Origin: an uncultured Oscillospiraceae bacterium | GTDB taxonomy: Bacteria; Bacillota; Clostridia; Oscillospirales; Oscillospiraceae | NCBI GenBank assembly: GCA_947168655.1 | Contig: CAMVMU010000009.1 | Location: 1 to 45,898, forward strand | Direction of reading: 5' to 3' | Length of the DNA stretch: 45,898 nt | Shown here: one piece after another, positions 1 to 45,898 of the stretch | How positions within the stretch are numbered: position 1 is the first letter of the stretch | How the letters are laid out: every line of letters starts with the position of its first letter | Translations under genes and position numbers: made by a program | Notes under the pieces: model-generated | Told to the model about the DNA's origin: nothing | The model's input: only the letters and a program-made list of their open reading frames with translations | Databases searched by the model: none

Positions 1-1202
<1,202 letters not shown>

Positions 1203-1207
1203 CTATT

Positions 1208-1510
<303 letters not shown>

Positions 1511-1532
1511 TCATTTCATTGAAAAAACAAGA

Positions 1533-1569
1533 CAACGTTAGCACTCAAAAAGTCGGAGTGCTAACGTTG
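1533..1569. promoter_or_regulatory. CIRCE operator (HrcA binding site), extended
   Basis: The canonical inverted repeat TTAGCACTC-N9-GAGTGCTAA occupies 1538-1564 with no mismatch. Pairing continues outward for five more bases on each side (CAACG and CGTTG), giving 14-base arms around a 9-base spacer. It sits immediately downstream of the groESL -10 box, so it will also lie in the 5' untranslated region of the mRNA. HrcA is the known repressor of this element; hrcA itself is not in the window. Confidence 0.97.
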
Positions 1570-1572
1570 CTT

Positions 1573-1600
1573 ATGATACCACAATCATACGGATTTGCAA
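1573..1600 (-). promoter_or_regulatory. Vegetative promoter of groES-groEL
   Basis: On the minus strand a -35 TTGCAA (1595-1600) and a -10 TATCAT (1573-1578) are separated by 16 bases and placed just before the CIRCE element. The arrangement is typical of HrcA-regulated groESL promoters. Confidence 0.8.
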
Positions 1601-1651
1601 GGGGAAAAACGGAAAAAAAGAAAAATTTCACAAAAAGTTAAAAACCTGTCA

Positions 1652-2617
1652 TTACACTTGGGCAAGCTCCTGTTCCCGGGCGGTCGCATCGCCCCGGGCG
1701 TTGCTGTTGCAGCTGCACCCCAGGGGGCCGAAGAAGTTCAGCTGTTTGTCGCTCAGGCGGATGGTCACATCGTCGGAGGCCACGCACTCGCCGTCAAGGC
1801 AGGTGACGATATCCGGCTTGTCCGAGCGGATGCGGATGGTCTTTGCCGTATAGCAGGTCGCCAGCTGAGGGAATTTGGCGTATTCACCCTTGGAGTAAGG
1901 TCCCACAAAGCGGAGGAACATGGGGCGGCTGACCTTCTTCACAATCAAGGTGTTCAGCACGCCGTCATCCATCCGGGCCTCCGCCACGGGCATGAAGCCG
2001 CCGCCGTAGAAGCGGCCGTTGCAGACGGTGATGACGGCATAATCGTCCTCCGCGGCAACTCCGTCCAGCTCCACCGTCCATCGGGAGGAGATGCTGCGGA
2101 ACAGGAAGTTGACGATCAGCGCCGCCACGTAGCTGCCCTTGCCGGTGAGCAGGGGGCTCTCGCCGTATTTATGTACGTCACGGGCCACCCTGGCGTCCAG
2201 TCCGGCGCAGGCGATGGTCAGCGCCACCCGGCCGTTGACGTCGATGACGTCGATGGGGAATTCCGGGCCGTCCCACAGGTTCTCCGCATCGGAGAACAGG
2301 GGGGCGTCGGGGCCGAAGTTCTTCAAAAAGTCGTTGCCGGTACCCACGGGGATACAGGTCATGGCAGCGTTGTCATAGCCCAGGACGCCGTTGGCCACCT
2401 CGTTGATGGTGCCGTCACCGCCGCAGGCGTAAAACCGCAGCTCCTCCCCGCTTTCGCAAAGCTGCCGCGCGATCTCCGTGGCGTGGCCCTGTCGCTTGGT
2501 GAGGATGCACTCCACCTCCTGGCCGTGGTGGCGCCGCAGCCGTTCCGCCATGTCGTAGATTTTCTGTGTGCTGTCCTTTTTCCCTGCCGCAGGGTTGATA
2601 ATAAAGACGTGTTTCAT
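1652..2617 (-). CDS. Diacylglycerol kinase-family lipid kinase (DgkB/YegS type)
   Basis: This 321-residue protein belongs to the DAGK catalytic-domain family, soluble kinases that phosphorylate diacylglycerol or related lipids at the membrane face. The N-terminus KHVFIINPAAGKK matches the family start. The nucleotide-binding motif CGGDGTINEVANG is present with Asp68 in GGDGT. Residues from about 130 form the second beta-sandwich domain (IACAGLDARVA; FYGGGFMPVAEA), and the C-terminal KPDIVTCLDGE segment is also conserved. Length is normal. An AGGGGA site precedes the ATG. It follows the RNA methyltransferase gene by 37 bases and is probably co-transcribed with it. Whether the substrate is diacylglycerol (phosphatidic acid recycling) or another lipid cannot be told from sequence alone. 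Confidence 0.88.
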   Translation of the reverse strand: MKHVFIINPAAGKKDSTQKIYDMAERLRRHHGQEVECILTKRQGHATEIARQLCESGEELRFYACGGDGTINEVANGVLGYDNAAMTCIPVGTGNDFLKNFGPDAPLFSDAENLWDGPEFPIDVIDVNGRVALTIACAGLDARVARDVHKYGESPLLTGKGSYVAALIVNFLFRSISSRWTVELDGVAAEDDYAVITVCNGRFYGGGFMPVAEARMDDGVLNTLIVKKVSRPMFLRFVGPYSKGEYAKFPQLATCYTAKTIRIRSDKPDIVTCLDGECVASDDVTIRLSDKQLNFFGPLGCSCNSNARGDATAREQELAQV

Positions 2618-2654
2618 AGAGTCCCCTCCCGAAATCAGTCTGTCTTCTCTTTTT

Positions 2655-3773
2655 TCATATCCGGTCGCCGTACATGAATACGTCGCACTTGATCATGCCG
2701 TTGTAGAGCTTGCGTTTCTTGTCCGCGGTTTTCCCGAAGGTGCGCTCGAACTCCGTGTGGCTGCTGAGCACCAGCGTCCGCCATTTGGGGGGCAGGTTGC
2801 GCCATACCTTGCCCAGTACACGGTACAGTTCCTCCGCTTCCTCCTTCTCCAGCAGCCGTTCGCCGTAGGGCGGGTTGGTGACAAGCTGGCCGTACTCGCT
2901 GTCCCGGCGGAAATCCTTCACGTCCGCCACCTGGAAACGCACCACGTCGTCCACCCCCGCCTTGCGGGCGTTGTCCCGGGCGATGGACACGGCCCTGGGG
3001 TCAATGTCGCCGCCCCAGATGTCGTAGTCCCCGTGGAACTCCTTGCTGACAGCCTCGTCCCTGGCCTCCTGCCAGATGGATTTGGGCAGAAAGGCCCAGT
3101 CCATGGCGTCAAAGGGGCGGTGCAGGCCCGGCGCGCGGTTTTTGGCGATGAGCGCCGCCTCGATGGGGATGGTGCCGCTGCCGCAGAAGGGATCACAGAA
3201 CGGGTCGCGGCCCCGGTAGCGGCTGAGGATGACCAGCGCGGCGGCCAGCGTTTCCCGCAGGGGCGCCTCCACGCCCACGGCCCGGTAGCCCCGCTTGTAA
3301 AGCCCCTCGCCGCTGGTGTCCAGGCAGATGGCGGCATGGTCCTTCTGGAGGGAGAAGCGGATCTGATATTTCGCCCCGGTCTCCGGAAACTGCTCCATGT
3401 GATAGCGGGCCTTCATCCGCTCCACCACGGCCTTCTTGATGATGGCCTGACAGGAGGACACGGCGTAGAGCTGAGAGGAGATGGAGTAGCCCTTCACGGG
3501 GAAGGCTGCGTCACGGGGCAAATAGTCCTCCCAGGGGATGGCCCGGGTACCCTGAAACAGCTCCTCAAAGGTGCGGGCGGTGAACTGCCCAAGCACCAGC
3601 ATCACTCTGGCGCCGCAGCGCAGATTGACGTTCAGCCGGGCACAGTCGGCGCCGGTACCCCGGCAGAGGACGCGGCCGTTCTCCACCTGCACGTCCTGCA
3701 GGCCCAGGCGGCGGACCTCATCGCCCACCAGCTTTTCCAGCCCCAGCAGGCAGGGGATCAGATAGGTGTTCAT
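2655..3773 (-). CDS. THUMP-domain class I SAM-dependent RNA (guanine-N2) methyltransferase
   Basis: This 372-residue protein has the COG0116 layout (RlmL N-terminal half / YpsC family). An N-terminal ferredoxin-like plus THUMP region spans roughly residues 1-160. A Rossmann methyltransferase domain follows, with the SAM-binding motif DPFCDPFCGSGTIPIEAAL near residue 200 and the catalytic NPPYGERL (Asn300 to Tyr303). The NPPY motif indicates methylation of an exocyclic base amine, and family members act on 23S rRNA. An AAGGAGAAGC site supports the ATG at 3773. A good promoter lies upstream (3808-3836). Confidence 0.92.
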   Translation of the reverse strand: MNTYLIPCLLGLEKLVGDEVRRLGLQDVQVENGRVLCRGTGADCARLNVNLRCGARVMLVLGQFTARTFEELFQGTRAIPWEDYLPRDAAFPVKGYSISSQLYAVSSCQAIIKKAVVERMKARYHMEQFPETGAKYQIRFSLQKDHAAICLDTSGEGLYKRGYRAVGVEAPLRETLAAALVILSRYRGRDPFCDPFCGSGTIPIEAALIAKNRAPGLHRPFDAMDWAFLPKSIWQEARDEAVSKEFHGDYDIWGGDIDPRAVSIARDNARKAGVDDVVRFQVADVKDFRRDSEYGQLVTNPPYGERLLEKEEAEELYRVLGKVWRNLPPKWRTLVLSSHTEFERTFGKTADKKRKLYNGMIKCDVFMYGDRI

Positions 3774-3807
3774 ACGCTTCTCCTTCAGATGGTATCATTC
3801 TAAGTGT

Positions 3808-3836
3808 AGTATAGTCATGTTTTTCAAAAAGCGCAA
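3808..3836 (-). promoter_or_regulatory. Promoter of the methyltransferase / lipid kinase pair
   Basis: Minus-strand -35 TTGCGC (3831-3836) and -10 TATACT (3808-3813) with a 17-base spacer, about 35 bases before the start codon at 3773. Confidence 0.65.
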
Positions 3837-3907
3837 GGTACAAAAATAGGGGTGGAAACCGGGCGGCAGGTCGTGTATAATAGGAAACACAGAGGATGAT
3901 ACTGCCT

Positions 3908-3964
3908 GCAACTTCAAGTTGCGCGAAAAATGTCGAAAAAAACGCCGGCGCAATTTCAAGTTGG
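3908..3964. promoter_or_regulatory. Paired 15-base operator-like palindromes upstream of the XRE gene
   Basis: GCAACTT-C-AAGTTGC at 3908-3922 is a perfect 7-base inverted repeat around one base. A second copy at 3950-3964 reads GCAATTT-C-AAGTTGG, with two changes. The centres are 42 bases apart, close to four helical turns. The second copy lies where the -35 box of the following promoter would be. This fits binding by a dimeric HTH protein, plausibly the XRE protein encoded 60 bases downstream, but that link is inferred. Confidence 0.6.
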
Positions 3965-3983
3965 TGGTCTTTTGTACAGAGAT

Positions 3984-3992
3984 TGCTATACT
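3984..3992 (+). promoter_or_regulatory. Extended -10 promoter of the XRE-NfeD / SPFH operon
   Basis: TGC followed directly by TATACT gives an extended -10 element ending 31 bases before the start codon at 4024. No good -35 hexamer stands 16-18 bases upstream. That position is instead occupied by the second palindrome, which suggests activation or repression by a bound protein. Confidence 0.6.
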
Positions 3993-4023
3993 TTAGTCAT
4001 CGAGAAACGGAGGAAACGCAAGC

Positions 4024-4884
4024 ATGTCATTTGGTGAGCGTCTGCAGGAGGTGCGCCGCAGCAACGGGCTGACCCAGGAGCAATTCGCCGAGGAACTGAA
4101 TGTGTCCCGTCAGGCGGTGAGCAAATGGGAGTCCTCCCGGGGTTACCCGGAGATGGAGAAGATCCTCTATATCTGCAACCGCTTTCAGGTCCCCATCGGC
4201 GATCTGTTTGCCGATGAGTCCCCCATATCGGTACAGCCGACGGAGCAGCCGCCTGCGGTGGCGGAGAAGGCGCCGTCCGGCAATCTCGCCAAGGCAGTGT
4301 CCGCTTTTCTCTCCAATCTCTCCCCGAAAAACAAATGGCTGGGCCTGGGCATCCTGGCGGGTTTTGTCCTGCTGGCAGCCCTGCTGGCCCTGATCCTGAA
4401 AGGAGGAGGAGCAATGAACTTTGGTACATTGGTAATGGGTACGGAAACCGTGGTTTGGATTGTCGCCATCATCATCTTTGGCGTGGCAGAGGCCGCCACC
4501 GCCGGCCTGGTGTCTATCTGGTTTGTGATCGGCAGCGTGGCCGGTCTCATCACCGCCGTTCTCGGCGGCCCGGTCTGGCTGCAGGTGGTGCTGTTCTTCG
4601 TGGTTTCCATTGCCGCTCTGATCATCACCCGCCCGCTGGTGGCCCGCATGAAAAAGGATAGCGTGGCCACCAACGCAGACCGGGTCCTGGGCGGCACCGC
4701 ACGGGTCACGGAGGCCATTGACAACACCGTGCCCACCGGCGCCGTGTACATCGACGGCAAGACCTGGTCCGCCCGCAGCGCAGACGAGTCCCGCATCTCT
4801 GAAGGCGAGCTGGTTCGTGTGGTACGCATGGAGGGCGTCCGGCTTTTCGTAGAAAAACCGAAAACGGAGTCCCCGGAAATCTGA
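4024..4884 (+). CDS. XRE-family regulator fused to an NfeD membrane protein
   Basis: The 286-residue product has two parts. Residues 1-65 are a classic XRE helix-turn-helix (GLTQEQFAEELNVSRQAVSKWE). After a linker, residues 104-123 form a transmembrane helix, as in many membrane-tethered XRE proteins. Residues 131-286 are a complete NfeD protein: MNFGTLVMGTETVVW, several hydrophobic helices, then a C-terminal OB-fold-like domain (GGTARVTEAIDN ... EGELVRVVRMEGVRL). NfeD proteins partner SPFH proteins, and the next gene is one. A strong internal Shine-Dalgarno (4401-4406) precedes an in-frame ATG at 4414, so the NfeD part may also be made alone (156 residues). Either a true fusion or a lost stop codon between two genes would explain the layout. 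Confidence 0.9.
   Translation: MSFGERLQEVRRSNGLTQEQFAEELNVSRQAVSKWESSRGYPEMEKILYICNRFQVPIGDLFADESPISVQPTEQPPAVAEKAPSGNLAKAVSAFLSNLSPKNKWLGLGILAGFVLLAALLALILKGGGAMNFGTLVMGTETVVWIVAIIIFGVAEAATAGLVSIWFVIGSVAGLITAVLGGPVWLQVVLFFVVSIAALIITRPLVARMKKDSVATNADRVLGGTARVTEAIDNTVPTGAVYIDGKTWSARSADESRISEGELVRVVRMEGVRLFVEKPKTESPEI
4401..4416 (+). promoter_or_regulatory. Internal ribosome-binding site and ATG for a separate NfeD product
   Basis: Inside the XRE-NfeD frame, AGGAGGAGGAG (4401-4411) stands 7 bases before ATG 4414-4416 (measured from the first AGGAGG). The site codes for a Lys-Gly-Gly-Gly-Ala linker in the long product and matches the start of stand-alone NfeD proteins exactly. Confidence 0.75.
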
Positions 4885-4951
4885 TGGAACAGGAAAGAAT
4901 TTATTAAAGAAATCCATTTGATAAGTCAAATCATATAAGGAGGAGAAAAAC

Positions 4952-5872
4952 ATGTTTATCGCCATTTCCGACAATCTGCCCGGCTTCATTGCCATTGCCG
5001 CGTTGGTGATCCTGATCCTGATCGTGGTCATCAGCAACATCCACGTGGTGCAGCAGTCCAAGGCCTACGTGGTGGAGCGCCTGGGCGCCTTCCATTCCGT
5101 ATGGGGCACCGGCCTGCATCTCAAGCTGCCGTTCATTGAGCGCGTGGTGAAGAAGGTCAGCCTGAAGGAGCAGGTGGCCGACTTCGATCCCCAGCCCGTG
5201 ATCACCAAGGATAACGTCACCATGCAGATCGACACCGTTATCTACTTCCAGATCACCGACCCCAAGCTGTACACCTACGGCGTGGAGTTCCCCATGAACG
5301 CCATCGAGAACCTCACCGCCACCACCCTGCGTAACATCATCGGCGACATGGAGCTGGACCAGTCCCTCACCAGCCGCGACGTGATCAACGCCAAGATGCG
5401 CTCCATCCTGGATGAGGCCACCGACCCCTGGGGCATCAAGGTCAACCGCGTGGAGCTGAAGAACATCCTGCCGCCCCGCGAGATCCAGAACGCCATGGAG
5501 AAGCAGATGAAGGCTGAGCGTGAGCGCCGCGAGGCCATCCTGCAGGCCGAGGGCCAGAAGCAGAGCCAGATCCTGGTGGCAGAGGGCGAAAAGCAGTCCG
5601 CCATTCTGAAGGCTGACGCCGCCAAGCAGGCCAAGATCATGGCCGCCGAGGCTGAGGCCACCTCCATCATGAAGGTGCAGCAGGCTCTTGCCGACTCTCT
5701 GAAGCTTTTGAACGAGGCCTCCCCCAACGATCAGGTCATCAAGCTGAAGGCTCTGGAGGCCATGCAGAAGGTGGCAGACGGTCAGGCCACAAAGATCATC
5801 ATCCCCAGCGAGCTGCAGGGTCTGGCGGGTCTCGCCGCCGGCGCCCAGGCTCTCTTCAGCGATAAGAAGTAA
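4952..5872 (+). CDS. SPFH (stomatin/prohibitin/flotillin) membrane protein
   Basis: This 306-residue protein is a membrane microdomain scaffold of the stomatin/QmcA type. An N-terminal transmembrane helix (about residues 10-30) is followed by the SPFH domain: VVQQSKAYVVERLGAF, the DPQPVITKDNV strand and the GDMELDQSLTSRD segment. From about residue 180 there is a long Ala/Glu/Lys-rich coiled coil (ERERREAILQAEGQKQ and repeats), then a short hydrophobic C-terminus. An AAGGAGGAG site precedes the ATG. It follows the NfeD-encoding gene by 67 bases. NfeD/SPFH pairs are widely conserved and act together at the membrane. Length and motif order are normal for the family. Confidence 0.93.
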   Translation: MFIAISDNLPGFIAIAALVILILIVVISNIHVVQQSKAYVVERLGAFHSVWGTGLHLKLPFIERVVKKVSLKEQVADFDPQPVITKDNVTMQIDTVIYFQITDPKLYTYGVEFPMNAIENLTATTLRNIIGDMELDQSLTSRDVINAKMRSILDEATDPWGIKVNRVELKNILPPREIQNAMEKQMKAERERREAILQAEGQKQSQILVAEGEKQSAILKADAAKQAKIMAAEAEATSIMKVQQALADSLKLLNEASPNDQVIKLKALEAMQKVADGQATKIIIPSELQGLAGLAAGAQALFSDKK

Positions 5873-5885
5873 CACATAAAAACGG

Positions 5886-5911
5886 ACGGGCGGCCTGCGG
5901 GCCGCCCGTTT
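5886..5911 (+). terminator. Weak hairpin after the SPFH gene
   Basis: A perfect 10-base GC-rich stem (ACGGGCGGCC / GGCCGCCCGT) with a 4-base loop lies 14 bases after the SPFH stop. It is followed by only three T residues, so termination is probably partial. The ribosome-binding site of the next gene follows directly. Confidence 0.55.
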
Positions 5912-5925
5912 CACAGGAGGAGAAC

Positions 5926-6138
5926 ATGGCAAGGATGGAAAAGAGAAAGGTAGAGGACCGCTTTTTCAAGCTCTACACCCAGGGCATGGGCGGCACCCAG
6001 ATCTGGGTGGATCTGGAGACGAAGGTGCAGTACCTCTGGCACGCGGACGGCTATGCCGGCGGCCTGACGCTGCTGGTGGACGCGGAGGGCAAGCCCCTGC
6101 TGTACCGGGAGCATAACACGGTCGGTCCGGAGCTGTAA
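5926..6138 (+). CDS. Small DUF6440-type protein
   Basis: A 70-residue soluble protein starting MARMEKRKVEDRFFK, with an AGGAGG site 6 bases before the ATG. The sequence pattern (RF...; IWVDLETKVQYLW; GYAGGLTLLVDAEGKPLLY) fits the DUF6440 family, short beta-rich proteins of Firmicutes with no known function. It has no signal peptide or membrane segment. It lies between a weak hairpin and a very strong terminator, so it is either the last gene of the NfeD/SPFH transcript or a single-gene unit without an evident promoter. Confidence 0.75.
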   Translation: MARMEKRKVEDRFFKLYTQGMGGTQIWVDLETKVQYLWHADGYAGGLTLLVDAEGKPLLYREHNTVGPEL

Positions 6139-6141
6139 GTG

Positions 6142-6185
6142 ACAACAAGATGAGGGAGCCCCCAAGGGCTCCCTCATCTTGTTGT
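6142..6185. terminator. Strong bidirectional terminator
   Basis: A perfect 20-base stem (6142-6161 with 6166-6185) and CCAA loop, between the convergent ends of the DUF6440 gene and the minus-strand binding-protein gene. The stem ends are A/T-rich on both sides. Confidence 0.88.
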
Positions 6186-6190
6186 TTGTG

Positions 6191-8110
6191 TCATTCCTCC
6201 ACGGTGGCGTACAGCACGGCCCGCTCAAAGGGCCAGTAGGTGTCCGGCGTTAACCCCTTGATGTGGGGATCCATGAAATCGTAATAGATGTTCTGATAGA
6301 GGGGGATCATGGGCAGTTCCTCGTTCCACGCCAGGACGAAGTCCCTCCACAGTGCGGCATAGGTCGCGTCGTCCTTGGCTTGGAGCATCTGGCGGGACAG
6401 CTGTGCCAGATTCTCGTCATAGTCGTGGAAGAGGGTGCCCTCCTCGGTGAAATCCAGGGAGAAATCGTTCTTAGGCTGCAGCGCCTGGGCCAATCCGTAG
6501 AGGCCGTAGGTGTTGGGTCCGGCCCACTCGTCGTAACCCTCCTCGTTCCGGTACAGGTAGTCCAGCAACGTGCTGAAGGGCAGATCACGGGAATTGACCT
6601 GCATGCCGGCGTCGATCATCGCCTGATTCTCGTCAAAGTAAGGCACCAATGGATCGTACACCGCTCCGCTCTCGGAGTTGGCGCGGTCGATGATCAGCGG
6701 CATGAGGATCCTGCCGTCCGGCAGGGTGACGTTGTAGGGATAGTCCCCTGCCTCCTCCGGCGTCACCTGCTTGTACCGCACACCGGACACGTAGGGGGAA
6801 CCGTCCTCGCTGAGCACCCAGCCGTCCTCCTCCAGCAGCTTTACGGCCCGGGCGGGATCGTAGGCGTAGGGGTCCAGCTCCTTGTCCAGCTGGGCGGCGT
6901 ACTTCTGATATTCCCAGCGGGAGGGGACGTAAGGCCCGTGGACCAGCGTGCCGTAGCCCTGGCAGAACGCTTCGGCGTAAGCCTGGCGGTCGACGAGGCA
7001 GGCGAGGGCCTGACGGACCGCCCGGAACTGGGTGGGCCCCATGTCGCACTGGAAGATCAGGTAGCCGTAGCCGTTGCGTCCGTAGCTGGCGGCGGTCATG
7101 AAGCCGGCGTCCGCATGGACTTGATACCGCTGGGTCGCGTCAGCATCGAACCACCACTCGTTGGGGAAATAGCCCACATCTTCCTCCGGCATCTCCCTGT
7201 AATAAACCTGATTCCAATCGGCGTTTTCCACCACAATGGTCTCTACGCCGGGGAACTGGCCCTCGTAGTTCCCCGCGTAGTGTTCGTTGACCCGCAGGAC
7301 CAGACGCTGGGCCGCCTCGTCGTAGCTTTCGATCAAATAGGGACCGGCGCAGACGCGGCCCACATTGGTGGTTCTGCCCACGTTCACACCCTCCTGCGTA
7401 AGGCCCGTGAGGGTGACCCTGTCGCCGTCCACCGTGACAGAGGCCCCGAACAGAGCTGCGCTGAGGGGCCGCAGGGACACGTTGGCGCAGTCGTAATACA
7501 ATTCCACTGCCTCGGCGGGGATGGTGACGGAGTAGGTATCGTCGTCAATGAGCTTCAGGCCGGAAATGGTGTCGGCTTCCCCCGCCATGTATGCCGCAGC
7601 GCCCGCAAAGTATGGAGCCCTCTGGCTGTTCAGGTATACGGCCTGTTGTCTGGTGAAATCGCCGTTTTCGTTTGCCGCCGGGGAGAAATCGATCAGCGCG
7701 CTGACCAGATAGTCCACAGCGGTGATGGGCTCGCCGTTGCTGTAGGTCAGTCCCTCCTGCAGCGTGACAGTCACCGTATGTGAGCCGTCGCTGTTCTCCA
7801 CGACCTCCATTGCCTTGCATACCGACTCGTTCACAACGTACTTGCCGTGGGGATCGCTGGTCATCACGTCGTAGTCGTCGATGAGCCCGCTGATGACCTT
7901 GTCGGCATGGCTATAACTGGACGCGGCATAGTACAAATTGGGGACCTGATCCAGCTGCGTATAGTAGACGATGGTGCCGGACGGCACGGGGTGCTTGTTG
8001 CCCTTTTCGCCGCCGGGGTTCACGGCGCAGGCAGCCAGCACGGCCACGCACAGCATTGCCGCCAGCGCCGTCACCCACAGGCGGGGCTTGCGATATCGTT
8101 CTCGATCCAT
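6191..8110 (-). CDS. Family 5 (oligopeptide-type) ABC transporter substrate-binding lipoprotein
   Basis: This is a 639-residue extracellular solute-binding protein of the OppA/DppA superfamily. The start is ATG at 8110, supported by AAAGGAGG 6 bases upstream; a longer frame upstream has no such site. A lipoprotein signal runs from residue 1 to the lipobox LAAC (Cys28). The family body is visible in DGSHTVTVTLQEGLTYSNGEPITAVDYL (about 110-140), the FRAVRQALACLVDRQAYAEAF segment and AVKLLEEDGW. It has its own promoter, but no permease or ATPase genes lie beside it, so it may serve a transporter elsewhere or act as a sensor. Its signal peptide is nearly the same at DNA level as the internal membrane segment of the neighbouring M56 genes (see findings). 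Confidence 0.9.
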   Translation of the reverse strand: MDRERYRKPRLWVTALAAMLCVAVLAACAVNPGGEKGNKHPVPSGTIVYYTQLDQVPNLYYAASSYSHADKVISGLIDDYDVMTSDPHGKYVVNESVCKAMEVVENSDGSHTVTVTLQEGLTYSNGEPITAVDYLVSALIDFSPAANENGDFTRQQAVYLNSQRAPYFAGAAAYMAGEADTISGLKLIDDDTYSVTIPAEAVELYYDCANVSLRPLSAALFGASVTVDGDRVTLTGLTQEGVNVGRTTNVGRVCAGPYLIESYDEAAQRLVLRVNEHYAGNYEGQFPGVETIVVENADWNQVYYREMPEEDVGYFPNEWWFDADATQRYQVHADAGFMTAASYGRNGYGYLIFQCDMGPTQFRAVRQALACLVDRQAYAEAFCQGYGTLVHGPYVPSRWEYQKYAAQLDKELDPYAYDPARAVKLLEEDGWVLSEDGSPYVSGVRYKQVTPEEAGDYPYNVTLPDGRILMPLIIDRANSESGAVYDPLVPYFDENQAMIDAGMQVNSRDLPFSTLLDYLYRNEEGYDEWAGPNTYGLYGLAQALQPKNDFSLDFTEEGTLFHDYDENLAQLSRQMLQAKDDATYAALWRDFVLAWNEELPMIPLYQNIYYDFMDPHIKGLTPDTYWPFERAVLYATVEE

Positions 8111-8152
8111 GACAAACCTCCTTTGGCACACGGTTGGATTTCTCATAGTTCC

Positions 8153-8181
8153 ATGATACCGATCATATCCTGTCAAGTCAA
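8153..8181 (-). promoter_or_regulatory. Promoter of the substrate-binding protein gene
   Basis: Minus-strand -35 TTGACT (8176-8181), 17-base spacer and -10 TATCAT (8153-8158), about 43 bases before the start codon at 8110. Confidence 0.75.
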
Positions 8182-8225
8182 CACGATTGCAGTTACAATA
8201 CAACAACTACATGTCATACGGATAG

Positions 8226-8265
8226 CAGCAGCCCCGGCGCAAAAGCGCCGGGGCTGCTGTTTTTC
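8226..8265. terminator. Hairpin after the M56 genes
   Basis: A perfect 15-base stem (8226-8240 with 8245-8259) with an AAAA loop lies just past the end of the M56 gene. The run of T is on the plus-strand side (8260-8264). On the minus strand, the direction of the M56 genes, the hairpin lacks a U-tract, so its strength for those genes is uncertain. Confidence 0.65.
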
Positions 8266-8274
8266 ATGTTTCGC

Positions 8275-10104
8275 TCACTGTCCGTCGTTTAAAGCGGTGT
8301 GGATAAAGTCCATTTCCTCCGCCGTCAGGGGATTGGCATCCAGGGCGCCGTAGGTGGGCCAGAAGTTCCCTTCTCCCTCTCCGCTGCCGGAGAGCAGATA
8401 GGAGCGGTGCCCGTTCACCAGGATCTCCACCTCGATCCTGTCCGACACCCGGAAGCACTCAGCGTCATCCTCGTACGGCCAGCCTTCCCGGCCCTCCACA
8501 ATCTCCCGTATGGTACGGGAGGTCTCCGGATCACAGACGATGATCCGGGTGATTTTCCTGGCCTGAGCCGGATCGTGGGGGGACATGTCCCTCTGGTACA
8601 GGGTGACGGTACCCTCCGCCCAGTTGGTTTCATTCCAGCTGTTCTGCGCCAGCCAATTGGAGAGCGTCACCCGGACCTCCCCCAGCTGACCCCACATGTC
8701 GCGCCACTCGTCCGCCGTCTTCTTGGTGTACTGCTGGCCGCCGACGCTGTTCAGCAGGACGGTGTAATTCTCCGTGGCGGCCAGCACCCGGACAGGCGCA
8801 TTCGACCAGGAGAAATTGTCGTAATCCAGCGGGTAGAAGCCCGGCTCCACGTGGATGCAGCACAGCCAGCCGCCAAAGCCCATGGCGTCACGGGACGCCT
8901 GGGAGTAGATTCGCAGGCGCCGGCCGTCCGTCTCCACGCCGTACCGTCCCGCCCAGTCCGCCGGCAGCGTCACCGTCAGGTCCAGCCCCGGCGTATCGCC
9001 GGCGTCCTCCAGGTGGAATTTGCCGCCGCCCAGATCGGTGATTTGGACCGGCAGATCCCGATTCACGAGGGCCTCCAGCTTGACAGGCATGTCCTGGGTC
9101 ACAGGCTGCTGTTCCGTCTGAGTTTGCTGTTCCGGTTGTCCTTCCGACTGTCTTCCCTCCGCAGGATCGGCGGCGCAAGCAGCCAGCACGACCACGCACA
9201 GCATTGCCGCCAGCGCCGTCACCCACGCCCGGGGTTTGCGCCAGCGCAGGGCGTTCTCAATGCGGCTCCTGACGCTGCTCTCGCCGAAGCACAGCGGCGT
9301 AGCCGCCGGGAACCGCACCGGCGCTGCAAAGGACAGCAGTGCCTCACTGTAGTCCTTGTTCTTCCCCTCACGGGTACTCAACACTTTTTCATCACAGCTC
9401 ATTTCCATGTCCTTTCCCATCAGTTGAAATGCCAGCCACGCCAGTGGATTGAACCAGTGGACCGCCAGCAATCCGAAGGCCAACAGCTTGATCGCGTGGT
9501 CGCCCCGGCGCAGGTGATACTCCTCGTGGGCCAGCACGCAGTCCAGTCGGTTCCCCCGCAGCAGCGCGGGGATATAGATGTGGGGCTTCCACAGCCCCAG
9601 GATAAACGGGGTGCGGATGTGGTCCGTCTCATAAAGGTTGTCCCGGACGAGGACCGCGTCGCTCACCAGCCGGCGCATTTTGATATAGCTGTATATGCTG
9701 TAGCCGATCATCACCGCCATACCAAGTACCCACATCCAGGCCAGCACAGTCAGCAGACCTGGCCCCGCCGGGGCAGGCACAGCAGGCGCCACCGGCACCG
9801 CGGGTGTCACCGGTGATGCAGGCGTCACGGGCACCACAACCGCCGGTTCGACAGCAGCTGGCCCGTACACCGTGACGGGGGCAGATCCCATCTGCGTCGC
9901 CTCGCGAAAGGGTGTCAGCCGGAACACACTGAACACCGTCTTGAAAGACACCGGGCAGCACAGGCGGAAAGCCGCCACGCTCCACAGCAGGTACGACCAC
10001 TTTTTCGGCGCACGGCGCAGCAGCAGCCGCGCCACCAGCACCACGGCAATGACCACGCCGGCCGCCGCGCTCATGTTCAGGATCCTGAGAAATATTGCTG
10101 TCAT
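8275..10104 (-). CDS. M56-family (BlaR1-type) membrane metallopeptidase sensor, one sensor module
   Basis: This 609-residue protein belongs to the BlaR1/MecR1 family, which senses an outside signal and cleaves a BlaI-type repressor. The start is ATG at 10104 with AGGAG upstream. Two N-terminal transmembrane helices are followed by a Pro/Val/Thr-rich loop, a third helix, and the zinc motif HEEYH (His193 to His197) with CDEKVL about 40 residues on. A fourth hydrophobic segment near residue 300 ends in LAAC, a lipobox-like sequence. The extracellular part has one copy of a module with the pattern DLGG-F-LEDAG-TPGLDLTV-LPADWAGRY and a second domain. There is no penicillin-binding domain, so the signal is not obviously a beta-lactam. 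It is co-directional with the larger M56 gene and blaI. Confidence 0.88.
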   Translation of the reverse strand: MTAIFLRILNMSAAAGVVIAVVLVARLLLRRAPKKWSYLLWSVAAFRLCCPVSFKTVFSVFRLTPFREATQMGSAPVTVYGPAAVEPAVVVPVTPASPVTPAVPVAPAVPAPAGPGLLTVLAWMWVLGMAVMIGYSIYSYIKMRRLVSDAVLVRDNLYETDHIRTPFILGLWKPHIYIPALLRGNRLDCVLAHEEYHLRRGDHAIKLLAFGLLAVHWFNPLAWLAFQLMGKDMEMSCDEKVLSTREGKNKDYSEALLSFAAPVRFPAATPLCFGESSVRSRIENALRWRKPRAWVTALAAMLCVVVLAACAADPAEGRQSEGQPEQQTQTEQQPVTQDMPVKLEALVNRDLPVQITDLGGGKFHLEDAGDTPGLDLTVTLPADWAGRYGVETDGRRLRIYSQASRDAMGFGGWLCCIHVEPGFYPLDYDNFSWSNAPVRVLAATENYTVLLNSVGGQQYTKKTADEWRDMWGQLGEVRVTLSNWLAQNSWNETNWAEGTVTLYQRDMSPHDPAQARKITRIIVCDPETSRTIREIVEGREGWPYEDDAECFRVSDRIEVEILVNGHRSYLLSGSGEGEGNFWPTYGALDANPLTAEEMDFIHTALNDGQ

Positions 10105-10174
10105 AGGTATCTCCTCAAGCTCTCTATCTCCGCTGCTCAATCATACCTGTCGCAGCTCAAGCACTCCAATTGGT

Positions 10175-12868
10175 TCAATGCCTGGTATTGGCCAGCATCC
10201 AATCGGACAGGGTGATCTCCACCTTGTCTTTGTCCGCGTACATGGCCTGGTACTCCACCGCTGTCTCCTCGGTGAACTGGACATCGCCGGGGCAGGTCAG
10301 CACCACGGAGTAGCCATCTCCCACCGCCAGCACGCGGCTGTCGCCCCAAAGGGGATCGTCCGGAGACATGGCCTCGTTCCGCACCCAGATGCCGAACAGC
10401 TTTCCGTGAGGATCTACGCCATTGCATCTCTTATAAGTGGCCTCGCAGAAGAAGTTGATTTCGTTATCTGTGATCTGATAGGTATACCGCCGGGCCCAGC
10501 TTGCAGGCAGCTTTACGGTCAGGTCCAGGCCCGGCGTATACCCGGCGTCCTCCACGCGGAAGGTATCTCCGCCCAGGTCCGTAATCTTCACCGAAAAGTC
10601 CGGGACCGCTTCGTTAGCGTTGATAAACTGGATTTTATTCAAATCACCGGCCATATCCGCATATTCGGCAAACCCGCTGTAATCCTTCCGATCCAGACGA
10701 TCCAGCAGCATCACCGTATAATACTCCGCCTCCTCCAGCACGCGGAGGACAACTTTACTGTCACTGAACGGCACCGCGAGATTACGCTTCACCGCGATCG
10801 TACACAGCACGCCCTGCGGGAAATTCCCTCCCGCCTCTTCGTTGACCCTGGTGCTGTAAATATCGATATACGTCTTATGATATTGTGATACGCCCCGGTC
10901 CAGACCGCCCACATATCCGCCTGTTACCACCGCGCCGTAGCGGCCGATCCAGCTTTCAGGCATTCGGATCGTAAAATCCAGTCCCGGCGTGTATCCGTTG
11001 TTCTCCAGGCGAATGACCCCGTTCTTGTCGTCCTGAATGACCCGCACAAAGCTGTTGTCGAACCGGCTCCACAGATATCCTCTCTCTTCGGGCGACAGCG
11101 GCTCAGGCGCGTAATCTTTGCCGCAGCAGATGAAAACGTCCTCTTCGTTATCGGTATAATACAGGTCATATTCCCTGCCCCCTGCAAGGATTCCCATGAA
11201 CGATCCGGCCTCGCCTCTCTGGGACGAAAGCGGATCCTTTTCATAGATTCTGCTCTCCACTATCCCACGGATGGCAGAGGCATCGCCGTCGGTAAACAAT
11301 ACCGGCTCCTTGGTCGCCCTGTCAAAGAGTACGACCCCTGTGTTTTCCGTCCAGGTGTTCATCTCCATCCAGTTGGAGAAGGTGAACGTCACCTTGTCCC
11401 TGTCCGCGTACATGCTCTCATATTCCGCCTGGGTCTCCGGCGTGAACTGGACGTCACCCGGGCAGGTCAGCACCACGGAGTAGTTGTCCGCCGTTGACAC
11501 CGCCAGTACGCGGCCTTCCTCCCAAAGGGGATTCTCCGCAGAGATGACCTCATCCAGCGCCATGATGCCGCACAGATTTCCATGGTATCCCTCGTCGTAG
11601 GTTTTTTTATATGTCGTTTTGCAGTAGAACTCGATCCCGGTGTCGGTGATCTGATAAGAATAGCGCCCGGCCCAGCTTGCCGGCAATTTCACCGTCATAT
11701 CCAGCCCCGGGGTGCGCCCTGCGTTCGCCAGGCGGAAAGTGTCGCTGCCCAGGTCTATGACCGTCACTTTCCATACACTGTCCCTCGGCTGCTCATTCGT
11801 GTTCGTCTGCTCGTCAGCGGGTTTTGGGGGTTTTGGGTCGGTCTCGGGCGCTTTGGGGTTCACGGCGCAGGCGGCCAGCACCGCCAGGCACAGCGCCGCA
11901 GCCAACACCGTCACCCACGCCCGGGGTCTGCGCCAGCGCAGGGCGTTTTTGATGCGGCTTTTTGCGCCGCTCTCGCCGAAACACAGGGGTGTGGCCGCCG
12001 GGAACCGCTCCGGCGCGGCGAAGGACAGCAGGGTATTGCTGTACTCCCTGTTGGCGCCCTCCCGCTGGCCCAGCACCTTTTCATCGCAGCTCATTTCCAT
12101 ATCCTTTCCCATCAGGTGGAATGCCAGCCACACCAGCGGGTTGAACCAGTGAACCGTCAGCAGGGCGAAGGCCAGGGTCTTGACCACGTGGTCGCCCCGC
12201 CGCAGATGGTACCCCTCGTGGGCCAGCACGTAATCCAGCTGCTCCCCCACCATGCCTGCGGGAATGTAGATCCGGGGACGCACCAGGCCCAGAATAAACG
12301 GCGTGCGGATCCGGTCCGTCTCATACACGTTGTCCCGGACGAGGACCGCGTCCCCCACCAGGCGGCGCATCTTCACGTAGCTGTAGATGCTGTAGCCGAT
12401 CATCACGATCACGCCCGCCACCCACAGCCACGTCAGCACCGTCATCAGCGACGGCGCCGACCAGACGGCCTCCGCCCCGTCGGGCGCAGGCGTCACGGGC
12501 GTCACCGGCGTCACAGGTGTCGTGGGCGCAACGGGCGTCGGAGGCGTCGTGGGCGTCAAGGGTGTGACGGGCGTCGAGGGTGCTGTGATCTGCGGGATGT
12601 AGGTGATGGCGCTGGTCTGTTTCGCCGCCGTATCCGCAGCGGCGGCAGTCGCCGCGCCCTGCAAAGGTTTCAGACGGAACACGCTGAACACCGCTTTGAA
12701 GGATACCGGGCAGCACAGACGGAAAGCCACCACACTCCACAGCAGGTACGACCACTTTTTCGGCGCATGTCGCAGCAGCAGCCGCGCCAGCAGCACCACG
12801 GCGATGACCACGCTGGCCGCCGCGCTCATGTTCAGAACGGTCAGAAAGATCTGTTCCATGATTTTCAT
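10175..12868 (-). CDS. M56-family (BlaR1-type) membrane metallopeptidase sensor, three sensor modules
   Basis: This 897-residue paralogue of the preceding M56 protein starts at ATG 12868 behind GAGGAG. The membrane part has the same layout: two helices, a Thr-Pro-rich loop (repeats of PVTP, about residues 97-130), a helix, zinc motif HEGYH (His217 to His221), CDEKVL, then a fourth hydrophobic segment ending in LAAC. Outside the membrane are three copies of one module, beginning near residues 368, 607 and 758. Each carries the pattern G-TPGLD-TV(I)K(R)LP-SW-GRY. A different domain (about 515-605) separates copies one and two. It begins 30 bases after blaI and is in its operon. It would be expected to inactivate that repressor on signal, by analogy with BlaR1-BlaI. 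Confidence 0.88.
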   Translation of the reverse strand: MKIMEQIFLTVLNMSAAASVVIAVVLLARLLLRHAPKKWSYLLWSVVAFRLCCPVSFKAVFSVFRLKPLQGAATAAAADTAAKQTSAITYIPQITAPSTPVTPLTPTTPPTPVAPTTPVTPVTPVTPAPDGAEAVWSAPSLMTVLTWLWVAGVIVMIGYSIYSYVKMRRLVGDAVLVRDNVYETDRIRTPFILGLVRPRIYIPAGMVGEQLDYVLAHEGYHLRRGDHVVKTLAFALLTVHWFNPLVWLAFHLMGKDMEMSCDEKVLGQREGANREYSNTLLSFAAPERFPAATPLCFGESGAKSRIKNALRWRRPRAWVTVLAAALCLAVLAACAVNPKAPETDPKPPKPADEQTNTNEQPRDSVWKVTVIDLGSDTFRLANAGRTPGLDMTVKLPASWAGRYSYQITDTGIEFYCKTTYKKTYDEGYHGNLCGIMALDEVISAENPLWEEGRVLAVSTADNYSVVLTCPGDVQFTPETQAEYESMYADRDKVTFTFSNWMEMNTWTENTGVVLFDRATKEPVLFTDGDASAIRGIVESRIYEKDPLSSQRGEAGSFMGILAGGREYDLYYTDNEEDVFICCGKDYAPEPLSPEERGYLWSRFDNSFVRVIQDDKNGVIRLENNGYTPGLDFTIRMPESWIGRYGAVVTGGYVGGLDRGVSQYHKTYIDIYSTRVNEEAGGNFPQGVLCTIAVKRNLAVPFSDSKVVLRVLEEAEYYTVMLLDRLDRKDYSGFAEYADMAGDLNKIQFINANEAVPDFSVKITDLGGDTFRVEDAGYTPGLDLTVKLPASWARRYTYQITDNEINFFCEATYKRCNGVDPHGKLFGIWVRNEAMSPDDPLWGDSRVLAVGDGYSVVLTCPGDVQFTEETAVEYQAMYADKDKVEITLSDWMLANTRH
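10178..11782 (-). repeat. Three in-frame copies of an extracellular sensor module
   Basis: Approximate coding spans of the copies are 11333-11782, 10613-11050 and 10178-10605. Copies one and three remain clearly alike at DNA level; for example the stretch encoding VLTCPGDVQFT is nearly the same at about 10270 and 11450. This points to fairly recent internal duplication. A fourth relative is in the neighbouring M56 gene at about 8640-9050. Confidence 0.8.
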
Positions 12869-12898
12869 GATGTTCGTCTCCTCTCCACCTCCGGCCGG

Positions 12899-13258
12899 TC
12901 ACTCGCTGTACCGGTCGATCATCTCTTTCAGCTCTTCCGCTTCCTTTTTGGAGATGGTCTTGCCGCCCAGGAAGGAAACCAAAAAGCTAGGCAGGGACCC
13001 GGCAAAGGTCTGCTGCACCACGAAGCTGCTCTCCGCCGCCTGCACCTCCTCCCGGCTCACCAGCGCCGTCACCACGGAGTTCTCGTTCTTCACCAGGCCC
13101 TTCTCGCTCAATCGCTTGATCATGGTGTAGGTGGTGGATTTCTTCCAGCCCAGCTTCTCGCTGCAAAGCGTCACAAGCTGTCCCGACGGCACCGGTTCGC
13201 TGTCCCAGATGATGTCCATGAACCGGGCCTCGCCCTCATAAAGTCGTTTGTTCTCCAT
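12899..13258 (-). CDS. BlaI/MecI/CopY-family transcriptional repressor
   Basis: A 119-residue winged-helix repressor of normal family length. The DNA-binding part spans residues 1-75 (EARFMDIIWDSEPVPSGQLV; GWKKSTTYTMIKRLSEKGLV). The C-terminal helical part serves for dimerisation. In BlaI-type proteins an M56 peptidase cuts between the two parts to lift repression; here two M56 genes follow in the same transcript. AAAGGAGG stands 6 bases before the ATG. Two matching palindromes overlap and follow its own promoter, indicating autoregulation of the whole blaI-M56-M56 operon. Confidence 0.93.
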   Translation of the reverse strand: MENKRLYEGEARFMDIIWDSEPVPSGQLVTLCSEKLGWKKSTTYTMIKRLSEKGLVKNENSVVTALVSREEVQAAESSFVVQQTFAGSLPSFLVSFLGGKTISKKEAEELKEMIDRYSE

Positions 13259-13273
13259 CGTATCCCTCCTTTG

Positions 13274-13317
13274 GTCTACCGCGTTAGACTTCTTAAGCGT
13301 AGTCTACTCCTTTAGAC
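13274..13317. promoter_or_regulatory. Two BlaI-type operators
   Basis: Two inverted repeats share the form GTCTA-N6-TAGAC: 13274-13289 and 13302-13317. They are 28 bases apart. The upstream copy covers the -10 box and part of the spacer of the blaI promoter; the other lies across the expected transcription start. The spacing and placement fit two repressor dimers blocking polymerase. Confidence 0.85.
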
Positions 13318-13329
13318 CGACTATGTCAA
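13301..13329 (-). promoter_or_regulatory. Promoter of the blaI-M56-M56 operon
   Basis: Minus-strand -35 TTGACA (13324-13329, consensus), 17-base spacer and -10 TAGACT (13301-13306). The -10 is embedded in one operator half-site. Confidence 0.85.
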
Positions 13330-13359
13330 GCGCTTTTAGGTGACAATGTGGTTACAGAT

Positions 13360-13460
13360 AGAGCGAGATACTACGGATTCCCACGTTGCTCCGCCCCTCG
13401 GAATGACGGGAAAGGTCTGGTGCTTTGTCATTGCGAGGGCCGCAGGCCCTCGCAATCCGT
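13360..13460. repeat. REP-like interspersed intergenic element
   Basis: Noncoding stretch between the blaI promoter and the PHP gene terminator. It contains a perfect 12-base inverted repeat with a GCA loop (13430-13456, arms ATTGCGAGGGCC and GGCCCTCGCAAT). Before it comes a segment with ATTCC and GGAAT flanking CCACGTTGCTCCGCCCCTC. This wording resembles short mobile or REP-type elements scattered in many gut Clostridia genomes. I recall the pattern but cannot search for it here. Confidence 0.55.
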
Positions 13461-13477
13461 CTTTTCCCTCCTCACGC

Positions 13478-13506
13478 AAAAAAAGCCGCCCGGCCGGGCG
13501 GCTTTT
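13478..13506 (-). terminator. Terminator of the PHP phosphatase gene
   Basis: A perfect palindrome AAAAGCCGCCCG-GC-CGGGCGGCTTTT (13481-13506) lies 12 bases past the stop, with a run of T on the minus strand (A at 13478-13484 on the plus). Confidence 0.88.
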
Positions 13507-13518
13507 CGTTGTCGGTTT

Positions 13519-14295
13519 TTACTCTGCCATGATGCTCCGAAGGGGCAGGTGTTCCTCCGGTGTAAGGCCAACATCCGCCAGCAGGCGGCGGCCCCGTTCC
13601 TCCAGCTCTTTCCAGCCAAAGGAGGCGGCGGTGTGGGCGTCCCAGCCCAGTACGGCGCGGTTGCCCTCCTCCCCCGCCAGCTCCCAGAACCGGCGGGCGG
13701 GGTAGTGGCGATTATCGTGGAAGCCCAGGAGATTCATCTCCAGGGGCATGTCCAGCTCCTTCGCCGCACGGCACAGGCGGCGCATGTGGAGGCGGTACGT
13801 GACCTCGTCGCCGGTAAAGTGGATGAGGTCCGGGTGGGCCAGGTAGGTAAAAAGACCCGTGGCCATGCCCTCGATGGTCTGGTCCACGTACTGGATCAGC
13901 CGGGCGGGATCGTCGGTGTCCGTGGCGGCGTAGATGCTCTCCTCCTCGTTAAAGAGGTAGTGCTGCCCCAGCAGCATATACTCGCACCCGTTCTCACGCA
14001 GCACTTCCAGCATGGCGGGGAACAGGGCCGGGTAATACTCCGCCTCCACGCCCACGTGGATCTCGATCCGGTCCGCGTACTCATCCCGCAGCTTGCGGAT
14101 CAGCCGGAAATACCGGGGCGCCTCCTCCACCGACATGCGGAACCAGGAGGTGTGGCCTTCCGGAAAGGGATAGGGGGTGTGGTCGGAAAAACCCAGCACC
14201 TTGACGCCGTTGGCGATGGCGGACTCGATATAGGCCCGCTCGTCCGGCTCGGCGTGGTTGCAGCGCCAGGTGTGGGTATGGTAATTAACCAGCAT
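13519..14295 (-). CDS. PHP-domain phosphatase, histidinol-phosphatase (HisJ/HisK) type
   Basis: A 258-residue protein of the PHP family, metal-dependent phosphoesterases. The start MLVNYHTHTWRCNHAE holds the first metal-binding HTH cluster. Further conserved pieces are GFSDHTPYPFPEGH (about residues 35-50), HVGVEAEYYP (about 80-90), LGQHYLF and the C-terminal GWDAHT. These match histidinol-phosphatase (final phosphate removal in histidine synthesis). No other his gene is nearby, and PHP proteins of this length include phosphatases with other substrates, so the exact reaction is uncertain. The ribosome-binding site is weak (a purine-rich AGAAAG run). Confidence 0.85.
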   Translation of the reverse strand: MLVNYHTHTWRCNHAEPDERAYIESAIANGVKVLGFSDHTPYPFPEGHTSWFRMSVEEAPRYFRLIRKLRDEYADRIEIHVGVEAEYYPALFPAMLEVLRENGCEYMLLGQHYLFNEEESIYAATDTDDPARLIQYVDQTIEGMATGLFTYLAHPDLIHFTGDEVTYRLHMRRLCRAAKELDMPLEMNLLGFHDNRHYPARRFWELAGEEGNRAVLGWDAHTAASFGWKELEERGRRLLADVGLTPEEHLPLRSIMAE

Positions 14296-14339
14296 GAAAA
14301 GACTTCTTTCTCTCTTTGGTTTCTCTCTTTACATGGATC

Positions 14340-14358
14340 GCGCCGTCTGAAGCGGCGC
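14340..14358. other. Short hairpin upstream of the PHP gene
   Basis: GCGCCG (14340-14345) pairs with CGGCGC (14353-14358) across a 7-base loop. First of four hairpins in a row between the PHP and RNase J genes. Confidence 0.5.
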
Positions 14359-14387
14359 AGTCGGTACCAGCTCTGCGTGGGGTGGGT

Positions 14388-14421
14388 CCGGGAGGGGATT
14401 GGTATCCCCTCCCGGTTTATT
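14388..14421 (+). terminator. Terminator-like hairpin facing plus
   Basis: CCGGGAGGGGAT-TGGT-ATCCCCTCCCGG (14388-14415), perfect 12-base arms, followed on the plus strand by TTTATTT. No plus-strand gene is upstream, so its role is unclear. It could block antisense transcription, or act on the minus strand despite a poor U-tract. Confidence 0.55.
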
Positions 14422-14429
14422 TAGATCAT

Positions 14430-14454
14430 CCATACGCGCCGTCGGCGCGTATGG
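14430..14454. other. Perfect 11-base inverted repeat
   Basis: CCATACGCGCC-GTC-GGCGCGTATGG. It directly abuts the next palindrome with no base between them. Confidence 0.7.
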
Positions 14455-14489
14455 TCTCTGATGATGATCGAATCGATCATCATCAGAGA
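14455..14489. other. Perfect 17-base palindrome over the RNase J stop codon
   Basis: Arms TCTCTGATGATGATCGA and its exact complement around a single A. The RNase J stop codon (14483-14485) is inside one arm. It may fold at the mRNA 3' end as a processing barrier or Rho-independent stop, although no U-tract follows on the minus strand. Confidence 0.75.
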
Positions 14490-16141
14490 TTTACCACCAT
14501 GGGGATCACCATGGGGCTGCGCTTGGTGTTTTTGTAGAGGTAGCTGCTGACGGCGGAGCGGACGGTCTTGCTGACGTCGCCCTCGTCCCGGCGGCGCTTG
14601 GCGGACATGTGGTCCACCGCGTCCATGGCCACGTAGCGCAGCTCCTGGAGCAGGTTCTCCGACTCCTTCACGTACACAAAGCCCCGGGTGACGATCTCGG
14701 GCGGGCACAGCAGCTGGTGGTCGTGGCTGGACATGGTCAGCACCACCACCACCATGCCCTCGTCGGCAAGCAGGCGGCGGTCGTTGAGCACCACGGCGCC
14801 CACATCGCCCACGCCGCTGCCGTCCACGAACACCTCTCCGGCGGGCACGGAGGTCTCGCACTTCATGTGCTTGGTGGTCAGTTCGATAACGGAGCCGTTC
14901 TCCGCAATGCAGATGTTGTTGGGGTCCATACCCATGGACCGGGCCAGCTTCTTGTGAAGCTGCAGCATCCGCTGCTCGCCGTGTACGGGGATAAAGAACC
15001 GGGGCCGGGTCAGGGCGTGGATGATCTTCAACTCCTCCTGGCAGGCGTGGCCGGACACGTGGAGCAAGTCCGCCTTGTCGTAGACCACGTCCACGCCCTT
15101 GCGGAACAGCTCGTTGACCACGCGTCCCACCGTCACCTCGTTGCCGGGAATGGCGCTGGCGGAGATGATGACCTTGTCGCCGGGCCCCACCTCCACCTGC
15201 TTGTGGGTGGAGAAGGCCATGCGGAACAGGGCGCTCATCTCCTCGCCCTGGGAGCCGGTGGTGACGATGACCTGCTCCTTCAGGGGCAGGCTCTTGATCC
15301 GGTTCAGATCCATCAGGGTATTTTTGGGCAGCTTGATATAGCCCAGGTCCGTGGCCACCTTCATGATGTTTTCCATGGACCGGCCGGTGACAGCCACCTT
15401 CCGCCCGCAGGCCGCAGCAGCGTCCAGCACCTGCTGGATGCGGTGGACGTTGCTGGCAAAGGTGGTGACGATGATGCGCCTTTCGCAGCCGGTAAACTGG
15501 CGCTTGAAGGTGTTGCCCACCACGCTCTCGCTCATGGTGTAGCCGGGTTTTTCCACGTTGGTGGAGTCGGCCAGCAGAGCCAGCACGCCCTCCTTGCCCA
15601 GCTCACCGAAGCGGGCCAGATCGATGACGTCGCCATCGATGGGGGTGGAGTCGATCTTGAAGTCGCCGGTGTGGACGATAGTGCCCATCCGGGTGTGGAT
15701 GGCAAAGGCCACCGAATCGGGGATGGAGTGGTTCACGTGGAGGAACTCCACCTGGAACTTGCCGGCCCGGATGGTCATGCCCGATTCCACGGTGATGAGC
15801 CTGGTGGAACTCACCAGGCCGTGCTCCTGCAGCTTGCCCTTGATAAGACCGGCTGTGAGCCGGGTGCAGTAGATGGGCATATTGACCTGCTTCAGCACAT
15901 AGGGGATGCCGCCGATATGGTCCTCGTGGCCATGGGTGACGAACAGTCCACGCAGGCGGGCCTTGTTCTTCACCAGATACGTCACGTCGGGGATCACGCA
16001 GTCGATGCCGTACATGTCGTCGCCGGGAAAGGCCATGCCGCAGTCCACCACGATGATTTCGCCGCCGTACTCATAGGCGGTCATGTTCTTGCCGATCTCG
16101 TTGAGACCGCCAAGGGGGATGATTTTCAGTTTTTCTGCCAT
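14483..16141 (-). CDS. rnj: Ribonuclease J
   Basis: A 552-residue metallo-beta-lactamase/beta-CASP RNase, the 5'-to-3' exonuclease and endonuclease that drives mRNA turnover and rRNA maturation in Firmicutes. The start MAEKLKIIPLGGLNEIGKNM is the family N-terminus. The metal-binding motif THGHEDHIGG is present (His70, His72, Asp74, His75). The beta-CASP part follows (ATDLGYIKLP; VIVTTGSQGEEMSALFRMA), then SGHACQEELK and the C-terminal domain. AAGGAG precedes the ATG. Length is normal. A promoter about 235 bases upstream implies a long 5' leader. Confidence 0.96.
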   Translation of the reverse strand: MAEKLKIIPLGGLNEIGKNMTAYEYGGEIIVVDCGMAFPGDDMYGIDCVIPDVTYLVKNKARLRGLFVTHGHEDHIGGIPYVLKQVNMPIYCTRLTAGLIKGKLQEHGLVSSTRLITVESGMTIRAGKFQVEFLHVNHSIPDSVAFAIHTRMGTIVHTGDFKIDSTPIDGDVIDLARFGELGKEGVLALLADSTNVEKPGYTMSESVVGNTFKRQFTGCERRIIVTTFASNVHRIQQVLDAAAACGRKVAVTGRSMENIMKVATDLGYIKLPKNTLMDLNRIKSLPLKEQVIVTTGSQGEEMSALFRMAFSTHKQVEVGPGDKVIISASAIPGNEVTVGRVVNELFRKGVDVVYDKADLLHVSGHACQEELKIIHALTRPRFFIPVHGEQRMLQLHKKLARSMGMDPNNICIAENGSVIELTTKHMKCETSVPAGEVFVDGSGVGDVGAVVLNDRRLLADEGMVVVVLTMSSHDHQLLCPPEIVTRGFVYVKESENLLQELRYVAMDAVDHMSAKRRRDEGDVSKTVRSAVSSYLYKNTKRSPMVIPMVVNL

Positions 16142-16376
16142 AGTTTCTCCTTTATATTCACAGGGTTTTCACCCGGCGGAAACCGCCGCTTCCGAAAATG
16201 GGCGCAACAAAAGAAAGGGCGCGTCCGCATCCGCGCGGCCCTGCTTCGCCGCCGTCTGCCAGACCATCGCCCGACCGCCGTGTGATCGGGAGGTCGTCCT
16301 CCCTCTATCGGATCGCAGCCCCCGCGAGGCCACGAAACACACAAAAAATCGTGCTATAATTCTGCACTTTGCACAA
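16142..16376 (-). other. Long 5' leader of rnj; no gene
   Basis: No convincing reading frame with a ribosome-binding site is present. If the promoter at 16377-16405 is correct, these bases form an unusually long GC-rich leader of the RNase J mRNA with several possible stem-loops, a place where autoregulation could act. Confidence 0.45.
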
Positions 16377-16405
16377 AGTATACCACACTTTCCCCGATTT
16401 GTACA
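16377..16405 (-). promoter_or_regulatory. Probable rnj promoter
   Basis: Minus-strand -35 TGTACA (16400-16405) and -10 TATACT (16377-16382), 17-base spacer. The -35 matches the consensus at four of six positions. Confidence 0.55.
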
Positions 16406-16498
16406 CCCCCAACTTTGCGACGGCTTCCGACAGGCTTTTCTGCGGCTCCGGAGCATGGAAATCACGAAAAAAAGTTGGCGTCACGGGGCAAAAACATC

Positions 16499-16528
16499 TT
16501 GACAATGCAGACAAGCCTGTGGTATATT
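16499..16528 (+). promoter_or_regulatory. Promoter of the tRNA operon
   Basis: Consensus -35 TTGACA (16499-16504) and -10 TATATT (16523-16528) with an 18-base spacer. The first tRNA begins 22 bases past the -10. Confidence 0.85.
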
Positions 16529-16550
16529 AACACTTGCCCTGTCACGGCAT

Positions 16551-16627
16551 GGCGGCATAGCTCAGTTGGCTAGAGCATGCGGTTCATACCCGCAGTGTCC
16601 CCGGTTCAAATCCAGGTGCCGCTACCA
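16551..16627 (+). tRNA. tRNA-Met (CAT)
   Basis: Full cloverleaf with acceptor GGCGGCA / TGCCGCT (first pair G-U), anticodon stem TGCGG / CCGCA, loop TTCATAC with anticodon CAT at 16585-16587, T-arm with GGTTCAAATCC, discriminator A and encoded CCA. It lacks initiator features (CGCGGG start). It looks like elongator Met rather than the lysidine-modified Ile2 tRNA, but sequence alone does not fully exclude Ile2. Confidence 0.93.
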
Positions 16628-16629
16628 TC

Positions 16630-16660
16630 TACCGGTGAGATGCCCGCCATCTCACCGGTA
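16630..16660 (+). other. Hairpin in the tRNA-Met / tRNA-Glu spacer
   Basis: A 13-base perfect inverted repeat (16630-16642 with 16648-16660) with a CCCGC loop, three bases after the encoded CCA. It has no T-tract, so it is not a normal terminator; it may guide 3'-end processing of the precursor. Confidence 0.65.
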
Positions 16661-16683
16661 CCCCCTCGGGGAAAAACAAATAC

Positions 16684-16758
16684 GGCCCGTTGGTCAAGTG
16701 GTTAAGACACGGCCCTTTCACGGCTGTAACATGGGTTCGAATCCCGTACGGGTCACCA
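16684..16758 (+). tRNA. tRNA-Glu (TTC)
   Basis: Acceptor GGCCCGT / ACGGGTC, anticodon loop CTTTCAC with TTC at 16717-16719, T-arm GGGTTCGAATCCC, discriminator A and encoded CCA. Confidence 0.95.
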
Positions 16759-16791
16759 CTCCGGGGCGTGCAGCCGTGCGTCCCGTCATAC

Positions 16792-16868
16792 GGAGGCTTA
16801 GCTCAGCTGGTTAGAGCGCCTGCTTCACACGCAGGAGGTCACTGGTTCGAGTCCAGCAGTCTCCACCA
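16792..16868 (+). tRNA. tRNA-Val (CAC)
   Basis: Acceptor GGAGGCT / AGTCTCC, anticodon stem CCTGC / GCAGG, loop TTCACAC with anticodon CAC at 16826-16828, T-arm GGTTCGAGTCC, discriminator A and encoded CCA. Last gene of the three-tRNA operon. Confidence 0.94.
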
Positions 16869-16870
16869 TC

Positions 16871-16910
16871 AAAAAAGCGCCTTTTGTCCACAGACAAAAG
16901 GCGCTTTTTT
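16871..16910 (+). terminator. Terminator of the tRNA operon
   Basis: An 18-base perfect stem (16871-16888 with 16893-16910) with a CACA loop. The descending arm ends in six T. Confidence 0.93.
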
Positions 16911-17002
16911 GAACGATGTGTTCCGCTGCGCGGAACGTGATGTGCCCTGCGGCGTCACGTTTGCCGAAACGGACGGTATGTGATCCCTCTCAAAATTGAC
17001 CT

Positions 17003-17047
17003 GGCCCGCTTCCCCCATGCACAAGGGGGAGAGCGGGCCGGTTTTTC
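17003..17047 (+). terminator. Second terminator before the acyl operon
   Basis: GGCCCGCTTCCCCC (17003-17016) pairs with GGGGGA-G-AGCGGGCC (17025-17039, one bulged G), followed by GGTTTTTC. It insulates the acyl operon from the tRNA unit. Confidence 0.8.
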
Positions 17048-17151
17048 TTTGTTTCAGGGCCGGATGACCGGCATTTCCCCGCATTGTCTGCGCATATTTT
17101 CCTGTTGTAAATAAAGGGCGGCTATGATAAAATATTTGTCGAATTATATAT

Positions 17152-17172
17152 AGTGCGTGCGTTATGCGCACT
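17152..17172. promoter_or_regulatory. Palindrome in the acyl operon leader
   Basis: AGTGCG (17152-17157) and CGCACT (17167-17172) around a 9-base centre, next to the TATAGT candidate -10 and 45 bases before the first start codon. Possible operator; no regulator gene is adjacent. Confidence 0.35.
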
Positions 17173-17216
17173 GGAAAATACGGCACCATACGGCACGCGC
17201 ACTTTTGAGGGAGAAC

Positions 17217-19145
17217 ATGGCAGATTACGGCATCGGAAACGAAAAAACCATCAACAGATTCGTAAAGGCGAAGCTGGACGCCTTCGGCGCCATGGAGCGG
17301 GATTTCCGCTCTCTTTTCACGCTGATGTTTCGGGAAGAAAACAACGCGATGTACGAGCGCAGCCAGGGCTACCGGATCCATTCCACCACTTACGGTGAGG
17401 CAAAGGCGCATATCCTGGAAAAGGCCGCCGCAATGAAAACCGTCCTGGGTCATCTGGAACCGGACACCGTGGTGGGCCTGTATATGGACAACAGCCTGGA
17501 GTGGATCGAGACCTTCTGGGCTATTCTGGCGGCGGGGTTCCGCCCGCTGCTGATGAACCTGCGCCTGCCGGACGAGCTGCTGAACGAGGCCGTGTCCGCC
17601 TGCCAATGCCGGGCCGTGATCTCCGCGACGAAGACATTTTCCGTTCTGACGGTGTCTCCCTCGCAGCTCAGCGGTGAGGCGGCCATCCCCCTGCCGGACC
17701 GCTTCGGTTCGGAGCTGCTGGTGATGTCCTCCGGCACCTCCCGCCACGTGAAGGTTTGCGCCTATACGGGCGAGGAGTTCTATTATCAGATCCGGGACAG
17801 CTACGACATCATCCGCAAATGCCGGGCCATCAAACGCCACTGTGATCACCGGCTCAAGCTGCTGACCTTTCTTCCCTTCTATCACGTCTTCGGACTCATC
17901 GCCGTTTACATTTGGTTCGCCTTTTTCTCACGGACGTTCGTACATCTTGCGGATATGTCCCCCCAGACGATCCTGGGCACCATTCGCCGCCACCACGTGA
18001 CCCACATTTTTGCCGTGCCGCTGTTCTGGGAGACGGTCCACGCCCAGGCACTGAAAACCATCCGGGGCAGGGGTGAGGCTACCCAGCGCCGGTTTGACCG
18101 CGCCATGGCCCTGTGGAAAAGGCTGCCCGGCTGGCTGGGCGCCCTGTTCTCCCGCGTGGCGTTCCGCGAGGTGCGGGACAATCTGTTCGGCGAGAGCATT
18201 CGTTTTATGATCACCGGCGGCAGCGCGATCCGCAGTGACACGCTGGCGTTTTTCAACGGCATTGGCTATCGCCTGGCCAACGGCTACGGCATGACAGAAG
18301 TGGGCATCACCTCCGTGGAGCTGTCAACCAGGAAAAAGTATCTCCTCGCCGGCTTTGTGGGCGGTCCCATGTCCAACGCCGAGTACGCCGTCAACGAAAA
18401 CGGCGAGCTGCTGATCCGGGGGCGCGTGCTGGCCAGATACGTGATCTCCGACGGCGTCAGGACGGACCGGGGCGGCTGGTTCAACACCCACGATCTGGTC
18501 CGCTGTGACGGCGGGCACTATCAGATCCTGGGCCGCCGGGACGATCTGATCATCTCGGCCAGCGGCGAAAACCTGAACCCCAACCTGCTGGAGCCCATGC
18601 TGCGTCCCGACGGAGCGGAAGGCGTGTGTCTGATCGGCGCAAAACAGGGCGGTGAGACCACCCCCGTTCTGCTGGTGGCGGTCCATCCCTTCACCTCCGG
18701 GCAGAAGCTGGAGGAGATCACCTCCCGGGTAAAAGCGCTGATCGCGGCGGCAGGACTGTCCGGCGAGATCCGCCGGGTGGCCTTTGTGGCCGGACCGCTG
18801 ATGCAGGGCAACGAATTCAAGCTCAACCGCCTGCGGCTGACTCGCGATTACGAGGCGCGCAGGCTGCCCCTTCTGGACCCGGCGGCGCGGCGGGAAGAGG
18901 CGGTACGGGATGAACTTTTACAGCGGGTGATTACATTTTTTGCCGCCGCGCTGGACAAGGACGTCTCCCAGATCGCCGCAGACGCCGACTTCTTCCAGGA
19001 TGAGGGCGGCACGAGTCTGGACTATTTTGCCATGATATCCCGGATGCAGGAGGAGTTCTGCATCGACTTCCCCACCGACGGGGAGGCGGGATTGCACACC
19101 GCGCGGCAGTTTGCCGACTTCATCAGAAAGGATCTGGCGCGTTGA
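17217..19145 (+). CDS. AMP-dependent acyl ligase fused to an acyl carrier domain
   Basis: The 642-residue product starts at ATG 17217 (GAGG six bases upstream). Residues 1 to about 560 form an adenylating enzyme of the acyl-CoA/acyl-ACP synthetase superfamily. The P-loop region reads SSGTSRHVK (Ser171 onward), keeping the Ser/Thr and Lys but replacing the usual TGxPK spacing residues. NGYGMTEVG, WFNTHDLV and GRRDDLIISASGEN follow, and the C-terminal catalytic Lys lies in GNEFKLNR. Residues from about 570 are a carrier domain with the phosphopantetheine site GGTSLDYF (Ser600). It may activate a carboxylic acid as acyl-AMP and load its own carrier arm. The substrate is unknown; loss of standard P-loop residues could mean altered ATP use. 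First gene of the operon; its stop overlaps the next start. Confidence 0.85.
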   Translation: MADYGIGNEKTINRFVKAKLDAFGAMERDFRSLFTLMFREENNAMYERSQGYRIHSTTYGEAKAHILEKAAAMKTVLGHLEPDTVVGLYMDNSLEWIETFWAILAAGFRPLLMNLRLPDELLNEAVSACQCRAVISATKTFSVLTVSPSQLSGEAAIPLPDRFGSELLVMSSGTSRHVKVCAYTGEEFYYQIRDSYDIIRKCRAIKRHCDHRLKLLTFLPFYHVFGLIAVYIWFAFFSRTFVHLADMSPQTILGTIRRHHVTHIFAVPLFWETVHAQALKTIRGRGEATQRRFDRAMALWKRLPGWLGALFSRVAFREVRDNLFGESIRFMITGGSAIRSDTLAFFNGIGYRLANGYGMTEVGITSVELSTRKKYLLAGFVGGPMSNAEYAVNENGELLIRGRVLARYVISDGVRTDRGGWFNTHDLVRCDGGHYQILGRRDDLIISASGENLNPNLLEPMLRPDGAEGVCLIGAKQGGETTPVLLVAVHPFTSGQKLEEITSRVKALIAAAGLSGEIRRVAFVAGPLMQGNEFKLNRLRLTRDYEARRLPLLDPAARREEAVRDELLQRVITFFAAALDKDVSQIAADADFFQDEGGTSLDYFAMISRMQEEFCIDFPTDGEAGLHTARQFADFIRKDLAR

Positions 19146-19789
19146 GAAGCAGAGCTTCCATCCACTTCTGGAACGGTTTCGTCAAGATCACGGGCTGGCT
19201 CGCCCAGTGGGTCTGCTTCCGCACCCGGATCTATTACGAGGACCGCTCGGTTCAGGGCAGGCGGATCAAAGGCCCTGCCATAATCATATCAAACCACACC
19301 TCGGTCTTTGATTACGCCGTGTACCTGTTCGTCTTTTTCTCCCGGACCGTCCGCTTTCAGATGGCGGAGCTGCTGTTCCGAAAGAAGTTCCTGGGCTGGC
19401 TCCTGCCGCGGCTGGGCGGCATCTACGTGGACCGGGAAGGCTACGATTTCGGCTTTGTTGCCCGGTCCCAGGAGATTCTGGAGCGCGGCGGCGTGGTGGG
19501 GATCTTTCCCGAGAGCCGCTTGCCCCGCCCCGGGGAGGAACGGCCGCTGCCGTTCAAGGTCAGCGCCGCCTATCTGGCGCTTACCACAGGCGTGCCGGTG
19601 ATCCCGGTGGTCACCGATGGGTCCTACTTTCGGCGCAGGCGAGCCCACGTGCTGATCGGCACGCCCATTGACGTCCGGGATTATTCCGACGAATCGCGCA
19701 GTCAGAAGGATGACCTGCGCATCGTCTCCGAGAGTCTCCGCCAGCGCATCATCGAATTGGAGAAGCTGCTCTATGAAAAAAGCAAGTAA
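19142..19789 (+). CDS. PlsC-like acyltransferase 1 (LPLAT family)
   Basis: A 215-residue member of the lysophosphatidate acyltransferase superfamily. Motif I is NHTSVFD (His52, Asp57), the HX4D catalytic pair. Motif III is FPESR, a variant of FPEG, and motif IV is VPVIPVV near residue 145. There is a hydrophobic N-terminal part. The start is TTG at 19142, overlapping the TGA of the ligase by four bases, with AAAGGA upstream: a classic translational-coupling arrangement. The 3' end overlaps the second PlsC gene by 17 bases. The acyl donor is probably acyl-ACP given the neighbours; the acceptor is unknown and need not be lysophosphatidate. Confidence 0.85.
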   Translation: MRSRASIHFWNGFVKITGWLAQWVCFRTRIYYEDRSVQGRRIKGPAIIISNHTSVFDYAVYLFVFFSRTVRFQMAELLFRKKFLGWLLPRLGGIYVDREGYDFGFVARSQEILERGGVVGIFPESRLPRPGEERPLPFKVSAAYLALTTGVPVIPVVTDGSYFRRRRAHVLIGTPIDVRDYSDESRSQKDDLRIVSESLRQRIIELEKLLYEKSK

Positions 19790-20420
19790 CCCCCTCTTCT
19801 CTTTCAAATACCTGTTCTATGACTTTGTCAAGGTGACGTCCGCCCTGCCGGGGCTGCTCTGGTTCCGGCCCAAGTGGGTGTACGAGTCCCCGGAGGCCCG
19901 CAGGAAGATCCGGGGCGGCGCCATTCTCATCGCCAATCATGAGCGGTTTTTCGACCCGATCTACGTGATGTTCGCCGTCTGGTACCGCCGGCACCGCTTC
20001 GTGTGCAGCAAGGAGATCTACAACAGCAAGGGCGGATGGTTCTTCCGCCGGTTCCTGTGTATCCCCGTGGACAGGGAAAACTTCGCCTTGAGCACGCTGC
20101 GCCAGATCGCCGGGGAGATCAAGGCAGGATCCCTGATCTCCATGTTTCCGGAGGGGCACATCAGCCTTTCCGACGGAAAAATGGACGCTTTCAAGTCCGG
20201 CATGGTGCTGATGGCGCTCCAGGGCAGCGCCCCCATCATCCCCATTTACATGAAGCGGGGCGCCCATTTCTACAACCGGTTGCGTATCGCGGTCGGCGAG
20301 CGCGTGGACGTTGTGGCCCGGTACGGCCCCCGTCCCACCATGTCCCAGATCGAGGAGGTCGCCGCCCAGCTGCAGCGCAAAGAAGAAGAATTGAAAAAAC
20401 TGGTGGAAAGCACCAGATAA
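19773..20420 (+). CDS. PlsC-like acyltransferase 2 (LPLAT family)
   Basis: 215 residues from ATG 19773, which lies inside the end of the previous gene. Motif I NHERFFD (His56, Asp61), motif III FPEGHIS, and APIIPIYM near residue 155 are all present; a GGWFFRRFLCIPVDRE segment corresponds to motif II. It differs clearly from acyltransferase 1, so the two are not a recent duplication and probably add acyl groups at different positions or to different acceptors. The C-terminus is a charged helix (LQRKEEELKKL). Confidence 0.86.
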   Translation: MKKASNPLFSFKYLFYDFVKVTSALPGLLWFRPKWVYESPEARRKIRGGAILIANHERFFDPIYVMFAVWYRRHRFVCSKEIYNSKGGWFFRRFLCIPVDRENFALSTLRQIAGEIKAGSLISMFPEGHISLSDGKMDAFKSGMVLMALQGSAPIIPIYMKRGAHFYNRLRIAVGERVDVVARYGPRPTMSQIEEVAAQLQRKEEELKKLVESTR

Positions 20421-20434
20421 GCAAGGAGAATACC

Positions 20435-21946
20435 ATGGTTACGCAGACAAGAGAATTATTCGCGAAGTATACCGATCCGGCGCAGTTCGCGCGGATCCGT
20501 GAGATGGAAACCGTCCCCGAGATGTGGCGCAGCTGTCTGGCGGAATTCCCGGAGGCAACCGCCATCATCGATGGCGACAATTCATACACCTTTGCCCGGC
20601 TGGAGGATGACGCCGCGCGCTTTCGCACGGTGCTGTCGGCCAGTGAGCCCGGCTCCTGCGTCGCCCTGTTTGCCGCCAACTCCTATGACTTTGTCAAAGC
20701 CTATCTGGCCACGGTGACCTCCGGGCGCACGGCTGTGATCTTTCCCGCTCAGCTGGACGCAGCGTCCGTTTTCGGCTGCTGCATGATGTACGGCGTATCC
20801 ACACTGGTATATCAGCCGGACTTTGCCGACCGCGTCGCCCTGGCGGAGCAGAAAATACCCGGCCTGCGTCTGATCCCGGCGGATACCCTGTGTGAGGAAA
20901 AGACCCCCATGACCGACTGCGACGGCGAAACGCCCTGCTGCATCGTCTTTACCGGCGGCACTACCGGGCGCAGCAAGGGCGCGCTGCTGTCCCACCGGGC
21001 GGTGATGCAGGGAACCGTCAACGGCTGCTACGGCTACCGGGACGTGTTCTCACAGCGGTATCTGCTGATCCTGCCCCTGTCCCACGTGTTCGGCCTGATC
21101 CGCAACCTGATGACCTCGCTGTATACCGGCAGCACGCTGTTCATCTGCCGCAACAACAAGGATATGTTCCGGGATATCGCCGTGTTCCGGCCCACCATTC
21201 TGGTGATGGTGCCCGCTCTGGCAGAGATGGCGCTGACACTTTCCAGGAAGTTCGGGCGCAATATGCTGGGACAGGACCTCAAATACATCATCTGCGGCGC
21301 CGCCGCCGTCTCCCCCTATCTGGTGGGGGAATATGACAAAATGGGCATCACCCTCTGCCCCGGCTACGGGCTGACGGAGTCCGCCAACCTGGTCTCCGGC
21401 AATCCGGAGAGCTTGAAAAAGCCCGCCTCTGTGGGCATTCCCTATCCCAACCAGGAGCTGCGGGTGGAAAACGGTGAGCTGTGGCTCAAGGGCAAGAACA
21501 TGATGACCGGCTATGTGGGGGCAGATGATCCCGGCGCCTATGAGGACGGCTGGTTCAAGACCGGCGACCTGGTGCGTTTCGATGAGGACCGCTATCTGTA
21601 TATCACCGGCCGGATCAAGGAGATCATCGTGCTGCCCAGCGGTGAGAACATCTCCCCTGCCGAGCTGGAAGCCCATTTTAACGAGTTGGAATGCGTGCAG
21701 GACTCCCAGGTATTTGAGGACGTGAATGATTTCGGCGCGCACATCCTGGCGCTGGAGGTGGTGCCCCGGGCGACCCAACTCACCGACCTGAGCCCGGAGG
21801 AGCGCAAGGCGGCTATCATCGCCCAGCTGGAGCAGGTCAACGCCGCCCTTCCCACCTATCAGCAGGTCAGTAAAATCACCGTCAGGGATTCGGACTTTGC
21901 CCGTACCCCTGCCATGAAGATTGTGAGATATAAAAAATGTCAATGA
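20435..21946 (+). CDS. AMP-dependent acyl ligase 2 (acyl-ACP/acyl-CoA synthetase family)
   Basis: 503 residues from ATG 20435, with AAGGAG six bases upstream. All family motifs are canonical: P-loop FTGGTTGRSKG, PLSHVFGLIR, CPGYGLTESAN, WFKTGDLVRF, GRIKEIIVLPSGENISP, and the catalytic Lys in TPAMKIVR near the C-terminus. It adenylates a carboxylate and passes it to a thiol. The free carrier protein encoded by the next gene, overlapping by ten bases, is the most likely partner. It differs from ligase 1 in lacking a fused carrier domain and having an intact P-loop. Confidence 0.9.
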   Translation: MVTQTRELFAKYTDPAQFARIREMETVPEMWRSCLAEFPEATAIIDGDNSYTFARLEDDAARFRTVLSASEPGSCVALFAANSYDFVKAYLATVTSGRTAVIFPAQLDAASVFGCCMMYGVSTLVYQPDFADRVALAEQKIPGLRLIPADTLCEEKTPMTDCDGETPCCIVFTGGTTGRSKGALLSHRAVMQGTVNGCYGYRDVFSQRYLLILPLSHVFGLIRNLMTSLYTGSTLFICRNNKDMFRDIAVFRPTILVMVPALAEMALTLSRKFGRNMLGQDLKYIICGAAAVSPYLVGEYDKMGITLCPGYGLTESANLVSGNPESLKKPASVGIPYPNQELRVENGELWLKGKNMMTGYVGADDPGAYEDGWFKTGDLVRFDEDRYLYITGRIKEIIVLPSGENISPAELEAHFNELECVQDSQVFEDVNDFGAHILALEVVPRATQLTDLSPEERKAAIIAQLEQVNAALPTYQQVSKITVRDSDFARTPAMKIVRYKKCQ

Positions 21947-22197
21947 CAAGATCTGAGATTATTGAGGGCCTGCGGGACATCCTGCTGGCCGCCGACGACC
22001 GCAATACGGCGGCGCTGGCCAACTGCAGCGAGCAGTCCCGGCTGATGGCCGATCTGGGCTTTTCGTCGGTGAGCATGCTCTACATGGTCATCGCCATCGA
22101 GGAGAAGTTCGGCATCCGCTTTGACGACAATGTGGGCGCCGCCGACTTCGCCACCCTGGGCGACGTGGTGGACTATATTGAGAAGAAGCTGGCATGA
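21937..22197 (+). CDS. Acyl carrier protein
   Basis: An 86-residue acidic helical carrier protein. The prosthetic-group site is DLGFSSVSML, with Ser44 (the one before Val) as the expected phosphopantetheine attachment residue. Helix III and the C-terminal VVDYIEKK are typical. Its start overlaps the ligase 2 stop by ten bases, and its stop (TGA) shares an ATGA with the next start, so the three genes are probably coupled in translation. It is separate from the housekeeping AcpP, which would sit with fatty acid synthesis genes. Confidence 0.92.
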   Translation: MSMTRSEIIEGLRDILLAADDRNTAALANCSEQSRLMADLGFSSVSMLYMVIAIEEKFGIRFDDNVGAADFATLGDVVDYIEKKLA

Positions 22198-23228
22198 AAT
22201 GGCGCTGCGCGGAATGCCGGAGCGGTGATATGATCCGCGTCCGTCTGGGCTCGGTGTATCACTACGGCATCTTCGTCTCGGAGGACGAGGTCATCGCCTT
22301 TGGGCTCCCGCCGGTGCCGGAATACCAGAATCACCCCCATCGATTTGTGGTGTGCGCTGTGGACGTCGACGTGTTTTCCTGCGGCGTAATCCCCGAAGTG
22401 GCGGAATATGACCTCCGGGAGCGGCGTCAGAAGTTCAGCGACAGGCAGATCGTCGCCAATGCCCGCGCCCGCCTGGGTGAGACCGGATACAACCTGCTCC
22501 ACAACAACTGCGAGCATTTTGCCAACGAGTGTGTTTTCGGAGAGAAGCGCAGCGAGCAGACGGAAAGCGTCCGCCGCCGCTGGCTGGCACGGCCGATCTG
22601 CGATATCTATCTGACGGATATCGTACAGCCGTGCCCCGGGGAGCCGCTCTATCCCCCTCAGCGGGATGCGGAGATCCGCGCCTGCAGCCACGACGGCCTG
22701 CGTGCGGCCAGGTATGCCGCCTGGCAGCTGCTGCTCTTTGCCGGGCGCAGAAGCCTTGCTCTGGACCCGGAACGCCTGAAGTTTCGGAAGACCCATTCCG
22801 GCCAGTGGACGTGCGACAAGATGTTTTTCTCCCTGTCCCACACCAACGACGTGGCCGCTGTCGCCGTCTCCAACGCGCCGGTGGGCGTGGATCTGGAGGC
22901 GCTGAGCGACATGGGCCGGCGGTTTCCGGACGGAGGCGTGCAGCAGCTTTACGACAGCTGGCTGACAAGCGGTGAGAAGCAGCTCTACCCGCCCACCGAC
23001 ATGGGCTTTTTGACCTGCTGGACCCGGAAAGAGGCGGTCTATAAGCGCACAGGCAGGGGCTCCTTCCACCCGCTGCGGGTGGACACGACGAAGGCAGAGG
23101 CCCGCACGTTCCGTCTTCCCGGCGGTTCGGAGCGGATCCTGTCGGTCAGCGGAGAGCACGCCGGCTCCGCCCACCTGTTCACAACCGATTTGATAAAAAC
23201 GACGCTCCTGGCGCCGGAGGAAATCTGA
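22194..23228 (+). CDS. LRAT-type thiol acyltransferase domain fused to 4'-phosphopantetheinyl transferase
   Basis: The 344-residue product has two domains. Residues 1 to about 120 match the LRAT/NlpC-P60-like fold: the HYGIFV strand with His23 and the hallmark NNCEHFANE with Cys106. In LRAT and HRASLS proteins these residues form an acyl-thioester intermediate and move acyl chains between lipids and amines or alcohols. Residues from about 185 match Sfp-type phosphopantetheinyl transferases: FSLSHTNDVAAVAVS, the Mg-binding GVDLEAL (Asp233, Glu235) and WTRKEAVYK (Glu280). The second domain would activate the two carrier domains of this operon. The start ATG overlaps the carrier-protein stop by four bases. 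I know of no described fusion of these two families; the joint reaction is inferred. Confidence 0.85.
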   Translation: MKWRCAECRSGDMIRVRLGSVYHYGIFVSEDEVIAFGLPPVPEYQNHPHRFVVCAVDVDVFSCGVIPEVAEYDLRERRQKFSDRQIVANARARLGETGYNLLHNNCEHFANECVFGEKRSEQTESVRRRWLARPICDIYLTDIVQPCPGEPLYPPQRDAEIRACSHDGLRAARYAAWQLLLFAGRRSLALDPERLKFRKTHSGQWTCDKMFFSLSHTNDVAAVAVSNAPVGVDLEALSDMGRRFPDGGVQQLYDSWLTSGEKQLYPPTDMGFLTCWTRKEAVYKRTGRGSFHPLRVDTTKAEARTFRLPGGSERILSVSGEHAGSAHLFTTDLIKTTLLAPEEI

Positions 23229-23247
23229 GTCTGTTCGGAGATCGCAT

Positions 23248-24168
23248 ATGCATGTATTGTGGATCCTTTTGATTGCCGCCGGGCTGTACGTTTTCTTTTT
23301 TGCCGCACCCGCCGTGGTGGCATATCACCATATCTTTGCCCGCAAACCGGAGCGCTCCCTCAATCTCTCCCAGGGTGCCGGCACCCCTTTTGGGGAACAA
23401 ATCGCCGCCAGCCGGGATGAACTGCTGGCCACGGGCGGGCGGACTGTATCTGTCACCTCCCGGGACGGGCTGCGGCTCTGCGGGACCTATGTGGACTGCG
23501 GCTCGGTGAAAACCGCCCTCTTTCTGCACGGCTACCGGGCCGACTATCTGTCCTGCTGCGCCGTGCAGGCCATGGCGTTCCGCCGGGAGGGATACAATCT
23601 GCTGCTCATCCAGCAGCGCGCCCATGGGAGGAGCGGCGGCACGCAGACCACGTTGGGCATGTACGAGCAGTTCGACCTGCTGGACTGGGTGGAATGGGTC
23701 CGGCGGGAGACGGGCACAGAGCAGATCGTCATCTACGGCGTCTCCATGGGCGGCACCACAGCCGCCCTGGCCTCGGACCGGCTGGACCCGGCGGTGGTGA
23801 AGGTGATCGTGGATGACTGCGGCTTCACCTCTCCCTACGATCAGATCGCCTGGGACGGAAAAAAACGAGGCGTCCCCCCCTGGACTGTTATGCCGGTGAT
23901 CCGCCTGCTGGCGAAATGGCGGCTGAAGACAGACATCAAAACATCGGTGTCGGACTCGCTGTCCCGGACGACCATCCCCTGCTTTTTCCTGCACGGGACA
24001 GCGGATATGACCGTCCCCTACCGGCAGGGCGTGGCCAACTATGAGTCCTGCGCCTCGGACAAGGAGCTGTATACCGTTGAGGGCGGCGGACACACCGTTT
24101 CCTTTATGGCGGGCGGAGAGGCCTGCCGGGAAGCGCTGTTTGCTTTTGTAAGTCAGTACGTCGGTTGA
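23248..24168 (+). CDS. Membrane-anchored alpha/beta hydrolase 1
   Basis: 306 residues from ATG 23248 with GGAG seven bases upstream. An N-terminal transmembrane helix (about 3-25) is followed by an extracytoplasmic or membrane-facing alpha/beta hydrolase domain: oxyanion HGYRA, the nucleophile elbow YGVSMGG (Ser166), acid HGTADMTVP (Asp253) and GGGHTVSF (His282). The triad is complete. In context it may cleave an acyl ester or thioester. It lies 19 bases after the LRAT-PPTase gene. Confidence 0.88.
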   Translation: MHVLWILLIAAGLYVFFFAAPAVVAYHHIFARKPERSLNLSQGAGTPFGEQIAASRDELLATGGRTVSVTSRDGLRLCGTYVDCGSVKTALFLHGYRADYLSCCAVQAMAFRREGYNLLLIQQRAHGRSGGTQTTLGMYEQFDLLDWVEWVRRETGTEQIVIYGVSMGGTTAALASDRLDPAVVKVIVDDCGFTSPYDQIAWDGKKRGVPPWTVMPVIRLLAKWRLKTDIKTSVSDSLSRTTIPCFFLHGTADMTVPYRQGVANYESCASDKELYTVEGGGHTVSFMAGGEACREALFAFVSQYVG

Positions 24169-24206
24169 CCCGACTTTCAAAAAAGATGAAAACGGAGGAA
24201 GAAACT

Positions 24207-25142
24207 GTGAAGAAATTTGTCATTCTTGCGGACGCGACCTGTGACCTCGGTGAGGATTTTCAGCAGAAGTACGACATCCGGGTTATCCCCGGCCATATCA
24301 CACTTCCCGACAAGACGGAGATTCCGTCGATTCTGAAATGGGAAAAGTACACCCGGGAGGAATTCTACGCCGCGCTGAAGAAAAACCCGGCAGGCTACTC
24401 CACAGCGCCAGCCAACGTGCAGGAATTTGCCAACGCCTACGAGCAGATCGTAGCCGACGGCACGGAGCTGCTGGTGATGACCATCTCCAGCGGCATCAGC
24501 GGCACCTACAGCTTCGCCTGCTCGGCAAAGAAGCTGGTTCTGGAGAAGTATCCCGACGCCAAAATCACCTGCGTGGACTCCCTCCGCTTCGGCCCCGGCT
24601 TTGGACTGATGGCGGTTTACGCCTCCATCCTGCGCGACGAGGGCAAGAGCATGGAGGAGGTGGCCGCGTACCTGGAGGCCAACAAAAACCGCTTCCACCA
24701 GGCCGGCTGGCTGGACGATCTGTCCTATGTGGCAAAGCAGGGCCGTCTGACCCACGCCAAGGCCTTTCTGGGCACACTGGCAGGTGTCAAGCCCATCGGT
24801 GAGTTCGACTATAACGGCATGACCACCGTTATCGGCAAGGCCAAGGGAGCCAAGGCTGCCTACGCCGCCCTGCTGGAGTACATCGCCCAGACCATTGAGA
24901 ATCCGGCCGAGCAGATCATCTTCATTGCCCAGACCAGCCGGTATCCCCAGGCGGTGGAGTTCCAGCGCATGATCCAGGAGCGCTTCCATCCCAAAGAGAT
25001 CTACATCAAGGACGTGTTTCCCTCCTGCGGCATCAATATCGGTCCCGGCCTGATGGCCGCCTATTACGTGGGCAAGCCCATCTCCGCCGACCTGTCGGAG
25101 GAGCGGGCAATCCTGGATAAGGCTTTGAACAACAACGGTTAA
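24207..25142 (+). CDS. DegV-family fatty-acid-binding protein (FakB-like)
   Basis: 311 residues. I prefer the GTG start at 24207, with GGAGG eight bases upstream and the usual family N-terminus (VKKFVILADATCDL); an in-frame ATG at 24186 has no ribosome-binding site. The fatty-acid head-group loop SSGISGTYS (Ser94 onward) and the LSYVAKQGRLTHAKAFLGTLAGVKPI stretch are diagnostic. FakB proteins bind a free fatty acid and present it to FakA for phosphorylation. A FakA-like gene lies two genes downstream, which supports this role. Variation at DSLRFGPGFG, where the family often has a small-residue loop, could reflect an unusual acyl ligand. Confidence 0.9.
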   Translation: MKKFVILADATCDLGEDFQQKYDIRVIPGHITLPDKTEIPSILKWEKYTREEFYAALKKNPAGYSTAPANVQEFANAYEQIVADGTELLVMTISSGISGTYSFACSAKKLVLEKYPDAKITCVDSLRFGPGFGLMAVYASILRDEGKSMEEVAAYLEANKNRFHQAGWLDDLSYVAKQGRLTHAKAFLGTLAGVKPIGEFDYNGMTTVIGKAKGAKAAYAALLEYIAQTIENPAEQIIFIAQTSRYPQAVEFQRMIQERFHPKEIYIKDVFPSCGINIGPGLMAAYYVGKPISADLSEERAILDKALNNNG

Positions 25143-25153
25143 GGAGGATCGAC

Positions 25154-26494
25154 ATGAAAAAGATCACCGGTAGAGGAAAAATCATTCTCTACGCCGCATC
25201 CGGCCTGGGCATCAACATGCTGAACCTGATGATGGGCTCCTATCTCTGCAGCGCGCTGCTGGTGGGCGGCTTCGCCGCAAAGGATGTGCCGTTCCAGACC
25301 TTTGCCCAGCGCGATCTGGTCGTGGCCGGCGTGTGGGCGGTGTTCGCCCTGATCGCCAAAATCATCGACGGCGTCATTGACATCCCCATGGCCGCCTTTA
25401 CCGACGGCCTGCGCACCCGCTTCGGCCGCCGCCGCCCGGCGCTGCTCATCGGCCTCATTCCCCTGGTCCTGGCCTACGCGGCCTTTCTCATCATCCCCAA
25501 CCCCTCCGGCGCGACGATCCTCAACACCGTGTACTACGGCGTGGTGCTGTGCATCTTCTACAGCTTCTACACCCTGACCATGGTGAACTACTACGCCACC
25601 TTTACCGAGATCGTGGAGACGGAGCACGAGCGCAACCTGCTCTCCAACGCCAAATCCGTATTCGACATCTTCTACTTTATCCTGGGCTACGTGGTGGTGC
25701 GCATGCTGCTCAATAGTATGAATATCACCAAGGTCGCCCTGATCGTTCTGCCCATCGCCCTCACCATGCTGATCCCCCTCTTCATGATCAAGGAGCCGGA
25801 TCTGCGCAGCAAGCAGGCGTCCGAGAAAATGCCCCGGCTGAGCCTGACCAAGTCTTTGGCCTATACCTTCCGGGATAAGCCGTTCATCCTGTGGATGTGC
25901 GTCTACGCCTTCATGACCTTCGGCGTACAGCTGTTTTTGGGCGGCATCAATGAGTATTTCTCCCACGTGGGCATGAGCATGATCTTCGTCATGGTCGCCG
26001 CCTTTGCGCCGGTGCCCTTTACGCTGATGCTGTATGACAAGATCCTGCGCAGGCGTGGCTTTGGGTTTGCCTACCGCTACATCCTTATCACCTACATTGT
26101 GGGTATGATGTCCATGTTCGGCGTCTCCTTCCTGCCCCAGGGCGGGATGAAGACCGCGCTTTCCATCGTGGCCGGACTCATCAGCTCCTTCGCCATCGGC
26201 GCCATGTTCGCCGTGGCGTATTCGCTGCCCTCCCAGTTCGCTGCGGAGGAAGAGCAGCGCAGCGGCGTATCCCATGCGGCCATGTATTTTGCCGTGCAGG
26301 GTCTGTTTGCCGGCGTCGCCACCGGCATCGGTGCAGGCGTTGTGCTCACCGCCCTGAAAGGTACCGAGGGTCAGCATTCCGACGCCATTCGCTATCTGAC
26401 CCCCATCTGCGCCGCAGCTATTCTGGTGTCCTTCCTGCTGTCTTGGCTCTTGCCCAAAAAGGTGATGGACATGGGCCGGGAGGAAAAGAAGTAA
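25154..26494 (+). CDS. MFS transporter of the GPH (MelB-like) family
   Basis: A 446-residue polytopic membrane protein with about twelve hydrophobic segments. The loop 2-3 signature AFTDGLRTRFGRRRP and the preceding KIIDGVIDIPM, with spaced acidic residues, place it in the glycoside-pentoside-hexuronide:cation symporter family. That family also contains the MFSD2A lysolipid transporter. With lipid-acting genes on both sides, an acylated substrate or its precursor is a reasonable guess, but a sugar is equally possible from sequence alone. It starts 11 bases after the DegV gene with AAGGAGG upstream. Confidence 0.88.
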   Translation: MKKITGRGKIILYAASGLGINMLNLMMGSYLCSALLVGGFAAKDVPFQTFAQRDLVVAGVWAVFALIAKIIDGVIDIPMAAFTDGLRTRFGRRRPALLIGLIPLVLAYAAFLIIPNPSGATILNTVYYGVVLCIFYSFYTLTMVNYYATFTEIVETEHERNLLSNAKSVFDIFYFILGYVVVRMLLNSMNITKVALIVLPIALTMLIPLFMIKEPDLRSKQASEKMPRLSLTKSLAYTFRDKPFILWMCVYAFMTFGVQLFLGGINEYFSHVGMSMIFVMVAAFAPVPFTLMLYDKILRRRGFGFAYRYILITYIVGMMSMFGVSFLPQGGMKTALSIVAGLISSFAIGAMFAVAYSLPSQFAAEEEQRSGVSHAAMYFAVQGLFAGVATGIGAGVVLTALKGTEGQHSDAIRYLTPICAAAILVSFLLSWLLPKKVMDMGREEKK

Positions 26495-26531
26495 CACCGG
26501 ACAAATATCTCCAGGAAGTGATGGAAAGAAT

Positions 26532-28178
26532 ATGGCAATCAGAAGAATTAACGGTATCCACCTTGAGCAGATGCTGCGCAACGGACTTGCCAACCTGCAG
26601 CGCGACGAGGAGGAGATCAACCGCCTGAACGTGTTTCCGGTGGCTGACGGTGACACCGGAACCAACATGCGCATGACGCTGCAGTACGGGCTGCAGTGCG
26701 CCCGCCCGTCCGCGGAAGCAGGACAGTTCCTCAAATCCCTCAGTGACGGGATGCTTCTGGGCGCCAGGGGCAATTCCGGCGTGATCCTCTCCCAGTTTTT
26801 CAACGGTTTCTGCACGGAGCTCTCCCGCTGCAGTCTGATCGGGCCGGGCGAACTGCGCAACGGACTGATCCGGGGCTACCGCACGGCCTACCAGGCCGTG
26901 ATCCAGCCGGTGGAGGGCACGATCCTGTCCGTGGCGCGGGAGGGTATTGAGCATATCCGCACCCAGATCAGCCGCACCACCGGGGTGGACGCGCTGCTGT
27001 CCATGTACGTGGCTGAGATGCGCAAGACCCTTGCCCTGACGCCGGAGATGCTCTCCGTGCTGAAGGAGGCCGGCGTTGTGGACAGCGGTGCTGCCGGCTT
27101 TATCCTGATCTTTGACGGTATGCTCCGGTATCTCCGCGGCGAGACCATCGATCCCGGCGTGGATGCCGCGCCGGCGGCAGATCCGCATCAGCCGGCGCTG
27201 AACCTGGATCTTTTCAACGAGAACAGCCCGTTCATTGACGGCTACTGCATGGAATTTATTCTCCAGCTGATGCTGGACCCCGCCTACGACCAGACCTTCC
27301 GTCTGCCCCGTTTTATCGAGTTGCTGAAAGGCCTGGGCGAGTCCATTGTCTGCGTGCAGGACGGCAAGCGGGTCAAGGTGCACATCCACACCAAGACCCC
27401 GGCCCGGATTATTACGCTCGCCCAGCGGTACGGCGAGTTTCTCACCTTCAAGCTGGACAACATGCAGGTCCAGCACAACGAACACGACCGCCTGACCCAG
27501 CCCGCGGCTCACAAGGCTCTCGCCGTGGTGTCGGTGGTCAACGGTGAGGGGATGCGTGAGCTGTTCACGGATCTGGGGTGCGACGTGGTCATCGACGGCG
27601 GCGCCACCATGAACACCTCCTCCCAGGAGTTCGTATCCGCCTTTGAGCAGATCGACGCAGACGCCATCGTGGTGCTGCCCAACAACAAAAACGTGATCCT
27701 GGCCGCGGAGCAGGCGGCAGGGCTTGTCAAAGGCAAAAACGTCACCGTGCTCCCCTCTGCCAGCTATGCCGACGGGTATTTTGCCATCGCCATGGATATG
27801 CGGGACAGCGAGGATACCGCGCTGCGCATCACCCAGATGCGCAGGGGCATTGACGGTGTTGTCACCCTGTGCCAGACCACCGCATCCCGGGATTACGCCT
27901 ACCATGAGATCAGCTGTAAAAAGGGCGAGGAGATCGTCCTGAACAATGGGCAGCTGGTGTGCGTCTCCGGCGACTGGAAATCCGCCATCGTGGACTCCAT
28001 GGCCATGGTGGAGGATATGGAGGACCGGGAGACCTGCGTCATCTTCCGGGGCAAGGGGATCCCCGAATCCTATGAGGAGGAGCTGGCTGAGGTTATTTCG
28101 TCCGCTTTCCCGCTGCTGGAGGTCCAGTTTGTCGGCGGCGGTCAGGAGATCTATCACTGGGTGATTGGGATCATGTGA
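26532..28178 (+). CDS. DAK2-domain kinase, FakA-like fatty acid kinase
   Basis: The 548-residue product has the FakA/YloV layout. The N-terminal DAK2 domain binds ATP, with the metal-binding motif NVFPVADGDTGTNM (Asp39, Asp41) and GARGNSGVILSQFFNGF. A linker and a C-terminal DegV-related domain follow (SVVNGEGMRELFTDLG; ILPNNKN-like VVLPNNKNVI). In FakA-FakB systems the kinase makes acyl-phosphate from a FakB-bound fatty acid for entry into phospholipids. It is probably not the housekeeping copy, because it is not next to the usual Asp23-family (YloU) gene and sits inside this operon. It is 37 bases after the transporter and 7 bases before the next gene. Confidence 0.9.
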   Translation: MAIRRINGIHLEQMLRNGLANLQRDEEEINRLNVFPVADGDTGTNMRMTLQYGLQCARPSAEAGQFLKSLSDGMLLGARGNSGVILSQFFNGFCTELSRCSLIGPGELRNGLIRGYRTAYQAVIQPVEGTILSVAREGIEHIRTQISRTTGVDALLSMYVAEMRKTLALTPEMLSVLKEAGVVDSGAAGFILIFDGMLRYLRGETIDPGVDAAPAADPHQPALNLDLFNENSPFIDGYCMEFILQLMLDPAYDQTFRLPRFIELLKGLGESIVCVQDGKRVKVHIHTKTPARIITLAQRYGEFLTFKLDNMQVQHNEHDRLTQPAAHKALAVVSVVNGEGMRELFTDLGCDVVIDGGATMNTSSQEFVSAFEQIDADAIVVLPNNKNVILAAEQAAGLVKGKNVTVLPSASYADGYFAIAMDMRDSEDTALRITQMRRGIDGVVTLCQTTASRDYAYHEISCKKGEEIVLNNGQLVCVSGDWKSAIVDSMAMVEDMEDRETCVIFRGKGIPESYEEELAEVISSAFPLLEVQFVGGGQEIYHWVIGIM

Positions 28179-28185
28179 GGTACGT

Positions 28186-29145
28186 ATGCTTTGGTTGAAA
28201 ATTGCCATCAGTGTATTCTTCTTTCTGATCCTGCTTCCCACGCTGCTGATAGCCGGAGTGATCTACACCGTGCTGCTGGTGCGGACGAATCAGTCGAAAT
28301 TCGGCAGGAAGTGCAGCTTCCCCGACGACGAGGAATACGTCCGCATGTTCAACATCGGCCTTGTGTGGGGCGAGAAGTGGAAGGACTGCAAGCGAGACGT
28401 CAGCGTCACCAGCGATAATCTGCATCTGGTGGGCGAGTACTTTGATTTTGGCGGTGACAAGGCTGCCATCATCATCGCCGGCCGCACGGAGTGCCTGCTC
28501 TACTCCTATTACTTTGCCGAGCCCTTCCGCCAGGCGGGATGCAACGTACTGGTCATCGACAACCGCGCCCACGGCCTGTCTGAGGGCAGGGTGTCGTGCC
28601 TGGGCTATAAGGAGTACCGGGACATCCTGCGCTGGTGTGAACTGCTCCACGACGAGCTGGGCAACAAAAAGGTGATGCTGCACGGCATCTGCATCGGCGC
28701 GTCCACCGCCCTGTTTGCCGCCGCAGACAAGGATTGCCCGGATTATGTGGCGGGCATGAGCGCCGAGGGCATGTACGTGAACTTCTACGAGTCCTTTGTC
28801 AACCACATGAAGGTGGACCGGCCTAAAAAACCCCGGTTCCCCATTGTGCAGGAGACCATGCTGATGATCCGGCTCTTCTCCGGCGCAAACGTAGTGACGG
28901 ATGGGCCTCTGCGGCGCATTGGAAAGCTGAAAAAGCCCATTTTGTTCCTGCACAGCCGGGAGGACCAGTTCTCCACGCCGGATCAGGCGGAACTGCTGTA
29001 CGAGAATTGCACCGCCCCCAAACAGCTGGTCTGGTTCGACCGGGGGGCCCACTCCCGGATCCGCATCAACAACACGGAGAAATACGACGAGACCATCGTG
29101 GGATTCGTGCAGCAGTTGGATGGATCCCCTGCTTTTTCCGATTAA
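28186..29145 (+). CDS. Membrane-anchored alpha/beta-hydrolase-fold protein with Cys nucleophile
   Basis: 319 residues from ATG 28186 (GAGG five bases upstream). It has an N-terminal transmembrane helix (about 5-30), then an alpha/beta hydrolase fold. The nucleophile elbow is LHGICIGAS, so Cys169 stands where hydrolase 1 has Ser. The acid SREDQF (Asp260) and base RGAHSR (His289) are in place. G-x-C-x-G is known from polyhydroxyalkanoate synthases and dienelactone hydrolase, and a thiol nucleophile favours acyl transfer over hydrolysis. It is the last gene of the operon; a new promoter begins right after its stop. Confidence 0.85.
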   Translation: MLWLKIAISVFFFLILLPTLLIAGVIYTVLLVRTNQSKFGRKCSFPDDEEYVRMFNIGLVWGEKWKDCKRDVSVTSDNLHLVGEYFDFGGDKAAIIIAGRTECLLYSYYFAEPFRQAGCNVLVIDNRAHGLSEGRVSCLGYKEYRDILRWCELLHDELGNKKVMLHGICIGASTALFAAADKDCPDYVAGMSAEGMYVNFYESFVNHMKVDRPKKPRFPIVQETMLMIRLFSGANVVTDGPLRRIGKLKKPILFLHSREDQFSTPDQAELLYENCTAPKQLVWFDRGAHSRIRINNTEKYDETIVGFVQQLDGSPAFSD

Positions 29146-29148
29146 TAC

Positions 29149-29177
29149 TTGCATTTAGCGAATTACATTGTTATAAT
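29149..29177 (+). promoter_or_regulatory. Promoter of the small membrane protein gene
   Basis: -35 TTGCAT (29149-29154), 17-base spacer, -10 TATAAT (29172-29177, consensus). It begins three bases after the stop of the acyl operon's last gene. Confidence 0.88.
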
Positions 29178-29247
29178 GGTAATAGAATCGCAGGGGGCGG
29201 ATCATTTGGCCGTCCCTTTGCGGAAAGATTTTGAGGGAGGGAAATCC

Positions 29248-29514
29248 ATGGAACAGAACAATCAACCCAATCTGCTGGTATTCGGCATCCTGAGCATCGT
29301 GTTCAGCTCTATTGTCGGCATCATTCTCGGTGCCATTGGCAGAAGCAAGGGCAAGAAGTACATCCAGGCCGGCGGCACCCTGACCGGCGCGGCTAAGGTC
29401 GGCTACATCCTCAGCCTGGTTGGTATCATCCTGGGCATTATCGTCACGGTGTACGTCATCATCATGGCTATCGTAGCCGGCGGCGCTGCAGCTTCCTATT
29501 CCGGCAGCTTCTAA
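29248..29514 (+). CDS. Small two-helix membrane protein (DUF4190-like)
   Basis: 88 residues from ATG 29248, with a strong GAGGGAGG site seven bases upstream. Two hydrophobic segments (about 8-28 and 50-75) are joined by a basic loop GRSKGKKYIQAGG, in the pattern of DUF4190-type proteins; then comes a short Gly/Ala/Ser tail. Function unknown. It has its own consensus promoter and terminator, so it is a single-gene unit separate from the acyl operon. Confidence 0.75.
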   Translation: MEQNNQPNLLVFGILSIVFSSIVGIILGAIGRSKGKKYIQAGGTLTGAAKVGYILSLVGIILGIIVTVYVIIMAIVAGGAAASYSGSF

Positions 29515-29530
29515 TCTTTCCCACGCATCG

Positions 29531-29569
29531 ACGCGTGACGCCGCTTTAGCGGCGTCACGCGTTTGCTTT
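29531..29569 (+). terminator. Terminator of the small membrane protein gene
   Basis: Perfect 14-base stem (29531-29544 with 29549-29562), TTTA loop, followed by TTGCTTT. Confidence 0.88.
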
Positions 29570-29649
29570 ATCCGCCGGATCAGGCGGAACGGTATATTTT
29601 GGCGCACAGACGGGGATACTGGTCATGCGCCGGAGAGGATGTGAGACCG

Positions 29650-30678
29650 ATGCCGATCCTTCATAATAAGGGCTCCGACACCCGGCGCGGATTATCGTTC
29701 CGGAAGGGGTTGAGGATCCTCTTGACCGTATTACTGATATACTCTCTGAGCTCCATGCTGCTCTCCGCCGTGATGTTCCGGGTGCTGTTCCGCCGCACTG
29801 ACGGCCTGAGTCCCATCCGCTACACCTACAGCGAGGTGGATCACGAGGCTTACCCGAGGCAGTCGTTCTCCTTCCCTTCCGGAGACCACGTGCTCAGCGC
29901 CTGCCGCTATCCGGCGGCCAATGCCTCCGGCGAGATCGTGGTGATCAACGGCATCAGCGCAGGGATCGACTCCCACCTGGCTGAGATCATGTACTTTATT
30001 GACCACGGCTGGTCTGTGGTGACCTGGGACGCCACCGGCGTGGGCGGCAGCGGCGGAAGAGGTCTGATCGGATTGCAGCAGATTCGCCTGGATCTGATCG
30101 CCTACCTGGATTACCGCCAGGCACAGGGGGAGACGCTGCCTCTGGTGCTGTACGGCCACAGCGCCGGCGCGTATGCCGCCGCCACCGTGCTGGACGGGGA
30201 CGGCTATCCCGTCTGCGGCTCCGTGTGCCTGTGCGGGTTCGACTCCCCTCTGTCCGTCATGCTCTATCACGCACGGCAGCGTGTGGGCGTGCTGGCGGAT
30301 GCTCAGTATCCCTTTTTGCTGCTGGAAAACCTCTTTCTCTTCGGGAAGGACGCGGACATCTCTGCCATCGAGTCCATCAACCACAGCAAGGCCCACGTGC
30401 TGCTGGTGGAGAGCAGCTCCGACGATCTCGTCCCCCACGAACTCGGCCTGCTGCGAAACGGATCGGAGTTCTCCAACCCCAACGTCAGCGCCGTGACGGT
30501 GGACTCCCACTGGAGAAATGAACACAACACGCCATGGCTTTCATCGGCGGCAGCGGAATACGTCGGTTCCATCGCACCCGGCGAGACCGTGGACAAGCAG
30601 CGCTCATGCGAACTGGACCCGGCGTTTATGGAACAGGTCCTGGCTTTTTTCACCGAGGCGGTAAGCGAGGCCGGTTGA
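29650..30678 (+). CDS. Membrane-anchored alpha/beta hydrolase 3
   Basis: 342 residues from ATG 29650; an in-frame GTG at 29641 with GGAG just upstream is an alternative start. It has one N-terminal transmembrane segment (about 25-45) and then a hydrolase fold with the elbow YGHSAGAYAA (Ser171). The later acid and base regions (ESSSDDLVPHE; DSHWRNEH) are plausible but less clear. It is the third membrane-tethered hydrolase-fold protein in seven kilobases, but it is separated from the acyl operon by a terminator, and I see no promoter for it. Substrate unknown. Confidence 0.8.
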   Translation: MPILHNKGSDTRRGLSFRKGLRILLTVLLIYSLSSMLLSAVMFRVLFRRTDGLSPIRYTYSEVDHEAYPRQSFSFPSGDHVLSACRYPAANASGEIVVINGISAGIDSHLAEIMYFIDHGWSVVTWDATGVGGSGGRGLIGLQQIRLDLIAYLDYRQAQGETLPLVLYGHSAGAYAAATVLDGDGYPVCGSVCLCGFDSPLSVMLYHARQRVGVLADAQYPFLLLENLFLFGKDADISAIESINHSKAHVLLVESSSDDLVPHELGLLRNGSEFSNPNVSAVTVDSHWRNEHNTPWLSSAAAEYVGSIAPGETVDKQRSCELDPAFMEQVLAFFTEAVSEAG

Positions 30679-30732
30679 CAGCATGCCACCGGGCTGTTTG
30701 CGGCAGTTTCGGAAAACGCATTGCATACAGAA

Positions 30733-30774
30733 AGAGGGATCCACCCCAGCGGGTGGATCCCTCTGCTATTTTTC
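30733..30774. terminator. Terminator between hydrolase 3 and the ABC exporters
   Basis: Perfect 14-base stem (30733-30746 with 30751-30764), loop CAGC, then GCTATTTTTC on the plus strand. It lies between convergent genes. Confidence 0.88.
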
Positions 30775-30780
30775 TCCGTC

Positions 30781-32616
30781 TCAGCTCTGGGTGCCGGCGT
30801 TATCGCTCCATGCCTTTGAAATGGCAGAGTCCTCATATTGCCGCATCCAGAGCTGGTAGTAATGTCCCTTCTGCGCCAGCAGTTCCGCATGGCGTCCCTG
30901 CTCAACGATCCTGCCCGCCTGGACCACCAGAATGATATCCGCGTCCTTGACGGTGGAGAGGCGGTGGGCGATAACGATGGAGGTCCGGCCTTGGATCACC
31001 TGGTCGATGGCGGACTGGATCCGCTGCTCGGTGAGGGTGTCCACAGAGGCGGTGGCCTCATCCAGCACCACGATCTTGGGATCGGCCAGGATCGCCCGCG
31101 CAAAGGAGATCAGCTGTTTTTCGCCGGTGGAGAGCAGGTCGCCGCCCTCACCCACATCGGTGTCCAGTCCCTTCTCCAGTTTGGCCAGGACGCCCTCCAG
31201 CGACACCAGGCGGATGGCCCTCTGGATCTCCTCCTCGGTGGCGTCCGGCCGGCCGTACACCAGGTTCTCCCGAATGGTGCCGGAAAACAGATGGGGCGCC
31301 TGGAGCACGTAGCCCAGAGCGGAGTGCAGCCACAGCTGGGACCGATCCCGGGCGTCCCGTCCGTCGATGAGCATCCGTCCCCGGGTGGGCTCATAGAAGC
31401 GGCAGATCAGACTGGCGAGGGTGGATTTGCCCGCGCCGGTCTCGCCCACGATGGCCACGTTGGTGCCAAAGGGGATCCGCAGGTTGAAATCCTCCAGCAC
31501 GTATTCATCGCCATCGGGATACTTGAAGTCCACGTGATCAAATTCGATGTCGCCGCGGATGGGCTCCCAGTTCTCCTTTTTGGGATGGAAGCAGTCGCCG
31601 TACTTTTCGATGACCTCCGCCGTATCGGTTACGGTGGGCTTCAGATTCAGCAGGTCGGTGAAACGGCCGATGTTTGCCTGGGCCTGCACCAGCAGGCTCA
31701 GCACCTCCACCAGCCAGCGCACAGGCTCCATCAGATCCTGGGCATAGCTCATAAACAGGGAGAACGTACCCACCTGATCTGCCGCCAGGATGCCGCCCTT
31801 CCACAGCACCAGAGCCAGGGCGCAGGAGGACGCCATGTTGGTGACCATGGAAAAAGCGCCGTAGGTCCGGGCGGACTGCATGGTCTTGTGCTTCATGCGG
31901 GCGGTCTCCGCCCGGAATTCATCCTCGATTTTCTCCTCTACCGCCAGAGATTTGATGGTCTTGGCGCCGGTAATGCCCTCGTTGAAGTTGCCCGTGATGT
32001 TGGAGTTGATTTCGCGGATCTGCTGGTGCAGGTCCAGAAGCCGCCGCTGAAAGAAGGTAAACAGTACCGCGATCACCGGCACCACCAGGAACACCAGGGC
32101 GGTGAGCTTCACGTTGATACTCAGCATGACCACAGCGGCTCCCGCCACAAAGAGCGCGAAAAACGTGCCGTCAAAAAGCTGCCAGGTGAACAGCTCGCCG
32201 ATGCGGCTGGTATCACTCATGATGCGGGCGTGGATATAGCCCACGCTGTTCTGATTGTAGTAATCAAAGGAGAGCTCCTGCAGATGCGTAAAGGCCTTGT
32301 TGCGCATATCACGGTCCATGCGGACCTCAGTGGCCATGCAGCCCCGGACACTGAAATAATTCACCACCGCCGTCAGCACGATGATCAGCGCATAGATCAG
32401 CGCAAAGGGCACGATGCCGGAGAGGGTCTCGTCCCGGACAAAATGGTCCAGCGCATACTTCTGCAGCACCGGCCTGGCTACATCCGAGAGGCTGCAGATC
32501 ACCTGCGCCAGGACCAGAACCAGAAACTGTTTTTTATAGGGTCTGGCGAAGGGGAGGATCCGCGGAATGCCAAACAGGGGCAGGGAGATTTTCTCCTTCC
32601 TCTCTTTCTCACTCAC
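30781..32616 (-). CDS. ABC exporter half-transporter A (catalytic-Glu subunit of pair 1)
   Basis: 611 residues from GTG 32616, chosen because GGGAGG stands eight bases upstream; another GTG at 32625 is too close to that site. An N-terminal six-helix exporter domain is followed by a nucleotide-binding domain. Walker A is GETGAGKST (Lys397), Walker B is VVLDEAT with the catalytic Glu intact, and the H-loop is AHRLST. The ABC signature is degenerate (LSTGEKQ instead of LSGGQ). It overlaps the end of half-transporter B by eight bases. Such pairs (LmrCD, BmrCD, PatAB, TM287/288) form heterodimeric multidrug or lipid exporters with one weak ATP site. Confidence 0.92.
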   Translation of the reverse strand: MSEKERKEKISLPLFGIPRILPFARPYKKQFLVLVLAQVICSLSDVARPVLQKYALDHFVRDETLSGIVPFALIYALIIVLTAVVNYFSVRGCMATEVRMDRDMRNKAFTHLQELSFDYYNQNSVGYIHARIMSDTSRIGELFTWQLFDGTFFALFVAGAAVVMLSINVKLTALVFLVVPVIAVLFTFFQRRLLDLHQQIREINSNITGNFNEGITGAKTIKSLAVEEKIEDEFRAETARMKHKTMQSARTYGAFSMVTNMASSCALALVLWKGGILAADQVGTFSLFMSYAQDLMEPVRWLVEVLSLLVQAQANIGRFTDLLNLKPTVTDTAEVIEKYGDCFHPKKENWEPIRGDIEFDHVDFKYPDGDEYVLEDFNLRIPFGTNVAIVGETGAGKSTLASLICRFYEPTRGRMLIDGRDARDRSQLWLHSALGYVLQAPHLFSGTIRENLVYGRPDATEEEIQRAIRLVSLEGVLAKLEKGLDTDVGEGGDLLSTGEKQLISFARAILADPKIVVLDEATASVDTLTEQRIQSAIDQVIQGRTSIVIAHRLSTVKDADIILVVQAGRIVEQGRHAELLAQKGHYYQLWMRQYEDSAISKAWSDNAGTQS

Positions 32617-34444
32617 TGTCCGCACCTCCCTCCTGGATGCCCAGCTGGATCTCGTAGATTTTCTGATAGATGCCGCCGGCAGACTTCAGCTCCTCCGGCG
32701 TTCCCTGCTCGGTGATCCGGCCGTCCTCCAGGACGATAACCTGATCCGCCCGGGAGAGGGTGGTGATCCGGTGGGAGATGATGATGATGGTGGCCGTTCC
32801 GAACCGCTCCTCCAGGGACGAGCGGATCTTCGCGTCGGTCTGATTGTCCACCGCGGAAAGGGAGTCATCGAAAATCATGATGGGTGCGTTCTGGGTCAGG
32901 GCCCGGGCAATGGCAGTGCGCTGCTTCTGTCCGCCGGAGAGGGTCACGCCCCGCTCCCCCACGAAGGTGTCAAAGCCCTCGCGGAAGCCTTCGATGGCCT
33001 CCGTCAGGCAGGCCGCGTGGGCAGCCTGCTCCACCTCGGCCATCTCCATGTGGTCGCCTGCGATGGAAATGTTGTCGGCAATGGAGCGGCTGAAGAGATG
33101 GGGCTCCTGCAGCACCATGGCGATGTTCCTCCGCAGATGCGTCGTGCGGATATCCCGGATATCCACGTCGCCCACAGTGATCCGTCCCCCGCCTTCGGGG
33201 ATATCGTAGAGCTTATCCAGCAGCAGCATCAGGGTGCTTTTGCCGGATCCGGTGCTGCCCAAAATGCCCAGTGTGGTGCCGTGGGGCACGGTGAAATCCA
33301 CACCCTTGAGGATCTCATGGCCCTCCTCGTATCCGAAGTGGATGTTCTCGAAATGTATGTCGCCTGTCATGTCGGCATCGATGGCGCCGGGGCGGTCCTT
33401 CTCCGTCTCGCTGTTCATCACGTAGGCAAGGCGGTCCATGGATACGCCGGCCTTGGCCATCTCCGAGATCATACGTCCCAGCCGCCGGATGGGGAAAGAC
33501 AGCAGTCCGTTGTAGGACACAAAGGCGATGTATTCACCGGCTGTCATCTGTCCCTTCACGGCAAAAACGGCGCCGAACACCGTCACCAGCAATACCTGCA
33601 ATCCGCAGAGGATATCCTGGATGGAAAAGAACTTTCCGATCACGTGGCCCATGTGGACCCACATTCCCGTGTAGTGCTCGTTGAGTTTTTCAAAGCGCTC
33701 CCTTTCCCGGCCCTCGTTGGCAAAGGCGCGCACCACGCGCACACCGGTGAGGTTCTCCTGCACGGCGGAGGAGACGCGGCCCTCCTCCTCGTCACAGTTC
33801 TGGAAGCCCTGGTGCATCTCCTTGCGGAAGATGATGGAATACGCCAGAATGAAGGGAATGGGCACAGTGGCGATCAGAGCCATCTTCACGTTCATGGAGA
33901 ACATGAAGTACAGGGACATGCCGATCAGGATCAGGATGCGGAACACAGCGGTAAGCTGTTCGGCCACAAATGTGCGCATGCGGTCCACGTCTGTGGTGCA
34001 GCGCTGGATGATGTCGCCTGTGCTGTTCTTCATGTGCCAGGCGTAGGGCAGGCGCTCGATGTGGGAGAACAGAGTATCCCGCATATTCTTCACCAGCACC
34101 TCTGAGCCGGAGGTGTTGAACATGGTGGTGCCAAACTGGGCGGCCACCCGCAGCAGGCCCAGGCATGCGATGGCCACAGCGGGAATCCACAGGTTCTGCC
34201 CGATATAGGCAAAGCCTCCCATGCGCTCCACGATGCCGTTGACCCACGCCGGGAACTCCGACGCCTTGCCGCCGATGGCATTGTCGATGGTCCCCCGGAT
34301 GATCTGGGGGTTCAGCATATCCACCAGCGTGGTCAGCGCCGAGCAGCAGATGCTCAGCACAAACAGCAGCTTGCTGCCCCGCAAAAAGCGAAGCAAAAGC
34401 CGTGTATTCCCGCTCTTTTTTGTTTTTGTCTGTTGGTTTTCCAT
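32609..34444 (-). CDS. ABC exporter half-transporter B (degenerate Walker B subunit of pair 1)
   Basis: 611 residues from ATG 34444; a TTG at 34465 extends the frame but has no better site. Six transmembrane helices precede a nucleotide-binding domain with Walker A GSTGSGKST, canonical signature LSGGQKQR, and Walker B MIFDDSLSAVD. The catalytic Glu is replaced by Asp. Its intact signature completes the working ATP site with subunit A's Walker motifs, and its Asp together with A's broken signature makes the degenerate site. That is the pattern of a true heterodimer. A -10 box lies 44 bases upstream. Confidence 0.92.
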   Translation of the reverse strand: MENQQTKTKKSGNTRLLLRFLRGSKLLFVLSICCSALTTLVDMLNPQIIRGTIDNAIGGKASEFPAWVNGIVERMGGFAYIGQNLWIPAVAIACLGLLRVAAQFGTTMFNTSGSEVLVKNMRDTLFSHIERLPYAWHMKNSTGDIIQRCTTDVDRMRTFVAEQLTAVFRILILIGMSLYFMFSMNVKMALIATVPIPFILAYSIIFRKEMHQGFQNCDEEEGRVSSAVQENLTGVRVVRAFANEGRERERFEKLNEHYTGMWVHMGHVIGKFFSIQDILCGLQVLLVTVFGAVFAVKGQMTAGEYIAFVSYNGLLSFPIRRLGRMISEMAKAGVSMDRLAYVMNSETEKDRPGAIDADMTGDIHFENIHFGYEEGHEILKGVDFTVPHGTTLGILGSTGSGKSTLMLLLDKLYDIPEGGGRITVGDVDIRDIRTTHLRRNIAMVLQEPHLFSRSIADNISIAGDHMEMAEVEQAAHAACLTEAIEGFREGFDTFVGERGVTLSGGQKQRTAIARALTQNAPIMIFDDSLSAVDNQTDAKIRSSLEERFGTATIIIISHRITTLSRADQVIVLEDGRITEQGTPEELKSAGGIYQKIYEIQLGIQEGGADSE

Positions 34445-34487
34445 GGTCGTTTTTCTATGCTCCAAAATAAATCGTTGATAAATATGT

Positions 34488-34493
34488 ATTATA
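34488..34493 (-). promoter_or_regulatory. -10 element of exporter pair 1
   Basis: Consensus TATAAT on the minus strand, 44 bases before the ATG at 34444. The -35 position (TAGAAA at 17 bases) is poor, so activation may be needed. It separates pair 1 from pair 2. Confidence 0.5.
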
Positions 34494-34546
34494 CCAGACG
34501 GGCGCTTCCGTTTCTACCATAATCTGATGGAAAGGGCTGCGCATAT

Positions 34547-36331
34547 TCAGTCTTCACAGGCGTCAAACTGGGCCCGATAGAGCTCCCGGTAGAAGCTGGG
34601 GCGGCTGATCAGCTCATCATGGGTCCCCTGCTCCACCACGCGTCCGTGCCGCATGACCAGGATGTTGTCGGCGTTCTTGATGGTGGAGAGGCGGTGGGCA
34701 ATAATGAAGCAGGTCTTCTCCCTCATCAGCTCCCGCATGGCGGCCTGGATCTGCTGTTCCGTGCGGGTATCCACGTTGGAGGTAGCCTCGTCCAGAATCA
34801 GCATATTGGCATCCAGCAGCATGGCCCGGGCAATGGTCAACAGCTGTTTCTGTCCCTTGGAGATGCCGGCGCCGTTGTCCGTCAGTACCGTCTGGTACCC
34901 ATTGGGCAAGCGCATGATATAGCTGTGGATCCGTGCCGCCTTCGCGGCATTCACCACATCCTCCATGGTGGCGTCCTTTTTGCCGTAGGCGATGTTGTCG
35001 AAAATCGTTCCGGAGAACAGCCACGTGTCCTGCAGCACCATGGCGTAGGATCTGCGCAGGGACTCCCGTGTGACGGATCGAATGGGGTGGCCGTCCACGC
35101 GAATCTCCCCGGCGTCCACGTCGTAGAATCGCATGAGCAGATTGATGATGGTGGTTTTTCCCGCGCCGGTGGGGCCGACGATGGCGATCAGGGCGCCGGG
35201 CTGTGCGTGGAGATGGAAGTCGGTGATTATGGGGCGTTTCTTGTCATAGGAGAAATCCACCCCGTCGATCACCACGTCGCCATCCACCTGCTCCAGAGCA
35301 AGGGCGTCCGGGCTGTCCGCCGCCTCAGGCTCCGCATCGATGAGGGCAAACACCCGCTCGGCGGCGGCAAAGGCGCTCTGCATCTCCGCAATGATGTTGG
35401 CCACTTCGTTGATGGGGCCGGAGAATTTCCGGGAGTACTGCACGAAGCTGGAGAGGTCTCCCAGCCGGATCCGTCCCTTCAGGAACAGAAGCGAACCAAA
35501 AACGCAGACCAGCGCCAGAGATACGTTGTTGATAAACGTGACGGAGGGGCCGGTGACGGTGCCGTTGGCTTCGGCCTCCGTATAGGCGTTCACCGCGGCG
35601 GCGTTTTTCTCCTCAAACCGCTGCTGCACCGCGCCCTCCCGTCCGTAGGCGCGGATCGTCTTCTGTCCGCTGAGCATCTCCTCCACAAAGCCGTTCAGCT
35701 CGCCCAGCTTGCGGCTTCGGGTGCGGAACATGGGCCGGACACGCCGGGCCAGCCACCGGGTGAAGAAAAACGTCACGGGGATGGTCACAGCGAACACCGT
35801 CACCAGTATGGGCGCGATGGACAGCATCATGGCCAGCGACACCGTCACGGTAACGGTGCTCTGGAGAATCTGCAGTGCGTCGGAAGCCAGGGACTGGTTC
35901 ACCGTATCCACGTCGTAGGTGATGATGCTGACGATGTCGCCCACCGGCCGCCTGTCAAAATAACTGACGGGCAGACGGGTCAGGTTGTCAAAAATGTCCC
36001 GCCGCATCTGCCTGGCAACCGACCGGGACAGCCGGATCATGACGAATTGCAGCAGATAGCTGCACGCCGAGGACAGCACGTAGCACACCGCCATCCATGC
36101 GGCACAGTGAAGCACAAAGGAGAAGTCCACACCGCCCTCGGCAGTAATGGCGTTGATGGCGCGGCCTGAGAGTTTTGGTCCGTAAAGAGACAGGAGACTT
36201 GCCGAAGCCGACAGGAAGACCGCCAGCAAGACAAGGACGCGGTTTCGCCCCATGTATTGCCAGAGCCGCTTGAGCAGCCGGTCATGGCTCCGGCGGTTTT
36301 CCATCCGGGCGGCTTTATCTGTTTTTATCAT
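34547..36331 (-). CDS. ABC exporter half-transporter C (catalytic-Glu subunit of pair 2)
   Basis: 594 residues from ATG 36331, which shares an ATGA with the stop of the preceding gene and has GAGGAGG upstream. The longer open frame upstream is not supported. Exporter membrane domain, then Walker A GPTGAGKTT, signature ISKGQKQL (degenerate) and Walker B LILDEATSNVD with Glu, and H-loop AHRLST. It pairs with half-transporter D. Confidence 0.92.
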   Translation of the reverse strand: MIKTDKAARMENRRSHDRLLKRLWQYMGRNRVLVLLAVFLSASASLLSLYGPKLSGRAINAITAEGGVDFSFVLHCAAWMAVCYVLSSACSYLLQFVMIRLSRSVARQMRRDIFDNLTRLPVSYFDRRPVGDIVSIITYDVDTVNQSLASDALQILQSTVTVTVSLAMMLSIAPILVTVFAVTIPVTFFFTRWLARRVRPMFRTRSRKLGELNGFVEEMLSGQKTIRAYGREGAVQQRFEEKNAAAVNAYTEAEANGTVTGPSVTFINNVSLALVCVFGSLLFLKGRIRLGDLSSFVQYSRKFSGPINEVANIIAEMQSAFAAAERVFALIDAEPEAADSPDALALEQVDGDVVIDGVDFSYDKKRPIITDFHLHAQPGALIAIVGPTGAGKTTIINLLMRFYDVDAGEIRVDGHPIRSVTRESLRRSYAMVLQDTWLFSGTIFDNIAYGKKDATMEDVVNAAKAARIHSYIMRLPNGYQTVLTDNGAGISKGQKQLLTIARAMLLDANMLILDEATSNVDTRTEQQIQAAMRELMREKTCFIIAHRLSTIKNADNILVMRHGRVVEQGTHDELISRPSFYRELYRAQFDACED

Positions 36332-38061
36332 GCGCCCGCCTCCTCTCCGGTGCCCATCTGGGTCTCGGCAATAAGGCGGTATTCCGGGCAATGCTCCAGC
36401 AGCTCCTCGTGTCTGCCGGATCCGATCACCTTGCCGTCGTCCAGCACCAGGATCCAGTCGGCGTGGCGCACGGAGGATATCCGCTGGGCAATCAGCACGG
36501 TGGTGGTGTGGGCGTGCTTTTCCCGCAGTGCGCGGCGCAGCATGGCGTCGGTGCGGTAATCCAGGGCTGAGGAGGCGTCGTCCAGCACCAGAATATCGGG
36601 ATCTCCCGCCAGAGCTCTGGCGATAAGAAGCCGCTGCCGCTGGCCGCCGGAGAGATTGTTGCCCCGGATGGCCACCTCCGCCTCCATGCCGCCCTCTTTT
36701 CCGGCGATGAACTCCGCCGCCTGGGCGTCCCGGGCGGCTGCGTCCACGGCGGCATCATCCAGCGGCCGGAAAAACCGGATGTTGTCCGCAATGGTGCCCT
36801 CCGCCACAAAGTCGTTCTGAAACACTACGCCGAACCTTCCGCTCAGTTCGCTTTTATCAAAGGTGCGGACGTCGCGCCCGTCGATGAGGACCTCTCCGGC
36901 ATCGGCGTCGTAGATCCGCATCAGCAGATTGATAACCGTGCTCTTCCCTGCGCCCGTCGTGCCGAGGATTGCCAGCGTCTGGCCCCGGTAAAGCCGGAAA
37001 CTCAAATGGGAGATGTTTGCCCCCACGCCGGTGTAGGAGAAGCTGACGTTCCGGAACTCGATGTGGGGCACGGTTTCCCTCCCGCCGGTCCGGTGCTGCG
37101 CCTCCACGGGAGCGAGGTCGCCGGGCAGCTCCAGCACGTCCGCCACACGGTGAGCCGATGCGGTGGAGCGGGAGGCCATGATGAAGATCCTGGTCACGCC
37201 CAGCATGGCGTTGAGGATCATGACAAAGTATTGCAGAAACGCCACGATGACCGACGGCTGGGAGGCGCCGCCCGCCACCTGATAGGCGCCCACCACCACC
37301 ACAGCCGTGAGCCCCAGGTTCAGCACCAGGGAGGCGATGGGGTTGTTCAGCGCGGAGATGGAGCCGGCGGTGGTGTCGATCCGGGTCAGCGTGTCGTTGA
37401 CGCCCTTGAACCGATCCCTCTCATACTCTGCTTTACTGAGGGCCCGGATGACGCGGACACCCGTCACATTCTCCTGCACCACCCGCACCACGTCGTCCAG
37501 AACGGACTGCTCACGAGTATACAGGGGGATGCTCTTCCGGGTGATCAGCCAGACGGACAGCGCAATGATCGGCAGCAGCGACACCGGCACCAGAGCCAGC
37601 CTGGCGTCCATGGTAACCATCATGATCACGCCGCCGATCAGCAGGCTGGGCGCGCGGATCCCCAGCCGCTGCCCTCTGGCCAGGAACTCGTTCACCCGAT
37701 ACGTGTCGCTGGTCAGCCGCGACTCGGCGGACGGCACCGTCAGTTCGTCCATCTGCCGGGCGGACAGGCTGTTCAGCTTTTCAAACAGGTCGTATCGGAG
37801 TTTCCGTGTGATTTTTCCGGAGCTGACGGCGGACATGCGGTTGGCCGTGATGTTCATAAACAGGCATATGCCGGCGCACAGGAGCATCAGCGCGCCGTAG
37901 ATGAAAATGCGCGCCTGCTGGTGGGGCATGGTCCCCTCCCGGAGAATCCGCTCCATAAAATACGGGACAAACAGCTCCGCAATGGCGGCGCCCAGCTTGA
38001 TCAGCAGAGTGAGGGCGATATAGATGCGGTATGGATAAATGTATTTTTTCAGTCTTCCCAT
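36328..38061 (-). CDS. ABC exporter half-transporter D (degenerate subunit of pair 2)
   Basis: 577 residues. The membrane domain is followed by Walker A GTTGAGKST, canonical signature LSGGQRQR, Walker B LVLDDASSALD (catalytic Glu replaced by Asp) and an H-loop with the His replaced by Gln (IAQRISS). Two catalytic residues are therefore missing, which marks it as the inactive-site partner of subunit C. The ribosome-binding site is weak. It is first in the D-C operon, behind the promoter at 38128-38155. Confidence 0.92.
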   Translation of the reverse strand: MGRLKKYIYPYRIYIALTLLIKLGAAIAELFVPYFMERILREGTMPHQQARIFIYGALMLLCAGICLFMNITANRMSAVSSGKITRKLRYDLFEKLNSLSARQMDELTVPSAESRLTSDTYRVNEFLARGQRLGIRAPSLLIGGVIMMVTMDARLALVPVSLLPIIALSVWLITRKSIPLYTREQSVLDDVVRVVQENVTGVRVIRALSKAEYERDRFKGVNDTLTRIDTTAGSISALNNPIASLVLNLGLTAVVVVGAYQVAGGASQPSVIVAFLQYFVMILNAMLGVTRIFIMASRSTASAHRVADVLELPGDLAPVEAQHRTGGRETVPHIEFRNVSFSYTGVGANISHLSFRLYRGQTLAILGTTGAGKSTVINLLMRIYDADAGEVLIDGRDVRTFDKSELSGRFGVVFQNDFVAEGTIADNIRFFRPLDDAAVDAAARDAQAAEFIAGKEGGMEAEVAIRGNNLSGGQRQRLLIARALAGDPDILVLDDASSALDYRTDAMLRRALREKHAHTTTVLIAQRISSVRHADWILVLDDGKVIGSGRHEELLEHCPEYRLIAETQMGTGEEAGA

Positions 38062-38127
38062 GTCACATTTCGTCGTTCATCCGCCTGTTGGGCGATTGTA
38101 CGCATACTCTCCTATTATTACATCATG

Positions 38128-38155
38128 ATTATACCAGAAAACCCGCTTTTTTCAA
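38128..38155 (-). promoter_or_regulatory. Promoter of exporter pair 2
   Basis: Minus-strand -35 TTGAAA (38150-38155), 16-base spacer, consensus -10 TATAAT (38128-38133). It stands back to back with the mgtE promoter. Confidence 0.78.
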
Positions 38156-38205
38156 GACTTTCGCCGCCAAAACGCCCTTCGGTTGACCATTTGCCCACTG
38201 CGGGG

Positions 38206-38234
38206 TTGACAGGTGCGGCGTTTTGCTTTATGAT
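38206..38234 (+). promoter_or_regulatory. Promoter of mgtE
   Basis: Consensus -35 TTGACA (38206-38211), 17-base spacer, -10 TATGAT (38229-38234). It drives the M-box leader, which begins about 15 bases later. Confidence 0.9.
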
Positions 38235-38250
38235 AAATAAAAAGTGAATT

Positions 38251-38450
38251 ACGTCCGGTAGGTAAGGCTACCGCAGGGATACGGACTGCTGCCGCAGAGT
38301 GGTGGAGACACCATGAGAGGGTTTGAACAGGCGATATCGAAACCAAGGTATCATCTAACGCAGTTTCACCGCCCGGCGATGCTAAAGCTTGTAACGGTGG
38401 GGGCACGAAGCCCCGTGGAAATGACTCCGCAGCGCCGTACCGGGACGTTG
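38251..38450 (+). promoter_or_regulatory. M-box (ykoK) magnesium riboswitch
   Basis: The leader carries the M-box signatures in order: GGTAGGTAAGGCTACC (38257-38272), GGGATACGGACTGCTGCC, GGTGGAGACACC (38301-38312), and ATGCTAAAGCTT near 38380. The outer stem closes ACGTCCGGTA (38251-38260) with TACCGGGACGT (38438-38448, one bulged G). A T-rich run follows at 38453-38465, so closing the outer stem could itself end transcription. The class binds Mg2+ and turns off Mg2+ transporter genes when Mg2+ is plentiful; the next gene is mgtE. Confidence 0.92.
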
Positions 38451-38491
38451 TGGTTTTTTTGTTTTATTACGGCTGAAAGGAGGCGCGTCAG

Positions 38492-39865
38492 ATGTTTGAT
38501 TACGAGGAATATCTGGAAAAAGTGGAGGAGCTGCTGCGAAGTAAACAGTACGCCGCCCTGCGGGACCTGCTGCTCCCCATGGAGCCCGCCGATATCGCCG
38601 CGCTTCTGGAGGAGGCAGGCGAGGAGTCCATGCCCCTTTTGTACCGGCTGCTGCCCAAGGAGCTGGCCGCCGAGGTGTTCGTGGAGCTGGAGGCCGACAG
38701 CCAGGAGATGCTGATCAACGGCTTCTCCAACAACGAGCTGAAGGAAGTGCTGGACGAACTGTATCTGGACGATGTGGCGGACATCGTGGAGGAGATGCCG
38801 GCCACCGTGGTCATCCGTATTCTGGACAAGGCCACGCCGGAGATGCGCAAGTCCATCAACGAGCTGCTCAAATACCCGGAGGACTCCGCCGGCTCCATCA
38901 TGAACATGGAGTTCCTGTCCCTGAAAAAGGATATGACGGTGGAGGACGCCTTCAAGCGCATCCGCCGGGTCGGCGGGGATATGGAGACCATCAACACTCT
39001 GTACGTCACCGACCCCACCCGCCATCTGCTGGGTGTGCTGTCGGTCCGGGATCTGCTGCTGGCAGAGGGCGACGACCTCATTGAGGATATCATGGACGCC
39101 AACGTGGTGTCCGTCAGCACCCTGGACGATAAGGAAGACGTGGCCCAGGCCATGAGCAAGTACGACTTCCTGTCCATGCCCGTGGTGGACCAGGAGGGCC
39201 GTCTGGTGGGTATTGTCACCGTTGACGACGCCATGGACGTTATGGAAGAGGAGGCCACCGAGGATATCGAGAAGATGGCGGCTATCACCCCCACCGACAA
39301 GCCGTATCTCAAGACCTCCGCCTTCGAGACCTTCAAGGCCCGCATCCCCTGGCTGCTGCTGCTGATGGTGTCGGCCACATTTACCGGCCTCATTATCACC
39401 AGCTTTGAAACCTCTCTGGCCGCCCTACCGGTGCTGACCGCCTATATCCCCATGTTGATGGACACCGGCGGCAACTGCGGCTCCCAGGCCAGCGTCACCG
39501 TGATCCGCGCCCTGAGTCTGGACGAGGTGGATTTCTCCGATATTTTCCAGGTGATCTGGAAAGAGCTTCGTGTAGCGCTGCTGTGCGGCCTGGTGCTGGC
39601 CATTGCCAACTTCGGCAAGATGATGCTGGTGGACCGGATGATGCTGGGCAATACCTCGCTGGCGCCCATCACCGCCGCCGTGGTGTGCATGACGCTGGTG
39701 TGCGCTGTGGCGGTGGCCAAATTCGTGGGCTGTACCCTGCCCCTGCTGGCAAAGAAGATCGGGCTGGACCCGGCGGTGATGGCCTCGCCCTTCATCACCA
39801 CCATTGTGGACGCCCTGTCCCTGCTGATCTATTTCCAGTTCGCCAAAAACATGCTGGGACTGTGA
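38492..39865 (+). CDS. mgtE: Magnesium transporter MgtE
   Basis: 457 residues, normal for the family. The N-terminal superhelical domain (about 1-130: LLLPMEPADIAALLEE; LYLDDVADIVEEMP) precedes two CBS domains (about 137-255) that sense cytosolic Mg2+. Five transmembrane helices follow, with the conserved MLMDTGGNCGSQAS loop and Asp440 in TTIVDALS, matching the pore aspartate. AAAGGAGG precedes the ATG. It is under the M-box riboswitch directly upstream. Confidence 0.97.
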   Translation: MFDYEEYLEKVEELLRSKQYAALRDLLLPMEPADIAALLEEAGEESMPLLYRLLPKELAAEVFVELEADSQEMLINGFSNNELKEVLDELYLDDVADIVEEMPATVVIRILDKATPEMRKSINELLKYPEDSAGSIMNMEFLSLKKDMTVEDAFKRIRRVGGDMETINTLYVTDPTRHLLGVLSVRDLLLAEGDDLIEDIMDANVVSVSTLDDKEDVAQAMSKYDFLSMPVVDQEGRLVGIVTVDDAMDVMEEEATEDIEKMAAITPTDKPYLKTSAFETFKARIPWLLLLMVSATFTGLIITSFETSLAALPVLTAYIPMLMDTGGNCGSQASVTVIRALSLDEVDFSDIFQVIWKELRVALLCGLVLAIANFGKMMLVDRMMLGNTSLAPITAAVVCMTLVCAVAVAKFVGCTLPLLAKKIGLDPAVMASPFITTIVDALSLLIYFQFAKNMLGL

Positions 39866-39907
39866 TTTTTTCGAGCAAAACTCATATTTCCCCCCTTATG
39901 GGTCAAA

Positions 39908-39942
39908 ATAAAGTCAGACCGCTTGGTCTGACTTTATTTTTC
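39908..39942 (+). terminator. Terminator of mgtE
   Basis: 13-base perfect stem (39908-39920 with 39925-39937), loop GCTT, then TTTTTC within a T-rich run. Confidence 0.9.
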
Positions 39943-39960
39943 TTTCAGGAGGTACGTGCC

Positions 39961-40167
39961 ATGAACGAGTATACCAACCGCGACCGCACTTATGAGGGGC
40001 AGCCCTGCACCCCCAACAGCTCCATCAACTGCACTGTGACCAGCTGCGCCTATCACTGCCAGGACGCCCAGCGCTGCGGTCTGAACAGCATCCAGGTGGG
40101 CACCCACGAGACCAACCCCACCCAGGATCAGTGCACCGACTGCCAGAGCTTCAAGAAGCGCTGGTAA
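39961..40167 (+). CDS. DUF1540 Cys-rich small protein
   Basis: 68 residues from ATG 39961 (AGGAGGT seven bases upstream). Seven cysteines, arranged INC-TVTSC-AYHC-QDAQRC and DQC-TDC, fit DUF1540, small presumed metal-binding proteins common in spore-forming Firmicutes and often sporulation-linked. No signal peptide or membrane segment is present. It lies directly after the mgtE terminator; its own promoter is not evident. Confidence 0.88.
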   Translation: MNEYTNRDRTYEGQPCTPNSSINCTVTSCAYHCQDAQRCGLNSIQVGTHETNPTQDQCTDCQSFKKRW

Positions 40168-40222
40168 GCCTATTATTTTTCGCCGGGGCGATGCCCCGGT
40201 ACATCACGCAGGAGGTGTCCCC

Positions 40223-40576
40223 ATGAATGACATGTGGAAACGGCGGCTGACGGGGCTGGCCGGCGGCGCGGTGAACGGTTGCTTCGGCGGAGGCGGCGGC
40301 ATGGTGCTCATTCCCCTGCTGACCCGGTGGTGCGGCGTGGAGGAGCGTCTGGCATTCGCCAACTGCGTGGCCATCGTGCTGCCGTTGTGTGTGCTGTCCG
40401 CCCTCATCTACGCATTCCGCGGCGCACTGGATCTCTCCGCCGCCTGGCCGTACCTGCTGGGCGGCCTGGCAGGGGGACTCATCGGCGGCAAGCTGTTCGG
40501 AAAAGTCAGTGTGGTATGGCTGCGGCGGATCTTCGCCGCCTTTCTCCTCTACGGCGCGGCGCGGTATCTGCTGTGA
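40223..40576 (+). CDS. TauE/SafE (TSUP) permease, N-terminal half protein
   Basis: 117 residues from ATG 40223 behind AGGAGGT. It has about four hydrophobic helices with the Gly-rich family start (NGCFGGGGGMVLIP) and ends in the LGGLAGGLIGGKLFGK repeat. Full TauE/SafE anion permeases are about 250 residues with two such repeats; this is only the first. The GTGA overlap with the next gene, which encodes the second repeat, shows that the two are made together and probably assemble as a heterodimer. Confidence 0.85.
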   Translation: MNDMWKRRLTGLAGGAVNGCFGGGGGMVLIPLLTRWCGVEERLAFANCVAIVLPLCVLSALIYAFRGALDLSAAWPYLLGGLAGGLIGGKLFGKVSVVWLRRIFAAFLLYGAARYLL

Positions 40577-40938
40577 GGGATATCCTGCTCCCGATGCTGG
40601 CGGGCTGTCTCACCGGCATCCTCTCGGCCTGGGGCGTGGGCGGCGGCACGCTGCTGCTGCTCATTATGACCCTGGTGCTGGGGGTGAATCAGACCACCGC
40701 CCAGGGCATCAATCTGCTGTACTTTCTGCCCACCGCCGCCGCGGGTCTGATCTGCCACGGAAAAAACGGCCTGCTGGACCGGAAACTGATCCGCCAGACA
40801 GCGCCGTGGGGTCTGCTGTCAGCCGCCGCAATGGCGTGGCTGGCCACTTCCGTGGATCCAGCTGTCCTCCGCCGCCCCTTTGGCGTCTTCTTGCTGGTGA
40901 CCGGCCTCATGACGCTGCTGAAAAAGAAGAAAGAATAA
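40573..40938 (+). CDS. TauE/SafE (TSUP) permease, C-terminal half protein
   Basis: 121 residues from GTG 40573, which overlaps the previous stop codon (GTGA). It repeats the family pattern (GILSAWGVGGGTLLL; then TTAQGINLLYFLPTAAAGL), again with about four helices, and a Lys-rich tail. Together with the preceding half it makes a normal-length permease for a sulfur-containing or organic anion. It could be an ancestral-like split form or a recent split by a stop plus new start; the clean overlap favours a working two-gene arrangement. Confidence 0.85.
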   Translation: MRDILLPMLAGCLTGILSAWGVGGGTLLLLIMTLVLGVNQTTAQGINLLYFLPTAAAGLICHGKNGLLDRKLIRQTAPWGLLSAAAMAWLATSVDPAVLRRPFGVFLLVTGLMTLLKKKKE

Positions 40939-40940
40939 TA

Positions 40941-40974
40941 AACCGGGACTGCTTCCCAGCAGCCCCGGTTTTTT
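40941..40974. terminator. Terminator between the permease halves and htrA
   Basis: Stem AACCGGG/CCCGGTT plus CTGCT/AGCAG with one internal mismatch and loop TCCC, followed by TTTT on the plus strand and an A/T-rich run on the other. It serves convergent genes. Confidence 0.85.
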
Positions 40975-40988
40975 CGGGTTCAAATATC

Positions 40989-42437
40989 TTATTTTCCCTT
41001 GTTGGAGTACAGCACCACGTCGATATCCATGGTCTGGCCGTCCCGCTGGATCGTCAGCGTCACGGTATCGCCGATGCTGTGATTGCGCCGCACCGTCAGC
41101 AGATCAGAGGTCTGGGTGACGGGCTGGCCGTCGGCTGCCACGATGATATCGCCCGCCTGTACGCCGGCCTCAGCCGCGCCGAAGCCCTCCTCCACGGAGT
41201 GGACCTCCACCTGGGTGCCGCCGCTGCTGTTCCGGTTGGTGATGACGGCGATGCCGATGGTAGGCACGCCCCGGAATTCCCCGTTGGCGATGATATCGTT
41301 GACCACAAAGCACACGGAGCTGATGGGCAGGGCAAAGCCCAGGCCCTCCACCGTGGCCTCGCCGCTCCAGCCGCCGCCGCTCATCTTCATGGTATTGATG
41401 CCCACGATCTGGCCGCTGCTGTTGATCAGGGGTCCGCCGGAGTTGCCGTTATTCAGGGCGGCGGTGGTCTGGATCATGGTCATGCTGCCGCCCTCCACCT
41501 CGATCTGGCGGTTGACAGCGGAGATGATGCCGTCGGTCAGCGTGCCCCGCAGCTCGATGCCCAGGGGGTTTCCGATGGCGTAGGCCCTCTCGCCCACCAA
41601 CAAGCTCTCCGAGTCGCCAAACTCCGCGGCGGGCAGGTTCTTGCCGCCTACCGTTTTGAGGACCGCCAGATCCTCGTCCGCGTCATAGCCCACCAGTTGT
41701 ACATCATAGGTGGCGCCGGTATCCAGCGCGATCCAGCAGGTCTGGCCGCCGGAGATCACGTGGGCGTTGGTGATGATATAGCCGTCGGACGTCATGATGA
41801 TGCCGGTGCCCACGGAGGCGCCTACGCTGTTCTCAGCCACCACCGTCACCACGGAGGGGTTCACCTTGGCATAGATGTCTACGGCGCTGAGCTCCTCACC
41901 CCGCTGGGTCTGAACCGTCAGGCGCACATTGGGATCGCCCTTGATCCGGGGAATGGTGGTCTCCCGGTGACCGAAGATATCCACGATGCTGCTGGCGCTG
42001 TCACCATCCTCCGGCGTCTGACCGTCGTTCTTCCCGGAGCGGGGGAACAGCGTGGGCCAGAGGGCGGCTGTCACCGCGCCCACCACCGCCAGCAGGCAGA
42101 TCACGATGATCCACCGGGTCAGACGGCGGCGTTTCTTTTCCCGTACGGCGGCTTTCTGCCACGTGTCCACGGTCTGCCGCGGCACGGATACATACAGCTC
42201 GTCAAACTTGCTCCTGACCGGTTCTTCTTCCGGTTCTTCTTCCGGTTCATCCTCGGGCAGTTCGTACCAGATCTCGGTCTCCTCCGCCGGGACGGGGTCG
42301 CTCTCCACAGTCTCCGCCGGGATGGGCGCATCCATCTCGCAGGGCGTTTCCGGCACTTCCGGTGTATCAGCGGCGGGCGTCTCCCCTGCGGGTACGTTCT
42401 CGCCGGTCCACAGCTCCCTGTTGTTCTCATCCATCAT
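40989..42437 (-). CDS. HtrA/DegP-like membrane-anchored serine protease
   Basis: 482 residues. A long acidic, Pro/Glu-rich cytoplasmic N-terminus (about 1-90) is followed by one transmembrane helix (about 108-128), a trypsin-like protease domain and a C-terminal PDZ domain. The triad is His226 (TNAHV), Asp256 (DEDLAVLK) and Ser333 (GNSGGPL), with the spacing seen in DegP. It degrades or guards misfolded proteins at the outer face of the membrane. It is third in an operon after a response regulator and kinase, 38 bases past the kinase stop, as in the walRK (yyc) and css settings. Two adjacent ATGs (42437, 42434) are possible starts. Confidence 0.94.
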   Translation of the reverse strand: MMDENNRELWTGENVPAGETPAADTPEVPETPCEMDAPIPAETVESDPVPAEETEIWYELPEDEPEEEPEEEPVRSKFDELYVSVPRQTVDTWQKAAVREKKRRRLTRWIIVICLLAVVGAVTAALWPTLFPRSGKNDGQTPEDGDSASSIVDIFGHRETTIPRIKGDPNVRLTVQTQRGEELSAVDIYAKVNPSVVTVVAENSVGASVGTGIIMTSDGYIITNAHVISGGQTCWIALDTGATYDVQLVGYDADEDLAVLKTVGGKNLPAAEFGDSESLLVGERAYAIGNPLGIELRGTLTDGIISAVNRQIEVEGGSMTMIQTTAALNNGNSGGPLINSSGQIVGINTMKMSGGGWSGEATVEGLGFALPISSVCFVVNDIIANGEFRGVPTIGIAVITNRNSSGGTQVEVHSVEEGFGAAEAGVQAGDIIVAADGQPVTQTSDLLTVRRNHSIGDTVTLTIQRDGQTMDIDVVLYSNKGK

Positions 42438-42475
42438 AGCAAATTATTCCTCTCCATGACTTTTGTGCAGGTATG

Positions 42476-43939
42476 TCAGCCGACCCGGTTGGCCAGGGCC
42501 GTCTGCATGGTAAAACTGAAGGTGGTCACGCCGCCCTCGCTGGTTACGGCGATTTTCTCCTTGTGCAGCTCCAGAATGGTTTTGACGATATAAAGGCCCA
42601 GGCCGTAGCCGTCCTTGTCCTCGCTGCGGGACTTGTCCGATTTGTGGAACCGCTCAAAGAGCAGGGGGATCTCCTCGGCGGGAATGGTATGGCCGGTGTT
42701 GCGGACGGATACCACCGCCTTTTCCCCCACGGTGTGGAGGCCCAGATACAGTGTAGACGCCGGCGTGGCGAATTTGGCCGCGTTTTCCAGCAGGTTGTAG
42801 ATGACCTGGGTGATCAGGTCGTTGTCCCCCAGCACCATCACCGAGTCCTCCGGGATGTCGGCTTCCACGTCCAATCCCCGGTCGGTGATCTTCCGCTCCA
42901 TGCTCAAAAGTGCCAGGCGCATGCTCTCGCACAGGTCGAATTCCTCTTTTTTCAGCTCCAGAGACTGGATCTGGGACACGTCCAGCATCCGGCGCACCAG
43001 ACGGCTGAGGCGGCGGCTCTCATCGGAGATGATCTGCAGGTAGTGGCGCTCCTTTTCCGGCGGAATGGTGCCGTCCAGGATGCCGTCGGTATAGCCGGCG
43101 ATGGTGGTCATGGGCGTTTTCAGCTCATGGGAGATGTTGGCAATAAAATCCCGGCGCTGGCGCTCCGTCTCCGCCATAGAGTCGGCCATCAGGTTAAATG
43201 ACGCCGCCAGCTCGCCAATCTCGTCATCCCGGCCATCCTCATGGAGACGCACGTCCAGATTCCCGGCAGCGTAGGCCCGGGTGGCCTGTACCATCTCGGA
43301 GATGGGCTGGATCTGCCGCATGGACATGAGGGAGCTGGCTATAAAGGCCACCAGCAGGATGATAGCCGCGGTCATAAAGAATATGGCGATAAAGGACCGC
43401 CAGATTTCCATCAGCTCGCTGGTATCCATCACCGCCAGCACCACGCCAAGCTGTTTGCCCTCCCCTAAAATGGGTACGCCGGTGACGAACTGCCTGACTT
43501 CATACGTGTCGCCCACGGTGCTGCGGCCCTCGTAGGCGCCGTGTCCGCGGAGGATCTCCTCCATGATCTCCTCCGGCACGGTGATGACACGGCCCATAAG
43601 ACGCTCATCGGAGGTCAGCAGCACCCGTCCGTCATCGCTGCAGATGAGAAAATCCACATTGGACATCTGGGAAGCCAATCCGGCCAGATTGCGCAGATCG
43701 CCCTCCTGCACAAGGGTCCCGCTTTCCTCCCGGGTAAAGAACGGTGCCGACATCTGCGCGATCAGCCGGGCGCGGTCCATCATCTCGCCCCGTTTCTCTC
43801 TCAGGGCATAGTTATAGCTCAGGGCATAGAAGGACGCCCCCAGCAGCAGCAGCGTCAACAGCACCATACCGGCAGTCAGCATGAACTGCTGCCAGTACAG
43901 GCTGCGGAAGCGGCGGCCAAACTGTTTCAGCCGTGCCAT
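42476..43939 (-). CDS. Sensor histidine kinase
   Basis: 487 residues: N-terminal transmembrane helix (about 18-42), an extracytoplasmic sensor of about 130 residues (ICSDDGRVLLTSDERLMG, Cache-like), a second helix (about 185-208), a HAMP domain, the HisKA segment ISHELKTPMTT with phospho-accepting His271, and an ATPase domain with NLLENAAKF, DKDGYGLGLYIVK. There is no PAS domain, which typical WalK has. The gene begins one base after the response-regulator stop, so the pair is translationally coupled. Confidence 0.95.
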   Translation of the reverse strand: MARLKQFGRRFRSLYWQQFMLTAGMVLLTLLLLGASFYALSYNYALREKRGEMMDRARLIAQMSAPFFTREESGTLVQEGDLRNLAGLASQMSNVDFLICSDDGRVLLTSDERLMGRVITVPEEIMEEILRGHGAYEGRSTVGDTYEVRQFVTGVPILGEGKQLGVVLAVMDTSELMEIWRSFIAIFFMTAAIILLVAFIASSLMSMRQIQPISEMVQATRAYAAGNLDVRLHEDGRDDEIGELAASFNLMADSMAETERQRRDFIANISHELKTPMTTIAGYTDGILDGTIPPEKERHYLQIISDESRRLSRLVRRMLDVSQIQSLELKKEEFDLCESMRLALLSMERKITDRGLDVEADIPEDSVMVLGDNDLITQVIYNLLENAAKFATPASTLYLGLHTVGEKAVVSVRNTGHTIPAEEIPLLFERFHKSDKSRSEDKDGYGLGLYIVKTILELHKEKIAVTSEGGVTTFSFTMQTALANRVG

Positions 43940-43940
43940 A

Positions 43941-44621
43941 TCACTTCACTTCAAACTTGTAGCCCACACCCCAAACGGTTTTCAGGCTCCACTGGTCTGA
44001 TACGTTTTCCACCTTTTCCCGCAAACGCTTGATGTGAACGTCCACGGTCCGGCTGTCGCCGAAGTAGTCGAAACCCCACACCTCGTCCAGCAGCTGGTTG
44101 CGGGTATACACCCGGTTCGGGGTGTTGGCCAGGTGGTACAGCAGCTCCAGCTCCTTGGGGGGCGTGTCCACGCTCTTGCCGTCCACGATCAGCTCGTAGC
44201 TGTCCAGATCGATGACCAGCTTGTCAAAGGTCAGGCGCTTGCGGGTGTCGTCCGGGATCTCGCTGCGGCGCAGCACGGCGTTGATGCGGGCCATCAGCTC
44301 CTTCATCTCAAAGGGCTTGACCAGATAGTCATCGGCGCCCATCTCCAATCCGGTGATGCGGTCGTTGACCTCGCTCTTGGCCGTGAGCATGATGATGGGG
44401 GTTCTGGCCTTTTCCCGGATGTGGGCGCACACGGCCCAACCGTCCATCACAGGCAGCATGATATCCAGCAGCACCATATCCGGCGCCTTGGCGTCGTATT
44501 CCTCCACGGCCTTGCCGCCGTCGTAGGCGATACGGACCTCAAACCCCTCCTTCTCCAGATACATGCGAATCAGGTCGGAGATGTTGCGGTCGTCCTCCAC
44601 CACCAGAATATTTCGTGCCAT
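43941..44621 (-). CDS. OmpR/PhoB-family response regulator
   Basis: 226 residues. Receiver domain 1-120 with the acidic pocket EDD (9-11), phospho-acceptor Asp53 (LLDIMLP), Thr in MLTAK and Lys in LVKPFE. A C-terminal winged helix follows (RTVDVHIKRLREKVE; VWGVGYKF). It is the first gene of the regulator-kinase-HtrA operon and most likely controls htrA and envelope genes; the signal is not known. It reads most like the ResD/WalR/PhoP group. Confidence 0.96.
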   Translation of the reverse strand: MARNILVVEDDRNISDLIRMYLEKEGFEVRIAYDGGKAVEEYDAKAPDMVLLDIMLPVMDGWAVCAHIREKARTPIIMLTAKSEVNDRITGLEMGADDYLVKPFEMKELMARINAVLRRSEIPDDTRKRLTFDKLVIDLDSYELIVDGKSVDTPPKELELLYHLANTPNRVYTRNQLLDEVWGFDYFGDSRTVDVHIKRLREKVENVSDQWSLKTVWGVGYKFEVK

Positions 44622-44721
44622 ACCCTCAGCCCCCTCAACGGATTGTTTTTATCTGTTATTATAGCCGCAAAAGGTGGGTTTTCCTGAACATTTTGTTAAT
44701 TTGCCCGGAAATCCACAAGAT

Positions 44722-44750
44722 AGTATAGCACGCTTTTTGGCAATTGTATA
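44722..44750 (-). promoter_or_regulatory. Promoter of the two-component/HtrA operon
   Basis: Minus-strand extended -10 (TGC then TATACT, 44722-44727), 17-base spacer and a weak -35 TATACA (44745-44750). It gives a leader of about 95 bases. Confidence 0.6.
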
Positions 44751-44760
44751 GGTTTTCTTT

Positions 44761-45759
44761 TTACGATGCCGGACCGATGGTGACACCGGTGTAATACCAC
44801 TGCAGGATTTCCTGCCATGTTTTGCCCTGCCTGGCCAGTTCGTTGGCTCCGTATTGGCTCATGCCCACGCCGTGGCCGTAGCCGGTGACACGGAAGGTGA
44901 CGCTCTCCCCCTCCGCCGTCACGTTGAAACAGGCGGAACGCAGGGAAAAAATGGAGCGCATCTCCACGCCGGACAGGGTCACGCCCCCCACTGTGAGCCG
45001 TTCCACCCGCCCGCTCTCATCGTATACCACGTCGGTGATCCACCCCTCCGCGCCGCCGGAGAGATCCGCCTCCGGATGACGGGCCAGGAATATCGCCCGG
45101 AAATCCGACAGGCTGAAGGTGGTTACACTGTAATAGTTGGGCACGCTGTCCCCTGTCTCCGGGCTGGCCACACTGCGCAGATACGGCAGATCCGCTGCCC
45201 ACACCTGCCCACTGGCGGCGGTAGCTCCGGCGGAGGAGGAGTGGAACACGGCCATAATGGGTGCGCCGTCGTACAGGATGATCTGCCCGTCGGTGTCGGC
45301 CACGGCGCTGTTGATCCGCGCGCTGTACTCCTCAAAGCGATCCCCCCAACGCTTCCGCGCCTCCTCCGGATCGAGCCAGGCGCTGCAGCAGCCGGGATCG
45401 GTGCAGACGTCTGCGTCGGGGTGGGCGGACTTTGGCCCCTTGTGCAGATAATAATAGATGTACGTCCTCTCCGCCACCGCCTGAGCGGCCAGAGCCGCCG
45501 GCTCAAAGGTGGCGGGCATCTCGCCGCTCACCACACCGGGCAGATAGTCGGCCAGCGTCCTCTCTACCACACGCTCCCCGTCCCACACACGCACCACCAC
45601 ATCGGCGTCCCGCCGGGGGGCAGACGTTTCCGTCTGAACGGTTGTGGGTTTCTCCGCCGTTCGTCCCGGGTAGACGGCAGCGGTGGCCGGGGCAAAAATC
45701 AACGGTGGGAGAAACAGCAATACGGTCATCAGCAGGCCAGCCAGGGTCGGTCTTTTCAC
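44761..45759 (-). CDS. spoIID: Stage II sporulation protein D (SpoIID), secreted/membrane-anchored
   Basis: 332 residues from GTG 45759, preferred because AGAGGA stands about nine bases upstream; an ATG at 45777 is an in-frame alternative. An N-terminal signal anchor (about 5-28) is followed by the SpoIID domain: VVRVWDGERVVERTLADYLPGVVSGEMPATFEPAALAAQAVAERTY, HSSSAGAT, the Glu/His-bearing core and the C-terminal GYGHGVGMSQYGANELA hallmark. SpoIID is a lytic transglycosylase that trims peptidoglycan with SpoIIP and SpoIIM during engulfment. SpoIIQ and its other usual neighbours are not in view, and SpoIID/LytB-type paralogues exist, so this could be the sporulation enzyme or a relative. Confidence 0.87.
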   Translation of the reverse strand: MKRPTLAGLLMTVLLFLPPLIFAPATAAVYPGRTAEKPTTVQTETSAPRRDADVVVRVWDGERVVERTLADYLPGVVSGEMPATFEPAALAAQAVAERTYIYYYLHKGPKSAHPDADVCTDPGCCSAWLDPEEARKRWGDRFEEYSARINSAVADTDGQIILYDGAPIMAVFHSSSAGATAASGQVWAADLPYLRSVASPETGDSVPNYYSVTTFSLSDFRAIFLARHPEADLSGGAEGWITDVVYDESGRVERLTVGGVTLSGVEMRSIFSLRSACFNVTAEGESVTFRVTGYGHGVGMSQYGANELARQGKTWQEILQWYYTGVTIGPAS

Positions 45760-45851
45760 ATCGCCACGTCCTCTCATTGCACAGATCGGAACACTTCTGC
45801 ATCCCTCCCACTTTATGCCCGTCCCGTCCGGCCCATGACCCGATAAAATCA

Positions 45852-45876
45852 AAACCTCCGGCTAAGCCGGAGGTTT
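45852..45876. terminator. Terminator hairpin near the right edge
   Basis: AAACCTCCGGC-TAA-GCCGGAGGTTT. It probably ends a minus-strand gene lying beyond the window, separating it from spoIID. A second short inverted repeat (AGCCC...GGGCT) follows at 45881-45896. Confidence 0.75.
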
Positions 45877-45898
45877 GACTAAGCCCTATAAGGGCTTT

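What the first reader, a model, noticed from the sequence alone, without database searches (positions are those of the whole stretch)
17217..29145. Undescribed eleven-gene acyl activation, loading and transfer operon
Eleven plus-strand genes with overlaps or gaps of at most 67 bases (most under 40) combine: AMP ligase-carrier fusion, two distinct PlsC-like acyltransferases, second AMP ligase, free carrier protein, LRAT-PPTase fusion, membrane Ser hydrolase, FakB-like DegV protein, GPH transporter, FakA-like kinase and a Cys-nucleophile hydrolase-fold protein. The set carries two ways of activating fatty acids (acyl-AMP and acyl-phosphate), two carrier domains and their own activating enzyme, and at least three acyl-transfer folds. 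There is no ketosynthase or condensation domain, so it should join or remodel ready-made acyl chains rather than build them. I infer a dedicated pathway for an acylated membrane lipid or small acyl metabolite. I do not recognise a named pathway of this composition.
Basis: partly seen in the sequence, partly recalled or inferred. Interest (0 to 1): 0.93.

Follow-up and report, generated by a model that had tools for sequence, protein, structure and literature searches.

The report
Clostridial lipid acyl-swapping operon
An eleven-gene bacterial operon, found in largely the same order in many Clostridia mostly from animal guts, is predicted to load fatty acids onto its own carrier proteins and likely swap them into membrane lipids, which would suit its hosts, since most of those tested show no FabF, a standard fatty-acid-making enzyme.

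Summary
In detail: eleven same-strand genes (17217-29145), gaps of at most 37 bases, domains as described; a DUF4190-like gene and a third hydrolase follow. The set recurs in 80 kept loci, mostly gut Clostridia by record title, plus two spirochaetes. Of 54 loci with enough upstream sequence, 41 hold all five upstream genes; of 48 with enough downstream sequence, 32 hold HydA, DegV, FakA and HydB. It is patchy (fusion gene in 3 of 32 congeneric genomes) and looks horizontally exchanged. FabF was found in 0 of 32 congeners and 10 of 50 carriers, so acyl chains probably come from outside. My searches found no description.

Best reading (inferred): an acyl-exchange system working like LplT-Aas lysophospholipid recycling plus a Lands-type cut-and-reacylate step. 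LigB would load the operon's ACP; two variants without LigB carry FakAB and PlsX. Two PlsC enzymes would use the acyl-ACP. The LRAT domain's nearest solved relatives are phospholipase A/acyltransferases; the transporter's top Foldseek match is MFSD2A, a lysolipid carrier, with MelB close. PlsC-LigB, PlsC-PlsC and PlsC-LRAT fusions in relatives support coupling. Substrate, acceptor and product are unproven; a specialised lipid pathway is the main rival.

The parts
17105..17133 (+). promoter-like site upstream of the operon (TTGTAA-17-TAAAAT, TG before the second hexamer)
   Evidence: consensus scan only, 9 of 12; not evidence of function
17217..19145 (+). LigA: AMP-forming acid ligase fused to a C-terminal carrier domain
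   Evidence: PF00501 1.3e-36 and PF00550 1.4e-6; carrier Ser600 in 58 of 58 aligned; nearest solved relatives MenE-type ligases
19142..19789 (+). PlsCa: PlsC-like acyltransferase
   Evidence: PF01553 8e-21; N51 H52...D57 in 66 of 66 aligned
19776..20420 (+). PlsCb: second PlsC-like acyltransferase
   Evidence: PF01553 2e-19; best NCBIfam model NF006386 (acyl-[ACP]--phospholipid O-acyltransferase), far below its whole-protein cut-off
20426..21946 (+). LigB: AMP-forming ligase, predicted acyl-ACP synthetase
   Evidence: PF00501 3.9e-55; fused to PlsCb in L083
21937..22197 (+). ACP: free carrier protein
   Evidence: PF00550 1.9e-5; Ser44 in 75 of 75 aligned
22194..23228 (+). LRAT-PPTase: LRAT/PLAAT-like domain (about 7-118) fused to an Sfp-like 4'-phosphopantetheinyl transferase (about 150-296)
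   Evidence: PF04970 1.1e-15, PF01648 6.2e-8; PLA2G16/PLAAT3 and Sfp are the nearest solved relatives of the two halves; His23, Cys106, Asp233, Glu235, Glu280, Lys284 in 30 of 30
23248..24168 (+). HydA: membrane-anchored Ser-nucleophile alpha/beta hydrolase
   Evidence: PF00561/PF12146 about 4e-16; Ser166, Asp253, His282 in 57 of 57 aligned; one N-terminal hydrophobic segment
24165..25142 (+). DegV/FakB-like fatty-acid-binding protein
   Evidence: TIGR00762 203.5 bits, over its cut-off 99.7; FakB structures among the nearest
25154..26494 (+). GPH-type MFS transporter, predicted lysolipid or acyl-lipid carrier
   Evidence: PF13347 1.5e-30; Foldseek top three MFSD2A, then MelB; VIA tie
26532..28178 (+). 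FakA-like kinase, paralogue of the housekeeping YloV
   Evidence: TIGR03599 480.9 bits over 396.1; 32% identical to the YloV of the same genome
28186..29145 (+). HydB: membrane-anchored Cys-nucleophile alpha/beta hydrolase-fold protein, predicted acyltransferase
   Evidence: PF00561 1e-12; Cys168/Asp259/His288 in 46 of 46 aligned (numbered from 28189); AlphaFold2 mean pLDDT 95.4
29248..29514 (+). DUF4190-like small membrane protein that follows
   Evidence: PF13828 9e-4, below its cut-off; such hits in 35 of 80 loci
29530..29563 (+). terminator-like hairpin, 15 pairs, possible end of the main transcript
29650..30678 (+). HydC: third alpha/beta hydrolase that follows
   Evidence: PF12146 1.4e-10; Ser172, Asp259, His293 in 39 of 39 aligned (numbered from 29647); HydC-type hits in 38 of 80 loci, the distant ones with low scores
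30733..30764 (.). bidirectional terminator-like hairpin between HydC and the convergent ABC transporter genes

Best explanation
This is a conserved eleven-gene operon that is predicted to exchange acyl chains on membrane lipids: it would load imported fatty acids onto its own carrier proteins and pass them to two PlsC-type acyltransferases that likely reacylate lysolipids. Inferred steps: (1) the PPTase half of the LRAT-PPTase protein primes the free ACP and the LigA carrier; (2) LigB (acyl-ACP synthetase), or FakB/FakA acyl-phosphate handed on by PlsX, loads the free ACP, while LigA loads its own carrier with a second acid; (3) the LRAT domain, acting as a PLAAT-like phospholipase/transacylase, opens a membrane phospholipid or shuttles its acyl group; (4) the GPH transporter brings in or flips the lysolipid; (5) PlsCa and PlsCb add the chains from the two carriers; (6) HydA/HydB/HydC trim or transfer acyl groups, HydB with a Cys nucleophile as a transferase. 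Shown here are only the gene content, domain identity, conserved catalytic residues, synteny, fusions in relatives and the lack of FabF matches; every chemical step is inferred.
For: Gene content and synteny. PlsCb-LigB as one protein, the domain pair of Aas, in L083. PlsCa-PlsCb as one protein in L106 and L073. A PlsC-LRAT fusion protein in Treponema (L143, Pfam; five clusters P0121-P0125), and a PlsC-type gene next to a patatin phospholipase in the comparable place of L117: a phospholipase-type domain is paired with PlsC twice. L111 and L113 lack LigB but carry DegV-DegV-FakA-PlsX with LigA-PlsCa-PlsCb-ACP-LRAT, so both routes plausibly load the ACP. The nearest solved relatives of the LRAT half are PLAAT/PLA2G16. 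GPH: Foldseek ranks three MFSD2A entries (3.1e-11 to 2.5e-10) above MelB (1.3e-8). A compact variant is LigA-GPH-PlsCa-PlsCb-LigB-ACP-LRAT-PPTase without Fak genes in the stretch. Hosts: FabF over cut-off in 0 of 32 genus genomes; 40 of 50 carriers lack a match at 1e-20; GPH-carrying loci lie in FabF-less genomes in 35 of 38 cases, GPH-less ones in 1 of 5 (not corrected for kinship, 7 of 50 unassessed). LplT and Aas work as a transporter-acyltransferase pair (PMC11416262, abstract read).
Confidence: 0.5

Rival explanations
1. A biosynthetic cluster for a specialised acylated lipid or glycolipid: LigA activates an unusual acid, the two PlsC enzymes and the Cys hydrolase acylate a dedicated acceptor, and GPH imports or exports the acceptor or product.
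For: Dedicated carriers and PPTase; patchy distribution (fusion gene in 3 of 32 genus genomes; LRAT-profile matches in 7 of 391 class genomes); operon proteins differ far more than housekeeping ones between two congeners (LRAT-PPTase 49%, HydA 48% against YloV 94%); glycosyltransferase in L111 and L113 and deacetylase in L111 and L094 nearby; the PlsC-LRAT fusion sits beside a KS-CLF cluster in Treponema.
Against: No chain-building enzyme found in the window operon; no glycosyltransferase or deacetylase among its genes; the core enzymes have ordinary phospholipid-remodelling counterparts.
Confidence: 0.33
2. A plain fatty-acid scavenging booster for bacteria without fatty acid synthesis: exogenous acids are activated twice over and fed into ordinary phosphatidic acid synthesis.
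For: FabF in 0 of 32 genus genomes and missing in 40 of 50 carriers; PlsX in 73 of 80 tested genomes; FakA-, FakB- and acyl-ACP-synthetase-like enzymes present.
Against: The genus already has YloV matches in 32 of 32 genomes, 30 over cut-off, with an extra copy in the three carriers, and PlsX in 19 of 19 tested; it does not explain LRAT, three hydrolases, a private ACP and PPTase, or LigA with its own carrier.
Confidence: 0.12
3. A sugar-linked pathway: GPH imports a glycosylglycerol (for example from plant galactolipids in the rumen) which the two PlsC enzymes rebuild into a glycolipid.
For: GPH family members carry galactosides (family knowledge); VIA Z for MelB equals that for MFSD2A; many loci are from rumen or other forestomach samples by record title.
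Against: Foldseek ranks MFSD2A first; the GPH sequence profile matched MFSD2A weakly (E 0.036) and not MelB up to E 10; no glycosidase or sugar kinase in the operon.
Confidence: 0.05

Closest known systems
LplT-Aas lysophospholipid recycling system (E. coli; PMC11416262, abstract)
   Same: MFS-fold transporter working with a PlsC domain and an acyl-ACP synthetase domain; a relative (L083) has a PlsC-ligase fusion
   Different: split genes, GPH-type instead of LplT-type transporter, private ACP and PPTase, an added LRAT domain, FakAB-like genes, a second ligase-carrier, a second PlsC and two or three hydrolases
FakAB-PlsX fatty acid kinase route of Firmicutes
   Same: DegV binding protein, Dak2-type kinase, and in L111 and L113 an adjacent PlsX
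   Different: a separate paralogue 32% identical to the YloV of the same genome, embedded with ligases, LRAT and PlsC genes
Lands cycle (phospholipase A plus lysophospholipid acyltransferase; PMC9022965, search listing only)
   Same: PLAAT-like domain paired with PlsC acyltransferases, fused in Treponema
   Different: presumed acyl-ACP rather than acyl-CoA donor, bacterial, activity untested
Vertebrate PLAAT/LRAT acyltransferases
   Same: LRAT domain, invariant first His and NCEHF Cys
   Different: third catalytic residue Gln or Ala, fused to a PPTase
MFSD2A lysophosphatidylcholine symporter
   Same: top Foldseek match; an Asp-x3-Asp pair aligned
   Different: about 15-17% identity; substrate untested; MelB equally close by VIA
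Aryl polyene clusters (recalled)
   Same: ligase, carriers, PlsC-like acyltransferase and PPTase together
   Different: no ketosynthase in the operon

Membership tests
LplT-Aas system | Aas: PlsC and acyl-ACP synthetase domains in one protein | tested here: not met
   separate genes in the window; fused only in relative L083 among the ORFs of 80 loci
LplT-Aas system | curated model of the acyl-[ACP]--phospholipid O-acyltransferase over cut-off | tested here: not met
   NF006386 78.7 bits for PlsCb against a cut-off of 1221 for the whole protein
LplT-Aas system | lysophospholipid flipping and reacylation | not testable with these tools
   needs assay
FakAB fatty acid kinase | Dak2 + middle + C-terminal FakA domains | tested here: met
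   PF02734, PF21645, PF13684; TIGR03599 over cut-off
FakAB fatty acid kinase | FakA and FakB1 equivalog scores | tested here: not met
   NF038248 355 of 975; NF038249 109.1 of 350
FakAB fatty acid kinase | fatty-acid phosphorylation | not testable with these tools
   needs assay
LRAT/PLAAT | Pfam LRAT over cut-off | tested here: met
   58.5 against 24.3 bits
LRAT/PLAAT | nucleophile Cys and first His | tested here: met
   Cys106 and His23 in 30 of 30
LRAT/PLAAT | second catalytic His (recalled for PLAAT3) | tested here: not met
   Gln 17, Ala 13 of 30 at residue 35; the Treponema PlsC-LRAT protein reads VVHFS there by eye
Sfp-type PPTase | Pfam ACPS over cut-off and the conserved Asp, Glu, Glu, Lys residues | tested here: met
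   33.1 against 25 bits; Asp233, Glu235, Glu280, Lys284 in 30 of 30
MFSD2A-like lysolipid transporters | closer in sequence and fold to MFSD2A than to MelB | tested here: inconclusive
   Foldseek favours MFSD2A, VIA ties, profile E 0.036
PKS/NRPS or aryl polyene cluster | ketosynthase or condensation domain in the cluster | tested here: not met
   none among operon and scanned flanking genes

The most novel reading that the evidence does not exclude
A self-contained bacterial Lands cycle: gut Clostridia that cannot make fatty acids import host- or diet-derived lysolipids through an MFSD2A-like flippase, cut and rebuild them with a PLAAT-type enzyme and two acyltransferases, and run this on a private acyl-carrier economy with its own loading enzymes, carriers and PPTase.
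Probability: 0.3. Interest if true: 0.85.

Novelty: new variant of a known kind. Interest (0 to 1): 0.72.

Why it matters
If right, it is a lipid-remodelling system not described in the papers that my searches listed, in bacteria that would live on other organisms' lipids, and it links PLAAT/MFSD2A-type chemistry, best known from animals, to acyl-ACP biochemistry in Clostridia. It makes testable how FabF-less gut bacteria furnish their membranes and whether they rework host or dietary lysolipids. It also gives LRAT-PPTase fusions (both domains in 114 of the 120 homologous clusters listed) a first functional setting.

Tried and rejected
Rejected: apparent ACP-LRAT-PPTase and PlsCb-LigB fusions in L088 (lengths, Pfam) were read-through of overlapping stop-to-stop frames. 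Rejected: aryl-polyene or PKS cluster, as there is no KS in the operon. Tried without result: plasmid and phage carriers of the fusion (12 plasmid records match, the ten listed by their LRAT part only, none over 80% of the query; no phage match); an orthologous empty site (the ABC neighbour matches at 1e-150 in 10 of 32 genus genomes, the window's own included, nine at 83-100% identity; in the five read further neither operon nor tRNA genes lie beside it, so no clean junction was found). Ten literature searches listed no description of the LRAT-PPTase fusion or the operon; the library holds open-licence papers only, and only the best 8-15 of 20-748 papers were listed. HydB structural neighbours DcsB and GrgF are recalled to use Cys nucleophiles on carrier-bound substrates; a paper search did not confirm it.

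Limits: the tool kept the best 80 of 193 relatives. The LRAT-PPTase profile used 29 of 594 homologues (120 listed) plus the window protein. Gene assignments are best hits among 17 window queries. One search dropped hits under 85% of query length and over-long ones. FabF was tested in the genomes of 50 of the 80 loci, chosen by me. G099 and G104 repeat G025 and G011, so two genomes occur twice among the 80. In one search at most five first-look candidates per genome were scored. The GPH/FabF test left 7 of 50 loci unassessed; of these L063 (no FabF) and L074 (FabF) show no GPH between DegV and FakA. The 11-of-36 figure for all ten partner genes is lowered by real variants and by the best-hit rule. 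LigA identity to G011 is over 391 of 642 residues, as the fetched stretch cuts the gene. That most loci are from guts rests on record titles, reading RUG names as rumen (recalled).
Full report
Observation. The window carries eleven plus-strand genes from 17217 to 29145 with spacings between -14 and +37 bases. Pfam and NCBIfam give: LigA, an AMP-forming ligase with a C-terminal carrier; PlsCa and PlsCb; LigB, a second ligase; a free ACP; LRAT fused to an Sfp-like PPTase; HydA; a DegV/FakB-like protein; a GPH-type MFS transporter; a FakA-like kinase; HydB. Catalytic residues are conserved: LRAT His23 and Cys106 and PPTase Asp233, Glu235, Glu280, Lys284 in 30 of 30; HydB Cys168, Asp259, His288 in 46 of 46; carrier serines 44 (ACP, 75 of 75) and 600 (LigA, 58 of 58); all these counts include the window protein. 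A DUF4190-like gene (29248-29514) and HydC (29650-30678) follow; a 15-pair terminator-like hairpin lies between them.

Conservation. A profile of 30 LRAT-PPTase proteins found 193 relatives in genome contigs, of which 80 loci were kept, mostly rumen and gut Clostridia by record title, plus two spirochaetes. With enough flank, 41 of 54 loci have all of LigA, PlsCa, PlsCb, LigB and ACP upstream; 32 of 48 have HydA, DegV, FakA and HydB downstream, 23 of 48 with GPH as well; 11 of 36 loci complete on both sides show all ten partners. Among the rest are structured variants: a GPH-less rumen group; a compact LigA-GPH-PlsCa-PlsCb-LigB-ACP-LRAT-PPTase form without Fak genes in the stretch; and others. 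Distances of operon genes correlate at 0.45-0.90. Operon FakA proteins (49 rows, window included) separate from three housekeeping YloV on a fully supported branch; the place of the longest rows, L101 above all, is unsure.

Mobility. The fusion occurs in 3 of 32 genomes of the genus (G000, G011, G025). The profile matches in 7 of 391 genomes of the class, three of these being LRAT without the PPTase. Between the window genome G000 and its congener G011, housekeeping YloV is 94% and PlsX 90% identical, but LigA is 55 (over 391 residues), PlsCa 70, PlsCb 58, LigB 74, LRAT-PPTase 49, HydA 48, DegV 74, FakA 69, HydB 75 and HydC 71% identical, with the operon at another place. GPH alone is 90% identical, which suggests a separate exchange of that gene. 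This fits horizontal exchange, though faster evolution of the operon is not excluded.

Hosts. No genome of the genus has FabF (0 of 32 over cut-off; only short weak matches in 28 of 32; none at 1e-20). FabH-type matches occur in 1 of 19 genus genomes tested and 3 of 50 carriers, against 8 of 11 FabF-bearing comparison genomes. FabF is missing in 40 of 50 carriers and in 36 of 67 relatives outside the genus (Fisher p 0.0035, not corrected for kinship). PlsX is present in 73 of 80. Acyl chains therefore probably come from outside in most carriers; many of these genomes are incomplete. GPH-carrying loci lie in FabF-less genomes in 35 of 38 cases, GPH-less ones in 1 of 5 (p 0.0013, not corrected for kinship; 7 loci unassessed).

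Which parts work together. In L083 PlsCb and LigB are one protein, the Aas domain pair. In L106 and L073 the two PlsC domains are one protein. In L111 and L113 LigB and the PPTase half are missing while DegV-DegV-FakA-PlsX accompany LigA-PlsCa-PlsCb-ACP-LRAT; L112 has the core without LigB, with a stand-alone PPTase and no Fak genes in the stretch. PlsX would turn acyl-phosphate into acyl-ACP, so LigB and Fak-PlsX look like alternative loaders of the same ACP (inferred). In the window genome a PlsX lies elsewhere. In two genomes of the genus of L101, 97% identical over 10.9 kb, a PlsC-LRAT fusion protein (100% identical to a protein named Treponema sp.) lies next to a cluster of ACP, fused KS-CLF, FabG-, FabA/Z- and reductase-like genes; five homologous clusters exist. 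In L117 a PlsC-type gene and a patatin stand in the comparable place. A phospholipase-type domain is thus paired with PlsC in two ways, which favours cut-and-reacylate chemistry.

Transporter and hydrolases. The GPH model (26 sequences, mean pLDDT 86.3) has three MFSD2A entries as best Foldseek matches, then MelB; two more MFSD2A entries rank sixth and ninth. VIA-align ties them. The sequence profile matches only SUC1 (E 0.0018) and MFSD2A (E 0.036) among solved structures; its invariant Asp72 and Asp76 align with an Asp-x3-Asp of MFSD2A (that this is the cation site is recalled). HydB (30 sequences, pLDDT 95.4) is closest to the Pf2001 esterase, with DcsB and GrgF next by VIA and monoacylglycerol lipases prominent in Foldseek. 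HydA and HydB have one N-terminal hydrophobic segment with more positive charge after it, suggesting a cytosolic catalytic domain; HydC shows the reverse (a simple rule).

Conclusion. The operon works most like a private, acyl-ACP-based LplT-Aas plus Lands-type exchange system. It is not a member of LplT-Aas (fusion and model tests not met) and not a proven phospholipase pathway (third LRAT residue altered). The main rival is a specialised lipid pathway. No description was listed in ten searches of an open-licence library. Papers: PMC11416262, abstract and start of introduction; PMC10167227, passages; all others search listings only.

Noticed in passing
L116 (G144:C56), L117 (G146:C81), L118 (G130:C10), L146 (G553:C19), L147 (G571:C20): Clusters of ACP, fused KS-CLF of about 800 aa, FabG-like, FabA/Z-like and flavodoxin-fold reductase genes (FabA domain scanned in L117, reductase in L116, KS, the rest by eye); PlsX-like matches beside those of L116 and L118. 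Possibly a separate polyene- or fatty-acid-type pathway.
   Followed up: partly
L143:1435-2469 (-); clusters P0121-P0125: A PlsC-LRAT fusion protein in Treponema next to a KS-CLF cluster.
   Followed up: partly
window 25154-26494 against L135 (G011:C8): GPH is 90% identical between two congeners while the other compared operon genes are 48-75% identical, as if that gene alone had been exchanged.
   Followed up: no
L111, L112, L113: LRAT without PPTase in variant operons; a family-2 glycosyltransferase nearby in L111 and L113 (Pfam) and a similar gene in L112 by eye; a polysaccharide deacetylase in L111 (Pfam) and a similar gene in L113 by eye.
   Followed up: partly
L082:4949-6934 and similar: GPH of the compact variant has about 200 extra C-terminal residues with further hydrophobic segments.
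   Followed up: no
whole genus of the window genome: No FabF over cut-off in any of 32 genomes, including one rated 100% complete.
   Followed up: partly
plasmid NZ_KP942676.1 100454-100960: Stand-alone LRAT-family genes on proteobacterial plasmids, here near a colicin-like gene and its immunity gene.
   Followed up: no
window 16551-16868: Three tRNA genes (Met, Glu, Val) directly upstream of the operon; not found beside the conserved ABC neighbour in five congeners.
   Followed up: partly
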